Position numbers and translations under genes: made by a program
Notes under the pieces: model-generated
The model's input: the letters and a program-made list of their open reading frames with translations, nothing else
Databases searched by the model: none
What the model was told of the DNA's origin: nothing
DNA from: Acidobacteriota bacterium
GTDB taxonomy: Bacteria > Acidobacteriota > Vicinamibacteria > Vicinamibacterales > CAVVIG01
Direction: 5' to 3'
Length of the DNA: 64,000 bases
NCBI GenBank assembly: GCA_003222535.1
Contig: QHWJ01000236.1
Span: 22,939-86,938 of the forward strand
In this document: in pieces, positions 1 to 64,000 of the stretch
Position numbering within the stretch: position 1 is the first letter of the stretch
How the letters are laid out: every line of letters begins with the position of its first letter

Positions 1-1
1 C

Positions 2-772
2 ACGGTCTATCAGCACGCCACCAGCATCAAGACCACGGCGATCAAGCTGCCGCTCGGCAAGGACTATCGCATCGATATTCCAGCGATGATCAAGGCGGCG
101 AACGCGCAGGCCAGCCAGCTCGGGTTCGTGTACCTGTGCAACCCGAACAACCCCACCGGGTTGATCGTGACGAAGCAGGAAGTCAAGCAGCTCCTCGACG
201 GCATCCCGCAGGGTATGCCGGTGCTCATCGACGAGGCCTATCATCATTTCGTCGAGGACCCGAATTACGCGACGTCGGTGCCGTACGTCCTCGAAGGACG
301 GCCGGTCGTCATCGCGCGCACGTTCTCCAAGATCGCGGCGCTGGCGGGCATGCGGCTCGGCTACGCGATTGCCTCCGCGGAGAATATCCAGAAGATGCGC
401 CCGTACAGCATGGGCAGCATCAACGCGCTCGTGAAGTGGGGCGGCGTCGCCGCCCTCAAGGACACCGCGTCCCAGGCGAGCGTGAAGAAGATGGTCGTCG
501 ATCTCCGCAAGAAGACGGCGGCCGATCTCACGGCCTACGGCTATGAGGTCATCCCGACGGAGACCAACTTCTTCATGGTGCACATCGGCCGCGAGGTCGT
601 GCCGGTCATCGAGGAGTTCCGTAGCAAAAAGGTGTTGGTCGGCCGGCCGTTCCCGCCGATGACCCAGCACATGCGCGTCTCGATCGGCACGGCCGACGAG
701 ATGGCCCAGTTCATGACGGCGTTCAAGGAGATCTTCCCGGCCAAGGCGAGGAATACGGCTGCGGGGGTGTAG
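2..772 (+). CDS. Pyridoxal-phosphate aminotransferase, class I/II (histidinol-phosphate aminotransferase-like), 5' truncated by window edge
   Basis: Open frame runs from base 2 into the listed ORF; motifs NPNNPTG, DEAYHHF, RTFSKIAALAGMRLGY (PLP lysine). Confidence 0.9.
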   Translation, partial: TVYQHATSIKTTAIKLPLGKDYRIDIPAMIKAANAQASQLGFVYLCNPNNPTGLIVTKQEVKQLLDGIPQGMPVLIDEAYHHFVEDPNYATSVPYVLEGRPVVIARTFSKIAALAGMRLGYAIASAENIQKMRPYSMGSINALVKWGGVAALKDTASQASVKKMVVDLRKKTAADLTAYGYEVIPTETNFFMVHIGREVVPVIEEFRSKKVLVGRPFPPMTQHMRVSIGTADEMAQFMTAFKEIFPAKARNTAAGV

Positions 773-773
773 A

Positions 774-813
774 AAGTCGGAAGTCGGAAGTCAGAAGTCA
801 GAAGTCAGAAGTT
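774..813. repeat. Short tandem heptamer array (AAGTCGG/AAGTCAG)
   Basis: aaagtcggaagtcggaagtcagaagtcagaagtcagaag, 7-bp period. Confidence 0.85.
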
Positions 814-1267
814 GGGGGCGGCGGTCGAAAGATCGCCGCCCTTTTTGTTGTCTCGGTAGTGTCCGCTTCATTGTCGTCTCGGTAGTGTCCGCCTTCAGGC
901 GGACCTGAGCTTGGCTGAATGAGCCGCGTCACGATAACGCTCGTGTTGGCTTGCTTAGCAGCCCGTGGTGAAACTCCATCGGCATTCGAGCGGCGCTGCA
1001 TCCCGCCTGGCCGCGTTGCTCCTCCCTCAAATACTCCCGGTCGTCCGGGCGCATCGCCGCTCTCGGTGCAACGATGGAATTACACTGCGGACTGCTGGCG
1101 CCACATCTGTCCGCGGCGCAGATGAATCGCATGGTGAAGCTGACCGAGCTCCAGAGCCTGGCCGAGCCTCTGGCGTTCTCGAATCCGTCTCTGGGCGTGA
1201 AGGGGACGATTCGGCCGATCCCCGGCGACCGGCTGCAGATCATTGTGATCCTTCCTCTGCTAGGCTG

Positions 1268-2161
1268 ATGAGCGACGCGGGAGCCGTCCTCTTCGCCGAC
1301 CTGGCGCTCGCGCGGCGCCTCGAGCGCGCCGAAGCTCTCAGCAATGCCCGCTTCGTCGAGGCCCGGGCGCGCCTGTTTCCCGAGAGCGGCGCCGGCTGGA
1401 TCGCAGTCGCCGGCGCCTACGCGATGTTCGATGGGCCCTCGTCGCCGAGTACACAGACCTTCGGCCTCGGGATGTTTCAGGCGCCGACCTCCGCCGATCT
1501 GGACGAGCTCGAGGCGTTCTTCCGCGAGCGCGGTGCGCCGATTTTCCACGAAGTCAGCCCGCTCGCCGATGCCGCGGTCGTCCCGCTGTTGAGCGAGCGC
1601 GGCTATCAGCCGTTCGAATTCACGAGCGTGCTCTACCGCCCGATCGATCAGGCAGGCGTGAAGGCCACTACGCCTACGCCTGAAGATATCGCGCAGGCCT
1701 CGGCCGAAGGCGTCGCGCAGGCCTCGAGGCCTGCCTCGGTGCGCGTGCGGTTGATCGAAAAGGGCCAAGAAGATCTGTTCGCGCGGACGGCCGCCGCCGG
1801 ATGGCATGAGTCGGGATTCGGTGACTTCATGCTGGAGTACGGTCGCGTCAACCTCGACACGCCGGGCCTGCGCCTGTTTATCGCGGATCTGGATGGGCAG
1901 CCAATCGCGACCGGCGCGTTGAACCTGTGCGAGGGCGTCGCGCATCTGGCTGGTGCCAGCACGATCCCGCAGGGGCGCAAGCGCGGCGCGCAGCTGGCGC
2001 TGCTCGATCATCGGCTGCGCTATGCGGCCGCGCACGGATGCGACATCGCCTTGATGGGCGCGCCGCCCGGCAGCGGATCGCAGCGCAACGCCGAGCGCCA
2101 CGGGTTCCGCATCGCCTACACCCGGATCAAATGGAAGCGGTCTCTGAAGTCTGAAGTCTGA
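1268..2161 (+). CDS. GNAT-family N-acetyltransferase
   Basis: ATG at 1268 (MSDAGAVLFADLALARRLE...); C-terminal IPQGRKRGAQLALLDHRLRYAAAHGCD acetyl-CoA binding pattern. Confidence 0.8.
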   Translation: MSDAGAVLFADLALARRLERAEALSNARFVEARARLFPESGAGWIAVAGAYAMFDGPSSPSTQTFGLGMFQAPTSADLDELEAFFRERGAPIFHEVSPLADAAVVPLLSERGYQPFEFTSVLYRPIDQAGVKATTPTPEDIAQASAEGVAQASRPASVRVRLIEKGQEDLFARTAAAGWHESGFGDFMLEYGRVNLDTPGLRLFIADLDGQPIATGALNLCEGVAHLAGASTIPQGRKRGAQLALLDHRLRYAAAHGCDIALMGAPPGSGSQRNAERHGFRIAYTRIKWKRSLKSEV

Positions 2162-2195
2162 AGTCTGTTCAGACTTCAGACTTCAGACTTCGGGT
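2144..2195. repeat. Perfect inverted heptamer array (AAGTCTG x3 / CAGACTT x3)
   Basis: aagtctgaagtctgaagtctg-tt-cagacttcagacttcagactt; supplies the GNAT stop codon. Confidence 0.9.
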
Positions 2196-2217
2196 TTCTG
2201 TCATAATCGCGCGCCAT

Positions 2218-3999
2218 ATGGCCGACTCCACTCCCGCCATCACCAGACGACGGTTCGTCACGTACTTTTCGAGCGTTGGCCTGTCGTCGACGCTGCTGCC
2301 CGGCGTCCTGTGGGCCCGGCTGCAGGAGGAGCGGGCCGAACGCATCACGGCCGCCATGCTGAAAGACGCGCTGGCGGTCGCCGGACTCGACTTCACCGAC
2401 GAGGAGCGGCAGCAGATCCTCAACGGCGTCAATCAGAACCTGACGCGGTACGCAGACCTCCGTCAGCTTCACATCGACCCGAACATCGCGCCGCCGCTGT
2501 ACTACAGCCCGATCGTCCCCGGCACCCGTCTCGATCGCGCGCAGAAGCCGTTCCGCACGAGCGCGACGCCGTCGCTCCGCCGCCCCGCGAACCTCGAGGA
2601 CGTCGCGTTCTGGCCGCTCGCGCACCTGGCGCATCTGCTCAAGACGCGTCAGGTGACGTCGGTCGAGCTCTCGCGGATGTATCTCGATCGGCTCAAGCGC
2701 TACAACCCCATCCTGAACTTCGTCGTCACGTTCACGGACGATTTGGGGATGCAGCAGGCGCAGCAGGCCGACCGGGAAATCGCGGCCGGTAAGTATCGCG
2801 GGCCGCTCCACGGGATTCCATGGGGCTGCAAGGACATCATCGCCGTGCCCGGCTATCCCACGCAGTGGGGATCGGGCGCGTTCAAAGGACAGGTGATCGA
2901 CACCGAGGCGACGGTCGTGCGTCTGCTGCGGGAGGCGGGCGCCGTGCTCGTCGCGAAGTTGACGACAGGTGAGCTGGCGTCCGGCGATCAGTGGTTCGGC
3001 GGGCGCACCAACAGCCCGTGGGATCCGACGGAGGGCTCGAGCGGTTCGTCCGCCGGGCCGGCGAGCGCGACCGCGGCCGGCTGCGTGGCCTTCGGCATCG
3101 GGACCGAGACCAGCGGATCGATTCTGAGCCCGTCCACCATCTGCGGTGTCACCGGGCTGCGGCCGACGTTCGGGCGCGTGAGCCGATACGGTGCGATGAC
3201 GCTGTCGTGGACGCAGGATCGGCTCGGCCCGCTCTGCAGGACGGTTGAAGACTGCGCGCTCGTCTTCCGCACGATTGCAAAGGCGGACGAGCAGGATTTG
3301 AGCGTCATCGATTTGCCGTTCAACTGGGATGCCGAGCTCGACATCCGGAAGCTGCGCATCGGCTATCTGGCGCCCGCGTTCCGCGAGGCCAATCGCCACG
3401 ACGACTGGAAGCGCAACGACGGCCAGGTGCTCGATCAGGTGAAGGCGCTCGGCGTCACGCTCGAGCCGTTCGAGCTGCCGGCGATGCCGCTGAACGTGAC
3501 CGGCGGAATTCTCGGCGCCGAATCGGGCGCCTCGTTCGACGAGTTCGTCCGGAGCGGACGCGACAAGAACCTCACGAACAAGGGGCGAAGCAACGGGATG
3601 CGGCAGAGCCGTCTGGTCCCGGCGGTCGAGTATCTGCAGGCGCAGCGCGTGCGCGCCATGATCATGCGTCAGTTCGCGGCTACTGTGTCGAGGTTCGACG
3701 TCTACATCGCGCCCTACATCAATATGCGGTCAGGTGGGGCAGGTAGGTCGGGTAGGGCAGGTGGGGCAGCCGGAGGGGACAGCACGCCGCCGCTCCCGCC
3801 GAGCGCGATCCGCGATCACTTTCAGGTCGCGAACCTGTGCGGCTATCCGGCCGTCTCGGTGCCAAACGGCTTCACGGCGGAAGGCAAGCCGACGAGCATT
3901 ACGTTCCTCGGACGGCTGTACGCGGAAGCCGAGATCCTTGCGCTCGCCCGCGCGTATCAGGAACGCGCGGGGTTTCACCTGAGACGCCCGACGCTCTAG
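2218..3999 (+). CDS. Amidase-signature family protein with N-terminal Tat-like signal
   Basis: TRRRFVTYFSSVG N-terminus; GSSGSSAGPASATAAG amidase signature; GTETSGSILSPS. Confidence 0.9.
   Translation: MADSTPAITRRRFVTYFSSVGLSSTLLPGVLWARLQEERAERITAAMLKDALAVAGLDFTDEERQQILNGVNQNLTRYADLRQLHIDPNIAPPLYYSPIVPGTRLDRAQKPFRTSATPSLRRPANLEDVAFWPLAHLAHLLKTRQVTSVELSRMYLDRLKRYNPILNFVVTFTDDLGMQQAQQADREIAAGKYRGPLHGIPWGCKDIIAVPGYPTQWGSGAFKGQVIDTEATVVRLLREAGAVLVAKLTTGELASGDQWFGGRTNSPWDPTEGSSGSSAGPASATAAGCVAFGIGTETSGSILSPSTICGVTGLRPTFGRVSRYGAMTLSWTQDRLGPLCRTVEDCALVFRTIAKADEQDLSVIDLPFNWDAELDIRKLRIGYLAPAFREANRHDDWKRNDGQVLDQVKALGVTLEPFELPAMPLNVTGGILGAESGASFDEFVRSGRDKNLTNKGRSNGMRQSRLVPAVEYLQAQRVRAMIMRQFAATVSRFDVYIAPYINMRSGGAGRSGRAGGAAGGDSTPPLPPSAIRDHFQVANLCGYPAVSVPNGFTAEGKPTSITFLGRLYAEAEILALARAYQERAGFHLRRPTL
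3728..3770. repeat. 9-bp tandem repeat tract inside the amidase CDS
   Basis: ggtggggcaggtaggtcgggtagggcaggtggggca, encodes GGAGRSGRAGGA. Confidence 0.8.
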
Positions 4000-4002
4000 T
4001 CT

Positions 4003-4634
4003 CACACAGACACGCCGTTCGAGAACGTGTACGGCAACGGCGGGCTGCTGACGCGGTTGGCGATCTGCTGAGGTGGAACGAGAACTTCACGTCACCGATC
4101 GTTGGCGACGCGTCGTTTGTTGCCGAGCATCGGCAAGTGGGGAAGTTCGGCGACGCCCGGCCGCATGGCTACGGCCTCGGCCTGTTCGTCGGCACACACA
4201 ATGGACTGCGCGAGGTGTATCACAGTGGATCGACGGCAGGATATTCCGCGTTTCTGACGCGCTTTCCGGATCAGCGCGTCTCGGTCGCCGTGCTCTGCAA
4301 CGCAACGAGCGCGCAGGCCACGCAATACGCGCATGCCGTCGCGGACCTCTATCTGGGCGATCTGCTCGAGCCGGCGGAGCCGGCGGCCACCCACACGCTG
4401 ACGAGCGTTGAGATCAACAGGGTCGCCGGCCTGTATCGCTTTGACACCACCGGCCTTCCCGTGACGATCGCGCGCGAGAAGGACGGACTGCGTGCGGGCC
4501 GGGCCGCGCTGCTGCCTCAGTCGGCTCTGCGCTTTCTCACGTCCGGGAGGCAGGTCTGGGAGCTCGACGCGCGCGGGATGCGCGTCGCCGACGAATTCGG
4601 GACCGTCGAAGAGTATAGAGTGCTGCTCAGATAA
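4003..4634 (+). pseudogene. Serine hydrolase (class C beta-lactamase family) remnant: 5' truncated and frameshifted
   Basis: FENVYGNGGLLT in one frame continues as VGDLLRWNENF...GYGLGLFVGTHNGLREVYHSGSTAGYSAFL in another frame near 4053-4056. Confidence 0.8.
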
Positions 4635-4655
4635 AGCACCGTAGAGTGCGCAGCT

Positions 4656-5681
4656 CTACGGAAGAACCGCCGTGATGTTCCTCTTGGGCACCTGGCCGAC
4701 GGGTATCTGCATCAGTTCCTTGCGCGTCGTGACGTCGACGACCGACACCGAGTTCGAGCCCGCGTTCGCCACGTAGACGCGCTTGCCGTCGGGAGTGAAC
4801 GTCAGCCAGTCCGGATGATGGCCGACCTTCGTCTCGCCGAGCAGCTTCAAATCCGGAAGCGAGTACATGTAGACGCGCGTGTTCATCTTGCTCAGCGAGC
4901 ACAGCATCTTGCCATCGGGCGAGACGGCGAGGCCGTGTGACGGCGAGCCCTGGAGCCCTTCGGTGACGCGCTCCGCGGCGGGCACCTCCGGCGCCTTGAT
5001 CGTGTCGGCAACCTTGTGGGTCGCGAAGTCGACGGTGATGAAGCCGTTGAAGCCCGAGAGCTGAACGAAGATCCGCTTCGTCGAGCCGTCCGGATTGGTG
5101 TCAAAGGCCATCGGCCGGACGCCCTCCGAGGTCGGCACCGTCCAGACGACTTCTTCCGTCTTCTGATCGATCACGTTGATCTTGCGGCCGGGAATCGAAC
5201 CGGCGACGACGAACTGCCCATCGGGGGTGACGTAGGTGTTGTGGATGCCACCTTCGGTACGGATGCTCTTCACGCGCGTCAGCGATGCGGTGTCGATGAC
5301 GTCCACCGCGCCGGCGCCGGCCGCGATCGCCACGTACACGCGCCTGCCGTCTTTGCTCACCGCCACGTTGTTCGGATGATTCGTCAGCGGGATGTGCTTC
5401 GTGACCTTCAACGTCCTGGCGTCGGCCACATCCAGCGTCGACTCGGCTTCGTTGGTGATGTAGAAGCGGCTGCCATCGGGCGCGACCGCGGCGCCGTGAT
5501 TCACCTCGATGCCGGCGATCTCGCCGACGACCTTGTTGGTCACCGGATCGATGAGCATCACGCTGTCCCCGGCGGCGTTCGTCTGGACGATGCGGATGGT
5601 TGCCGCACGGAGCGCCACGGTGGCCGGAATCGCGAGGATGGCCAGGGACGCGAGCATGTTGGCGGTCAGCTTGGTCTTCAT
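4656..5681 (-). CDS. YVTN/YncE-like beta-propeller protein, secreted
   Basis: Signal peptide MKTKLTANMLASLAILAIPATVALRA; repeated SPDGK/TPDGKRVYVAN blades. Confidence 0.85.
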   Translation of the reverse strand: MKTKLTANMLASLAILAIPATVALRAATIRIVQTNAAGDSVMLIDPVTNKVVGEIAGIEVNHGAAVAPDGSRFYITNEAESTLDVADARTLKVTKHIPLTNHPNNVAVSKDGRRVYVAIAAGAGAVDVIDTASLTRVKSIRTEGGIHNTYVTPDGQFVVAGSIPGRKINVIDQKTEEVVWTVPTSEGVRPMAFDTNPDGSTKRIFVQLSGFNGFITVDFATHKVADTIKAPEVPAAERVTEGLQGSPSHGLAVSPDGKMLCSLSKMNTRVYMYSLPDLKLLGETKVGHHPDWLTFTPDGKRVYVANAGSNSVSVVDVTTRKELMQIPVGQVPKRNITAVLP

Positions 5682-5823
5682 AGTGCCTCACTTTAGTAGG
5701 ACCGCCGCCCGAAGTAAACTACCGCCGGTTTCAACCGCAGGGCCCTCGTGTCACCCTTGAACGAGCCCGGGGTGCCCTGAACCGGTTCTACCGCTTCACA
5801 TCGGTCACCGGGAGGACAGGTAT

Positions 5824-6234
5824 ATGGCGCAAGCGGCGTGGCTTCTCTTGTTCATCGTGTGGCAGGCGGGCGCTCCGCCAGCGTCCACCTCGTCATTGGA
5901 CTTCGACACGTTCAAATCGCGGGTGCAGCCGCTCCTCGCGGAGAAGCGGCCGGGCCATGCCCGCTGCATCACATGCCACTCGACTGGCACCGCCTTCCGG
6001 CTGCAGCGCCTCCCCGCGGGCCGCACCGCCTACACCGACGCGGAGTCGCGAAAGAACTTCGAGGCCGCGACCCGCGTCGTGCTGCCGGGGGTTCCGCTGA
6101 AGAGCCGGCTGCTGACGATGCCGCTGGCGCACGAAGCGGGCGGGACGGAATTCCATCCCGGCGGCAAGCACTGGGAGTCGCAGGATGACCCCGAATGGAA
6201 GGCGCTCGCCGACTGGGTCCGGGGGACCAGGTGA
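5824..6234 (+). CDS. Small c-type cytochrome-like protein
   Basis: CITCHS haem motif, N-terminal hydrophobic signal. Confidence 0.7.
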   Translation: MAQAAWLLLFIVWQAGAPPASTSSLDFDTFKSRVQPLLAEKRPGHARCITCHSTGTAFRLQRLPAGRTAYTDAESRKNFEAATRVVLPGVPLKSRLLTMPLAHEAGGTEFHPGGKHWESQDDPEWKALADWVRGTR

Positions 6235-6241
6235 AGGGCAC

Positions 6242-6733
6242 GTGGGGCGGGTAGGGCACGTGGGGCAACCGTTTCGGTACTACCTCCGCGTCCGATACAT
6301 CGAGTGCGACGCGCAAAGAGTCGTGTTCAACTCGCGCTACGGCGAGTACGTCGACGTCTCGATCAACGAGCTGCTCCGCGCGATCGGCATCCTGAAGGAC
6401 TTCACCGACGGCGAGCTCGACTTCCAGCTCGTGAAGCAGACGATCGAATGGAAATCGCCCGCGCGCTTCGATCAGGTGCTCGAGCTCTCGATCGCCGCCA
6501 CGCGCCTGGGCACTACGTCTTTCACGATCGGTACCGAGTTTCGGATCGCGGGCGACGAGAAGGTGATCGCGACTGCTGAAACCGTGTACGTGCTGGTCGA
6601 CGCGCGGACGCTCACGAAGCTGCCGCTGCCGGCGGCGTTTCGCCTGGCGCTGCAGGACGGCGCGGCAGGCCGCACGACCGATCACGCCGCCTGCGAGCCG
6701 CGTCCGGCCGCTGACTGCGATGCGCGTGCCTGA
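6242..6733 (+). CDS. Acyl-CoA thioesterase, 4HBT/hot-dog fold
   Basis: RYIECDAQRVVFNSRYGEYVDVSINELLRAIG; GTG starts at 6242 or 6260 lie within a 9-bp repeat tract. Confidence 0.8.
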   Translation: MGRVGHVGQPFRYYLRVRYIECDAQRVVFNSRYGEYVDVSINELLRAIGILKDFTDGELDFQLVKQTIEWKSPARFDQVLELSIAATRLGTTSFTIGTEFRIAGDEKVIATAETVYVLVDARTLTKLPLPAAFRLALQDGAAGRTTDHAACEPRPAADCDARA

Positions 6734-6950
6734 GGTCGTCGAGACCCTCGGCTCCTGCTGCGACGGCCGCGGGCGGGGCGGCCGACGCCATGCGGAGTTC
6801 CCGAACCTCGTGCCGATCGAGCCGAGGGACGTCCTCCGCTTGGTGACTCCTCTGAAAACTGGGCTGGTACAGCGGGGCGGAAATGTTCATAATAGGCGCA
6901 GCCAGTACGGGCGGGGCGTCCAGAGCGGGCGTCTTTTACAAGGAGACGAC

Positions 6951-7226
6951 ATGGCAAAGAAAGCAGCCAGTAAGCGGAAACCGAATGCGGCCTTCATGAA
7001 GCCGGTGCAGCCGAGCGCCGTGCTGTCGGAGGTCGTCGGCTCGAAGCCGATTCCGCGGACCGAAGTCACCAAGAAACTCTGGGCCTACATCAAGAAGAAT
7101 GGCCTGCAGGACAAGAAGAACAAGCGGATGATCAAGGCCGACGATATGCTCAAGCCGGTGTTCGGCGGCAAGGCGACCGTCAACATGTTCGAGATGACGA
7201 AGCTCGTGAGCAAGCACCTGAAGTAA
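6951..7226 (+). CDS. SWIB/MDM2 domain protein
   Basis: AAGGAG RBS at about 6941, ATG 6951; KKLWAYIKKNGLQDKKNKRMIKADDMLKPVFG...FEMTKLVSKHL. Confidence 0.92.
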   Translation: MAKKAASKRKPNAAFMKPVQPSAVLSEVVGSKPIPRTEVTKKLWAYIKKNGLQDKKNKRMIKADDMLKPVFGGKATVNMFEMTKLVSKHLK

Positions 7227-7274
7227 AAACAGCCCCGTCATGGCTGGGGGCAGATGGCAGATGGAGGCGTGGTT

Positions 7275-7316
7275 GACCATCAACCATGAGCCATCAGCCA
7301 TCAGCCATCAGCCATG
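7275..7316. repeat. Heptamer array (CATCAGC)
   Basis: catcaaccatgagccatcagccatcagccatcagccatg, 7-bp period. Confidence 0.85.
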
Positions 7317-7480
7317 ATCTCCACGCCTCCCCGCACCCTCGTACCCCGCACTCTCTCTGTTCGGTGACGGCGGTTGCATCCGGGAGCGCGAGCCTTTCAG
7401 GCGAGCGATCACCGGGACGCTCGGCCTGAAAGCCTCGCGCTCCAGATGGATCCCTGTTATTCTCCGTACGAATCCCCATC

Positions 7481-9811
7481 ATGAATTCACGTCGCTTTCT
7501 TCCGGTGCTGTTCCTGCTGTTTGTCGGCAGCGGCTGCGCCGCGCTGATTTACGAGATCGTCTGGTTCCAACTGCTCCAGCTGGTGATCGGATCATCGGCC
7601 ATCTCGCTCGGCATCCTGCTCGGCACGTTCATGGGCGGAATGTGTCTGGGCAGCCTGCTGTTCTCGCGCATGATTTCCGCGCGGCAGCATCCGCTGCGCG
7701 TCTATTCGGCGCTCGAGCTCGGCATCGGCGTCCTCGCGGCGCTGATCCTCGTCGGCATGCCGCTGGTCGGCGGCGCGTATAGCGCCTGGGCAGGAGAGGG
7801 CATGGCCGGCATTGTCCTCCGCGCCGTGGCGGCCGGCGTCTGCCTGCTGCCGCCGACGGTTCTGATGGGCGCGACGCTGCCGGCCATCGCGCGCTGGGTC
7901 AACGCCGCGCCGGACGGCGTCGCGTGGCTCGGGTTCTTCTACGGCGGCAACATCGGCGGCGGCGTGATCGGCAGCCTCGCCGCCGGCTTCTATCTGCTGC
8001 GCATGTTCGACGTGTCGACGGCGACCTCCGTGGCCGTCGCGATCAACGTGGCCGTCGCGCTGATCGCGTACGGGCTGGCGGCGCGGACGTCATACGAAGC
8101 GGATCCGCCGCCGGTGAGGGCCGGGGCGGCTCACGCGGGTACGCGGTCGGTATATGTCACGATCGCGTTATCGGGGATGACGGCGCTCTCCGCCGAAGTG
8201 ATCTGGACCCGGCTGCTGTCGCTCCATTTCGGCGCCACCGTCTATGCGTTCGCGCTCATCCTCGCGGTGTTCCTCGTGGGCCTGGGCATCGGCAGCACGA
8301 TCGGCGCGACGCTGGCGCGCAGCCAGTCGTCGCCGCGTCGCGCGCTCGGCTGGTGCCAGCTCCTGCTGTGCGGTGCGATCGCGTGGGCGGCGTACCAGCT
8401 CACCGAATCGTTGGTGTACTGGCCGATCAACCCTTCGATCGCCACGACGCCGTGGTTCACGCTGCAGCTCGACCTGGTCCGCTGCTTGTGGGTCGTGCTG
8501 CCCGGCGCGATTCTGTGGGGCGCGAGCTTTCCCCTGGCGCTGGCGGCCGTCGCGTCGACCGATCAGGACGCGGCGCGGCTCGCCGGCGGCGTCTATGCCG
8601 CGAACACGGTCGGCGCCATCGTCGGCTCGCTGGCGACGAGCTTCGTGCTGATTCCGTGGATCGGCAGCTCGCATTCCGAGCAGGTCATCATCATCGCCGC
8701 CGCGCTGTCCGCGCTGCTGATGCTCGAACCGTCGTTCGCCGGTGCGGGCGGGAGCCCATCACGCTGGAACCTCACGGGCACGGCCGTCCTCGCGACCGCC
8801 ATGGTCGCGGCCGGCCTGCTGGCTCGGAGCGTCCACGAGCTGCCGGGACTGCTCGTCGCCTATGGGCGCTACGCCGCGACACGCGTCGGCCAGGCCAACA
8901 TCATTTACGTCGGCGAGGGGCTGAACGCGTCGGTCGCCGTCTCGGAGCTGTCCAACGGCGTTCGCAATTACCACAACGCCGGCAAGGTCCAGGCGTCGAG
9001 CGAGCCGCAGGACATGCGGCTCCAGCGCATGCTCGGCCACCTGACGACGCTGATTCCCGAGCATCCGCGAAACGTGCTCGTCATCGGGTGCGGCGCGGGC
9101 GTGACCGCCGGTGCGGTGTCGGTCGATCCCGCTGTCGAGCATGAGACGATCGCGGAGATCGAGCCGCTCGTCCCCAGAGTCGTATCCACCTACTTCAGCC
9201 AGCACAACTTCGACGTGGTCCGCAACCCGAAGGTGCACGTGCGGATCGACGATGCGCGCCATTTCGTCGAGACGACGAATGAGAAGTTCGACGCAGTGAC
9301 ATCGGATCCGCTCGACCCGTGGGTGAAGGGCGCCGCGATGCTGTACACGGTCGAGTTCTTCGAGATGGTGAAGCAGCACCTGAACCCCGGGGGCGTCGTC
9401 ACGCTCTTCGTGCAGCTCTACGAGAGCAACACCGAAGCGGTGAAGAGCGAGATCGGCACCTTCCTCTACGTGTTCCCGAACGGCATCGTGTGGGGGAACA
9501 CGAACGAGGGCAAGGGATACGATCTGGTGCTGCTCGGCCAGAATCAGCCGACGCGGATCGACGTCGATGCGATCCAGGCGAAGCTCCAGCGCCCCGAATA
9601 CGCGCCGATGGCCCAGTCGCTGCGCGAGATCGGCATGCACTCGGCGGTGGATCTGTTCTCGACCTACGCCGGCCGCAAGCCCGATCTCGAGCCGTGGCTG
9701 CGCAACGCGTCGCTCAATCGCGACCCGAAGATGCCCGACGATCTGTTCATCGCGTCGGAGACGACCAAGCACGCGCTGTTTGCGGCGATTACGAGCGCGC
9801 AGGGACGGTAA
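7481..9811 (+). CDS. Fused MFS-type membrane / spermidine synthase-like protein
   Basis: N-terminal multi-TM GCAALIYEIVWFQLL, C-terminal VLVIGCGAGVTAGAV...DDARHFVE...SDPLDPW. Confidence 0.88.
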   Translation: MNSRRFLPVLFLLFVGSGCAALIYEIVWFQLLQLVIGSSAISLGILLGTFMGGMCLGSLLFSRMISARQHPLRVYSALELGIGVLAALILVGMPLVGGAYSAWAGEGMAGIVLRAVAAGVCLLPPTVLMGATLPAIARWVNAAPDGVAWLGFFYGGNIGGGVIGSLAAGFYLLRMFDVSTATSVAVAINVAVALIAYGLAARTSYEADPPPVRAGAAHAGTRSVYVTIALSGMTALSAEVIWTRLLSLHFGATVYAFALILAVFLVGLGIGSTIGATLARSQSSPRRALGWCQLLLCGAIAWAAYQLTESLVYWPINPSIATTPWFTLQLDLVRCLWVVLPGAILWGASFPLALAAVASTDQDAARLAGGVYAANTVGAIVGSLATSFVLIPWIGSSHSEQVIIIAAALSALLMLEPSFAGAGGSPSRWNLTGTAVLATAMVAAGLLARSVHELPGLLVAYGRYAATRVGQANIIYVGEGLNASVAVSELSNGVRNYHNAGKVQASSEPQDMRLQRMLGHLTTLIPEHPRNVLVIGCGAGVTAGAVSVDPAVEHETIAEIEPLVPRVVSTYFSQHNFDVVRNPKVHVRIDDARHFVETTNEKFDAVTSDPLDPWVKGAAMLYTVEFFEMVKQHLNPGGVVTLFVQLYESNTEAVKSEIGTFLYVFPNGIVWGNTNEGKGYDLVLLGQNQPTRIDVDAIQAKLQRPEYAPMAQSLREIGMHSAVDLFSTYAGRKPDLEPWLRNASLNRDPKMPDDLFIASETTKHALFAAITSAQGR

Positions 9812-10098
9812 AAAGAGAATTCGCGGGTTGGTGATTGGTTGAACGAGTGAATCCCGATGCTCGTAGTGTCCGGCTTGAGCCGACCTGTCCACGACGATCA
9901 ACGCAGAGCCCGCGGAGCCCGCAGAGAAAGGGGGGTCAAAGACCAGCAGCACCAACGCCGTGAACGCCGTTGTGACGAATCCAAGTCCATGCATATGGCG
10001 ATTGATTGTGACGAAGAATGTCCGGCTACCGGCGATCCTTCGGAGTATGCTCCCGCCCGATGTCTTAGTCGAGGCGTCTTGCTCATCTGAGGCTGCTC

Positions 10099-12900
10099 AT
10101 GAGACGACACGGACTCGCGACGATCGAACGTGAAGCCCGCAGAGCCCGCAAAGTTCAGTTGTTTTTGCGCGCTCTGCGCGCTTTGCGTTCACCCGTTCTG
10201 TTGGTTGTGGCTCTTGCCGCCCCGCTCGCGGCCGGCGCGCTTACGCGTCTGGTCGCGCAGCAGGCGCATTACGACGCCAGCCTGTATTCAGGGCTCCGCT
10301 GGCGGATGATCGGGCCGTTCCGGGGCGGGCGCGTCAACGGGGTGAGCGGCGTGGCCGGTCAGCCGAACACGTTCTACTTCGGCTCCGTCGGCGGCGGCGT
10401 GTGGAAGACGACGAACGCGGGGCGCACCTGGCTGCCGATATTCGACTCGCAGCCCATCGCCTCGATCGGCGCCATCGCGGTCGCCTCGTCGAACCCGAAC
10501 GTCGTCTACGTGGGCACGGGCGAAGCCGACATGCGGTCGCAGATCTCGTACGGCAACGGAGTGTACAAGTCGACCGACGCGGGCAGGACCTGGACGCACC
10601 TCGGGCTCGACAACACGCGGCAGATCGGCAAGGTCATCATCCATCCGCAGAATCCCGACGTCGTCTTCGTGGCGGCGCTCGGCCACGTGTACGGCGCGAA
10701 CCCGGACCGTGGCGTCTACCGATCGCGTGACGGCGGCGCCACGTGGCAGAAGGTGCTCTTCAAGAGCAACGACGTCGGCGCGATCGATCTGGCCTTCGAT
10801 CCGGGCGATTCGCAGACGATTTACGCCTCGCTCTGGAACACCCGCCGTCCGCCCTGGAGCATTTATCCGCCGTCGTACGGTCCGGGCAGCGGGCTGTACA
10901 AGTCGACCGACGGCGGCGCGAACTGGCATCAGCTCACCAGCGGTCTGCCGGCCGACGGGGTCGGCCGCATCGGCATCGCCGCAGCCCCCTCGAACCGCAG
11001 CCGGCTGTACGCGATCGTCGATTCGAAGGAAGGCGGCCTCTTCAGGTCCGACGATGCCGGTGCGACGTGGAGCAAGGCATCAGGCGACAGCCGCATCTGG
11101 GGCCGCGGATGGTACTTCGGCAAGGTCGCCGTCGATCCGAAGAATCAGGATCTCGTGTACGTATCGAACACCGGCGTGTACCGATCGCGCGATGGCGGAC
11201 GAACGTTCGGCGAGCCGTTCAAGGGATCGCCCGGCGGTGACGACTACCATCAGCTCTGGATCGATCCGGCGGACGGCAACCGCATGATTCTCGGCGGCGA
11301 TCAGGGCGCGGTCGTCACGGTGGAGGGGCTCAGCGAGCACCCGACGTGGAGCTCGTGGCTGAACCAGCCCACGGCGCAGATCTACCGGATCGCGCCGGAC
11401 AACGCGTTTCCGTACTGGGTGACCGGCGCGCAGCAGGACAGCGGCGCCATGCGTGTCCGGACGCGCGGGAGGTTCGCCGGGATCACCATGCGCGACTGGG
11501 AGCCGGCGTGCGCCGGCGGCGAGGCGGGCTACACCGCGCCCGATCCCCTGAATCCGGACATCCTCTTCGGCGGCACGGTGACGCGATGCAACGTGCAGAC
11601 AGGCAAGACCGACAACGTGTCGCCGGAGGTGGACCTGCCGACCCCGGCGCGGCACACGTGGACCGTGCCCCTCGTCTTTTCGCCGGCCGATCCGCACGCG
11701 CTGTATTTCAGCGATCAGTATCTGTTCAAGACGACCGACGGCGGCAATCACTGGACGCGCATCAGCGAGGACATGACGCGGGAGAATCCGGGCGTGCCGC
11801 CGAATCTCGACGCGGCGACCGCCGCCGACGCGCCGCCATTCCAGCGGCGCGGCGTCATCTACACGATCGCGCCGTCCTCCGTCCGCGCGCCGCTCCTCTG
11901 GATCGGCACCGACGACGGCTACATTCACGTCACCCAGGACGATGGGAAGACGTGGACGAACGTGACGCCGCGCGAGCTGTCGGGGTGGAGCAAGGTGGTG
12001 ATGCTGGAGGCGTCGCACTTCGACGCGAATGAAGCCTACGCGGCCATCGACCGCCACCGTCTCGAGGACAATGAGCCGTATATCTATCGCACCAGAGATG
12101 GCGGCAGGAGCTGGGAGAAGATCACGGCGGGGCTGCCGGGCGGCGTCTACCTGCAGACGGTGAAGGAGGATCCGAAGCGGCGCGGCCTGCTCGTGGCCGG
12201 CACCGAGCTCGGCGTCTTCGTGTCGTTCAACGACGGCGACAACTGGCAGTCGCTGCAGCTCAACCTGCCGCCATGCTCGATGCGCGATCTCGCTTTTCAC
12301 GAGAACGACCTCATCGTGGCCACGCACGGACGCAGCGTCTGGGTGCTCGACGACATCGGCGCGCTGCGGCAGATCACCGCTGAGGTCGCGGCTGCCGGCG
12401 CGCATCTGTTCAGGCCCGCCGATGCGTTCATTCTGCCGCCGGGCACCGATGACGGGACGCCGACGCAGAAAGACGAGCCGGAGGCGGAGAACCCACCGAC
12501 CGGGGCGATCATCGATTACTACCTGAAGTCCGCGCCGAACGGGCCGGTGACGATCGAGATTCTCAACGCGAGCGGCGCGGCGGTCCGGCGGTTCTCCAGC
12601 AGCGATCCGGTCGCGCCGGTCAACGTCAACACGCTCGCGGTGAACGCCGTGTGGCAGCGGGCGCTGGAGCCGCCGTCAGCGGCGGCCGGCATGCACCGCT
12701 TTGTGTGGGACCTGCGTCCCGATCCGCCGCCCGGCGGCCGCGGTCGAGGGGGACGCGGCGGTGGTGGTGGTGGCGGCGGCGGACGCGGCGGCCCTCCGCC
12801 GGTCGCGCCGGGCGCCTTCTCGGTGAAGCTGACGGTCAACGGACAGAGCTACACGCAGCCGGTCACGGTCAAGGTCGATCCACGCGAGCGGTCGCGTTAA
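10099..12900 (+). CDS. BNR/VPS10-like beta-propeller protein (sialidase/glycosyl-hydrolase-like), exported
   Basis: Repeated STDAGRTW, SRDGGATW, TTDGGNHW, TRDGGRSW Asp-box motifs; Gly-rich C-terminal linker. Start codon uncertain. Confidence 0.85.
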   Translation: MRRHGLATIEREARRARKVQLFLRALRALRSPVLLVVALAAPLAAGALTRLVAQQAHYDASLYSGLRWRMIGPFRGGRVNGVSGVAGQPNTFYFGSVGGGVWKTTNAGRTWLPIFDSQPIASIGAIAVASSNPNVVYVGTGEADMRSQISYGNGVYKSTDAGRTWTHLGLDNTRQIGKVIIHPQNPDVVFVAALGHVYGANPDRGVYRSRDGGATWQKVLFKSNDVGAIDLAFDPGDSQTIYASLWNTRRPPWSIYPPSYGPGSGLYKSTDGGANWHQLTSGLPADGVGRIGIAAAPSNRSRLYAIVDSKEGGLFRSDDAGATWSKASGDSRIWGRGWYFGKVAVDPKNQDLVYVSNTGVYRSRDGGRTFGEPFKGSPGGDDYHQLWIDPADGNRMILGGDQGAVVTVEGLSEHPTWSSWLNQPTAQIYRIAPDNAFPYWVTGAQQDSGAMRVRTRGRFAGITMRDWEPACAGGEAGYTAPDPLNPDILFGGTVTRCNVQTGKTDNVSPEVDLPTPARHTWTVPLVFSPADPHALYFSDQYLFKTTDGGNHWTRISEDMTRENPGVPPNLDAATAADAPPFQRRGVIYTIAPSSVRAPLLWIGTDDGYIHVTQDDGKTWTNVTPRELSGWSKVVMLEASHFDANEAYAAIDRHRLEDNEPYIYRTRDGGRSWEKITAGLPGGVYLQTVKEDPKRRGLLVAGTELGVFVSFNDGDNWQSLQLNLPPCSMRDLAFHENDLIVATHGRSVWVLDDIGALRQITAEVAAAGAHLFRPADAFILPPGTDDGTPTQKDEPEAENPPTGAIIDYYLKSAPNGPVTIEILNASGAAVRRFSSSDPVAPVNVNTLAVNAVWQRALEPPSAAAGMHRFVWDLRPDPPPGGRGRGGRGGGGGGGGGRGGPPPVAPGAFSVKLTVNGQSYTQPVTVKVDPRERSR

Positions 12901-13010
12901 TTGGGGGCTGGGGACTGGGGGACTTGGGGACTGGGGACTGGGGACTGGGGGACTGGGGACTGACACCTGGGACACGGGGCTGGCGACCGGGACTTGGGGA
13001 GTTGGTGAAT
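12901..13010. repeat. Heptamer array (GGGGACT)
   Basis: ggggactgggggacttggggactggggactggggactgggggactggggact. Confidence 0.85.
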
Positions 13011-13129
13011 TGAATTCGGTCGTGTCCGGCTTCAGCCGGACTTCGGTGGGCGACGCTCGAAAGATCGCTCTTGTGGTCAGGAGCAAGCACGTGCAGGCTG
13101 TTACGCGGAAAGCGGTCAAAGCCTGCGTA

Positions 13130-13158
13130 TTGACGGTTTCGCAAAAAGTAAATACAGT
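13130..13158 (+). promoter_or_regulatory. Putative sigma70-like promoter of toxin-antitoxin pair
   Basis: TTGACG - 17 bp - TACAGT, just upstream of ATG at 13165. Confidence 0.4.
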
Positions 13159-13164
13159 GACTGC

Positions 13165-13392
13165 ATGGCGACCGTCACCCGTCGCAAACGTGCAGCGTCT
13201 CGAAGTCGGCGAGTGCCCAGGACCTATCGCCTGACCCTTTCCACATTGAGTGCGGCGAAACGTGCGCTGGGCGCGGCCACGGCCACTGAGACTATCGAGC
13301 GCGCGCTCGAATTGGTCGTGTTCCGGCGACGGCTGCTCGACGGGACGCGAGCCATGCTCGGCGTTCGGATCGGCTCGCCGGACGCTGAGTAG
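13165..13392 (+). CDS. Antitoxin, ribbon-helix-helix-like (VapB-type)
   Basis: 75 aa basic protein TYRLTLSTLSAAKRALGAATATETIERALELVVFRRRL immediately upstream of a PIN protein. Confidence 0.65.
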   Translation: MATVTRRKRAASRSRRVPRTYRLTLSTLSAAKRALGAATATETIERALELVVFRRRLLDGTRAMLGVRIGSPDAE

Positions 13393-13856
13393 TGGCGTCT
13401 CCTGACCACAAGTACGTCCTCGACACGCAACTCTTCATCCAGGGATTCCGTGAGCCGGGCGCGAACGAGGCGCTTCTACGGTTCCATCGTTCGTTTGCCC
13501 CGTTCGAGTACCTCAGCGCCATCGTCGCCCAGGAATTGCGCTCCGGCACCCGGTCTCCGCGCGACCTGAAGGTGCTTGAACGGCACGTGCTCACCGTGTT
13601 CGGGCGTGTCAATCGCATCATCGTTCCGTCAATTCGGGCCTGGCATCGGTCGGGCGATGTCCTCGCGGAGATGGCGCGGGAGGATGGTCTCGAAGTGGCC
13701 CGGGTGTCGAAGGCATTTGCGAACGATGTCCTCCTCGCCGTGTCGTGCAGGGAGGCCGGATGTGTGCTGGTCACCGATAACGAGCGCGACTTCGCACGTA
13801 TTCGGCGATTCGTTCAGTTCGAGTTCGTCGGGTCGTGGCCAATGCCGGCGACATAG
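13392..13856 (+). CDS. PIN-domain toxin (VapC-type)
   Basis: VLDTQLFIQG..., VAQELRSG, SKAFANDVLLAVSCREAGCVLVTDNERDF; 1-nt TAGTG overlap with antitoxin (GTG start). Confidence 0.82.
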   Translation: MASPDHKYVLDTQLFIQGFREPGANEALLRFHRSFAPFEYLSAIVAQELRSGTRSPRDLKVLERHVLTVFGRVNRIIVPSIRAWHRSGDVLAEMAREDGLEVARVSKAFANDVLLAVSCREAGCVLVTDNERDFARIRRFVQFEFVGSWPMPAT

Positions 13857-13875
13857 AATCTTCCCGGCCGGTGGC

Positions 13876-14460
13876 ATGTTGACGCTGCGGCGACCATCCG
13901 ACGGTGACATCACCGCGTTCCTGGACCGTCAGTCTCGCGGCTCCTTCTCCTACGCCGGCGTCGGCGGCACGCGATCGAGCGCGCCGATCGGCTACAACGT
14001 CGATCACAACCGGGTCAGACTCGGCGAAGGTGAAGGCGCGTTCAAACGCGCGGTGGCTGCGGTGCGCCGGTGGGAGATGTTCAACATCGGATGGGTCACG
14101 CTCTGCTGGCCCCAGGCGCCCATCGAGATCGGCCAGTGCGTGGGCATCCTCATCCCGCTCTATGGCCTCTGGTCGTTGAATGCCTGCCGCGTCATCTACA
14201 CCATCGACGCCGCCGCCGACGAGGTGAGGCGATTCGGCTTTGCCTACGGCACGCTCGCCGATCACATGGAATCGGGTGAGGAACGATTCTCGGTTGAGTG
14301 GCATCGAGGCGACGATTCCGTCTGGTACGATCTGTTGGCGTGTTCCCGTCCTCGTCACCCTTTGGCCAGGCTCGGCGCGCCCCTCAGCCGGTCGTTGCAG
14401 CGCCGGTTCGCGCGCGATTCGCTGCAGGCGATGATCCGCGCCGTCTGTCATGAAGGCTGA
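13876..14460 (+). CDS. DUF1990-family protein
   Basis: FSYAGVGGTRS...GYNVDHNRVRLGEGEGAFKRAVAAVRRWEMFNIGW; ADHMESGEERFSVEWH. Confidence 0.8.
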   Translation: MLTLRRPSDGDITAFLDRQSRGSFSYAGVGGTRSSAPIGYNVDHNRVRLGEGEGAFKRAVAAVRRWEMFNIGWVTLCWPQAPIEIGQCVGILIPLYGLWSLNACRVIYTIDAAADEVRRFGFAYGTLADHMESGEERFSVEWHRGDDSVWYDLLACSRPRHPLARLGAPLSRSLQRRFARDSLQAMIRAVCHEG

Positions 14461-14628
14461 GTGCTGACTACTGGACCGGGTGGATCATGACGCTCGCGGC
14501 CGCGGAATGGTGGATCAGATGCACGCGTTCGCACCTGTCAACGAGCCTCCAGTCCCCAGTCCCCAGTCCCTGTCCCAATCCCCAGCACCTTGAACCCTGG
14601 ACCCGGAAGAGTGCACTCTTGTAGCGTC

Positions 14629-16023
14629 ATGTCCGTCGCTCTGACCGACCCGCCCGGACCGAAGCTGTCGCTGATTGCCCAGCTGGTCTATCGGCCAGGT
14701 TTCGGCAACCCGCTCGAGTTCTTCACCCGGATCGCGCGTACGTACGGCGACATCGTTTCCTACCGGATGGGTGGCGAGCATCTGTTTCTGGTCAACGATT
14801 GGCAGCACATCCGCGAGATCCTGGTGACGAACAACCGCAATTTCACCAAGAGCCGCGGCCTCGAGCGCTCAAAACGCCTGCTCGGCAGGGGTCTGCTGAC
14901 CAGCGAAGGCGCGTTTCACCTGCGTCAGCGCCGCCTGATGCAGCCGGCGTTTCATCGCGAGCGGATCGCCGGATACGGCCAGACGATGGTGGAATACGCC
15001 GATCGGATGCGAAACGCCTGGACCGACGGCGCCACGCTCGACCTCGCGCGCGAGATGAACCGCCTCACGCTTTCCATCGTCGGCAAGACGCTGTTCGACG
15101 CCGACGTCGAGTCGCAGGCGGCAGAAGTGGGCGACGCGCTGACCGGCGTGATCGAAAGCTTCTGGATGATGATGCTGCCTCTCGCGGACGTGCTCGAGCG
15201 CCTCCCGGTACCGCGCATGCGGCGGGCCCGCATCGCGCGGGCGCGGCTCGACGCGATCATCTACGGGATGATTGCCGAGCGCCGGGCGAGCGGCCGCGAT
15301 CACGGCGATCTGCTGTCGATGCTCCTTTCGGCGCAGGACGAAGACGACGGCGGCGTCATGACCGACCAGCAGGTGCGCGACGAGGCGATGACGATCTTCC
15401 TCGCCGGCCACGAGACGACAGCCAACGCAATGACCTGGACATGGTACCTGCTCGGCGGCGCGCCGGACGTCGAAGCGAAGGTGCACGAGGAAATCGATCG
15501 CGTGCTGAAGGGCAGGCTTCCAGCGACGGAAGATCTCCGGTTGCTGCCGTACGTGGAGCGCGTGGTGACGGAGTCGATGCGGCTCTATCCACCGGCCTGG
15601 ATCATCGGACGCCGGGCAATTGCGGATTATCCCCTTGGTCCCTACATCGCTCCGGCCCAGTCGATCCTCATCATGAGCCCGTACATCATCCAGCGCGACC
15701 CGCGGTACTACTCGGAGCCCGAACGGTTCAACCCCGATCGGTGGACACCTGAGTTTCGCGCCGCGCTCCCGAAGTTCGTGTATTTCCCGTTCGGCGGCGG
15801 ACCGCGCCAGTGCATCGGCGAGTCATTTGCGTGGATGGAGCTGGTGCTGCTGGTCGCGACGATCGCTCAGCGATGGCAGCTTCGCCTCGTGCCCGGCCAT
15901 CCGGTCGTGCCGCAGCCGCTCGTCACGCTGCGGGCGAAGCACGGGATGAAGATGACCGTCCACGAACGCAGGGCGCCGCTTTTGGCGGCGGAACGTAGGG
16001 CACCGCTTGACGGTGGAACGTAG
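14629..16023 (+). CDS. Cytochrome P450
   Basis: [38 protein letters not shown] haem-ligand motif. Alternative TTG at 14590. Confidence 0.95.
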
Positions 16024-16047
16024 GGCACCGCTTTAGCGGTGCCGATC
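15960..16047. repeat. ~26-bp palindromic unit repeated about three times, overlapping the P450 3' end
   Basis: aacgcagggcgccgcttttggcggcgg / aacgtagggcaccgcttgacggtgg / aacgtagggcaccgctttagcggtgcc. Confidence 0.8.
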
Positions 16048-16055
16048 AGAAAGGA

Positions 16056-16481
16056 ATGATTGCCGTGAGCCCGCGCGTGCGGCGGATCGTCGAGACCGCG
16101 CTCGATTGCGACGATCTCTCGATGAGCGCCGCGTTCTACACAACCCTGCTCGATACGGCGCCGATGGTGTCGGGCGACCACCTCGTTGCGCTCGATGCGG
16201 GCGAAGGCACCGTGCTGCTGCTGTTTCAGCGCGGCCTGACGTCGGCGCCGGTGCAGACGCCGGGCGGGCTCGTCCCGCCGCACGACGCCGGCGGGCCGGG
16301 TCACGTCGCGTTCGCGATCCATCCAGACGAGGTGCAGGCGTGGGAAAAGAGACTCGCCGATCTCGGCATCACGGTTGAAAGCCGCGTGCGATGGGAGCGC
16401 GGAGGCTTCAGCCTCTACTTCCGCGACCCGGACAATCGACTGCTGGAGCTCGCCACACCGGGGATCTGGCCGTCTTATTAG
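16056..16481 (+). CDS. VOC-family (glyoxalase/bleomycin resistance) protein
   Basis: ALDCDDLSMSAAFYTTLLD..., GPGHVAFAIHPDE, FSLYFRDPDNRLLELATPG. Confidence 0.85.
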   Translation: MIAVSPRVRRIVETALDCDDLSMSAAFYTTLLDTAPMVSGDHLVALDAGEGTVLLLFQRGLTSAPVQTPGGLVPPHDAGGPGHVAFAIHPDEVQAWEKRLADLGITVESRVRWERGGFSLYFRDPDNRLLELATPGIWPSY

Positions 16482-16548
16482 TCGTTGGTCGTTGGTCGTT
16501 GGTCGTTGGTCGTTGGTCGTTGGTCGTTGGTCGTTGGCCGCTGAGCCT
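16481..16548. repeat. Heptamer array (GTCGTTG), near-perfect, about 9 copies
   Basis: gtcgttggtcgttggtcgttg... Confidence 0.95.
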
Positions 16549-16555
16549 TTCACCG

Positions 16556-16625
16556 GCCACGAAAGGCACGAAACGCTCGAAACGCACGAAAAAGATCTGT
16601 TTTTGTGTTTCGTGTTTTTCGTGTT
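16556..16625. repeat. Inverted array of cacgaaa / tttcgtg units
   Basis: cacgaaaggcacgaaacgctcgaaacgcacgaaa ... tttgtgtttcgtgtttttcgtgttt. Confidence 0.85.
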
Positions 16626-16925
16626 TTAGTTCGCCGCGATGCAGTACAGGTTTTTGTAGCCGCGCAGATAGATCGCGCCGTCCACGAGCGCCGGCGACGC
16701 GTCGAACCCATCGTCCAGCTTGTTGGCGGCCAGCACCTCGTATGTCTTCCCGTGACGGATGACGAGGATGACGCGTCGCGCCCAGCGATGTAGACGCGGC
16801 CGCGGCACCCACCGGCGACGCGAAGACTTCCGGCAGACCCTCGAGGCGTTGAAGCACGAGACCGACGCACGCCGTGATTCCGGTTGCCGCGAGTGGCGGT
16901 GCTCTCACCAGGCTTCTCCCGGCCA
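16626..16925 (-). pseudogene. PQQ-like beta-propeller C-terminal remnant with frameshifts
   Basis: Three frames join as GITACVGLVLQRLEGLPEVFASPVGAA / GRVYIAGRDA / VILVIRHGKTYEVLAANKLDDGFDASPALVDGAIYLRGYKNLYCIA. Confidence 0.78.
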
Positions 16926-16959
16926 TGAGTGTAATATCGTTTCCATTTCGCGCGAAGAA

Positions 16960-18102
16960 ATGCTCCGGCCCTTCGACTTTCAACTGCGGACCCGCGTCGT
17001 GTTCGGCGACGGGTCGTTCGCCAGGCTCGGCGAGCTCGCGCGCGAGCTGTCGTTCACGACGACGCTGATCGTGGCGGACCCGGGGATCGTGGCGACCGGG
17101 TTGGTCGACGGCGCGGGTGCGTCGCTCGAGGCGGCCGCGATTCGATCCTTCTCCTTCCACGACTTCGACGCCAACCCGGATTCCCGCATGGTGGAGACGG
17201 GGCGCGTGTACGCGGCATCGTGCGGCGTCGATTCGATCGTCGCTGTCGGCGGGGGGAGCTCGCTCGACTGCGCCAAGGGCATCAACTTCGTCCTCACCAA
17301 CGGCGGCACGATGCGCGACTACCGCGGCTTCGGCAAGGCGGCGCGGCCCATGCTGCCGTCGATCGGCGTGCCGACCACAGCGGGTACGGGCAGCGAAGCG
17401 CAGACCTACGCGCTCATCTCGGACCGGGAGACGCACGCGAAGATGGCCTGCGGCGATCCCAAGGCGGCGTTCCGGATCGCGATTCTCGATCCCGCGCTCA
17501 CCGTGACCCAGCCGCGATCGGTGACGGCGATCGCCGGCTACGACGCGATCTCCCACGCCGTCGAGTCGTACGTCACGGCGCGGCGCAGCGGCATTTCCGA
17601 TCTGTTCGCGCGCGATGCCTGGCGTCTGCTCGACGGCCACTACGAGCGCGTGCTGGCCGCGCCCGGCGATCGGATTGCGCGGGGCGCGATGCTGCTCGGC
17701 GCGCACGAGGCCGGCGTCGCCATCGAGCAATCGATGCTCGGCGCCGCGCACGCGTGCGCCAATCCGCTCACCGCCCGCTATGGGACGACGCACGGCGTGG
17801 CGATTGCGGTGATGCTGCCGCACGTCGTTCGGTGGAACGCGGATCAGATCGGCGATCGGTATGCGGAGCTGCTTCGCGCGTCGGGACGGGAGGGCGGCGC
17901 CGCTCCGGGCAGCCGGCTTGCCGCGCGGCTGGAGGAGCTGGCCCGGGCCGGCGGGCTGCCCGCCTCGCTGCACGATCTCGATGTGCCTCGCGGGGATCTC
18001 GCTGCGCTCGCGGCCGACGCGGCCACCCAGTGGACCGGCACGTGCAATCCGCGGCCGTTCGACGCCGCCGCCGCGCTCGAGTTGTATGAGCGCGCGTATT
18101 GA
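16960..18102 (+). CDS. Iron-containing alcohol dehydrogenase
   Basis: VGGGSSLDCAKGINFV, PTTAGTGSEAQTYALIS, AIAGYDAISHAVESY, AHACANPLTARYGTTHG. Confidence 0.92.
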   Translation: MLRPFDFQLRTRVVFGDGSFARLGELARELSFTTTLIVADPGIVATGLVDGAGASLEAAAIRSFSFHDFDANPDSRMVETGRVYAASCGVDSIVAVGGGSSLDCAKGINFVLTNGGTMRDYRGFGKAARPMLPSIGVPTTAGTGSEAQTYALISDRETHAKMACGDPKAAFRIAILDPALTVTQPRSVTAIAGYDAISHAVESYVTARRSGISDLFARDAWRLLDGHYERVLAAPGDRIARGAMLLGAHEAGVAIEQSMLGAAHACANPLTARYGTTHGVAIAVMLPHVVRWNADQIGDRYAELLRASGREGGAAPGSRLAARLEELARAGGLPASLHDLDVPRGDLAALAADAATQWTGTCNPRPFDAAAALELYERAY

Positions 18103-18242
18103 CGAACGCGGAAAAACACGACAGCACGGCGATCAACGCGGAGCCCGCAAAGCGCGCAGAGACTGTTTCCGATTCTTTCCGGTAGTGTCCGGCTTCAGCC
18201 GGACGATTTTCGTGTCTTTCGTGGTTTTCGTGTCTTTCGTGG

Positions 18243-18773
18243 CTATGCCCGTCGAACGAGGAGTGAGGCGAAGCCAGGCAGGTACGCGATCGTCCAGTAG
18301 ACGAAATGCCGCGCGTAGTCCCAGCCGTGCGGGTGGAACGGCATCCAGATGCCCGAGATCGCATAGAACCCGAGTCCCGAGCCCACTGCGGCGAGCGCGC
18401 TTCGCGCGAGGACGGCGCTCATGTTGTTCCCTCCCTGCAGCACGCGGCCGGTGAGGAGGCCCAGGCCGACCCACATGCCGACGAACAGCACGAACAGCGC
18501 GGAATATCCCATGAGCGGTTGCAGAAAGTAGAAGCCCGCCGTCGCGGCGCAGCCGATCAACGCAGCGCCGATCGCGCCGCGCAGCGGCTTGCGCGAGGGC
18601 CATCCGAGACAGAAGCCGACCGTCAGCAACAGCACGACGGCGTGCGCAAACCAGTAGATCGGCTGACGGTGTGGAAGCACGCTCGCCCACAGATAGTCAC
18701 CCAGCGTGCTGACCGCCGCTGTCGCAAGCGCACCGGTTGCGGCAAACTTAAGAGGCTGCGCTACGTTCGTCAC
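18243..18773 (-). CDS. Hypothetical integral membrane protein
   Basis: 176 aa with several hydrophobic helices; opposite-strand ORF is low complexity. Confidence 0.6.
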   Translation of the reverse strand: MTNVAQPLKFAATGALATAAVSTLGDYLWASVLPHRQPIYWFAHAVVLLLTVGFCLGWPSRKPLRGAIGAALIGCAATAGFYFLQPLMGYSALFVLFVGMWVGLGLLTGRVLQGGNNMSAVLARSALAAVGSGLGFYAISGIWMPFHPHGWDYARHFVYWTIAYLPGFASLLVRRA

Positions 18774-18808
18774 CTCGCACCTCGCACCTAGTCCCCAGTC
18801 CCCAGTCC

Positions 18809-20152
18809 CTACTCCGGTAACTCCTCACGCTTCGGCTCCGGCAGCGAGAAGCTCGCGACGAGCCCGATCACGTATGCTCCCGTGCCGACAATCGCCGAGG
18901 CGTACGCGAGCCTGATCGGCGGAGTCGACCCCGGCATGACGTTCGCGAGCTGCGTCGTCAGCAGCGCGGCGCACGTGCCGATCATCCGGCCGCCGACGTT
19001 GGCGGCGAAGCTCTCGCCAGTGCCCCTCAAGTACGTCGGATACACGCGCGGCAGATAGTTTCCCCAGAAACTGAGCTGGCCGATCGTCGTGATGCCAGTC
19101 AAGAAGACACCCCACTTCAGGATCGTGAAGCCGGTCGTTCCGAAGGACGCGAAGACAATCGGCACGAGGATCAGGCCCGGCACCTGGAACATCCGGACCA
19201 GTTTTCGCCGGCTGATGACGCGGACGGCGAGGAACGCGAGCAGGAATCGTCCGGCGAGCCCGCCGAACTCCTGATACGACTGCACGGCGCTGACGGTCTG
19301 CTCGACCGCCGCACGCGGCAGCGTGCGCACTTCGGGCAGCCCCGGCACGATGCGCGGCGCCTGCTGGATCGCGCCGAACGCCGCCCCGAACGCCGCCGCC
19401 ATCATCACCGTCGTCACGATCGTCGTCTTTTTGAAACGCGCGTCGAACAGCTCGGCGAAGCTGGGGCGCTTCAGCGTGCCGGCCAGTTTCTTCTCGCGCC
19501 ATGTCGGCGATTCCGGCAGGAAGGGCCGGATCAGCATGAGGGGGATGGCCGGGATGACGCCCGACATCAGCGTGTACCGCCACGCCTCGTGTCCGCCACG
19601 GATCGCCGGCAGGTGTTCGCCGTAGGTCACGACCAGGTAGTACGCGGCCGTGACCATGACGCCGCCAAACGATCCGACGACCTGTGTGTACCCGACCACC
19701 GACTCGCGCTGCTTGGGATTGGGAAACAGTTCCGACAGCCAGGCGACCGCGGCGACGAACTCGACGCACACGCCGACGAACGTGCCGCACCGCCAGAAGA
19801 GCAGCCACGGCACGGAAGTCGAATAGCCGGAGGCGAACGCCGAGAACGCGTAGAGCAGGATGCTCCAGACGAGCACGCGCCGCCGGCCGAGCAGGTCGGT
19901 CAGATACCCGCCGAGCAGGCCGAAGATGCCGCCCGCCACGGCGGGCACGTAGAAGATGATGCCCACCCAGTCGTTGATGAGGGGGCTGCCAGGCGGCACG
20001 TGCAGCAGCTCGATGAGCGCCGGGCGCACGATGAGCGGCAGCATCAGCAGCACGTAGGAGTCGAACGCGAAGCCGATGGCCGCGATAATCGCGATCAGCC
20101 ACTGCAAAGGGGTCAGACGTGCGGCACTCGCATCTGAGAGGGCTGGGGACAT
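18809..20152 (-). CDS. MFS transporter
   Basis: FGLLGGYLTDLLGRRRVLVWSILLYAFSAFASGYS; about 12 hydrophobic segments. Start chosen at MSPALSD. Confidence 0.88.
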   Translation of the reverse strand: MSPALSDASAARLTPLQWLIAIIAAIGFAFDSYVLLMLPLIVRPALIELLHVPPGSPLINDWVGIIFYVPAVAGGIFGLLGGYLTDLLGRRRVLVWSILLYAFSAFASGYSTSVPWLLFWRCGTFVGVCVEFVAAVAWLSELFPNPKQRESVVGYTQVVGSFGGVMVTAAYYLVVTYGEHLPAIRGGHEAWRYTLMSGVIPAIPLMLIRPFLPESPTWREKKLAGTLKRPSFAELFDARFKKTTIVTTVMMAAAFGAAFGAIQQAPRIVPGLPEVRTLPRAAVEQTVSAVQSYQEFGGLAGRFLLAFLAVRVISRRKLVRMFQVPGLILVPIVFASFGTTGFTILKWGVFLTGITTIGQLSFWGNYLPRVYPTYLRGTGESFAANVGGRMIGTCAALLTTQLANVMPGSTPPIRLAYASAIVGTGAYVIGLVASFSLPEPKREELPE

Positions 20153-20499
20153 GAAGCCTCGCTGCCGGAGTATTTCACGCGGCGACCCGCGGCGGCTCAC
20201 GATACCACGGGGCCGTCGGGCGTCGGGTCTTCAAGTGCCTCACAACCGCGGCGGCTCGACGAGTTGAACTGCGTCCGGTTCGAGCGCAACTGGTTCGAGT
20301 CCTGTCCCTCCTTCGTTAAACGCGCGGACCGTTTCAGATGGTCGGATTTCGAGAGCTTCTCACGCGCTCGGCGACAGGCGCAGGCGATCCCGAGCTGGTC
20401 ATGCGGATGGTTGCGACCGTCGCGAACGCCGTAATCCACCGCGCCGGTCGCCGCGTGTGGGCTCAGATGTTGGGCGGAACGTACGCCACTTGCACGGTC

Positions 20500-20700
20500 C
20501 TACCCAGCGCGCCGCTTTGCGAGAAGTTCGCGCACTTGCGGTACGAGATCGACGGGGATTTCCATGGCGGTATGAGTCGTCGATTCGTACGCCGCTTCGT
20601 CCTCCGCGACGGCTTCTTCCTCTGACTGCTGCTCGTAGTGTTCGAGCACACGGCGGACGCGTTCTTCGTCCCAACCCTGCGGAAAGTTCGGTTGCTTCAT
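20500..20700 (-). CDS. Small acidic protein, putative antitoxin
   Basis: MKQPNFPQGWDEERVRRVLEHYEQQSEEEAVAEDEAAYE; ATGA overlap with the upstream gene. Confidence 0.65.
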   Translation of the reverse strand: MKQPNFPQGWDEERVRRVLEHYEQQSEEEAVAEDEAAYESTTHTAMEIPVDLVPQVRELLAKRRAG

Positions 20701-20978
20701 TTCTTCCTCCGGCGTCGTCGCCGTAGTGCTTTAAGAGCCTTGGGACCCGGATCGTACGCGGTGATCACGAACGCCGAATCCGGTTGTGGATCGGGAACGT
20801 AAATGACCCGCAGATAGCGACCGGCTTCAGTCTGACCAACCGCAACGCGTGAGCCCTCGCTGCCAATTCGATCCTCAATGGGTTTCGCAAGGACCTCTTC
20901 GACCTCTTTCTCCTGGACGTCATGGTCGTAAATATGCGGCTCGCCCGTTCTCGGATCGTTGTAGTAGCGAAGCCGCAC
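20697..20978 (-). CDS. BrnT/DUF4258-like putative toxin
   Basis: RLRYYNDPRTGEPHIYDHDVQEKEVEEVLAKP...GQTEAGRYLRVIYVPDPQPDSAFVITAYDP. Confidence 0.65.
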   Translation of the reverse strand: MRLRYYNDPRTGEPHIYDHDVQEKEVEEVLAKPIEDRIGSEGSRVAVGQTEAGRYLRVIYVPDPQPDSAFVITAYDPGPKALKALRRRRRRKK

Positions 20979-21118
20979 ACCGTCAATTTTACGTCACGGA
21001 GAGTCGTTCCGTGTCCCGCAAAGAAAACGCTGGTACTGGGTGTGCGTCGTGTTGCTAACATCGCCTGTAGACGCGATCCCAGCGTGTAAATCGTCAATCC
21101 ATAGCGGAAAGAGAGGTA

Positions 21119-21337
21119 ATGAGGATGGATAATCCGTATCCACACGTCGAGACAAGTAATTCTGTGCGGCACTTCCTGCGGTTCACACCCGAAGCGCAGA
21201 TCCACGAAATTCTTGACTACTTCACCCATACCGGCCTCACAGCGACGAAACAGGGTATTGACGCAGCCGTGCGGACGCATCCGAACGTATTCGGCGTTCG
21301 ACGTCGTGGCCGTGAAAAGTTCTTGTACTTGAAGTGA
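21119..21337 (+). CDS. Small hypothetical protein in low-GC island
   Basis: 72 aa, NPYPHVETSNSVRHFLRFTPEAQIHEILDYFTHTG; AGAGAGGTAATG upstream. Confidence 0.5.
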   Translation: MRMDNPYPHVETSNSVRHFLRFTPEAQIHEILDYFTHTGLTATKQGIDAAVRTHPNVFGVRRRGREKFLYLK

Positions 21338-21360
21338 GGGTAGCGATGAGGAAAGTCAAT

Positions 21361-21600
21361 GGCTACACCGTTCCGCCCGACCCGTTGGCGGATGTAGCCA
21401 GGAAACACGAAGACCGCGTGGTGAGCGCCTAGCAAGCAAGCCGCACGCGGCCCTTCGAGACGGGTCCAGTCTCTTACAAAAGCGCCCGGTCAGTCGTTGG
21501 TAGCGACCAGCCGGGCAAGCTAGAAACCACGCGGGTGTAGCCGCGCGATCACCAAGCTGATTATTGGCCACATCCGCCCACCGCGCAAGAGGCGGCCCTA
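21361..21600 (+). ncRNA. Candidate structured non-coding RNA (serial stem-loops, possible pseudoknot)
   Basis: By-eye stems: 21361-21367/21393-21399 plus 21373-21377/21387-21391; 21440-21443/21448-21451; 21457-21461/21469-21473; 21484-21489/21511-21516 extended by 21493-21496/21504-21507; 21530-21534/21541-21545; 21552-21555/21564-21567; 21574-21578/21591-21595. AGCT at 21518-21521 can pair with AGCT at 21555-21558. Confidence 0.5.
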
Positions 21601-21671
21601 TGACGTGTCCGAACTGTCAGCACAATCAGTGGAAACGCTCTGGCACAGTTACCAGGATCGGCGGCTGTTGA
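21600..21671 (+). other. Very small ORF with CxxC zinc-ribbon start (possible transposase N-terminal relic)
   Basis: MTCPNCQHNQWKRSGTVTRIGGC*. Confidence 0.3.
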
Positions 21672-21681
21672 TTGAGAATCT

Positions 21682-22659
21682 GTGATCGGAAAGGTTGCGT
21701 TTGAGCCTGTGACTGGCGTTGATGAAACCACCTTCGTGCTCGGTGCGGGTTTTTCCGCCGATCAAGGCTTTCCGTTAGCTCGAGACCTCCGCCCGCGTGT
21801 CCTTCACTTTCTGGAAGCGGAGCGACATCCTTCGTACGAAACGTTCCTTGTTTCTGATGATATCTTCCCGGGCGGCCAGTTCTACGAAGCACTGGGGGAT
21901 CTGGACCCAATCGGAAAACTGGGTTTCGAGGAACTCCTGATCCAGCTTCGGAAACGCGCTCAACAAGGCGATCAATCGTTAAACCCGCTCGATCAGACGC
22001 TCCGGATCGGCGTCGTGCGCCTGATCTGGTGTGTGACTCACGCGAATCGACACCCCGAGAAGATCTACCTCAACTGTGCCAAGCGATGGGCATCAGCGTC
22101 GAACTGCCATGTCGTGTCATTCAATTGGGATCTGCTCCCCGAGACATGTCTGACCCGAGTCGGTGGAGCGTGGAGTTATACGCTCGCCAAACAGGGCACC
22201 CCGATCCTCAAGCCGCATGGATCCGTCAACTGGACGTCGGTCAAGCAGCATCCCGAACTTACATCGGGGTACGGGGGCTGGGTCGGCGTAGATCCGGCTA
22301 GCACGGTTTCGTACGATGGGTCTGATCCCCTTGCCAACCCATTCGAGCAGGAGATCAATTCGGACCTGCGGTACTGCGTGTACCCCGGCGATCCTGATGC
22401 TGCCGATACACATCCAGACGTGGCTCTCCTCTGGCGGGACGTCCGCCAGGCGATCTCCGTAAGCGACAGGGTCGTTTTTATCGGGTATTCGCTTCCGGAC
22501 TACGACAACTACTCAGCCGACGTGCTGTCACATGCCTGCTCCGGAAAAGTCGTCGAAGTCTGGGACCCGTCGAAGCACACGCTTGATCGTTACGCAGCGA
22601 TCTTTGCGAACAGCGAGTTGCACGAAGCTACGTTCGGACAGACGCCGTACGCGTCATAA
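21682..22659 (+). CDS. SIR2-like domain protein, candidate defence/NADase protein
   Basis: GTG start; FVLGAGFSADQGFPLARDL, VVSFNWDLLPE, ILKPHGSVNW, VVFIGYSLPDYDNYSADVL. Confidence 0.82.
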   Translation: MIGKVAFEPVTGVDETTFVLGAGFSADQGFPLARDLRPRVLHFLEAERHPSYETFLVSDDIFPGGQFYEALGDLDPIGKLGFEELLIQLRKRAQQGDQSLNPLDQTLRIGVVRLIWCVTHANRHPEKIYLNCAKRWASASNCHVVSFNWDLLPETCLTRVGGAWSYTLAKQGTPILKPHGSVNWTSVKQHPELTSGYGGWVGVDPASTVSYDGSDPLANPFEQEINSDLRYCVYPGDPDAADTHPDVALLWRDVRQAISVSDRVVFIGYSLPDYDNYSADVLSHACSGKVVEVWDPSKHTLDRYAAIFANSELHEATFGQTPYAS

Positions 22660-22889
22660 CCTGGGATCGTACAAACTTGCCGCACCGAAAGTGACAGGGA
22701 CACTTCGATGAGCTTCCGGCCCTGCAGCTAGCAGCCCCGTTGGAGGCGGTCAACATGGCGCAACCAACAGACAACATGGTTCCAACTGGCATCGGTTTGG
22801 TCGGCCACAGTCATCGTCGTCCGCCGTATTTGTGCCGTCCGCTGTAGCGCCACTCCATGGCGGTTCAGAAGTACCTCGCCAGCGTTCGG

Positions 22890-23270
22890 TCGTCCGGCCG
22901 TGACGCCGGCGTGCATCGAGACACCCACCACCATCAGCAGCGCCGGGGCGATCGTCATCGGGACCACGGGCAGCAGGCCGAGCACCGCGGTGCCGGACAC
23001 CGGGCGTGTGACGACATCGACGCCGCCAATCGACACGATCGAGACGCCCGCACCCGGCGGCGCCGGCACCACTGCCTGCAGCACGGCAATCGCCAGCACG
23101 GCAGCCGCCGTCCACACCGTCGCGGCGAGCGCGCCCCCCTGGTGCTGTCCCTCCAGAACAACGCGGCGACCAGCAGCGGTGGGAGCGCCGAATAGCCGGC
23201 GAACCCATACTGCGTCGCGATGTCGAAAATCGATTGCGGCACCAGCGCGATTGATGCAGCGCGTACAGCG
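22890..23270 (-). pseudogene. Sodium:solute symporter (SSS) family C-terminal remnant, frameshifted
   Basis: [34 protein letters not shown] then, in another frame, [27 protein letters not shown]...[26 protein letters not shown]. Confidence 0.72.
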
Positions 23271-23316
23271 CCGCTGCCATGAGGGCGGCCGCCATCACGC
23301 GCTATACTACGCGATC

Positions 23317-24432
23317 ATGCAGGCATCTCGGCCGGATCAGTCGCGCGGCATCGGCGTCGCGACGGATGCTCCGCGCGCGGCGCTCGACCGGCAGGTGCGC
23401 GAGGTGATCGAGTGGCATTTCGATCCATCCACCGGCTCGCCGTTCTGGCTCGACTTCGCGAAAAAGGCCGGCTGGGATCCGCGGCGTGAGATCGGCGGCT
23501 TCGCGGACCTCACGCGCTTCGGCCAGTTCGACGACGAGGCGCTGCGCGGCGGTCCCGTGGAGCGCTGGATTCCGAAAGGGTACGCGGGCAGGCCGGTGTT
23601 CGTCTTCGAGACCGGCGGGACGACCGGCGTGCCGAAGACGCGCGTGGCGTTCGAGGACTTCCGCGTCGACTACGACATCTTCAGCGCCACGCTGCCGGAC
23701 GAATTTTTTCCGCGCGGCGCGAACTGGCTGATGCTGGGACCGTCCGGCCCGCGCCGGCTGCGACTGTCGGTCGAGCACCTTGCACAGACCCGCGGCGGCA
23801 TCTGCTTCTCGGTCGATCTCGATCCGCGCTGGGTGATCAAGCTGATCAAGAGGGGCTGGAGCGACCACCTGCAGGCCTATAAGGACCACGTCATCGATCA
23901 GGCGGTCACGATCCTGCAGGCGGGTCACGACATCCGCTGCATGTTCGCGACGCCGAAGTTGCTCGAGTCGCTCGCGCTCCGGCTCGAGTCGATGGAAACC
24001 ACGATTCGGAAGGCCGGCATCACCGGCATCTTCTCGGGGGGCACGGAGTTCACGCCGCAGTGGAACCGCTTCGCGCACGAGGAGCTGCTCGACGGCGCCT
24101 ACATGACGCCGACTTACGGCAATACGCTGATGGGTCTCGCCGCGAGCGCGCCGAGCGGACCGCACAACAATTACAAGATCGCCTATTACGCGCCGCAGCC
24201 CCGCGCGGCGATCGAGGTCGTCGATTTCGGCGATCCCGACAAGCTCGTGGGCTACGGCGAGACGGGCCGCGTGAAGCTGACGACGCTCACGAAGGAGTTC
24301 TTCATGCCGGGCTTCCTCGAGCGCGACGAAGGCGAGCGCGAACCGGCCTGCGATAAGTTTCCGTGGGACGGCATCAGCGGCGTGCGTCCGTACCGCGGTT
24401 TCGCGGCGACGACCACCGTGGGGGTGTATTGA
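23317..24432 (+). CDS. AMP-binding, LuxE / phenylacetate-CoA-ligase-like protein
   Basis: FVFETGGTTGVPKTRVAFEDF, IFSGGTEFTPQWNRF, TPTYGNTLMG, YGETGRVKLTTLTKEFFMPGFLERD. Confidence 0.75.
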   Translation: MQASRPDQSRGIGVATDAPRAALDRQVREVIEWHFDPSTGSPFWLDFAKKAGWDPRREIGGFADLTRFGQFDDEALRGGPVERWIPKGYAGRPVFVFETGGTTGVPKTRVAFEDFRVDYDIFSATLPDEFFPRGANWLMLGPSGPRRLRLSVEHLAQTRGGICFSVDLDPRWVIKLIKRGWSDHLQAYKDHVIDQAVTILQAGHDIRCMFATPKLLESLALRLESMETTIRKAGITGIFSGGTEFTPQWNRFAHEELLDGAYMTPTYGNTLMGLAASAPSGPHNNYKIAYYAPQPRAAIEVVDFGDPDKLVGYGETGRVKLTTLTKEFFMPGFLERDEGEREPACDKFPWDGISGVRPYRGFAATTTVGVY

Positions 24433-24511
24433 GGGGACTGGGGACATGGGGACTGGGGACTGGAAAGAGTCCCGTAGTCCCCTAGTCCCCAAGTTCCCAA
24501 GTCCCTGTCTG
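24432..24511. repeat. Inverted GGGGACT / AGTCCCC heptamer arrays
   Basis: ggggactggggacatggggactggggact ... agtcccgtagtcccctagtccccaagttcccaagtccc. Confidence 0.85.
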
Positions 24512-24531
24512 TAAGACGGCGAGGGTTATCA

Positions 24532-25956
24532 ATGCTTAGTCTGCCGGTACTGCGTTGGGGTCAGCCGTATACGAGCATCGACGTCGATCCGGTCGTGCAC
24601 TTCGCGACCGGCGAGCCGATCGCGAACGTCAGCCGTGCGAACGGCGGCCTGATTCAGCGCGACATGCGCAAGGCGTCGCGCGCGCGCGAGGTGCTGCGCG
24701 AGATGCCGATCGACGAGCTCATCACCCGCGCCGGCCGGGCGGGCGAGCTCTACATGAACGCGACGCTGCCGATGGGCGACGGCACGCAGTCGCCCGACGG
24801 GTTCGTGCGCGCCCAGTCGGCGACGACGGGGCTCCCCGAGCGCATGTGCCGCGCGAACATGAAGAAAAACGCGTTCGTGCTCGCCGAGATGCGCAGCATC
24901 CTCACGTCGCTGACACGAGGCCTCGCGCTCGACATCCTGTCGAGCGGTCACGGCGAAGAGCGCGGCGTGCCGATCAGCTTTCAGGCGCAAAGCCCCGTCG
25001 TCGGGTTGGTCCTGCCGTCGAATTCGCCGGGCGTGCACACGCTCTGGCTGCCGGTCATTCCGCTGCAGATCGGGCTCGTGCTGAAGCCGGGCCCGCAGGA
25101 ACCGTGGACGCCGTACCGGATGGCCGAAGCGTTTTTCCAGGCAGGGATCCCGCGCGAGGCGATTTCCGTGTATCCGGGCGGCGGAGATGTCGGCGCGGCA
25201 GTCCTCGACAGCTGCGGCCGCAACCTGATCTTCGGCGGCACGCCGACTGTCGATCGATACCGCGGCAATCCTCGCGTGCAGGCGCACGGCCCGGGCTTCT
25301 CCAAGATTCTCGTGGGCGACGACCAGGTCGATCGCTGGGAACAGTTTCTCGACGTGATGGTTGACAGCGTGCTGCTCAACAGCGGCCGCGGCTGCATCAA
25401 CTGCTCCGGCATCTGGGCGAGCCGTCACACGCGCGAGATCGCCGACGCGCTGGCCCGCCGGCTGGCCGGCGTGCGCGCGCTGCCGCCTGAGGATCCCGAT
25501 GCCGCCCTCGCCGCGTTCACCGTGCCGGGCACGGCCGACGCGATCTCGCGGGCCATCGACGCCGATCTCCAGGCGCCGGGTGTGTCCGACGTCACCGCGC
25601 GGTTCCGCGACCAGCCGCGGATGGTCAAGCAGGGAAACGCCGAATACCTGTTGCCGACCGTCGTGCATTGCGAGTCGCCCGAGGCGGCGATCGCCATGAA
25701 GGAGTACATGTTCCCGTTCGTCACGGTCGTCGAGTGTCCGGAGAAGAAGATGCTGGACGCGATCGGGCCGACGCTGGTGTGCAGCGCGATCACGTGCGAC
25801 CCCGGCTTCCGCCGAGGCCTCGTCGATGCGGTGCACATCGATCGGCTGAACCTCGGCCCGGTGCCGACGACGCAGTTGAACTGGCTGCAGCCGCACGAAG
25901 GCAACCTGATCGAGTTTCTGTTTCGAGCACGGGCCTTTCAGACGGCGAATCTCTAG
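24532..25956 (+). CDS. Aldehyde dehydrogenase superfamily protein (LuxC-like position after an LuxE-like gene)
   Basis: LPSNSPGVHTLWLPVIPLQIGLVLKPG, FGGTPTVDRY, NSGRGCINCSG catalytic Cys. Confidence 0.82.
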   Translation: MLSLPVLRWGQPYTSIDVDPVVHFATGEPIANVSRANGGLIQRDMRKASRAREVLREMPIDELITRAGRAGELYMNATLPMGDGTQSPDGFVRAQSATTGLPERMCRANMKKNAFVLAEMRSILTSLTRGLALDILSSGHGEERGVPISFQAQSPVVGLVLPSNSPGVHTLWLPVIPLQIGLVLKPGPQEPWTPYRMAEAFFQAGIPREAISVYPGGGDVGAAVLDSCGRNLIFGGTPTVDRYRGNPRVQAHGPGFSKILVGDDQVDRWEQFLDVMVDSVLLNSGRGCINCSGIWASRHTREIADALARRLAGVRALPPEDPDAALAAFTVPGTADAISRAIDADLQAPGVSDVTARFRDQPRMVKQGNAEYLLPTVVHCESPEAAIAMKEYMFPFVTVVECPEKKMLDAIGPTLVCSAITCDPGFRRGLVDAVHIDRLNLGPVPTTQLNWLQPHEGNLIEFLFRARAFQTANL

Positions 25957-26133
25957 CTGCCGGGGCCAGTGAGAGGAAGCGGACATGAAAGAGACGGTTT
26001 ATCGCGCAGAGCGAAGACACACGAAGCACACGAAGAGCCATATGGCTTCGTGTCCCTTCGTGCTCTTCGAGTTTTCGCGAAAAAGCGTGATGCCCTTTGT
26101 GTCCTTTGTACCCTTTGTGTCCTTCTTGTCTTA

Positions 26134-27501
26134 ATGAAGATCCTATCGATTACGGCGGGCGCGGCCGGAATGTATTGCGGGAGCTGCTCGCGCGACAACG
26201 CGCTGGCCGTCGAGCTGCTCGCGCGCGGCCACGACGTCACGCTGCTGCCGCTCTACACGCCGACCACGACCGACGAGACCAACGTGAGCCGGGATCGCGT
26301 GCTGTTCGGCGGCATCAGCATCTACCTGCAACAGTCGCTCGCGCTCTTTCGGAAGACGCCGCGGCTCCTCGATCGCCTGTGGGATTCGCCGCGCGTGATC
26401 GGCGCCTTCGCCAGCCGTTCGATTTCGACCGATCCGAAGCTGCTCGGCGACCTGACGGTTTCGATGCTCGAGGGGGATCGCGGAGTGCTGCGGAAGGAAT
26501 TCGCAAAGCTCCTCGAGTGGCTCGCGGAAGAGCCCGTCCCCGACGTGATCAACCTGCCGAACTCGCTGCTCATCAGTCTGGCGCGGCCGCTGCGGGAGGC
26601 GCTGAACCGCCCCGTGTGCTGTACGCTGCAGGGTGAGGATCTCTTTCTCGATGGGCTCATCGAGCCCTACCGGAGCCGGGCGCTCGATCTGATTCGGCGG
26701 CAGGTCGCCGACGTCGACGCGTTCGTCGCGGTCAGCGCCTTCTACGTACCGGTCATGGCGAAGCTGCTCGGGATCCCGGCCAACCGGATCGCCGTGGCGC
26801 CGCTGGGCATCAACCTGACCGGCTACGAACGGCGTCGCCGCGGCGGCGGTGTCTTCCGCGTCGGCTACTTCGCGCGCCTCGCGCCCGAGAAGGGGCTGCA
26901 CGTCCTGGCGGAGGCGTATCAGCTCTTTCGCCGCCGGGTGGGGTCCGACGCGGGGTCAGACCCGTCAACGGGGCGCATCAGTCTGGAAGCAGCCGGATAC
27001 CTGGGCCGGGCGCAGGCGCCGTATCTCGAGGACGTGAAGCGCGGGATGGCGTCGGCCGGGCTTGCCGGCGAGCTCATCTATCACGGCGCCGTGGATCGTG
27101 ACGGTAAGCTGGCTTTTCTTCGCAGCCTCGACGTCCTGTCGGTGCCGGCGACCTACGACGAACCGAAGGGCGTGTTCCTGCTCGAGGCGATGGCGAGCGG
27201 CGTGCCGGTCGTGCAACCGCGGCGCGGCGCGTTCACGGAGATCGTGGAGAAGACCGGCGGCGGCGTGCTCGTCGCACCCGACGACCCAGCGGCGCTGGCC
27301 GCCGGGCTCTACGACCTCTGGCGGGACCGCGCGAAAGGGGAAGCGCTCGGCGAGCGCGGCTTTCACGGAGTCCGCGCGCACTACAGCATCGCGAGCTCGG
27401 CGGACCGTCTCCTCGAGGTGTACGAATCGCTGATCGCGCGGCCGGTTTCGTCCGCCGCGCAGCCCCTGAAGGCTGGCATCCGCAGCGCGCGGCAGGCCTG
27501 A
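26134..27501 (+). CDS. Glycosyltransferase family 4
   Basis: GMYCGSCSRDNALAVELLARGHDVTLLPLY; VGYFARLAPEKGLHVLAEAY; EPKGVFLLEAMASGVPVVQPRRGAFTEIVE. Confidence 0.9.
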   Translation: MKILSITAGAAGMYCGSCSRDNALAVELLARGHDVTLLPLYTPTTTDETNVSRDRVLFGGISIYLQQSLALFRKTPRLLDRLWDSPRVIGAFASRSISTDPKLLGDLTVSMLEGDRGVLRKEFAKLLEWLAEEPVPDVINLPNSLLISLARPLREALNRPVCCTLQGEDLFLDGLIEPYRSRALDLIRRQVADVDAFVAVSAFYVPVMAKLLGIPANRIAVAPLGINLTGYERRRRGGGVFRVGYFARLAPEKGLHVLAEAYQLFRRRVGSDAGSDPSTGRISLEAAGYLGRAQAPYLEDVKRGMASAGLAGELIYHGAVDRDGKLAFLRSLDVLSVPATYDEPKGVFLLEAMASGVPVVQPRRGAFTEIVEKTGGGVLVAPDDPAALAAGLYDLWRDRAKGEALGERGFHGVRAHYSIASSADRLLEVYESLIARPVSSAAQPLKAGIRSARQA

Positions 27502-27529
27502 AGACTGCACTGCAGTGACGTTTTTCTCG

Positions 27530-27615
27530 TACCTCGAAAAACACGAAAGACACGAAAGACACGAAACAAGAAATGATCTTTTCGTGCTTTTCGTGTATTT
27601 CGTGCTGTTCGTGGC
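27530..27615. repeat. Inverted cacgaaaga / cttttcgtg arrays between glycosyltransferase and ABC ATPase
   Basis: cgaaaaacacgaaagacacgaaagacacgaaac ... ttttcgtgcttttcgtgtatttcgtgctgttcgtgg. Confidence 0.85.
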
Positions 27616-27627
27616 GTGGCTCTAGAC

Positions 27628-28335
27628 ATGCTACAGGTCGCGAATCTCAGCAAAGATTATCCGACGCCGCGAGGCGCGCTGGCCGTGCTGTCTGACGTGT
27701 CGTTCTCGCTCGCTCCGGGGGACGCGGCCGCCATCATGGGACCTTCCGGCAGCGGCAAGAGCTCTCTGCTGTATCTGCTCGGCGCGCTCGAGCCGCCCAC
27801 CTCCGGCACCGTGACCCTCGACGGGCAGGACCCATTCCGGCTACCGGCTGCCGCTGTGGCGGCATTCCGCAACCGGTCGGTCGGCTTCGTTTTCCAGGAT
27901 CATTGCCTGCTGCCGCAATGCACGGTGCTCGAGAACGTGCTGATTCCGACGCTCGTTGCGTGCACCCCCAGGAGCGTGTCCGCGAAATGTGATCACGCTC
28001 CTGGCGGCGATGGAGACGCCATGTCGCGCGCGCGAATGCTGATCGAACAGGTCGGGCTCAGTACTCGCATCGACCATCGCCCTGGCGAGCTGTCGGGCGG
28101 GGAGCGTCAGCGTGTCGCGATCGCACGCGCGCTCGTCCGTGAGCCGCGGCTCCTGCTGTGCGACGAGCCGACGGGCAACCTCGATCGCGCACCCGCGGGC
28201 AACGTGGCGTCGCTCCTGAAGGACCTGCACCGGCAGCAACAGACGATCCTGATCGTCGTGACGCACAGCGCCGAGCTCGCGTCCAACTTTTCGATTCGCT
28301 TCGAGCTCGTCGACGGGAGGCTACACAGAACATAG
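27628..28335 (+). CDS. ABC transporter ATP-binding protein (LolD/MacB type)
   Basis: Walker A GPSGSGKSS, signature LSGGERQRVAIARAL, Walker B LLLCDEPTGNLD. Confidence 0.92.
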   Translation: MLQVANLSKDYPTPRGALAVLSDVSFSLAPGDAAAIMGPSGSGKSSLLYLLGALEPPTSGTVTLDGQDPFRLPAAAVAAFRNRSVGFVFQDHCLLPQCTVLENVLIPTLVACTPRSVSAKCDHAPGGDGDAMSRARMLIEQVGLSTRIDHRPGELSGGERQRVAIARALVREPRLLLCDEPTGNLDRAPAGNVASLLKDLHRQQQTILIVVTHSAELASNFSIRFELVDGRLHRT

Positions 28336-28592
28336 TTCAGGGTTCAGGGTTCAAGGTTCGTTCGCGGTTCGGGGTTCAACGTTCGCGGTTCGGGGTTCAA
28401 CGTTCCCGGTTCGGGGTGCAACGTTCCCGGTTCGGGGCTTCAACGTTCAAGGTTCGGCGTTCAGCGTTGAAGGTTGGGGCGTTCGAGCGCGGAGCCTTGA
28501 ACCCCGAACGCAGAACCTTGAACCTCGAACCAAGAGCTCAGAACCTGAACGAACCCTGAACCTTGAACCCTGAACTCTGAACCGAGACGCCA
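28336..28592. repeat. Large inverted heptamer array (nnGTTCn / nGAACnn)
   Basis: ggttcagggttcaaggttcgttcgcggttcggggttcaacgttcg... then ...ccttgaaccccgaacgcagaaccttgaacctcgaacc.... Confidence 0.9.
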
Positions 28593-28595
28593 GAC

Positions 28596-31500
28596 ATGAA
28601 GGCAACCACCCTCGTCCTCCGCGGGCTGACGTATTACTGGCGCACGAACGTGGCGGTCGTGGCCGGCGTGGCGACGGCAGTCGCGGTGCTCGCGGGCGCG
28701 CTCCTTGTCGGCGACTCGGTGCGCGGCAGCCTCCGCGATCTCGTGCTGCAGCGGCTCGGCCGGACCGATCGCGTGCTCGTGTCCTCGGGATTCTTTCGCG
28801 AAGCCCTCGCGGACGATATCCGCGCCGGAGCGGCGCCCGCGACGTCCTCGCCGGCGTCCGGGATGACCGTCACGGCATTCGAGGGCGTGTGTCCGATGAT
28901 CGCCGTCGAGGGGTTGGTGCGGGATCAGGTCAGCGGCCGGCGCGCGTCGAGGGTGCAGGTGTACGGCGTCGACGACCGCTTCTGGCGTTTTCACGGGCTC
29001 ACCGGCGGTCGCGGGCCGGAGGGACGCGAGGCACTGGTCAGCCGCGCGCTCGCCGCGGACATCGGCGCCACGGCCGGCGGTACCGTGCTCGTGCGCGTCG
29101 AGCGGGCGTCGGCGATTCCCATCGAGTCGCTGCACGCCAGGAAAGACGATCTCGGCCGCACGATGCGGCTCGCCGTGCGCGCGATCGTCGGGCCGGCGGA
29201 TCTCGGCGAGTTCTCGTTGCGTCCCGAGCAGGGCGAGGTGCGCGCCGTGTTCGTGCCGCTGAAGCGCCTTCAACAGGATCTCGACATTCAGGGTCGCGTC
29301 AACACATTGCTCGTGGCCGATGGAGGAGGTGCACCCGGCTCGCCTGAAAGGCTCGCCCTCCGGCGAGCGGGTGGCAACACTCTCGAAGGAGCGCGAGGCT
29401 TTCCGCCTTCGCTGAAGCTACGGCGGACCGTCGAAGCCTTGGCGGAGGCTGGTCAGCCGAGCGGACCCAACGCGCTCGAGGCGGCGATCCGGCAGCGCTT
29501 CGCGCTGGACGATGTCGGGTTGACGATCCGCGTCGTGCCGTCCGGCGTTCCCGATCGCCTGAAAGGCTCGCCCTCCGATCCTCGGAGCGCGAGGCTTTCC
29601 GCCTTCGCTGAAGCTACGGCGGAGCGCCGAAACCCTGGCAGAGGCTGGTCAGCCGAAAGTGTTCTGGCGGTCGAGAGCGCGGCCGGCTTTCTCGACCCCG
29701 CGCGCGCGACTGCGGTTGAGCAGGCCGCCGCCAGCATCGGGATGACGCCGCAACCGATCCTGACGTATCTCGCCAACAGCCTGCGCAGCGGCGACCGTCA
29801 GGTGCCGTACTCGCTTGTGACGGCGATCGACCTCGCAGCGGTCATCGGGGTCCAATCACCTGTAGGGCGGCCCTCTGAGCGTCGCCGAGATGGCGACCCT
29901 GAAAGGGCCCTGCTCCAGACACCGCCCATCGTCCTGAACGAGTGGGCGGCGCGCGACCTGGCCGCGAAGGCCGGCGATCCGCTGACGCTGGAGTACTACC
30001 TCTGGGAAGAGCCGGGCCGCCTCGTAACCCGCACGGCCGAGTTCCGGATTGCCGCCGTCGTGCCCATCGAGGGCGCCGCTGCCGATCGGGATCTCGCCCC
30101 GGCCTATCCCGGCATCACCGAGGCGGAGAGCCTCGGCGACTGGGATCCGCCGTTTCCGATCGACCTCCGCCGCGTCCGTCCCGTCGACGAGCAATACTGG
30201 AAGCGGTACCGCACGACGCCGAAAGCATTCATCCCGATCGAGGTGGGGCAGGCGCTCTGGCGTTCTCGCTACGGCGACCGCACGTCGGTGCGGCTTGCGC
30301 CGCCGGCGGGAACGCCGGGCGGCGCGGACGCCTGGCGGGATCGCTATGCAGCGCGCCTGCGCGAGACGATCGATCCGCTCGCCCTGGGGCTGGCGGTGCG
30401 CGACGTCCGCGCCGAAGGGCTCGCGGCGTCGCGCGGCGCGACCGACTTCGGCGAGTACTTCACTTATTTCAGCTTCTTCCTCGTGGCCTCCGCACTCCTG
30501 CTGGCGGCGCTGTTCTTCAGGCTCTCGGTCGAGCAGCGCGCGCGCGAGGTGGGCCTGCTTCGTGCCGTCGGGTTCTCGACGGCGCGCGTTCGCGTCCTGT
30601 TTGCGGGCGAAGGGCTGCTGCTTGCCGCGGCGGGCAGCATGATCGGAATGGCCGGCGCGGTCGGCTACGCCGGCGTCATGATGATCGGCCTTCGCACCTG
30701 GTGGACGGGCGCCGTCGTGACGAAGTCGCTGACGCTGCACGTCGCGCCGGCATCGCTGGCGGCCGGCGCGATCGGCGCGCTGGCGGCGGCAATGGCATGC
30801 ATCTGGTGGACGCTCCGCGGGCTGGCGCGCGTGTCGGAGCGCAGCCTGCTCGCGGGTCAGGTTGCCTTGCGGCTCGATGTAGGTCACCCCCTCAGGGGTG
30901 CCGGAATTCGGCGCCCTCTACGGGGTGCCGTCAGCGGTGCGACCGCCTTCGCCGTGCTCGGCCTCGCGATGATGGCAGCGGCCGCCGCCGGCGCGCTCGA
31001 TCGAACCGGCGCCTTCTTCGGCGCGGGGACAGCGCTGCTCGTCGCCTGCCTCTGTCTCGTGACGATCAGGCTCCGTGTCCCGCCGCGATCGATCCTCGCG
31101 GGACATGGCTGGCGTGCCATCGCGCGGCTCGGCCTGCGCAACGCCGCCGATCGTCCGGGCCGCAGCGTGCTCGCGATCGGCGTCATCGCATCGGCGGCGT
31201 TTATCCTGATCTCGGTGGACGCGTTCCGACGTGAGGGTCCGGCGGCGACCGATCGGCGCTCCGGCGTCGGCGGCTATCCGTTGCTCGTCAACCTGCTGCT
31301 GCCGATTCCCAACGATCCCAACAGCCGTGAAGGCCGTGAGGCGCTCGGCCTCGGCGCCTTCGATCGGGTGACTGTCGAGCCGTTCCGCGTACGCCCGGGC
31401 GACGATGCGAGCTGCCTGAACCTGTATGAGCCGACGAACCCGCGGATTCTCGGCGCGCGCGCGTCGTTCATCGGTGAAGGCCGCTTCGCGTTTCGGGGCT

Positions 31501-32285
31501 CGATCGCAGCCAGCGATGCCGAGCGCGCGAATCCCTGGCTGCTGTTGCACCGCAACCTGCAAGACGGAGCGGTCCCGATCGTCGCCGACGCGAACTCGAT
31601 CACCTACGTCCTCCACAAAACCCTCGGCGACGACGTCCTCGTCTCCGCGGGTGGACGGCCGGTGCGGCTGCGCCTCGTGGCCTCGCTGGCCGACAGCATC
31701 TTTCAAGGAGAGCTCCTGATGTCGGACGCGAACTTCCTGAGGCTCTTTCCCGGACAGGAGGGTTACCAGTTCCTGCTGATCGAGACGCCCGCCGATCGGA
31801 CCGGAGCCGTCGCGGCGGCGATCGAGGAAGGCGCGGCGGATCTTGGCGCCGGCGCGGTCTCGACCGTCGACAGGCTGGCCGAGTTCCACACAGTGGAGAA
31901 CACGTATCTATCCACCTTCAAGACGCTCGGCGGACTCGGACTGCTGGTCGGGACCGTCGGCCTCGCGGCCGTCCTCCTGCGGAACGTGCTGGAGCGACGG
32001 CGCGAGCTGGCGCTGCTCGGCGCGACCGGCTATCGGCGCGGGCACATCTTCGCGATCATCGTGGCGGAGAACGCGCTGCTGCTCGCATGGGGCCTGGCGG
32101 CCGGTGCCGTGAGCGCGGTGGTGGCGATTGCGCCGGCGGTCGTCGAGCGGGGCGGCCGCCTGCCGGCCACCGCGAACGCGGTGCTGCTCCTGATTGCAGT
32201 GTTCGCGGCGGGATTGGTATCGTCAGCCGTGGCGACGAGCGCCGCGCTTCGCACGCCGCTGCTCGATGCGCTGAGGGCGGAATAA
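28596..32285 (+). CDS. ABC transporter permease, FtsX-like duplicated architecture, with in-frame repeat insertions
   Basis: Follows the LolD-like ATPase; [53 protein letters not shown] and [38 protein letters not shown]. Confidence 0.88.
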
Positions 32286-32364
32286 ACACAGGCGGCTGAT
32301 GCAGGGCGAGCCTGAAAGGGTCGCCCTACGTGACGGCGGGCCGCCGATCGCACGAGTAGAACAC

Positions 32365-33660
32365 ATGATTTCGTCTCTTCGTGGTTGCATTTGTGTCGCC
32401 GTGCTCTGCGCGACTGTCACGGTTCCGGCAGCCGAAAACTGGCCGCAGTGGCGCGGGCCGTCGTTGAACGGCGTCAGCGGCGAGAAAAACCTGCCGCTGC
32501 GCTGGTCCGCGACTGAAAACGTCACCTGGAAGCTCGCGCTGCCGTCCTGGTCGGGATCGACGCCCGTCATCTGGGGCGACCGCATCTTTCTGAACGTTGC
32601 TGAAGACCTGAAGGTCAGGACCGGCGACAACCTGCATCTCTGGTGCGTGGACCGCGCGAGGGGAACCGTTCTGTGGAAGCGTCCGCTCGGCGGCGGTAAC
32701 CACCAGGAGATGAAACAGAACATGTCGTCGCCATCGCCCGTCACCGACGGCGCGCACGTCTGGGCGATGACCGGCACCGGCATCCTCAAGGCCTTCGACT
32801 TCAACGGCACCGAGAAGTGGAGCCGCGACATCCAGAAGGATTACGGCCGCTTCGGGCTCAACTGGGGCTACGGGTCGTCGCCGCTGCTGTACGGCGACGC
32901 GCTTTACGTGCAAGTGCTGCACGGCATGCGGACCCGCGATCCTTCGTACCTGCTGCGGATCGACACGGCCACGGGCCGAACGCTGTGGCGCGTCGAGCGG
33001 CCGACGCCGGCACGGTTCGAGTCGCCGGACGCCTACACGACGCCGGCGCTGCTGCGCTACGGCACCAGCATCGAGATCATCGTCACCGGCGGCGACGTCG
33101 TGACCGGTCACGATCCGGCGACGGGGAAGGAGCTGTGGCGGGCCGGCGGCCTCAATCCGTACAACGACGGCAGCTATCGGATCGTGGCGTCGCCGGTCGT
33201 CTCCGGCGACATGATTTACGCGCCGTCGCGCGAGCGCCCGATGCTGGCGCTGAAAGCGGGAGGCCGCGGCGACGTGACGAAATCGCACGTCCTGTGGTCG
33301 TTCAACTACGGGCCCGACGTGCCGACGCCGGTCGCCGACGGAACCTACATCTACACCGTCAACGATCGCGGCATCATGTTCTGCCTCGACGCGAAGACCG
33401 GCAAGGAGATCTACAGCCGGCAGCGTCTGCGGCCGGCGACCTACAGCGGGTCGCCCGTGCTCGCCGACGGGAAGATCTACATCACGAATGAGGATGGCCT
33501 GACGAGCGTGATCAAAGCGGGGCCGGTGTTCCAGGTCCTTGCCGAGAACGATGTAGACGACTACACGCTCAGCTCGCCGGCGGTGTCGGACGGGCAGATC
33601 TTCATCCGCACGGCAAAGTTTCTCTACTGCATCGGGAAGCGAACAGGGGGCATCGGCTAG
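32365..33660 (+). CDS. PQQ-like beta-propeller repeat protein, secreted
   Basis: [37 protein letters not shown]; repeated blade motifs. Confidence 0.88.
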
Positions 33661-33800
33661 CGCTGACCCAACACGTCCCGTACTTTCCGCGCGAGCGCCT
33701 CCGGTGTGAATGGCTTCTGGAGAAACGGCGTGCCCTGACGCAGCACACCGTGATGAACGGTCGCATTGTCCGTGTAGCCCGACATGTAGAGGACTCGGCG
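33657..33800 (-). pseudogene. Response-regulator receiver (hybrid kinase) C-terminal remnant
   Basis: Reverse strand: [45 protein letters not shown], no start or upstream domain. Confidence 0.75.
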
Positions 33801-33879
33801 CTGCGCAATCGCCCTGTAACGTTGACCATCTCCGACGGCTCGTGCGTTGCCAAATGTAGTGCGGACCTTCAGCGTCGCC

Positions 33880-33912
33880 CCGGGGACTGGGGACTGGGGA
33901 CTGGGGGACTCA
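33880..33912. repeat. Short GGGGACT heptamer array
   Basis: ggggactggggactggggactgggggact. Confidence 0.85.
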
Positions 33913-34013
33913 ATTCAAATCAGAAGCGATTTATTCACGGCCGCCGGAGGCCTGCACCACGTCCGATCTCGCGACGCTCCAAGTCACCACGTCATCGAAG
34001 TAGGATCCCGACC

Positions 34014-35177
34014 GTGACGCCCATCATCGTCGTGGGGGCTGGATGCTTCGGGGCGTGGACCGCATATCACCTGGCCAGGTCCGGGCGCGACGTCACGCTG
34101 CTCGATGCCTACGGTCCGGGCAACAGCCGCGCCAGCTCGGGCGGCGAGACGCGGGTGATCCGCATGGGCTATGGCGCCCAGGAGATCTACACGCGCTGGT
34201 CGTGGCGATCGCTCGAGCTCTGGAAGGCCCTCTTCGAGCGGGCGGACGTGCCGCTGTTCCACGAAACCGGAGTCCTCTGGCTGGCCCGCGACGAGGACGC
34301 GCTGACGGACGCGACGCTCGCGACGCTGAAACATGTCGGAGTGCCGCACGAGCACCTGTCGCGCGCGCAACTCGAATCGCGCTGGCCGCAGATCGACTTC
34401 GGCGCGGCCTCCCCCGAGCCTGTCGAGCCTGTCACGTGGGCGATCCACGAGCCGCGCAGCGGTGTGCTGATGGGCCGCCGAGCCATCGAGGTGATCGTCC
34501 GCGAAGCCGGACGCGAAGGCGCCCGCCATGTTGCCGCCGCCGTGCAGCCGCCGGCCCCCGGCCGCGGCCGGATCGAAGCCGTCACCACGCAATCGGGCGA
34601 GACGATGAGCGCCGCCACGTTCGTGTTCGCGTGCGGTCCCTGGCTGCCGAAGCTCTTTCCGGATCTCCTCGGCGATCGGATCTTCGCGACGCGGCAGGAG
34701 GTCCTGTATTTCGGCCCGCCGCCGGGAGACCGGCGGTTCGCGCCGCCGGCGATGCCTGCGTGGATCGACTTCGGCGAAGAGATGTACGGCATCCCGGACA
34801 TCGAGGCGCGCGGCTTCAAGGTCTCACTCGACCGTCACGGTCCGCCCTTCGATCCCGACACGGGCGATCGCGTCGCCGGCCAGACCTGCGATGCCGTGCG
34901 CGCCTATCTCGCTCGGCGCTTCCCGGTGCTCAGGGACGCGCCGCTCGTGGGCGCGGAGGTCTGCCAGTACGAGAACAGCAGCAACGGCGATTTCCTGATC
35001 GACCGGCATCCTGATCTCGAGAACGTCTGGCTCGTCGGCGGCGGCTCGGGCCACGGCTTCAAGCACGGCCCTGCAGTGGGCGAGTACGTCACGCGGCTGG
35101 TGGCCGAGGGCGGCGAGGTCGACGAACGCTTCACCCTCGCGACGAAGGAGAAGATCCAGAAGCGGGCAGTCTATTAG
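34014..35177 (+). CDS. FAD-dependent oxidoreductase (DAO / monomeric sarcosine oxidase-like)
   Basis: PIIVVGAGCFGAWTAYHLARSGRDVTLLDAYGPGNSRASSGGETRVIRMGYG; WLVGGGSGHGFKHGPAVGEYV. GTG start. Confidence 0.9.
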   Translation: MTPIIVVGAGCFGAWTAYHLARSGRDVTLLDAYGPGNSRASSGGETRVIRMGYGAQEIYTRWSWRSLELWKALFERADVPLFHETGVLWLARDEDALTDATLATLKHVGVPHEHLSRAQLESRWPQIDFGAASPEPVEPVTWAIHEPRSGVLMGRRAIEVIVREAGREGARHVAAAVQPPAPGRGRIEAVTTQSGETMSAATFVFACGPWLPKLFPDLLGDRIFATRQEVLYFGPPPGDRRFAPPAMPAWIDFGEEMYGIPDIEARGFKVSLDRHGPPFDPDTGDRVAGQTCDAVRAYLARRFPVLRDAPLVGAEVCQYENSSNGDFLIDRHPDLENVWLVGGGSGHGFKHGPAVGEYVTRLVAEGGEVDERFTLATKEKIQKRAVY

Positions 35178-35272
35178 TCAATGGCTTTATGGCTAATGGC
35201 TGATGGCTATGGTTGATGGAGCCGCCCATCTTCCATAGCCATTAGCCCTCAGCCATCAGCCCTGACCATTGA
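35177..35272. repeat. Inverted ATGGCTA / TAGCCAT heptamer arrays
   Basis: caatggctttatggctaatggctgatggctatggttgatgg ... ccatagccattagccctcagccatcagccctgaccattg. Confidence 0.9.
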
Positions 35273-35273
35273 A

Positions 35274-36662
35274 TTACGGCTTCCTGCCGATGCGATACAG
35301 CTTCGACGCCGTCCGGACGATGAGGCTGCCGCCGGCGACGGCCGGCGTCGCCAGCGTCATCTCGTTCAGCGAATTCTTTCCGAGCACCTTGAAGGTGGGT
35401 CCGGCCTGCAGGACGTAGGTGTCGCCCTCTTCGCTCATCGCGAAGATCCGGCCGTTGTAGGCCCACGGCGACGCGGTGAAGCTGGCGGCGTCCGCGGTGA
35501 TGCGCTGCCGCGGGTAAATCTCCCTGCCCGTTTTCGCGTCGTTGCACGTGAGGATGCCGCGATCGATCAACGTGTAGTAGTAATCGCCGTGCACGAGCCC
35601 CGAGGGACTGTAGGCGCCCAGCGTCGGCACCGACCAGACGATTGACGCGTTGCTCGTCTCGCCCGGTTTCAGCGAGATGTCTCCCGACGCGCCCGGACGG
35701 ATCGCGTAGACGGGCCGCAGCGGATCGGCAGGGTAGCCGGAGCTGATGTACAGCAGCCCATGCGCGGAGAGCGGCGTCGGGATCTGGATCGTCGACATCC
35801 CGGTCAACGTCCAGAGCAGCTTGCCATCGAGATCGTAGGACCGCACCTTGTCGGTACCCGCCGTGACGATCTCGGTGCGCACCCCGTTCTCCCACACGAA
35901 CGGCGTCGTCCAGTTGCTTCCTTCGTCTCGATTGACTTTCCAGATCTCCGCACCGGTCCGCGCATCGTACGCCGCAACGAACGACCGATCGTCGTTGTCG
36001 TTGACGATGTAGACGCGATCCTTGTGGACGGACGGCGATGCGGCCGGGCCCCATCCGCTGCGGATTTTGAACGGACCCATGGGTTTCGACCACACGGGCT
36101 TGCCGTTCATGTCGAAGGCGAACAAGCCGGCGTTGCCGGAGTACACGTATACGCGCTCGCCGTCGGTCGCCGGCGTTTCCGACGCGTAGCTGTTCTTCTG
36201 GTGCTTCGGCTCGACGGGCACGCCGGTGAGGACGGTGCCCTGCCAGCGGACCTTCCCGGTCTTGAAATCGATGTCCCAGACGACCCATCGGTGCGCGTCG
36301 GATGAAGAGCCGATGTCGCGGCCTGACATCGGGCCGCCGAACGAGCGCGCTGTGTAGGAAGGAACGGGCTTGAGCGGCTCGTCGGCTTCTTTGGTGTTGA
36401 CGGCGGCCGTGACGAAGACGTGATCGCCCCACACGATCGGCGAGCTCCACCCGCGCCCGGGGACGTCGATCTTCCAGACGATGTTCTCGGTCGCGCTCCA
36501 CGTGTCGGGCAGGGCGGGATCGTCGGCCGCGACGCCGGCGCGGCCGCCGCGGAACTGCGGCCAGCTGTCGGCGGCTCCGTCCACGATGTGGACGGAGAGG
36601 ATCAGCGTGGTCAGCAGAACGCTCAGGACGCGTGTCGTGTGTGGAGTCATCACTCGCCTCAC
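35274..36662 (-). CDS. PQQ-like beta-propeller repeat protein, secreted
   Basis: SWPQFRGGRAGVAADDPALPDTWSATENIVWKIDVPGRGWSSPIVWGDHVFV. Confidence 0.88.
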   Translation of the reverse strand: MRRVMTPHTTRVLSVLLTTLILSVHIVDGAADSWPQFRGGRAGVAADDPALPDTWSATENIVWKIDVPGRGWSSPIVWGDHVFVTAAVNTKEADEPLKPVPSYTARSFGGPMSGRDIGSSSDAHRWVVWDIDFKTGKVRWQGTVLTGVPVEPKHQKNSYASETPATDGERVYVYSGNAGLFAFDMNGKPVWSKPMGPFKIRSGWGPAASPSVHKDRVYIVNDNDDRSFVAAYDARTGAEIWKVNRDEGSNWTTPFVWENGVRTEIVTAGTDKVRSYDLDGKLLWTLTGMSTIQIPTPLSAHGLLYISSGYPADPLRPVYAIRPGASGDISLKPGETSNASIVWSVPTLGAYSPSGLVHGDYYYTLIDRGILTCNDAKTGREIYPRQRITADAASFTASPWAYNGRIFAMSEEGDTYVLQAGPTFKVLGKNSLNEMTLATPAVAGGSLIVRTASKLYRIGRKP

Positions 36663-36730
36663 CCTCGGGCGGTCGATTGTAGCCCACCAGCGCCCGGACC
36701 GGTCGATTCAGTTCAAGGGTTTCTGGACGT

Positions 36731-37111
36731 TCACAACCGCTCGGCGCCATCGAGCCTGGCCAGACTCCGATCGAAAGTGCCGAGGGGCAGATGACCCGCC
36801 TTCCGAGTCACCTCCACAACCAGGCAGTCTGAAAAACCCAACGCCGGCCGTCGGCGAAAGCTGGCCACGGCAGCAGCCACGGTTTCCGAATCCTGAAGCG
36901 CCAGATGCTGATGGTCGAGGAGCATCTCGACAGCGGCGGCGATTTCCACCGGACTCCGATCGTAAACGGACGTGAGGACCCACGTCGCTTCCGCGAGGAC
37001 CAGATGCGGGACCCAGGCCCCCCGTGCCACGAAGCCCTCGGCTGCCGCCACCTGCTTTGCGTCGTCCCGCGTGACCAGCCGGACCAGAACGTTCGTGTCA
37101 ACGGCTCGCAC
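36731..37111 (-). CDS. PIN-domain toxin (VapC-type)
   Basis: MRAVDTNVLVRLVTRDD, LVLAEATWVL, LGFSDCLVVEVTRKAGHLPLGTFDRSLARL. Confidence 0.88.
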   Translation of the reverse strand: MRAVDTNVLVRLVTRDDAKQVAAAEGFVARGAWVPHLVLAEATWVLTSVYDRSPVEIAAAVEMLLDHQHLALQDSETVAAAVASFRRRPALGFSDCLVVEVTRKAGHLPLGTFDRSLARLDGAERL

Positions 37112-37358
37112 GGCGCCTCCGGATGTGCCGCCCGACGCCCGCCTTCAGCTCCGCCAGCGTCCTGGGCCTGGGAGGCGTCGCAAACAACGATCGGTGCACG
37201 TCCTCCGACGTATAACGGCCCACGCGACGAACAACCACCCGCTCACCGTCGTCGTCCCACGCGAGGACCGAGCCCGGGCCTATGCCGAGCTTCCGGCGAA
37301 CTTCGGCCGGCACCGAGATCTGACCTTGCGCGGTGAGCTTCGAATGAGCGATCGCCAT
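37098..37358 (-). CDS. AbrB/MazE-type antitoxin
   Basis: SKLTAQGQISVPAEVRRKLGIGPGSVLAWDDDGERVVVRRV. Confidence 0.88.
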   Translation of the reverse strand: MAIAHSKLTAQGQISVPAEVRRKLGIGPGSVLAWDDDGERVVVRRVGRYTSEDVHRSLFATPPRPRTLAELKAGVGRHIRRRRASR

Positions 37359-37383
37359 ACGGAGATATTACCACGGTAATGAA

Positions 37384-37827
37384 TCACTTCACCACTCCCT
37401 GCGCGGCGTACTTCAGTTGCTTGAGCGCCGCCGCGTCGTTCCGCAGCTCCGTCTGCCCTGCGGGGAAGCCGCCTTTGCTCAGCATGAACGCGATCACGTC
37501 GGCGACCTCCGCCGGCTTCAGCGAGCCGGGTGCGTCGCCCGGCATCGTAATGTGAATGCGCTCGAACAGATCGCCGAGCGGCATGTCGTTCCACTCCGCG
37601 TCGAAATCCTTCCCGGTCAGCGACGGCGCCTGATCGGCGCCGCCCAGGTCCTTCGCGTGGCAGCCCTCGCACTTCTTTGCGTATATCGTGTCGCCGCGCG
37701 TCGCCTGCGCCTCGGTGTAGATGCCGCTTCCCGTCGTCTGTGCCGCTGGTTCCCGACTCGCGCGAACGTTGGAATCAAAGGCCGCCCATGTGGCGGCTGC
37801 CACGATTACCGCGACCGTGAATCTCAT
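37384..37827 (-). CDS. Cytochrome c (class I-like)
   Basis: YAKKCEGCHAKDLGG; signal-like N-terminus. Confidence 0.82.
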   Translation of the reverse strand: MRFTVAVIVAAATWAAFDSNVRASREPAAQTTGSGIYTEAQATRGDTIYAKKCEGCHAKDLGGADQAPSLTGKDFDAEWNDMPLGDLFERIHITMPGDAPGSLKPAEVADVIAFMLSKGGFPAGQTELRNDAAALKQLKYAAQGVVK

Positions 37828-37887
37828 GCTGCCCTCGGCGAAATCTTCCAATCAAACTACCCGATTACGATCAGGCAGGGGCGTGGG

Positions 37888-38955
37888 TCAGCCGGCGGCC
37901 AAAGCTGCGGCATGGCGCGCGAGGAATTCCACGCGCGCGTCGAAAGTCGCGAAACGTGGATCGGTTGTCTGCCCCTGCGCGTAGCGATAGTAGATCTGCT
38001 GAACGACGACGGCGATCTTGAAGACGGCGAAGATCTCGTAGTACCGGATACCGGACACGTCGCGCCCCGAGCGCGCGGCGTAGCGTTCCACGATCTCCTC
38101 ACGCGTGAAGTACCCGGGGCGATCGGTGACCGTTGTGAGCGCATCGTGCTGCCCGGGTGGCGCAGTCGGCGACCAGTACGTCAGCAGGATCCCGACGTCC
38201 ACCAGCGGATCGCCGAGCGCGCTCATCTCCCAGTCGAACACCGCGACGATCCGGCCGACATCGTCCGCGTCGAGCATGACGTTATCGAGCTTGAAGTCGC
38301 CGTGCACGACCGATGGCGCTGCCGGATCGCCCGGCAGATGCTCGCTCAACCACGCGGCCAGCGCGTCCATCTCGGGAAGCGGTGTCGTTCTCGATCGATG
38401 CCAGCGATCGGACCAGCCGCGGACCTGGCGTTCGACGAAACCGGCCGGCTTGCCGAGCGCGCTCAGAGCCTGCGCCCTGACGTCAATCGCGTGCAGATCC
38501 GCGAGTCTGTCGACCATCGCCTCGCTGAGGCGGCGCCGCGCCGGCGGATTCGCCAGCTTCGGCGGCTCCTCGGTCCGCACCACGGCGCCGTACCGCCGTT
38601 CCATTGCGTAGAACACCGAGCCGATGACGTCCAGATCCTCGCAGAGAAGATAGGGCCTTGGCGCGAGCGGAAAGAGCCGATGCATCGCGGAGAGCCAGCG
38701 GAACTCGCGCGCCATGTCGTGCGCCGTCGGCGGCACCGGACCGAAGGGCGGCCGGCGGACGACGACGTCCGCGTCGCCGAACCGGACCAGATACGTCAGG
38801 TTCGAATGGCCGCCGGGAAATTGCGCCACGGCGGGCTCGGCGTCGGTGTCCAGCCCCGGTACATCGCAGGCCGGCAGACGCTCGCGCAGCCAGGCCACGA
38901 GGCGCGGCCAATCGAGTTGTTCGCCTGGACGAACGGCATTGGCATCTTGATCCAT
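37888..38955 (-). CDS. Phosphotransferase (APH / ACAD10-11 kinase-like) family protein
   Basis: [64 protein letters not shown]. Confidence 0.92.
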
Positions 38956-38956
38956 C

Positions 38957-39165
38957 AGCCGAACTTCAGCGTTCGAGGTTCAGGGTTCACGGTGCAGGGT
39001 TCGTTCGGGTTCTGCGTGCCCGGTTCACGGTTCGTGGTTGACCGTTTCACCACTGGTGCGCTCAGAACGCCGCACTGGAGAACCTCGAACTCTGAACCTC
39101 GAACCCTGAACCTCGAACATGAACGAACCTTGAACCGTGAACCTTGAACCCTGAACCCTGATCCG
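38957..39165. repeat. Inverted heptamer array (GGTTCAG family), related to 28336-28592
   Basis: cgttcgaggttcagggttcacggtgcagggttcg ... cgaaccttgaaccgtgaaccttgaaccctgaaccctg. Confidence 0.88.
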
Positions 39166-39214
39166 GTCGACCGCCTCACGGCTGCGCTGCGAAGGCTTCG
39201 GCGCTTACACTATC

Positions 39215-40438
39215 ATGCGCGCCATGCGTTTCGAGCATTCCGACAAGGCCATCGACCTGCAGCGGCGTCTATCCGCGTTCATGGACGAGCACATCTACCC
39301 GAACGAAGCGACCTTCCATCGTCAGATCAACGATGGCGATCGCTGGCAGCCGACCGCGATCGTCGAGGAGCTCAAGCCGAGGGCGCGCGCCGCCGGGTTG
39401 TGGAACCTCTTTCTGCCGGAGAGCGAGTACGGCGCGGGCCTGACGAACGTCGAGTACGCGCCGCTGTGCGAAATCATGGGGCGGGTGCCGGGCTTCGGCC
39501 CCGAGGTCTTCAACTGTTCGGCGCCCGACACCGGCAACATGGAAGTGCTCGTGCGCTACGGTACGGCGGCGCAGCGCCAGCGGTGGCTCGAGCCGCTGCT
39601 CGCCGGCAGGATGCGATCGTGCTTCGCGATGACGGAGCCGGACGTCGCCTCGTCGGACGCGACGAACATCAAGTCGCGCATCGAGCGGGCGGGCGACGAG
39701 TACGTGATCAACGGCCACAAGTGGTGGATCTCCGGCGCCGGCGATCCGCGCTGCAAGATCGCCATCTTCATGGGCAAGTCGAACCCCGGCGCCGCGCGCC
39801 ATCAGCAGCAATCGATGATCCTCGTGCCGATGGACGCGCCGGGCGTCACCATTCGCCGCATGCTGCCGGTCTTCGGGTACGACGATGCTCCGCACGGACA
39901 TGCGGAAATCACGTTCGAGGGCGTGCGCGTGCCGGCGTCGAACATGCTGCTCGGCGAGGGCCGCGGCTTCGAGATCGCGCAGGGACGTCTCGGTCCCGGC
40001 CGCATCCATCACTGCATGCGGCTCATCGGCGTGGCCGAGCGCGCGCTCGAGGCGATGTGCCGCCGCGTCCAGAAGCGCGTCGCCTTCGGCAAGACGCTGG
40101 CCGAGCAGGGAACGATCCGCGCCGACATCGCCGAATCACGGATGGAAATCGAGCAGGCGCGGCTCCTGACGATGAAGGCGGCGCACCTTATGGACACCGT
40201 GGGCAACAAGGCGGCGCGCGGCGAGCTGGCGATGGTGAAGGTCGTGGTGCCGAGGATGACGCTGCGCGTCCTCGATCGCGCGATTCAGGCGCACGGCGCC
40301 GCCGGCGTGTGCGACGATTTCCCGCTCGCGGCTGGATGGGCCCACACGCGCACCATTCGCCTGGCGGACGGACCCGACGAAGTCCACCGCGAAGCGATCG
40401 CGAAGCTGGAGCTCGAGAAGGGCAGGTCGCGCGAGTAG
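39215..40438 (+). CDS. Acyl-CoA dehydrogenase
   Basis: [82 protein letters not shown]. Confidence 0.93.
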
Positions 40439-40453
40439 GGCAGGGAGGGCGCC

Positions 40454-42619
40454 CTACTTGACCAGAGCGTCGATGAAGAATTCCATCATCCGATCCTGGT
40501 TCACGCTGCCGTGGCCACGGTCGGGTCCGACCTGCAGGTCAAAGCTCTTGCCGATGTCCTGCAGCGCCTGGACGAGCTGCAGCGAGTTCGCCGGGTGGAC
40601 ATTGTTGTCCGCGGTGCCGTAGTAGAGCAGCAGCCGTCCCTTCAGATTCTTCACATACGTCATCGCGCTGCCGGCGTCGTACCCGTCCTTGTTCTCCTGC
40701 GGCATCCCCATGTATCGCTCGGCGTAGATCGTGTCGTAATTCCGCCAGTCGGTCGGTGGTGAGGACGCGGACGCGGCGGCGAAGACATCGGGGTGGCGCA
40801 GCAACTCCATCACGGACACATAGCCGCCGTACGACGTGCCGAAGACGCCGACACGCGCCTTGTCGACGTACGGCCGGTTCCACAGCGCCTTCACGCCTTC
40901 GGCCATGTCGTCCACCTCGACCTGGCCGAGCCTCCGGTAGAGCGCGTCGAGCGCTCGCTTGCCGAGGCCTGGGATGGCGCGCGAATCAAGATGGAGGATG
41001 AGAAAGCCGTACTCGGCGAGCGGGCTTGGTGCGACGAACGTTTCGCGCGCCGTGTTGCTGCTGAATTCCGGCGCGCCGTACGCGGCGACGAGCGCCGGAT
41101 ACTTTCTCGCCGGATCGAACGTCGTCGGAAACTGCAGGAGGCCGTGGAGCGTTGTTTCGCCGTCCGCGGCCGTATAGGTGAACAGCTCCGCTTTCTTCAG
41201 CCCCAGCTCGGCGAATCGCGTCGTGTCGCTCTTTGCGACCTCGCCGAGCGTGCGGCCGCTCCCGGCGTCGGCGAGCCGTGTCGCCGGCGGCATGTCGTGG
41301 GTCTGGTAGACGTCGACGAAGTACTTGCTGTCCGGCGAGATGCCGCACGACCGGGCCGGGCCGGAAACGGGTTGCTCCGGCCGCGATCCAAGCGCCGGGA
41401 TGCAGCCGCCGATGGTGTGGTGAAACGCCGGATCGGTCAGCCGCCGATCGTCTTTGCCGTCGAGACCCACACGATGGAGCTGCAGCTTCAAACCGTTGTC
41501 GCCGTCGCGCGCCGCATAAAAGACGACGCCGGATCGCTCGTCGAGCTTCACGAGCGTCGCCGCCTCGAAAGTCGTGGACGTCGTCAGGGGTGCGATCAGG
41601 CGGCCGCTGAGATCGTACAGGTAAAAGTTGTTCGAGCCGTTCCGTTGAGACTCCCAGATGAAGCGCTTGCCGTCGGCGAGAAAGAGCATGCGCGGCTCGG
41701 ACATGAGCCAGCCGGTCGGCCACTCTTCGCGCAGGACCACGCGGCACGCGCCGGTCACCGGGTTCGCCGCCGCGACCTCCATGACGTTCTGGCGCCGGTT
41801 CGTGCGGAGAAACAGCAGCTCGCCTCCATCCGCCGACCACGACACGCGGTAGACGTAGTGGCCGACAACCGTGTTGTCGAACGGTTTTCCCCCGCGGACG
41901 TCCACGCGCTGCGACTGCTTCGTCGCCACGTCGTAGATGTACAGATCGACGAGAGGATTCGGTGAGCCGGGCTTGGGGTACGCCTCCGTGTCGAGCGTCG
42001 CCTGCACCCGCGTCTGGTTGAGCGCCACGTAGTAGTCGAGGACCTCGCGCTCGTCGAAGCGGTAGTACGCGATTCTCCGGCTGTCGGGCGACCACCACAT
42101 CGCGGTGCGCTGGCTCAACTCCTCGCCGTACACCCAGCTCGCCGTGCCGTATTTGATGCGGTTCGCCGCGCTGCCGTCGGTCGTGATCGCGCGCTCGTCG
42201 CCGCCGTCAGCGGCGCTCAGCCACAGGTTGCGATCCCGGTAGAACGCTTTCAGCGCGCCGTCCGGCGACGCGGTGGATTCGAACTGGCGCCCGCGTTCCG
42301 GTGCCTCACCGTCCCCGGTCCGGCCGCGTCCGCCACGCCCGGCGCTGCGCGTTTCTCCATCGGCTGGCGGCACGACCTCGGTCGCGTGCCGCGCCGCCAC
42401 GTCAAAGCGGTAGCGCCTGCCGTCCTGCTCGTACTCGAACTCCTGGCTGCCTTCCGCCCACGTGACCGAGAGGACGCTGCCCGTGATCGCGGACGCCGAT
42501 TCGAATGCGACACGCTGTGCCTGCTCGTAGCCAGGCATCGTCTTCAGACGATCCTGCGCGGCGATGGTAACCGGCAGCAGCGCGAGCGCGCCGAGCGGAA
42601 TCCAGCGGATGTTCTTCAT
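40454..42619 (-). CDS. S9 family peptidase (dipeptidyl peptidase IV-like)
   Basis: VGVFGTSYGGYVSVM serine motif; N-terminal DPP-IV-type propeller (MWWSPDSRRIAYYRFDE). Confidence 0.92.
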   Translation of the reverse strand: MKNIRWIPLGALALLPVTIAAQDRLKTMPGYEQAQRVAFESASAITGSVLSVTWAEGSQEFEYEQDGRRYRFDVAARHATEVVPPADGETRSAGRGGRGRTGDGEAPERGRQFESTASPDGALKAFYRDRNLWLSAADGGDERAITTDGSAANRIKYGTASWVYGEELSQRTAMWWSPDSRRIAYYRFDEREVLDYYVALNQTRVQATLDTEAYPKPGSPNPLVDLYIYDVATKQSQRVDVRGGKPFDNTVVGHYVYRVSWSADGGELLFLRTNRRQNVMEVAAANPVTGACRVVLREEWPTGWLMSEPRMLFLADGKRFIWESQRNGSNNFYLYDLSGRLIAPLTTSTTFEAATLVKLDERSGVVFYAARDGDNGLKLQLHRVGLDGKDDRRLTDPAFHHTIGGCIPALGSRPEQPVSGPARSCGISPDSKYFVDVYQTHDMPPATRLADAGSGRTLGEVAKSDTTRFAELGLKKAELFTYTAADGETTLHGLLQFPTTFDPARKYPALVAAYGAPEFSSNTARETFVAPSPLAEYGFLILHLDSRAIPGLGKRALDALYRRLGQVEVDDMAEGVKALWNRPYVDKARVGVFGTSYGGYVSVMELLRHPDVFAAASASSPPTDWRNYDTIYAERYMGMPQENKDGYDAGSAMTYVKNLKGRLLLYYGTADNNVHPANSLQLVQALQDIGKSFDLQVGPDRGHGSVNQDRMMEFFIDALVK

Positions 42620-42961
42620 CGCGATCACTATATCGTGAGGTTGAAGTCTGCCGACGCCTATCACGAAAGACGAAGACACGCGAAGCACAGGAACACCGGT
42701 TTGTACCAAAGCAGCTTCGTGCTCTTCCTGATCACGTCGAGTCTTCGTGGGGAGGTGTCTCTGTCGCCAAAATGGAGCGCGAAAGGCTTTAGCAGAGCAG
42801 GAGGGAGCGCGAAGGCTTTAGCCGAGCGTTTTCCGCCTGCGCTCCGCACGATTGCAATGGACCTGCGGCGTGTCACGGAGGCACGGAGAGCACTTAGGAT
42901 TTACCCCGGTGCGTCCGTGTCTCCGTAGCCCGTCTAAGTGAAACAGGCGTTACGCTCGAAC

Positions 42962-43315
42962 TTATCTGAACTGCCACAACAGATAGGCGGCCGCAGCCGA
43001 ACCGGCGATCGCGCCACCGTAGCAGATCGCCGCGATCACCTCCTCCAGATGCTTGATCTGCAGGCCGTCGTAGAGCGTGTGACGGAAGCGGTGCGCCCAG
43101 TGGAACAACGACAGCGCGCAGAGCGCGAACATCGTCAGGGCCACGAGCGGGTTGGCGAGCGCCGCCCACATGTGCTCGGTGGTCGGGGGCCGCAGCCATC
43201 CCAACGGGAAGGCTATCCCGAAGAGGAACAGCAGCGCCGGCATCAGCATGCCGGACATGACGCCACCGGCGCTGAAGAGCATCCACAGCAGCGGTTCCGG
43301 ATGTCGCTTAATCAT
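42962..43315 (-). CDS. frdD: Fumarate reductase subunit D
   Basis: MIKRHPEPLLWMLFSAGGVMSGMLMPALLF; last gene of an frdABCD order. Confidence 0.88.
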   Translation of the reverse strand: MIKRHPEPLLWMLFSAGGVMSGMLMPALLFLFGIAFPLGWLRPPTTEHMWAALANPLVALTMFALCALSLFHWAHRFRHTLYDGLQIKHLEEVIAAICYGGAIAGSAAAAYLLWQFR

Positions 43316-43731
43316 CTATGCCCCAGCAGGATCCATAACACGACGGCCGACGCAAGGGCCCACGCCAGGTAGTGCCCGGCGGCAATCAGCGAGGCGGGCA
43401 CGCGCGTCTTGCCGATGTGCACGACCATCGCGCGCGGCGCAGCGTCGAAAAAGGTGAACGCGTGGTACACCAGGAACAGGAAGCTGGTGATGTTGAGCAA
43501 CAGGATAGCCGGGCGTGCGGACCACGCCAGGAACTGCTGGTAGCTCGCGTCCCCCTGCAGAACCGCGCGAACGAGCAGGAGAAGGTAGACGACGAACCAG
43601 GCGACGAAGAGGCAGCTCGCCTCGCGCAGCACAAACGCGAAGTACGACCAGCTTCCCAGCCACCAGTAGGTAGAGACGCGGCGCCGCAGCCAGCGCGGAT
43701 GATAGGCCGTATAGTTTGGAGCCTGCGCCAT
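43312..43731 (-). CDS. frdC: Fumarate reductase subunit C
   Basis: YTAYHPRWLRRRVSTYWWLGSWSYFAFVLREASCLFVAWFVVYLL; adjacent to frdB. Confidence 0.88.
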   Translation of the reverse strand: MAQAPNYTAYHPRWLRRRVSTYWWLGSWSYFAFVLREASCLFVAWFVVYLLLLVRAVLQGDASYQQFLAWSARPAILLLNITSFLFLVYHAFTFFDAAPRAMVVHIGKTRVPASLIAAGHYLAWALASAVVLWILLGHR

Positions 43732-44471
43732 CACGCCCCCCTTGGCATGAAGAACGTCTTTATTTCTTCGAGCGCGGCCGTCAGCTTGTAACGCTGGATG
43801 GCGCCGGCGGGATCCACGTGCTTGGGACAGACCTTCGTGCATTCGCCAACGAAGGTGCAGCCCCAGATCCCCGCGTGCTCGGAGAGCACCTCCAGCCGCT
43901 GCGATGCACCCTCGTCGCGATTATCGAGGTTGTAACGCTGGGCGAGCGCGATCGCCGCGGGGCCGATGAACTTCGGATCGAGGCCGTAGATCGGGCATGC
44001 GGCGTAACACAGCATGCAGTTGATGCACATGCTGAACTGCTTGTACTCGTCGAGCTCCAGCGGCGTCTGCCGGTACTCGCCCTCCGAGACCGGCTTCTCG
44101 TGGTCGCGAACGATCCAGGGCTTCACGCTGACGAGCTTCCGCATGAAATCACCGAGGTCAACGATCAGATCGCGGATGATCGGAAAATTTCGCAGCGGCT
44201 CGATGCGAAGCGGTCCGGGGGCGTAATCCGCCATGAACGTCGCGCAGGTCAGCTTCGGCTCACCGTTCACGGTCATCCCGCAACTGCCGCAAATCCCCAT
44301 GCGGCAGGACCACCGGTAGGAGAGCGTGCCGTCGAGCTTGTCCTTGATGTGATTCAGTCCGTCGAGGACCACCCAGTCTTTCGGGCACGGCACCTCGTAT
44401 TCATCGAAGGTGGTCTCAGACTCCTTCTCCGGACGGTAACGCGCTACCTGTAACGTGATGTGGTCCCGCAT
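43731..44471 (-). CDS. frdB: Fumarate reductase iron-sulfur subunit
   Basis: [60 protein letters not shown]. Confidence 0.93.
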
Positions 44472-46215
44472 GCAGTGCGGCCTCCCCGTAAACCCGCTCG
44501 GCCGGCGGCCAGCGGGTGATCGTGACTGGTAGGTACTCGACTCGCGATGAGCCATCGGCGTTGCGGTAGATCAGCGAGTGCGAGAGGAAGCGGCGATCGT
44601 CGCGCTTCGGAAAATCGTTCCGCTGATGCGCGCCGCGAGATTCCTCCCGCTTGAGGGCCGAAGTGATGATCGCCTCGGCGACGTCGAGCATGAAACCGAG
44701 CTCGAGGGCTGACACGCGCTCGGTATTGAACGTGAGGCTCTGGTCTTCGATGGCAAGGTCGGCGTACCGCGCTCTGACGAGCCGCAGCTGCTCGACCCCC
44801 TGCGCCAGCGACGCGCCGGTGCGGTAAATTCCCGCGCTCTCCTCCATCGTCTTCTGCATCTCCCCGCGCAGAGTGGCGATGCGCTCCTTTCCTTTCGTGT
44901 TCAACAGGTCGCGCTCGAGCCGCAGCCGCTCGTCCTTCGCCTGCAGCAGCGCCGTGTCCGTCACGTCACGCTTGCGCGACGCGTATTCCGCGGCGGCCTG
45001 GCCTGCCCGCGCGCCGAACACGAGGAGCTCGGGAAGCGAGTTCGATCCAAGCCGGTTGGCCCCGTTGATGCTGACGCACGCTGTTTCACCCGCGGCGTAG
45101 AGGCCCGGCAGCGGTGTGGCACCGTTGATGTCGGTATGGACGCCGCCCATCATGTAGTGGACGACAGGCCGTACCGGGATGAGATCGGTGACCGGATCGA
45201 GGTTCTGGTATTTCTTGCACAGCTCGCGGACGAACGGGATCTTGGCGTCGATCTTCTTCGCGCCAAGGTGGCGGAGGTCAAGATGGACTACCGCCCCGTA
45301 CTGCGTGTCGATCGTCCGGCCCTTCTCGAGCTCCTTCATGAACGCCTGCGACAGGCGATCGCGGGGGCCGAGCTCCATCGACTTGAAGACCGGATCTTTA
45401 TGCGGTGTGCCGAGGTTGTAGTCCTGCAGGTAGCGGTAGCCGTCCTTGTTGATCAGATAGCCGCCTTCGGAACGCGCGGCTTCGGTGATCAGGATCCCGG
45501 TAAACGGCAAACCGGTCGGATGGTATTGAACGAACTCCATGTCCTTGAGCGGCGCCCCGGCGTGGTAGGCGAGACCCATCCCATCGCCGCTCTTGATCGC
45601 GGCGTTGGTCGTGAACGGAAAGACCTTGCCGCAGCCGCCAGTGCACAGGATGACCGCAGTCGCCGTGATTGCCTCGATCCGCCCCGACATCAGATCGATC
45701 GCCACCACACCCTGGACCCGCCCCTCGTCGACGAGCAGCTTCGTCACGAACCATTCGTCGTAGCGTTTGACGGCCGCGTACTTGAGCGACGTCTGGAAGA
45801 GCGTGTGCAGCATGTGGAAACCGGTCTTGTCGGCGGCAAACCACGTGCGCATCCTTTTCATGCCGCCGAAGGGACGTACGGCGATGCGGCCATCCGGCTC
45901 GCGGCTCCACGGGCAGCCCCAATGTTCGAGGCGAAGCAGCTCCTGCGGCGCCTCTCTGACGAACGCCTCCACGGCATCCTGGTCGCACAGCCAGTCGCCG
46001 CCGGCGATTGTGTCGAAGCAGTGTTCGTCGAGGCTGTCGTCAGGCGCAATCGCGCCCGCGGCGCCCCCTTCGGCGGAGACTGTGTGGCTCCGCATCGGAT
46101 ACACCTTGGAGACGACCGCGATATCGAGATGGGGATTGGTTTCGGCGATTGCGATGGCGGCGCGCAGACCGGCGCCGCCGCCGCCTACCAGCACAACATC
46201 ATGAGTCGGGGTCAC
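44416..46215 (-). CDS. frdA: Fumarate reductase flavoprotein subunit
   Basis: [76 protein letters not shown]. Confidence 0.93.
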
Positions 46216-46284
46216 CTGGTTCTCCTCCGCCCCCCGTGGTCCGGATTTGCGTTGTGCGGACGCGACCTCTGTAACGCGCTGGCG

Positions 46285-46449
46285 CTATTCCGCGGACAAG
46301 AGCTCTTCGTGCTGAATGCTGACGCACCCGCACGAGTACTCCACTTCGCGCGTGACGACGACGTCGTCATCATGGTCTTCGTAGTGTTCCCCGTCGCAGA
46401 CTTTCCCGCACGGAGCGGGCTGGCCCTTGAAACTGCCGTTTGCGTTCAC
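46285..46449 (-). CDS. Small cysteine-containing protein (54 aa) upstream of frdA, absent from the supplied ORF track
   Basis: Reverse strand AAGGAGGGGACC-GTG, product (V/M)NANGSFKGQPAPCGKVCDGEHYEDHDDDVVVTREVEYSCGCVSIQHEELLSAE*. Confidence 0.6.
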   Translation of the reverse strand: MNANGSFKGQPAPCGKVCDGEHYEDHDDDVVVTREVEYSCGCVSIQHEELLSAE

Positions 46450-46790
46450 GGTCCCCTCCTTCTGAGTAACCTGGGGTCCGCCGACGCCGCCGAAACGAGT
46501 AGGGTAGGTGCAGAAGCCCCCGGGGGCTTCAGATGGGGCACAGTCTACGTCAGCCGGGCTGGAAAGTCCGTATTTGTTTAGCGGGTGCTGAGAATCCGAC
46601 TCGCTGAATACTCAGTCCAAGTTTTCGTCCTTGCGTGAGTGGTCCGCGCTCTTCAGCCTCCTGTACGACCCGAGGATCGACGCCATTCAACTGGCGCGCC
46701 GAACAGGCGCTCCGCCCGGCGGTCGCGAATCGGAAAATCTGCGGCGGCACCGGACTCCGTTTGCGGCGCATACGCAGATGTTGAACAGAT

Positions 46791-48611
46791 TTACGGTACC
46801 ACTCGAATCGGCACGAGCACTCTCGCCTTCTCCGTGCCGTGCTCGGCCTCGATGGCGAGCAGAAAGTCGCCGCGAGCGGTCGAGGCCAGTGGGAGCTCGA
46901 TCTGATAGGCGGTCTCAACGCCCCGGTTCGCCGTGACGGGCAGCTCCACCAGCGGCGAGCCGGTTCGGCTCAGGAGATGGGCCGACGCCACGGCCTCGGA
47001 CGCCGACGCGCCGTAGACCGCAAACCGCACGAACACCCGATCGGTTCGAACGAACTCGCGTCCCGCGAAGGGCGCGGCGTCCGTTGCGCCGGCGATCGTC
47101 CGCGCGTCCGACGCATTTCTGGCGCGCAGGACGACGGGCGAGCTGAGCGCGAGGCCCGGGCCTGACAGATCGGGCACGACGATCGAGCGCATGTATTCGT
47201 CGATGGTGTCGCCGCTGGCGTCGTGCACGGTTACCTGCAGATTCAGCAGGCCCGGCGACGCCGTAAACGTGAGGCGGCCCGCATCGAGCGGCGCGTCGAA
47301 CATGCGCTCGCCGCCCGGGCCTCGTGCCGTGATCGCGACCGTCGGTGCGCTGCCTGCAGCCTGGCCTGGCCGCGCCGGCTGCGAACGGGGCGTCCATGCC
47401 ACCGTGACCTCGGGCTGCCGGTCCGCTCCGCGTGCCGCGCCTGCCCAGACGTCAAGGGTCCGATCCGCGCGCGCCGTCGACAGCACGGCCCATGCGCTCG
47501 TCACGTCGGAGGGCACCGCGTCGGCGGCCGCGGCTTCCGTTCGAGCGCGTTCCATGTCGGCCAGCTTGGGCGCCCAATACCCTTTTCGCGCGAGCACATC
47601 GACGCCCGATCGTTTCACCCGCACTTTGATCGTGTGATACCTGCCGTCGGTCGGATTGCGGGTCGAGGCATAGCCGAGGAGGTAGAACGCGCTCGCATCC
47701 TTGACGACCTGCCTCAACGCCCGCGCCGGCGTGTTGGTGCTCACGAATGCCTGGCCGCCGGTATTGGCCGAGATCGTCCGGAGCTGACCGGAGTCGTAGC
47801 CGTTGAGCCCGCGTGGATCGAGCGTGTAGACGGCAACGTTGTTGGTGTTCGCCGCAGCGGTCATTTCCTGCACCAGCGACGACTCGTCGTAGCCGAGCCC
47901 GGGCAGCCCCTCGGTGACGAAGATGATCGACTTCCGCCCTTCCTTCAGGCTTCCCAGGTGCACGGCGGCCGATTGCACAGCCGAGAGCGTCACCTCGGAG
48001 CGCACGCGTGCGACGTCCCGCCGCCCTGTCTGCGCGTCCTCGGCGGCGCTGCGGGTCGGCACGTAGACGCCGAAACGGCCCTCGAGCTTCTGAATCCTGG
48101 CCGCGAGCTCCGCGTGATCGCGGGTGAAACGCAGCGCGCTCACAGGCAGAAGGGGATCCATCAACGCGACCAGATCCGTCGGCCCGAACGCCGAGGTGAC
48201 GAAGTCCGTCAGCGCCTTGCGGCCCTGGATTGCGTCGACGAAGCGTCCGATGTGGTACTCATCCCAGAAAATCAGAAACACCCGCACGTCGTCGCGCGCC
48301 GCCTCGGCGGCGGCGTGCTCGGGCGAGCGAATGGCGAGCGAGACGTCCTCGCCGGCGGGCGGGCGGCCGTCGGCCGACACGAACTTGAAGGACTGAACCG
48401 TCTGTGGAATTCCGTCTTCTTCGACCGTGAAGTCTTCCGCCGCCAGCGTGCTCACCGGCTCGCCGTCGTGGTCGACGACGGTGACGTCCACGCGGACGAG
48501 GCTCGCTTCGGTCCGAAACGTGGGCGGCTGCGGAGGCTGTGCGGCAGGCGCCGCTGCTGCATACGCGAGCCCGACCAGCAGGGCCGCGACGCCGGCTCCG
48601 CTCCAGCGCAT
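46791..48611 (-). CDS. VWFA-related (Acidobacteria-type VWA) domain protein
   Basis: FRTEASLVRVDVTVVDHDGEPVSTLAAEDFTVEEDGIPQTVQSF; GRKSIIFVTEGLPGLGYDES; YLLGYASTRNPTDGRYHTIKVRVKRSGVDVLARKGYW. Confidence 0.9.
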   Translation of the reverse strand: MRWSGAGVAALLVGLAYAAAAPAAQPPQPPTFRTEASLVRVDVTVVDHDGEPVSTLAAEDFTVEEDGIPQTVQSFKFVSADGRPPAGEDVSLAIRSPEHAAAEAARDDVRVFLIFWDEYHIGRFVDAIQGRKALTDFVTSAFGPTDLVALMDPLLPVSALRFTRDHAELAARIQKLEGRFGVYVPTRSAAEDAQTGRRDVARVRSEVTLSAVQSAAVHLGSLKEGRKSIIFVTEGLPGLGYDESSLVQEMTAAANTNNVAVYTLDPRGLNGYDSGQLRTISANTGGQAFVSTNTPARALRQVVKDASAFYLLGYASTRNPTDGRYHTIKVRVKRSGVDVLARKGYWAPKLADMERARTEAAAADAVPSDVTSAWAVLSTARADRTLDVWAGAARGADRQPEVTVAWTPRSQPARPGQAAGSAPTVAITARGPGGERMFDAPLDAGRLTFTASPGLLNLQVTVHDASGDTIDEYMRSIVVPDLSGPGLALSSPVVLRARNASDARTIAGATDAAPFAGREFVRTDRVFVRFAVYGASASEAVASAHLLSRTGSPLVELPVTANRGVETAYQIELPLASTARGDFLLAIEAEHGTEKARVLVPIRVVP

Positions 48612-48625
48612 GATTCACGATGATA

Positions 48626-50101
48626 CTAGAACGTCACGTTGCCGCCGACGTGGACGCGGGTCGACGCTCCGCGCCCATGCGCCACGGCGATGTTCAGCCG
48701 GAGAAACGCCGCCGCGAACCACACGCTGCCGCCGTATCCGTCCCGCAGCGTCTGATCCGCGAAACGCTCGCCTTTGTTGTAGACGGTGCCGCGGTCGACG
48801 AACGCGCTGACGCCGATTTTCCCTAAACGAATCGGCGACGTCAGCGGCAGGATCACCTCCGCTGACATCGCCACCAGCGTGTCGCCGACGAAGCTTTCCG
48901 CGCGGAAGCCGCGCAGGTTGCCCAGGCCGCCGAGCTCCGGCTGCAGATAAGGCGGCAACGGCCGATCCGAATCGACACGCAGAACGCGTCCGGCCACCAC
49001 GGCCTGGCCGACGACGCCCAGGTACCCACGACCGTCGAGCTCCGTTCGATTCGCCGACCCCTGGTAGCCGCCGTAGCGCCCGGGTTCGATCGGCTGCGCG
49101 AGCGGCCCGTCGCCGAACCTCAGATGCTCCCACCCCGCGCGCGCGTAGACCGCATTCCTCGCGAGCACCGGATCCACGCGAGTATCGAAGACGACGTCAC
49201 CGCCGACCTGCGCGAACTGATCGGCGACACCCTCGAAGGAGGCGCGCTGCCAGCCGCCGGTCCCGGCGAGCCGCAGCGCGCGCGAGACTTCCCGTTCTCC
49301 ATGCACGAACACGCGGGCCCGGTCGTCGTCTTGCTGGAACGCCAGATTGGCGCGGCGCGAGATCGAGCCGCCCGCCGTCAAGCGACTGAACGGTCCCCGC
49401 TCCATGCGCTTCTCGAGGTCGATGGCGGCCCGTTTGGTGCCGCCCCAGGTCAGGGGAAATGTGATGCGGCTGCGTTTGCCCATCCACTGCGGATCCGGCA
49501 GCGTCAGACGTGCGCCGTAGGTGACGCCGTGCCCGTCCTCCCTGCCCAGGACCGGGTAGATAAGCATGTTCGGAAAGCGTCTGCGGACGACGCGCGTCGG
49601 CTGATCGGGATCGCCGGTCATGACGATCTTCACCGGCCCTTCGTCGACGATGATCACGAGCATGATCTGCGACGGGTCGGCAATCGACGCGAAGCGCTTG
49701 AGGACCTCCACGCGCTCGAACCGCTTTGCCGCCCGCAGCCGGGCGGCGACCGCTTCGATCGTCGCGTCGTCGATCGGCATGCCGACGCGGACGTCCGCGA
49801 GACGGCGCACCTCCTCGTCCGGCGTCGCGGTGTTGCCCTGAACCTGGATCCCGGCCACGACGGGTTGCTGCGCCAAGGTCCGGCTAAAGCCGGACGCCAC
49901 GGAGATCACGGTCCGGCTGAAGCCGGACACTACCGGGATCGCGACCGGGATCGGGACGCTGGGGCTGCCAGCCTTCGCGCTTCGCGCTTCGGCTAGTGTC
50001 CCGTTACGGGACGCCAGGTCTCGCCGTAGCTCCGCTGCAATCGTCCGGAGCGGAGGCGGAAAGCCGAACACCAGGGATATCGCGACGACCAGCGCCCACA
50101 C
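48626..50101 (-). CDS. BamA/TamA-like outer membrane protein (POTRA + surface antigen D15)
   Basis: GIQVQGNTATPDEEVRRLADVRVGMPIDD POTRA-like; LGGLGNLRGFRAESFVGDTLVAMSAEVILPL. Confidence 0.85.
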   Translation of the reverse strand: MWALVVAISLVFGFPPPLRTIAAELRRDLASRNGTLAEARSAKAGSPSVPIPVAIPVVSGFSRTVISVASGFSRTLAQQPVVAGIQVQGNTATPDEEVRRLADVRVGMPIDDATIEAVAARLRAAKRFERVEVLKRFASIADPSQIMLVIIVDEGPVKIVMTGDPDQPTRVVRRRFPNMLIYPVLGREDGHGVTYGARLTLPDPQWMGKRSRITFPLTWGGTKRAAIDLEKRMERGPFSRLTAGGSISRRANLAFQQDDDRARVFVHGEREVSRALRLAGTGGWQRASFEGVADQFAQVGGDVVFDTRVDPVLARNAVYARAGWEHLRFGDGPLAQPIEPGRYGGYQGSANRTELDGRGYLGVVGQAVVAGRVLRVDSDRPLPPYLQPELGGLGNLRGFRAESFVGDTLVAMSAEVILPLTSPIRLGKIGVSAFVDRGTVYNKGERFADQTLRDGYGGSVWFAAAFLRLNIAVAHGRGASTRVHVGGNVTF

Positions 50102-50102
50102 G

Positions 50103-51107
50103 TCAGCGCTCTTTGATGCCGACTTTGCTGGTGACGTCCGGGCGGCGGTAGTCGTGGTACTCGAGGCCGTAGCGCAGGTCGAACTGCCCGACGGCGAGTG
50201 TCATGGCGAGGTTGATCTCGAGGTTGGCCGGCAGCCACACGTCCGGAAACGGCTGACCGACCGACATCGTCGCCTTGAGATCGCTGACGTGCACGAGCCA
50301 TTGGGCGGGGAGAAAGTCGAAGCCGACGTTGTCGAACGTGTACTTGACGATCTGGTGTGCGTTCGGCTCGATCCACAACGTGACGAGCGCGACCTTGTTC
50401 ATCAGGCGCCGGAATTCCGCGTCGCGCGCCTTGTCGTCGGCGGACGGCTCCTTCCCGTTCCGCCGGCGATCGGTGCCGCCGAACATCCGGGCCGGGAAGT
50501 ACTCGACGCGCAGCACCTCGCGACCGTCGAGGGTCTCGCGGCCGACGAGGGCGTACTTCCCCTCCTCGAACTTGAACCGCAGGAAATATGCGGAGGAGAT
50601 GAACTGCGGCTCCCGCGTCTGCCGAATCAGGCCGTCAAAGTCCCGGACGTCACCAGGCGCCGCCGCTTCTGGAATGTTCGTCGCACTGCCGGACTCGACC
50701 GATACTCCGCCCTTCGCATCTACCGCAAGGGCGCCTCGTCCGGACCGCTTGTCGCGCTCCTGCACGCGTCGCAGGTAGTCGGCCTCGAACTTCCGGCGCT
50801 CCGCTTCGCCGATCGTGACGCCGTTGGCCTTCAGCGGGCTTCTGACGAAAAACCCGTCGCGGATGTACCAGGTGTAGTCGCGGCGATCGCCCCAGATCGG
50901 CACGCGTCCGGTCCCGCGCAGCTCGATCTGCTCGCGCTCGTCGAGGATGTACTGCTGCAGCTTCTTCCAGTTGTCGTCGCGGCGGGCGACGACCTGCTTC
51001 ATGAACGCGTCGAGGTCGCTTTGCGCCGAAACCGCGCCGGCACCCGTCCAGACGGCCGCCAGGCACAGGCCGAGCCTCGACAGCAGGCGAACCGGTTGGG
51101 AAAACAC
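50103..51107 (-). CDS. Hypothetical exported protein
   Basis: 334 aa, signal peptide, immediately upstream of the BamA-like gene. Confidence 0.7.
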   Translation of the reverse strand: MFSQPVRLLSRLGLCLAAVWTGAGAVSAQSDLDAFMKQVVARRDDNWKKLQQYILDEREQIELRGTGRVPIWGDRRDYTWYIRDGFFVRSPLKANGVTIGEAERRKFEADYLRRVQERDKRSGRGALAVDAKGGVSVESGSATNIPEAAAPGDVRDFDGLIRQTREPQFISSAYFLRFKFEEGKYALVGRETLDGREVLRVEYFPARMFGGTDRRRNGKEPSADDKARDAEFRRLMNKVALVTLWIEPNAHQIVKYTFDNVGFDFLPAQWLVHVSDLKATMSVGQPFPDVWLPANLEINLAMTLAVGQFDLRYGLEYHDYRRPDVTSKVGIKER

Positions 51108-51125
51108 GGTCTGGGTCCTTTCAGA

Positions 51126-51212
51126 CGCAGTTAAGAATTAAGAATTAAGAATTAGGAATTTGGAATGCGCACACGAATTCCAAATTCCAAATTCCTAATT
51201 CTTAATTCTGTT
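51126..51212. repeat. Inverted AAGAATT / AATTCTT heptamer arrays
   Basis: ttaagaattaagaattaagaattaggaatttggaat ... attccaaattccaaattcctaattcttaattct. Confidence 0.9.
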
Positions 51213-51654
51213 AAGGCGGGCCGATTCGGCCGAAGATGAATTCCTCCAGCATGTCGGCGCGCGCTTTTTCATCCGACCCGATCCCGGTCACCAGGTCGAT
51301 GACCGACAGCATCCCGCGGTAGGCGCCGCTCGGATCGACGACCACCAGGTGATAGCTGCCGTTCTGTTGCATCAGACGCAGGCAGTCGTTCAGCGACTGG
51401 TCTGGTGTGACGGTCACGAGGCCGGTGCTCATGATCTCGCTGACGCGCATCCACGCGGGGCACCTGTTCTCGGCGGCGACTTTATCGGAGATGTCGCTCT
51501 GCGAGACGACGCCGACGAGCTGGTCGAGGATGTCGAGGACCCCGACCGCCCGCACACGGCGCTCGCGCAGATAGCGCGCGGCGTCGTGCACCGTCGCGTC
51601 TTCGCGAATGGAGAAGACGCCCGACCGCGAGCCGATCAGGCAGAGGACGGTCAT
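51211..51654 (-). CDS. CBS-domain pair protein
   Basis: VFSIREDATVHDAARYLRERRVRAVGVLDILDQLVGVVSQSDISDKV; VSEIMSTGLVTVTPDQSLNDCLRLM. Confidence 0.92.
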   Translation of the reverse strand: MTVLCLIGSRSGVFSIREDATVHDAARYLRERRVRAVGVLDILDQLVGVVSQSDISDKVAAENRCPAWMRVSEIMSTGLVTVTPDQSLNDCLRLMQQNGSYHLVVVDPSGAYRGMLSVIDLVTGIGSDEKARADMLEEFIFGRIGPP

Positions 51655-51727
51655 GTTGTGCTCCTTCCGACTCTCAACCCTGACGATTACTGCTGTTGAG
51701 CTTGACCGTTGAGAGTTGGCAGTTCTT

Positions 51728-53584
51728 CTACCATCCTACTGCTTTGCCCGCGAGCTGCGCGTCCAGCCACTTCTCCAGCGGCGCGAAGTAGTCGAGAATC
51801 GCCGTCGCATCCATCTGCTTCGACCCGGTGAGCACCTCGAGCGCCTCCGGCCAGGGGCGCGACTGTCCCATCGACAACATCTTGTTCAGCCGTTCGCCGG
51901 CCGCCCTGCTCTCGTAGGTCGAGCAGCGATTCAGCGGCAGCGTGCAGCCCGCCGTCTTCGACAGCGCGCGGTGGAACTGGAACTGCAGGATCGCGGCGAG
52001 GAAATAGCGGGTGTACGGCGTGTTGTCCGGCACGTGGTACTTCGCCCCCGGATCGAAGAGCTCCTCGCCACGCGGTGAGGGCGGCGCGACGCCCTGATAT
52101 TTCAAGCGCAGATCCCACCAGGCCTTGTTGTACGCCGCCGGCGCCACGTCACCGGCGAACACCTTCCAGCGCCACTGGTCGATGAGGAGGCCGAACGGCA
52201 GGAAGGCGATCTTTTCGAGCGCGCGCTTCATCAGCAGGCCGATGTCCCGCGACGTGTCCGGCGCCTTGTCGAGCAGCCCGATCCTGACGAGGTATTCGGG
52301 CGTCACCGAGAGCGCGATCGTGTCGCCGATCGCCTCGTGGAAGCCGTCGTTCGCGGCGTCGCGGAACACGACCGGCAGATCCTTGTACGCGCGCTGGTAG
52401 AAGTTGTGCCCGAGCTCGTGGTGGATCGTCGTGAAATCCTCGGCCGTCCGCTCGATGCACATCTTGATGCGGATGTCCTCCAGCAGGTCGATGTCCCACG
52501 CGCTCGCGTGGCAGACGACGTCGCGGTCTTTCGGCCGGAGGAACAACGACCGTTCGAAAAACGTTTTGGGCAGCGGGGCGAAGCCGAGAGAGGTATAGAA
52601 GCGCTCCCCCGCGCGGACCATGTCGAGCGCCGGCATTTTGCGCTTCTCGAGGATGTCGGTCAGCGAAAAGCCGGCGTCGGCACGCGGGGGCGCGGCGAGC
52701 GGATAGATATTCGACCAGTCCTGCGCCCAGATGTTGCCGAGCAGGTGAGCCGGGATCGGCCCCGTCACCGGCACGGTCTCGCCGTATTTCTCATGAAGCT
52801 TCAGGCGCACGTAGGCGTGCAGCTTCACATAGAGCGGGCGCACCTGATCCCACAGCCGATCGAGCTCCTTCGTGAATGCGTCGGGCGGCATGTCGTACCG
52901 CGAGCGCCACATCGCGCCGGTGTCGGCGAAGCCGAGCTCTCTCGCGCCCTTGTTCGACAACTCGACGAAGCGCTGATAGTCCTTGCGCATCGGCGGCGCG
53001 ATGGTGTGCCACCCCTCCCATGCGGCTCGCAGCGCCTTTTCATCCCCCGGGGACGCGAGAATGTGCGTGACGTCGTCGATGTTCTTGCACGTGTCCGCTT
53101 TCGCGGCGTCGGCGCACCACTTGGCCTTGCCGTAGGCCGACTCGAGCCGCGCCATGATCTTCGAGAGCTCGTCGGACTCCTTCGGATCCGACGGCGACGC
53201 CAGGACGAGCGAGACCTTGAGCAGATTCAACTGCCGCCGCTCGTCGGCGGATACCTGCACGCCGTCGTATCTGGTGGCCTCTTTGGCGAACCGCGCCCCG
53301 GCCTCGCTGGCGGCCTGATTCGCGCGGGCGGCAAGCGCTTCGGTGTCGTCGGTGATGTAGGTCTGCTGAACCCAGCCGGCCTGACTCGCCTGGATTCCGA
53401 GCTTCAGCGACGTCGCGTTGGCGGTGTCGAGAAACGCCCTGGCGTCTGCGGCGGTCGGCGTAGACGAGGCCCCCGGGGCGCAACCGGATCCGGCAATGCA
53501 GATCGCGGCGCAGACCAGCAATTCTTGCCGGCGACGCTTCACCCGCAACGTCGCGACGAGGATCTTAGGCATCCAGCACCTCAC
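51728..53584 (-). CDS. M2-family peptidase (peptidyl-dipeptidase A / ACE-like)
   Basis: TTIHHELGHNFYQRAYKDLPVVFRDAANDGFHEAIGDTIALS (HExxH plus downstream E); lipoprotein-like IAGSGCAPG. Confidence 0.92.
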   Translation of the reverse strand: MRCWMPKILVATLRVKRRRQELLVCAAICIAGSGCAPGASSTPTAADARAFLDTANATSLKLGIQASQAGWVQQTYITDDTEALAARANQAASEAGARFAKEATRYDGVQVSADERRQLNLLKVSLVLASPSDPKESDELSKIMARLESAYGKAKWCADAAKADTCKNIDDVTHILASPGDEKALRAAWEGWHTIAPPMRKDYQRFVELSNKGARELGFADTGAMWRSRYDMPPDAFTKELDRLWDQVRPLYVKLHAYVRLKLHEKYGETVPVTGPIPAHLLGNIWAQDWSNIYPLAAPPRADAGFSLTDILEKRKMPALDMVRAGERFYTSLGFAPLPKTFFERSLFLRPKDRDVVCHASAWDIDLLEDIRIKMCIERTAEDFTTIHHELGHNFYQRAYKDLPVVFRDAANDGFHEAIGDTIALSVTPEYLVRIGLLDKAPDTSRDIGLLMKRALEKIAFLPFGLLIDQWRWKVFAGDVAPAAYNKAWWDLRLKYQGVAPPSPRGEELFDPGAKYHVPDNTPYTRYFLAAILQFQFHRALSKTAGCTLPLNRCSTYESRAAGERLNKMLSMGQSRPWPEALEVLTGSKQMDATAILDYFAPLEKWLDAQLAGKAVGW

Positions 53585-53607
53585 ACTGTCACGCTGAAAT
53601 CGCGCCC

Positions 53608-53870
53608 GCGTTTAACGCAGAGAGCGCAGAGCTCGCAGAGACAAGAGCTTAAACCACGAAAGACACGAAAGGCACGAAAGGCACGAAAAGACTGAGCGCG
53701 CGACAGCCCGCTTCGTGGCGGCCGGCTCTGCCGGCCGCTGTCGCACGCGCATCTCTGCGTGCTCAGCGGTCTCTGCGTTCAAACGGTTGTCTTTTCGTGC
53801 TCTTCGGGCGTTTCGTGAATTTCGTGTGTTTCGTGTCTTCGTGATCTTCGCGGTAGAAGCTCTGCCTCTC
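53608..53870. repeat. Intergenic repeat block (agcgcagag-type 9-mers, cacgaaagg / tttcgtg arrays)
   Basis: aacgcagagagcgcagagctcgcagag; cacgaaagacacgaaaggcacgaaaggcacgaaaag; tttcgtgaatttcgtgtgtttcgtgtcttcgtg. Confidence 0.8.
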
Positions 53871-55234
53871 TAAGCCGGCCGGATGTTCACGTTCGTGTGG
53901 AAGAAGTTCTCGGGATCGTAGACGGCCTTGAGCTGCCTGAGCCGCTCGTAATTGGGGCCGTAGGCGACGGCCGCCGGATTCCCGGTCTCGTCGTGGTCGA
54001 GATAGTTCACATACCGCGTGCCGCCGAAAAATGGACCGAGCGCGGCGTAGGTGTCCCGGCCCCAGGCGATGCCGCGGTCGGTCGCCGCGGGGTCGCTCCA
54101 CTGCGAGATGATCACGACATTGAAGCCGGTGATGCGCATGGCGCAGGCGGTCTGATCCACGGGCACCCGGCTCGCAGCCCCGTGAAAGTGTTCGATCACG
54201 ATCATGCTCTCCGGCGATGGACACGCCTGGAAGCAGTCGAGCAGCGTTCGGATGGCTTCGTCGCTGAGGTCCGTCAGAAACTGCGACTTCCAGTAGTTGA
54301 GCGCGCCCTTCGGGAACGCCGGATCGAGGATGGTGTTGAGCGCGCTGTACGGAATCGGCCCCATCATGTCCATGATCGGAGAGCCGAAGACCTTGATCGG
54401 ACGAATGGCGGCCTCGCCGTCGGCCAGCGAGCCGCAGTGGCCGCCGACGATGCCCACGAGCTTTGCGCCAGAGCCATCCGGCGCCGTTTGCAGGCCGGCG
54501 ACGAACATCACCTCCTCGGGCAGCGACGCGCACGTATCGCGGAAGAACCGCAGGACCTCCACAGCGTGCTGCACCGGATGCGCGACGACGCCGCCGGTGA
54601 TGATCGGCCCCACCGGATGCAGCGCGTATTCGAGCGACGCCGCGATGCCGAAGTTGCCGCCGCCTCCACGGATCGCCCAGAAAAGATCCGGGTTCTCGTC
54701 GGCGCTGGCGCGCCGGATCGTCCCGTCGGCCATCACCATCTCGGCCGACCGCAGGTTGTCGAGGGCGAGGCCGTACTTCGGCATCAGCCAGCCCAGACCG
54801 CCGCCGAGCGTCAGGCCGGCGATGCCGGTGGTCGACACCACGCCGCCGGTCGTCGCGAGACCGTGGAGCTGGGTCTCTCGGTTCAGCTCCTTCCAGAGCA
54901 CGCCGCCTTGCGCCCGCGCCGTGCGCGCGCGTGGGTCGACGTGAATTCCCTTCATCGGCGACAGATCGATCATCAACCCGCCGTCGATCGTGGCGCGCCC
55001 CGCGACGTTGTGCCCGCCGCCGCGCACGGCCACGTCGACGTTCATCGCCCCTGCCAGCTTCACGGCGTCGGCGATGTCGGCGACGCCGCGGCAGCGCGCG
55101 ATCAGAACCGGTCGTTTGTCCACGAGCCCGTTGTGAACGCGGCGGGCGTCGTCATAGGCGGGGTCGGTCGGCTGCAGGAGCTGTCCGGCGAATGAAGCGG
55201 CAATCTGATCAATGGTCGTGATCGACGACGACAT
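53870..55234 (-). CDS. FAD-linked oxidase, berberine-bridge-enzyme-like
   Basis: VAVRGGGHNVAGRATIDGGLMIDLSPMKGIHVDP, TGIAGLTLGGGLGWL, YDPENFFHTNVNIRP. Confidence 0.92.
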   Translation of the reverse strand: MSSSITTIDQIAASFAGQLLQPTDPAYDDARRVHNGLVDKRPVLIARCRGVADIADAVKLAGAMNVDVAVRGGGHNVAGRATIDGGLMIDLSPMKGIHVDPRARTARAQGGVLWKELNRETQLHGLATTGGVVSTTGIAGLTLGGGLGWLMPKYGLALDNLRSAEMVMADGTIRRASADENPDLFWAIRGGGGNFGIAASLEYALHPVGPIITGGVVAHPVQHAVEVLRFFRDTCASLPEEVMFVAGLQTAPDGSGAKLVGIVGGHCGSLADGEAAIRPIKVFGSPIMDMMGPIPYSALNTILDPAFPKGALNYWKSQFLTDLSDEAIRTLLDCFQACPSPESMIVIEHFHGAASRVPVDQTACAMRITGFNVVIISQWSDPAATDRGIAWGRDTYAALGPFFGGTRYVNYLDHDETGNPAAVAYGPNYERLRQLKAVYDPENFFHTNVNIRPA

Positions 55235-55307
55235 CGTGGACCTCCATGCGTGGCGTGAAAAGGCAAATCCTAACATGCTCCGCCGCTCAGTGCCCTTGCG
55301 GGCATCG

Positions 55308-55470
55308 CTCGACTGACCAGCCTCCGCCAAGGCTTCGGCGGTCCGCCCTAGCTTCAGCGAAGGCGGAAAGCCTCGCGCTCCGTCGATCTTCTGAGAGCGA
55401 GCCTTTCAGCGAGCTCGTACGTATCTTCGGAGGGCGAGCCTTTCAGGCGAGCCTCGTGCCCCTACTGCGG
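55308..55470. repeat. Intergenic copy of the gagcctttcaggcgagc / cttcagcgaaggcggaaagc repeat also found in the FtsX permease CDS
   Basis: ctgaccagcctccgccaaggcttcggcggtccgccctagcttcagcgaaggcggaaagcctcgcgctcc is the approximate reverse complement of 29392-29460. Confidence 0.85.
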
Positions 55471-55555
55471 GAGAAGCGGCTGCATCGAGACGCTCCTGTC
55501 CGGGCCCGGCCTGGCGCGAGATTACGTGGAGCACGGCGGGGCGGCGCGGCGGTGG

Positions 55556-55622
55556 GACGCTCAACTCTCAACGCTCAACTGCATTTGAACGCTGAGACTT
55601 GAGAGTTGAGACTTGAGAGTTG
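55556..55622. repeat. Inverted heptamer arrays (CAACTCT / TTGAGAC)
   Basis: ctcaactctcaacgctcaactgcatttgaacgctgagacttgagagttgagacttgagagttg. Confidence 0.88.
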
Positions 55623-56726
55623 TTACCGGGTCAGCATCCACACCAGCGTCAACGCGACGGCCGCGCCTGCAGCCTGCAGCCACAACTCGATCCGTTCCTG
55701 CAGGAACAGCAGGCCCGCTGACATCAGGGCGGCCGCGGCCAGCAGGAACCGCCAGTACAACTCCTCGTTCGCGACCTCGAGGCCGCGCGATCCCGCCCGC
55801 CGCCGCGCCGAGTCGATGATGCGGTTCGAGATCTCGCGGTCGCCTTCGCGATCGAGTTCGAGATACTCGCCGCCGCCGGTGCTCGCGATCATCGCAAGCG
55901 ACTGGCGGTCGAGCGACGCGCGAATGGGCGGCTCCCGAGGCGACGTGTCGTTCGGCTTGCGCTCGGGCTCGGGAATGAACCCGCCGATCGTGGTGCCGAC
56001 GCCGACGACGTAGACCGGCACGTCGTTGGAGCGGGCAAGCTTGAGCGATCGCGCCACCTCGCCGCTCCACGCCTGGCCGTCGGTGACGAGGACGAACGTT
56101 TTGGCGTTCGGCGACTTGCCGTACAGCTCCTGATCTTTCTCGATGAGCCGCATGCCCCAGGCGATGCCGAGCTCGATGTTGGTGTCCCACGACGTGTCGT
56201 CCTCGAGGCGGAACGGAGACTCGTGCGCGAGATGATCGAGGAAGAAAAAGAACGTGTTGGGATCCTTCGTGAGCCGCACCTGCGGCGCGGCAATGTGCGC
56301 GAAGAGCGCCATCGCCATCCGATCGTCCTTCCACGCGAGCGACTCGCCGAGCACGCGCAGGAAGCGCATCGCCCGCTGCCACCGGTTGCCCGCGACGTCG
56401 GGCGTCCACATCGACGCGGAGCCGTCCTGCAGGATGACGAGATCGACACCGGCGGTCCGCACCAGCGCGGTCGCGGCCGACGGCCGCGAAAGCGCCACGG
56501 TGACGCAGGCGCTCGAGAGAATGAGGCACAGCCAGAACACCAGGCTGCCGAAAATCGGGAAGCGCTCGCGCACGGGCAGCCGCCGATGCTGGCGAAAGCG
56601 CCGCGCGTCGCGCCGCCGCGCGGCGAGCTGATACCCCCAGCCGACCAGGAGCAAGCCCGGCGCAATCAGCAGCCACAAGTACTCCGGCGCCGCAAACCGT
56701 ACAGTCTCGAGATTGATGTCTGGCAA
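55623..56726 (-). CDS. VWA-domain membrane protein (BatA/BatB-like)
   Basis: VDLVILQDGSASMWTPD (MIDAS), FVLVTDGQAWSGE; N- and C-terminal TM segments. Confidence 0.85.
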   Translation of the reverse strand: MPDINLETVRFAAPEYLWLLIAPGLLLVGWGYQLAARRRDARRFRQHRRLPVRERFPIFGSLVFWLCLILSSACVTVALSRPSAATALVRTAGVDLVILQDGSASMWTPDVAGNRWQRAMRFLRVLGESLAWKDDRMAMALFAHIAAPQVRLTKDPNTFFFFLDHLAHESPFRLEDDTSWDTNIELGIAWGMRLIEKDQELYGKSPNAKTFVLVTDGQAWSGEVARSLKLARSNDVPVYVVGVGTTIGGFIPEPERKPNDTSPREPPIRASLDRQSLAMIASTGGGEYLELDREGDREISNRIIDSARRRAGSRGLEVANEELYWRFLLAAAALMSAGLLFLQERIELWLQAAGAAVALTLVWMLTR

Positions 56727-56818
56727 TTCTCAACTCACAACTTTCAACGCTTCAAAACGCGTAGGGCGACCTTTTTAGGGTCGCCGACGGCGAAAGCCTC
56801 GCCCTCCGGCGTAGCGAC

Positions 56819-56881
56819 CACTTCCCATCCCCAGTCCCCAGTCCCCAGTCCCCAGTCCCCAGTCCCCAGTCCCCAGCTCCT
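56819..56881. repeat. Heptamer array (AGTCCCC)
   Basis: ccccagtccccagtccccagtccccagtccccagtccccagtccccag. Confidence 0.9.
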
Positions 56882-57641
56882 ACCCCTTGCGGATCTTTTG
56901 ACCACCTTTTCCAGCGTCCGGTGCGTCCTTTCGCTCTTCTCCGCGTTTGGGGATGACGATCTTGAACTGGTTCATGTCCGTGGCCGGCGGCGGGCCGCCG
57001 GGCTTCCCGTGCAGCGTCGAGCCGGAAGGAAGATCCTGCTCGTCGGTCGGCCGCAGTTGCGGCCTCGCCGCGTTCTTCGCCGTCACGGCGGGCCGCCCGC
57101 GGGCGAGCATCTCGCGCGCGCGGATGGCGAACTCGTAGTTGTACGCGGCGTCCACGGCCCGCGTCTCGCACGCCTGAGCGCCCGCGGCACAGCCCGACGC
57201 CTGAGTTTTCAGGACTTCGCCGTAGCTCTTGACGACGTTGTCCAGGCGCCGGGACGCGTCGCCGCGGTCCGTCGCGTTCTGGCTCGCGCGAAACGCCCCG
57301 TTCGCCGACAGAAACAGAATCGTGGGATCGCTCTCGGTGACGACGCCGTTTGCGTCATGGTGGGGCGCGATCGCGGCGTAGTCCGACCGCCAGTAGCCGG
57401 CTGAGGCGCGGGCGTCGCGCACGTCATTCTCGGCTGCCGGGCCGAGCACCGGCACTCGCCGCTCGACGCCCAGCGACTGCTCGACTTCGTCGCCTTCGGT
57501 GTCCGCGTCGGCGTAGCGCAGCGTCGCCAGCTGTTTGTGGACGTCCGCGAGACGGCTCTCGGTGTGACCGGCAATCCAGAATGCGCCGCCTGCCAGCGCG
57601 AGCACGACGGCGGCAATGAAGGGACCGAAAACTGACTTCAT
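56880..57641 (-). CDS. Hypothetical protein in MoxR/VWA cluster
   Basis: 253 aa, N-terminal TM MKSVFGPFIAAVVLALAGGAFWIAG. Confidence 0.65.
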   Translation of the reverse strand: MKSVFGPFIAAVVLALAGGAFWIAGHTESRLADVHKQLATLRYADADTEGDEVEQSLGVERRVPVLGPAAENDVRDARASAGYWRSDYAAIAPHHDANGVVTESDPTILFLSANGAFRASQNATDRGDASRRLDNVVKSYGEVLKTQASGCAAGAQACETRAVDAAYNYEFAIRAREMLARGRPAVTAKNAARPQLRPTDEQDLPSGSTLHGKPGGPPPATDMNQFKIVIPKRGEERKDAPDAGKGGQKIRKG

Positions 57642-57781
57642 GGTGACCTCACACGAAGGGCCTGAACAGCGTCTCAGGAACCTACATTAACCGCCGGGAC
57701 CGCTGAGACCGCAGAGAAAACCTTGGGTTTCTCGGCGATCTCGGCGTGCTCTGCGGTAAAACGTTGCATCTCTTCATAAAC

Positions 57782-58885
57782 CTACGGGAATTTTCGAAAA
57801 TACGGCACCGTCAACTGCAACACCAGCGCGACGGTCCAGAGGCCGGCCGCGATGAACGCGTAGCCTCCGAACTTCGGCTGCTGGCTGCTGTAGCGCCTCA
57901 CGTCCACCCGTCCCGCCGAGCGGCGATCGATCTCCTTGATCGCGGTCAGGATCATCGATTCGTCTCCAGCGGCATAGAATCTGCCGCCGGTGGCTTCGAC
58001 CGCCGGCTTCCAGATGTCGTCGGGCAGCACGGCGCCGAGCGTCTTGTTGTAGCTGGTGCGGATGAAATAGACGGGAATCTTCGTCGCCACCGCGCCCGCG
58101 AGAATCTCCGACACGTGTTTGCCGTGAATCGTCACCTGCGTGTCCTGGCCGTCGCTGAAGATCAGCATCAGGTTGCCGGAGGCGTCGAGGAAATCGAACG
58201 CCTTGAACAGTCCGACGCCCTGCTCGATCGCGGCCCCGATCGTCGTGCCCTGATCGGGGAACTTCATGAACTCGGTCCAGTCGCCGATGAGCGAGAGGCT
58301 CAGCAGGATGTTGTCGTAGTCGGTCGTGAACGGCGTCACGACGTACGCCTCGTCGCCGAATTCGATGAGCCCGATGAGGTCGTGGTACTTGCCGCTGATG
58401 CGCTGCCGGACGAACGCCTCGGCCGCGGCGACCGTGGTGAAGAACGTCGCTTCGTTCGGTGCCTTGGAGTTGAGATGCGCCGCCGGAAAGCGCGCCATCA
58501 TGCTGGACGAGGCGTCGATCATCAGGGCGATGCGGCGGCCGGGGAAGCTGACCTGCTCGTGCGTCAGAGACGAATACGGGTCGGCGAGCGCCAGCACGAA
58601 GAACGGCAGGCCCGCGAGGACCAGCAGCAGCGCGCCGTGGCGGACGATGGAGATCCACGATCCGCCGCTCCAGTCGAGGACGGCGGGGAGCGCCACCTGC
58701 GTGCGCCCGGCCCTGGTCCGCGTGAGCGCGCGGCCCGCGAGCACCGCCGCCGACAGCCCGATCAGGATCACCGCCGCGATGATCGCGTCGTTGCGATGGG
58801 TGAACAGCAGGTCCGCCGCCCGCGCGTTGCGCCACTCGAAGATGGCTTCCCGGATGACGGCCGGGACCTGGGTTATCGGGACCAC
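57782..58885 (-). CDS. VWA-domain membrane protein (BatA-like)
   Basis: RRIALMIDASSSMMARFP MIDAS, LMLIFSDGQDTQ; GTG start overlaps the upstream stop. Confidence 0.85.
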   Translation of the reverse strand: MVPITQVPAVIREAIFEWRNARAADLLFTHRNDAIIAAVILIGLSAAVLAGRALTRTRAGRTQVALPAVLDWSGGSWISIVRHGALLLVLAGLPFFVLALADPYSSLTHEQVSFPGRRIALMIDASSSMMARFPAAHLNSKAPNEATFFTTVAAAEAFVRQRISGKYHDLIGLIEFGDEAYVVTPFTTDYDNILLSLSLIGDWTEFMKFPDQGTTIGAAIEQGVGLFKAFDFLDASGNLMLIFSDGQDTQVTIHGKHVSEILAGAVATKIPVYFIRTSYNKTLGAVLPDDIWKPAVEATGGRFYAAGDESMILTAIKEIDRRSAGRVDVRRYSSQQPKFGGYAFIAAGLWTVALVLQLTVPYFRKFP

Positions 58886-60102
58886 GCGCGGTTGTCCAAT
58901 GCCCGGCCGGCTCGCCAGGCGGCGAGGCGCTTCAGGAACCACATCTGCTCGATCTTCATCCGTCGCAGCACCCCGACGCCGTCCGCCAGCGCCCGGTCCA
59001 GCGCCGCGTCGTCCATGGCCGTCTCGCGGCCGTACTGTGCGATGGTGAGCGCGCTCAGGGCCTGCTCGAGCGATTCGAGAAACGCGGTGCGCCTCGCGCC
59101 TGACGAGGCCGCCGCGCGAGCGAGCTCGTCCGCGACCGTTTGCCGCGTGATCGCTCCCGATACCGAGATGCGCTTCCCGCGCAGCCAGCCCGCCCGGAGC
59201 ACGAGCCGGCCCGGTTCCGTGGACTCTGGATTGCCGGCCGCCGATTGCGGGCTCTGCGGGATGGCCGGCAGGTGGCCGACGCGCCGGCCGACGGCATACG
59301 TGGCGGCGATGCGCAGCGCCGCCAGCGCGCGTCCCGCGAGCTCGGGCGACCATCCGTCGTTTTCGCGCTGCCGCCGCACCGCCGTGAGCTCCCGGCCGAC
59401 GCCGCGCAGGATCGTGGCGTCGCCGATCAGGCGATCGCTCGTCGCGGCCGGCTTGCGGTATCGCGCGAAGAGCCGGACGAGCGCGAGCAGCGCCACGAGC
59501 CCGGCGAGGACGAGCAGCACGCCTCCGATCACGACCAGGAGGTTGGCGCGGAACGCGCGCTGATCGAGGTCGCTGAAGGTTTCAGCCGGCGTGTCGCGGA
59601 TGTCGGACGCGTCGCCCGGCACGAGCGACAGGACGCGCACCGACTGCGCCGGCAGGACGTAGGACTGGTCGCGCCCCTGCAGCGACGTGTTCTGCCCGAC
59701 CTTGCTCTGCACGCGGTAGCTGAGCTTGGTCTCCGGCAGCGCCGCATCCCGTCCGAACAGGTTCTCGGCAATCAGACGAAGCCGGTACTCGTACTGGAAA
59801 AAGCGGCGCAGGTCGGTCCGGAGATCGGCGCCGTGCGAGCCGCCGAGCACCTCGAACGGCGCGAACTGCACGACCGAGGGCTCCAGCCGCGACTGATCGA
59901 CGACGACGGTGGCGGCGTCGCTCTCGAGCACGGCGCACGTGAGCACGACCGTGAACGGCTCGCCCACGCGAACGGCGCCGGCGCTCGTCCGCCACCAGCA
60001 CTGCAGCGGGTCGGTCTGGACGTTTTGAGCCCGTGCGGTCGCGACGAGCGCGGCGAACAGAGCAAACGTGAGCGCAACGCGTCGAACCATGTTTTCAGTC
60101 AC
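58873..60102 (-). CDS. BatD-like / oxygen-tolerance-type hypothetical membrane protein
   Basis: Signal peptide, VRVGEPFTVVLTCAVLESDAATVVVD, single TM; position between DUF58 and VWA. Confidence 0.65.
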   Translation of the reverse strand: MTENMVRRVALTFALFAALVATARAQNVQTDPLQCWWRTSAGAVRVGEPFTVVLTCAVLESDAATVVVDQSRLEPSVVQFAPFEVLGGSHGADLRTDLRRFFQYEYRLRLIAENLFGRDAALPETKLSYRVQSKVGQNTSLQGRDQSYVLPAQSVRVLSLVPGDASDIRDTPAETFSDLDQRAFRANLLVVIGGVLLVLAGLVALLALVRLFARYRKPAATSDRLIGDATILRGVGRELTAVRRQRENDGWSPELAGRALAALRIAATYAVGRRVGHLPAIPQSPQSAAGNPESTEPGRLVLRAGWLRGKRISVSGAITRQTVADELARAAASSGARRTAFLESLEQALSALTIAQYGRETAMDDAALDRALADGVGVLRRMKIEQMWFLKRLAAWRAGRALDNRAWSR

Positions 60103-60166
60103 CTTTGTGCCACATTTTCGCCTGTCCCGTATTTTTTTGCGGTCTTCGTGTATTTCGTGGTTCTGC

Positions 60167-61090
60167 CTAGGCTGCTTTCCTCAACCGTCTTTCGGCAATG
60201 AACTCGCTGAGCGCGATCGCGGTCTGCTGCTCGTCGACGCCGATGCGCAGGACGTCGAGGTCCGCCGCCTTCGCCATCCGCGCGACCTCGTCCTGCCACG
60301 TGCGGGTGCGGGCGGAGAGGGTGCGAAGCGCGCGGCGCGACATCACCTTCGACCGGCCGGTCTCGACGTCGAACGCCTCGATCCATCCGGCCGAAATCGG
60401 CGGCAGCTCGAATGCGAACGCGCTGTCGATGAGCACGATGAACACGTCGTGCGAGGAGTTCAGGTGGCCGAGCTCCTGCAGTACCGCCCCGGCTCCGTCG
60501 AACAGGAAGTCGGAAATCACCGGCACCATCGACGTCTTCCGCATGAAACCGGCCAGAGACATGCTGAGGCTGTCGGCGCGCTTGAGCGGTTGCAGTCCGG
60601 TCTGGAACTGGTACGCGTCGAGGCAGTGGATCACCTGGTTCTTGCCGATGCGCGGCCGGATCGCGGCGAGCTGCTCGAACTGCGCGTCGAACGTGATCAG
60701 GCCGAACATGTCCTGAAAGAACACCGCGGACATGCCGATGGTGCCGATCGTGCGGGCGATCGCCGCGGCGATCGGAATACCGTCGATGCCGCAGCGGGTC
60801 GAGAGCGAGCCGTCCGCGACGGCGATGACCGTCGCCGTGCTCCGCTGCTCGAACTCGCGGACCACCATCGGGCTGAAATTGGTCAGCGTCGACTGCGGCC
60901 AGTCGATGTTCGACATGCGGTCGCCCGCCTGCCAGTCGCGCAGGCCGACGAAGTCGAACCCGGATCCGCGAAACAGGCTGCGATGCTCGCCGATTGCGAA
61001 CTCGCGCATGCGGCGCATGATGAGCAGCTCGATTTCGGTGAGCTCCGACAGGTTCACGAAGGGCTCGACGTCCTGCTCTCTCGTTCTCAT
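60167..61090 (-). CDS. DUF58-domain protein
   Basis: GSGFDFVGLRDWQAGDRMSNIDWPQSTLTNFSPMVVREFEQRSTATVIAVADGS. Confidence 0.88.
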   Translation of the reverse strand: MRTREQDVEPFVNLSELTEIELLIMRRMREFAIGEHRSLFRGSGFDFVGLRDWQAGDRMSNIDWPQSTLTNFSPMVVREFEQRSTATVIAVADGSLSTRCGIDGIPIAAAIARTIGTIGMSAVFFQDMFGLITFDAQFEQLAAIRPRIGKNQVIHCLDAYQFQTGLQPLKRADSLSMSLAGFMRKTSMVPVISDFLFDGAGAVLQELGHLNSSHDVFIVLIDSAFAFELPPISAGWIEAFDVETGRSKVMSRRALRTLSARTRTWQDEVARMAKAADLDVLRIGVDEQQTAIALSEFIAERRLRKAA

Positions 61091-61133
61091 GAAATTTCAG
61101 ACTTCAGACTTCAGACTTCAGACTTCCGCATTT
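61088..61133. repeat. Heptamer array (CAGACTT)
   Basis: tttcagacttcagacttcagacttcagacttcc. Confidence 0.88.
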
Positions 61134-62173
61134 CATGGTATCGCGACCCGCTCGATGACGTCGTTGATGACGCTGTCGGTCGTCAGGCCGTGGCTGGCGG
61201 CGTGCGGGCCGAGCCAGATGCGGTGGCCGAGAATGTAGGGCGCGAGATCCTGAATGTCTTCCGGGTAGACCTCCGTCCGGCGGCGGACCAGCAGGGCCCA
61301 GACTTTCGCGAGTCGGGCCCAGCAGATGATCGCGCGCGGCGAGGCGCCGAGATCGACGCCGTGTTCGACGAGCTCGGACGGCGAATGCACGTTCCAGTCG
61401 GTCTCGGGGTTGAACGGCCGCGTCGCGGCCACGAGCCGCTGAATGTAGGTGGCGAGGCGAGGGTGAACGTACACGTGCTCGTTGATGGCCCCGCGAAGGC
61501 GGACGATCCGGTCCTTCGTCATCAGCACGCTCAGCCGGACGCGCTTGAAATCGAAGTGCACCAGCTTGGCTTCTTCCTCGGGCGGCAGATAGCCGATGTT
61601 CACCATGATGGCGAACCGATCGGTGGCCGCTTCCGACAGCGGGAACGTCCCCTGCCCGAGCTCCACCGGATTCATCGTCGCGATCGCGAAGCTGAACGCC
61701 GGCAGCTCGAACGTGGTCTTGCCGACGGTGACCGTGCGGTCCTGCAGCGCCTCGAGGAACGCGCTCTGCGACTTCAGCGGGATGCGGTTGATCTCGTCGA
61801 GCAGGATGACTTCGGCCTCCGCGAGCGGGCCGAACTCGGTCATCAGCTCGCCGGTGGCCGGATTGATCATCTGAAAGCCGACGACCTCGGTCGGCTGCAG
61901 GTCGGCGCGGCCCTGCAGCCGGACGAACTTGGCGTCGCTGATCGCGGCGAGGATGACGCCGAAGAACGTCTTGCCGACGCCGGGCACGCCGCGCAGCAAC
62001 AGGTTGCCGGCGTTGACCTGGCGGTTTTCCTTCTTGTCGTACGACGTCGGGATCTCCGACATCAGGACGACGTTCGCGAGCGCCTTGGCGGTGTCGTAGC
62101 CGACGAGCGCCTTTCCGCCTTCCGCGATGATCGAGTCGTGGAAAGCAATGGCTTGTTCGAGGTCAGGATGCAA
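61133..62173 (-). CDS. MoxR-family AAA+ ATPase
   Basis: LLLRGVPGVGKT Walker A, VILLDEINRIPLKSQSAFLEALQDRTVTVG, FAIATMNPVELGQGTFPLSEAATDRF. Confidence 0.93.
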   Translation of the reverse strand: MHPDLEQAIAFHDSIIAEGGKALVGYDTAKALANVVLMSEIPTSYDKKENRQVNAGNLLLRGVPGVGKTFFGVILAAISDAKFVRLQGRADLQPTEVVGFQMINPATGELMTEFGPLAEAEVILLDEINRIPLKSQSAFLEALQDRTVTVGKTTFELPAFSFAIATMNPVELGQGTFPLSEAATDRFAIMVNIGYLPPEEEAKLVHFDFKRVRLSVLMTKDRIVRLRGAINEHVYVHPRLATYIQRLVAATRPFNPETDWNVHSPSELVEHGVDLGASPRAIICWARLAKVWALLVRRRTEVYPEDIQDLAPYILGHRIWLGPHAASHGLTTDSVINDVIERVAIP

Positions 62174-62309
62174 TGGGACTCACATCTTACTTGACCCGGA
62201 CATCTTCTAAAGCCGTGTTCTGGCCAAATCAGGCAAGTTTTTTCAGGTGAGGCTTAGCCGCTCGCCGTCACCCGGCGGTTTGAGGCGAAGCTTCGTTACA
62301 ATACCGTTC

Positions 62310-63005
62310 GTGAACAAAGTGCTCGCAAGCGCCGATGAGGCCGTCGCGCAGATCCCGGACGGCGCCACAATCATGATGGGCGGCTTCGGCCTCTGCGGGA
62401 TTCCCGAAGCGCTCATCGCCGCCCTGCACGCCCGGGGCACGACAGGGCTCACCGTCGTCAGCAACAACGCCGGCGTGGACGATTTCGGCATCGGCGTGCT
62501 GCTCAGGGCCCGCCAGGTCCGCAAGATGATCGCCACCTATGTCGGGGAGAACAAGGAGTTCGAGCGCCAGTTCCTGACGGGCGAGATCGAGGTGGAGCTC
62601 GTGCCGCAGGGTACCTTCGCCGAGCGCATCCGCGCCGGCGGAGCCGGGATTGGCGGCTTCTTTACCCCGACAGGCTATGGGACGCTCATCGCGGAACACA
62701 AGGAAACGCGGACGATCGACGGCAAGCCGTACGTGCTCGAGAAGCCGCTGCACGCCGATTTTGCGTTCGTGAAGGCCTGGAAAGGCGATCGGACGGGCAA
62801 CCTCGTTTACCGGAAAACCGCCCGCAACTTCAATCCCGTGATGGCCACGGCCGCCGAGGTGACGATCGCCGAGGTCGAGCAGCTCGTCGAGCCCGGCAAG
62901 ATTGATCCGGATCACGTGGTCACCCCGGGGATTTTCGTGCGCCACATCCTGCAGGCCGCCCGATACGAGAAGCGCATCGAGAAGCGGACGACGCGCAGGG
63001 ACTAG
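62310..63005 (+). CDS. scoA: 3-oxoacid (succinyl-/acetoacetyl-) CoA-transferase subunit A
   Basis: GATIMMGGFGLCGIPEALIAAL, TVVSNNAGVDDFGIGVLL, GGFFTPTGYGTLIAEHKE. GTG start. Confidence 0.88.
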   Translation: MNKVLASADEAVAQIPDGATIMMGGFGLCGIPEALIAALHARGTTGLTVVSNNAGVDDFGIGVLLRARQVRKMIATYVGENKEFERQFLTGEIEVELVPQGTFAERIRAGGAGIGGFFTPTGYGTLIAEHKETRTIDGKPYVLEKPLHADFAFVKAWKGDRTGNLVYRKTARNFNPVMATAAEVTIAEVEQLVEPGKIDPDHVVTPGIFVRHILQAARYEKRIEKRTTRRD

Positions 63006-63172
63006 TCTGGGGACTGGGACTGGGGACTGGGGACTGGGAGTAGCACGACCAGCGCGGCCTGACCTACACTCTCAACCACGAAAACACGAGCGTAAAAACC
63101 ACGAAAAGACTATTTTGTCTCTTTCGTGTGTTTCGTGATTTTCGTGTCTTTCGTGGATTCGAGACAGCGTCC
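63005..63172. repeat. Repeat block between CoA-transferase subunit genes (GGGGACT heptamers, then cacgaaaa / tttcgtg inverted units)
   Basis: ggggactgggactggggactggggactggg ... accacgaaaacacgagcgtaaaaaccacgaaaag ... tttcgtgtgtttcgtgattttcgtgtctttcgtgg. Confidence 0.85.
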
Positions 63173-63820
63173 ATGGATCTTCGAGACCGGATCGTCACAC
63201 GCGTGGCGCGCGAGCTCAAAGACGGCGATTACGTGAACCTGGGCATCGGCATGCCGACGCTCGTGGCGAACCACGTGCCTCCGGGCGTGCGCATCACCCT
63301 GCACTCGGAGAACGGCATGCTCGGGATCGGACGGTTTCCCACCGAGGAGGAAGTCGACCCGGATCTGATCAACGCGGGGAAAGAGACGGTCACTGAAACG
63401 CCGGGGTGCTCGTACTTCAGCAGCGCGGACTCGTTCGCCATGGTCCGCGGCGGGCACATCGACCTGACCGTGCTCGGCGCGCTGCAGGTGGATCGGGACG
63501 GGAACCTCGCGAACTGGATGATCCCCGGCAAGATGGTCAAGGGAATGGGCGGCGCGATGGACCTGGTCGCCGGCGCGAAGAGGGTCGTGGTCGCGATGGA
63601 GCATACGACGAAGGACGGGGGCCACAAGATCCTCGAGCGCTGCACGCTGCCGTTGACGGGGTTGAAGGTCGTGCACCTGATCGTCACCGAGCTCGCGGTG
63701 ATCGAGGTCACTCCGCGCGGGCTGGTCCTGAAAGAAACAGCGTTGGACACGACGATCGACAAGGTCCGCCAGGCGACGGGCGCAGATCTCATCGTCGAAC
63801 AGACGCCGGGTACGTTTTGA
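63173..63820 (+). CDS. scoB: 3-oxoacid CoA-transferase subunit B
   Basis: [34 protein letters not shown] (catalytic Glu in SENG), [52 protein letters not shown]. Confidence 0.9.
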
Positions 63821-63825
63821 CGGTT

Positions 63826-63998
63826 GAAGGTCGCGTGGGTCGCGTGGGTCAGGTAGGTCGGGTGGGTCAGGTAGGTTGGGTGGTCAGGTAGGTTGGGTGG
63901 GTCAGGTAGGTCGGGTAGGTCGGGTAGGTCGGGTAGGTCAGGTAGGTCGGGTAGGTCGGGTAGGTCGGGTAGGTCAGGTGGGTCGGGTAGGTGGGGGA
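63826..63998. repeat. 9-bp tandem array (GTAGGTCGG / GTAGGTCAG)
   Basis: gtgggtcaggtaggtcgggtgggtcaggtaggttgg... extending to the window end; predominantly 9-bp period with a few indels. Confidence 0.95.
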
Positions 63999-64000
63999 TA

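What the first reader, a model, noticed from the sequence alone, without database searches (positions are those of the whole stretch)
21345..21600. Candidate structured non-coding RNA in a low-GC island, possibly an orphan HEARO/omega-RNA-like element
Seen: the stretch before the SIR2 gene carries a string of compensating stems (coordinates in the feature list): ggctaca...ccgcc/ggcgg...tgtagcc, gccg/cggc, gagac/gtctc, gcccgg(tca)gtcg/cgac(cag)ccgggc, cgcgg/ccgcg with loop gtgtag, ccaa/ttgg, ccgcc/ggcgg. The AGCT between the large hairpin and the cgcgg stem can pair with the AGCT in the ccaa/ttgg loop, a pseudoknot-like arrangement. None of this belongs to the 7/9-bp repeat families elsewhere in the window. 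Inference: the single-stranded 'aagctagaaacca' between two hairpins and the loop 'gtgtag' remind me, from memory only, of HEARO/IscB-associated RNAs. No IscB-like ORF is visible, so it would be an orphan copy.
Basis: partly seen in the sequence, partly recalled or inferred. Interest (0 to 1): 0.72.

Follow-up and report, generated by a model that had tools for sequence, protein, structure and literature searches.

The report
Orphan antisense-type RNA of a transposase

Summary
The structure is real, but the RNA strand is the minus strand and the identity differs from the proposal. A relative (79% identical) lies directly upstream of an IS1-like transposase in one related genome. The window keeps the start of that gene (MTCPNCQHNQWKRSGT, 21600-21671), followed by a SIR2 gene. 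A covariance model found the same RNA in about 20 other Acidobacteriota loci, on the strand opposite a transposase and a few tens of bases upstream of its start. The transposase is usually a zinc-ribbon IS1-like one, but three loci carry an unrelated SWIM-finger (IS5-like) one. Both hairpins covary: 21 of 22 pairs show double changes, 95% of cells pair, 0 of 500 shuffles reach this. G-U pairs outnumber A-C 70:11, which fixes the strand. A sigma-70-like promoter and a terminator (second hairpin plus U tract) define an RNA of about 80 nt, window about 21553 to 21476 (-). Best explanation: an antisense RNA that controls transposase expression, like ISPpu9 Asr9, IS200 art200 or IS10 RNA-OUT, carried on a cassette shared between transposase families. 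In the window it is an orphan remnant. No Rfam family matches; HEARO, IscB and TnpB are not supported. Expression and function are untested.

The parts
21347..21630 (.). Whole element remnant: leader, antisense-type RNA gene and start of an IS1-like transposase gene
   Evidence: 79% identity over 21347-21595 to G026:C83:60795-61042; the homology runs on into the transposase start
21476..21553 (-). Predicted small RNA, about 78 nt (start about 21553, inferred from the -10 box; end in the U tract)
   Evidence: Covariance model R2, built without this copy, hits 21551-21475 (-) with 30.4 bits, E about 1e-4
21583..21588 (-). Predicted -35 box TTGCGC (17-nt spacer)
   Evidence: TTG-type -35 with 17/18-nt spacing in most homologues
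21560..21565 (-). Predicted -10 box AATAAT
   Evidence: Homologues carry GATAAT, CACAAT, TACAAT or CAAAAT at this place
21525..21550 (-). Hairpin 1: GAUCGCGCGG (CUACAC) CCGCGUGGUU
   Evidence: 9 model pairs, all 9 with compensatory changes in 23 sequences, 94% of cells paired
21484..21516 (-). Hairpin 2, terminator: GCCCGGCUGGUCG (CUACCAA) CGACUGACCGGGC
   Evidence: 13 model pairs, 12 with compensatory changes, 96% of cells paired; 32/33 bases identical to L011, against 75% in the leader beyond it
21476..21483 (-). U-rich tract after hairpin 2 (GCUUUUGU)
   Evidence: T-rich tail follows hairpin 2 in nearly all homologues
21566..21595 (+). Decayed start-region inverted repeat (ccgcc/ggcgg) that in homologues lies over the transposase ribosome-binding site and the RNA promoter
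   Evidence: 6-21 bp arms of very different sequence in the homologues, weak in the window
21600..21671 (+). Truncated start of the IS1-like zinc-ribbon transposase (MTCPNCQHNQWKRSGTVTRIGGC*)
   Evidence: tblastn of the L011 transposase: 65% identity over residues 4-23, E 0.006; homologous DNA
21347..21475 (+). Distal leader with two further hairpins (ggctaca..tgtagcc and ccgcgtg..cacgcgg)
   Evidence: 75% identical to L011 over 21380-21475; function unknown
21682..22659 (+). SIR2-like gene that now follows the remnant; not part of the RNA element
   Evidence: PADLOC SIR2, E 9.3e-8; no Pfam match at E<=1

Best explanation
The feature is a remnant of a transposase gene's control region. It encodes, on the strand opposite the transposase, a small RNA of about 80 nt made of two hairpins, the second being its transcription terminator. 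In intact relatives the RNA promoter is embedded in an inverted repeat that lies over the transposase ribosome-binding site. The RNA is transcribed away from the transposase and ends near, or just downstream of, the transposase promoter where one is visible, so it is antisense to the transposase mRNA leader. Most likely it pairs with that leader and adjusts transposase translation or mRNA stability (inferred). The cassette (RNA, promoter, start-region hairpin) has been exchanged between IS1-like and SWIM-finger transposases. In the window the transposase body is gone and only the RNA cassette and about 16 recognisable codons remain in front of a SIR2 gene. Shown computationally: structure, strand, gene association, cassette sharing, truncation. 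Inferred: transcription, antisense pairing, direction of the effect.
For: DNA homologue directly upstream of an IS1-like transposase. Model R1, built from 4 loci, finds the other loci at the same place and strand. R2 over 396 Acidobacteriota genomes gives strong hits at transposases, including three at SWIM transposases never searched for; R2 over 19 further genomes gives more at IS1-like genes. Covariation: A13, 23 sequences, 95.1% of cells paired, 21/22 pairs with double changes, 0/500 shuffles; slid structures pair only 34-45%. Strand: G-U 70 against A-C 11 in strand-neutral stems; mean fold z -5.3 on the RNA strand against -2.7 on the other. Promoter-like boxes. Start-region hairpin with Shine-Dalgarno-like loop in 21 of 22 loci. 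Cassette 84% identical between a SWIM locus and an IS1 locus, ending at the start codon. Functional precedents: ISPpu9 Asr9 (PMC8450116) and IS200 art200 (PMC12594629).
Against: No expression data. Transposase promoters just upstream are clear in only some loci; in L011 and the window none is visible, so the mRNA would have to start further upstream. The predicted RNA does not overlap the ribosome-binding site, and no extra pairing to that site was found (mean z -0.07). The start-region repeat shows little strand preference (G-U 11, A-C 7), so it could be a DNA operator. A 30-bit score alone is not decisive: an unrelated place in L093 scores 31; membership of the window copy rests on its DNA homology to L011.
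Confidence: 0.72

Rival explanations
1. The RNA is a working partner of the transposase (guide or cofactor, as bridge RNA is for IS110), not a regulator.
For: The same RNA occurs with two unrelated DDE transposase families; conserved structure; the RNA is retained where the transposase is truncated (window; L105).
Against: Close transposase relatives lack it and use an ordinary promoter (L021 with, L023 without; L011 with, L052 without). 46 loci with related transposases held no RNA near the transposase. SWIM transposase L135 has none. No variable guide-like segment was noticed.
Confidence: 0.08
2. The structure acts in DNA: a hairpin or inverted repeat recognised by the transposase as an element end or operator.
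For: Inverted repeats next to transposases are classic ends or operators; the start-region repeat has no clear strand bias.
Against: The two covarying hairpins have a strong one-strand G-U bias, a U tract and a promoter. They occur on one side only, and no matching inverted repeat was found beyond the transposase.
Confidence: 0.1
3. Only a terminator for convergent transcription plus chance stems, without a separate RNA gene.
For: Hairpin 2 is a good terminator, and part of it scores on both strands.
Against: Hairpin 1 covaries at all 9 pairs, and a promoter-like sequence at fixed spacing precedes it.
Confidence: 0.07
4. HEARO/omega-RNA orphan.
For: General look of a multi-hairpin RNA next to mobile-element genes.
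Against: No Rfam match; no TnpB zinc-ribbon domain in the genome; the partners are IS1-like and SWIM/IS5-like DDE transposases.
Confidence: 0.01

Closest known systems
Asr9 antisense sRNA of ISPpu9 (Pseudomonas putida; PMC8450116)
   Same: Encoded immediately upstream of the transposase on the other strand; own promoter reaching into the first codons; predicted terminator; tnp mRNA leader with a structure that buries the ribosome-binding site.
   Different: Asr9 is about 180 nt, belongs to one IS and was shown to activate translation. Here the RNA is about 80 nt, two hairpins, shared by two transposase families, and untested.
art200 antisense RNA of IS200 (PMC12594629)
   Same: Divergent antisense transcript opposite tnpA; leader stem-loop sequesters the ribosome-binding site; element largely immobile.
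   Different: IS200 has an unrelated Y1 transposase (from memory). A homology search against art200 itself was not made beyond Rfam.
RNA-OUT of IS10 and the antisense RNA of IS30
   Same: Small antisense RNA acting on transposase translation (as cited in PMC8450116).
   Different: Different element families; from memory RNA-OUT covers the start codon, whereas this RNA stops short of it.
HEARO / omega-RNA (RF02033)
   Same: Structured RNA next to mobile-element genes.
   Different: No model match, different partner proteins, different size and strand.

Membership tests
HEARO / OMEGA RNA (RF02033) | Match to the Rfam covariance model | tested here: not met
   No hit at gathering level in the window or in 12 related loci; permissive scan of the region gave no HEARO
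HEARO / OMEGA RNA (RF02033) | IscB or TnpB partner gene | tested here: not met
   Partners are DDE transposases; no PF07282 in the own genome; IscB itself was not searched for separately
Transposase antisense sRNA (IS10, IS30, IS200, ISPpu9 type) | Encoded upstream of tnp on the opposite strand | tested here: met
   All intact loci
Transposase antisense sRNA (IS10, IS30, IS200, ISPpu9 type) | Own promoter and terminator | tested here: inconclusive
   Promoter-like boxes and a covarying terminator hairpin with T tract; no mapped ends; the strict promoter/terminator scan of the window and L011 found none
Transposase antisense sRNA (IS10, IS30, IS200, ISPpu9 type) | Overlaps the 5' UTR of the tnp mRNA | tested here: inconclusive
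   Good tnp-strand promoter at or just beyond the RNA 3' end in a minority of loci, e.g. L087, L091, L103, L106
Transposase antisense sRNA (IS10, IS30, IS200, ISPpu9 type) | tnp leader hairpin at the ribosome-binding site | tested here: met
   21 of 22 loci have a 6-21 bp inverted repeat at the start, most rarer than in shuffles; not the window
Transposase antisense sRNA (IS10, IS30, IS200, ISPpu9 type) | Alters transposase expression or transposition | not testable with these tools
   Needs reporter and transposition assays
IS110 bridge RNA | DEDD (IS110) recombinase partner | tested here: not met
   Pfam/NCBIfam give IS1 and DDE_Tnp_1/IS5
IS110 bridge RNA | Loops complementary to donor and target DNA | not tested
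   Insertion boundaries could not be defined (no terminal repeats)

The most novel reading that the evidence does not exclude
A structured RNA that works in trans with DDE transposases of two unrelated families, as an obligatory cofactor or guide, or as a surviving 'immunity' RNA that silences incoming elements after the transposase is lost (window and L105).
Probability: 0.1. Interest if true: 0.85.

Novelty: new variant of a known kind. Interest (0 to 1): 0.5.

Why it matters
It defines an RNA family without an Rfam entry, with strong covariation and a consistent gene partner. It suggests that transposase-control cassettes (antisense RNA plus start-region hairpin) can be exchanged between unrelated transposases, which the known cases as described (IS10, IS30, IS200, ISPpu9) do not show. 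It also gives a testable case of such an RNA outliving its transposase.

Tried and rejected
HEARO and all Rfam families. DNA homologues in plasmids and phages: none; for L091 in plasmids: none. Weak blastn hits in the phylum are not near transposases. Coding explanation: frame-breaking indels. AGCT pseudoknot: not conserved. Terminal inverted repeats of an IS: none convincing. Extra pairing of the RNA to the ribosome-binding site: none. Shared winged-helix protein upstream of the window and G026 elements: no sequence support. Searches of viral contigs failed because the machine did not answer, so distribution outside Acidobacteriota is largely untested. R2 whole-genome scans miss the window copy itself, so genome counts are lower bounds.

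Full report
Observation. It lies in a lower-GC island. Rfam gives nothing. There is no tRNA in the window.

First homologue. Among 198 related genomes one other (G026, a Terriglobia MAG; same contig as L011) has a homologue, 79% identical over 248 nt. It lies directly upstream of a 319-residue IS1-like transposase with an N-terminal zinc ribbon. The DNA homology continues over the transposase start, and the window reads MTCPNCQHNQWKRSGTVTRIGGC* at 21600-21671: a truncated copy, 65% identical over residues 4-23. A SIR2-like gene (PADLOC E 9.3e-8) follows at 21682. The own genome has no full IS1-like transposase at E<=1e-20, no TnpB zinc-ribbon domain and no other convincing copy of the RNA. So the window copy is an orphan remnant.

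Family. Relatives of the transposase were collected from public genomes and from 396 Acidobacteriota genomes. Reading their upstream regions showed the same layout in L011, L013, L021, L081, L082 (two copies), L087, L088, L089, L090, L091 and L094. On the strand opposite the transposase there is a promoter-like sequence, a short hairpin (often with a GNRA-like loop), a linker, a GC-rich 13-bp hairpin and a T tract. A covariance model from four of these (R1; to ease alignment the seed sequences had single bulged or loop bases, and in one a few tail bases, removed) found the rest at E 4e-10 to 3e-4 in 386 kb, at the same place and strand. A second model (R2, from 11 unedited genomic sequences) detected L011 and the window copy, neither in its training set, with 32.8 and 30.4 bits.

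Covariation. On 11 sequences 19 of 22 pairs, and on 23 sequences 21 of 22 pairs, show compensatory double changes. 95% of cells pair and 0 of 500 shuffles reach the observed values; slid structures pair 34-45%. The alignment is fitted to the structure, and the 23 rows include one doubtful member (L093). Half of the rows were nevertheless not in the training set of R2, and the two hairpins are visible in single-sequence folds, with a mean z of -5.3.

Strand. In stems chosen without strand preference there are 70 G-U against 11 A-C cells; cells are not independent, but the ratio is large. The functional fold is therefore on the strand opposite the transposase, minus in the window. Between window and L011, the stem of hairpin 1 changes only by G-U/A-U and C-G/U-G exchanges that keep pairing. 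The terminator hairpin is 32/33 identical, while the leader beyond it is 75% identical. Indels of 1, 2, 4 and 6 nt exclude a conserved reading frame.

Gene association without protein bias. R2 alone over 396 genomes returned, besides known loci, new hits at three SWIM-zinc-finger DDE transposases (L101, L103, L106; Pfam DDE_Tnp_1 and SWIM; nearest NCBIfam IS5), at a contig-end IS1-like gene (L104) and at a locus with only the start of such a gene (L105). In 19 further genomes it found L130, L132, L133 and L134, all at IS1-like genes or fragments. Weaker hits without a transposase (G486, G402, G547; L093 at 31 bits) show where noise begins. The SWIM locus L101 and the IS1 locus L091 share 84% identity over 86 bp ending at the start codon and nothing beyond: the cassette is shared, not the protein. 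A transposase tree needs at least 4 gains or losses of the RNA, and 46 loci with related transposases have none beside the transposase.

Start-region hairpin. In 21 of 22 loci an inverted repeat of very different sequence covers the region between the RNA -10 box and the transposase start, with a Shine-Dalgarno-like purine stretch in or beside its loop. It is weak in the window. Strand preference is slight (11 G-U, 7 A-C), so it could act in mRNA, in DNA, or both.

Mechanism. The anatomy is that of an antisense-RNA-controlled transposase gene. ISPpu9 has an antisense RNA just upstream of tnp, with its promoter in the first codons, a predicted terminator and a leader that hides the ribosome-binding site; there the RNA raises translation (PMC8450116). 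IS200 has art200 and a sequestering stem-loop (PMC12594629). The sign of the effect here cannot be told. Where a good transposase promoter is seen (L087, L091, L103, L106) it lies at or just beyond the RNA 3' end, so the RNA would be antisense to the whole leader upstream of the ribosome-binding site; elsewhere the leader must start further upstream. No additional pairing to the ribosome-binding site was found.

Limits. There is no transcript evidence. E-values from the models are rough. Distribution outside Acidobacteriota was hardly tested because the viral-contig search machine did not answer. Whole-genome RNA scans miss weak copies such as the window's own. No terminal repeats were found, so it is unknown whether these transposases are active insertion sequences. 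The literature library lacks most subscription papers and the 2017 survey of 224 candidate RNAs, so a prior description there is not excluded.

Noticed in passing
L012, L014-L020, L024 upstream of the transposase: RNA-less IS1-like relatives in several phyla share a conserved transposase promoter/operator (TTGACA..GCGGTCAAGTATAAT) right before the start codon.
   Followed up: partly
L105:564-1500, L017, L092: Several of these transposases sit next to what look like HigA/HigB-type toxin-antitoxin genes (by eye, not tested).
   Followed up: no
L082 (G349:C193): Two diverged IS1-like transposases in tandem, each with its own RNA cassette, plus a third fragment.
   Followed up: no
window 20697-20978 (-) and about 21125-21337 (+): DUF4258 gene (E 3.2e-6) and a small 70-residue ORF of no known family that ends just before the element; the G026 element also follows an unrelated ORF without family.
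   Followed up: partly
L093:996-1071 (-): A 31-bit match to the RNA model about 2 kb upstream of a transposase; possibly chance, possibly another structured RNA.
   Followed up: no
L013:1517-1641: Hairpin 1 repeats the sequence of the start-region inverted repeat (TACCACGCATC), so this RNA might also pair with the start codon of its transposase; no general trend was found.
   Followed up: partly
plasmids collection: The SWIM-finger transposase has no relative at E<=1e-20 in 72,556 plasmid records, odd for a mobile element.
   Followed up: no
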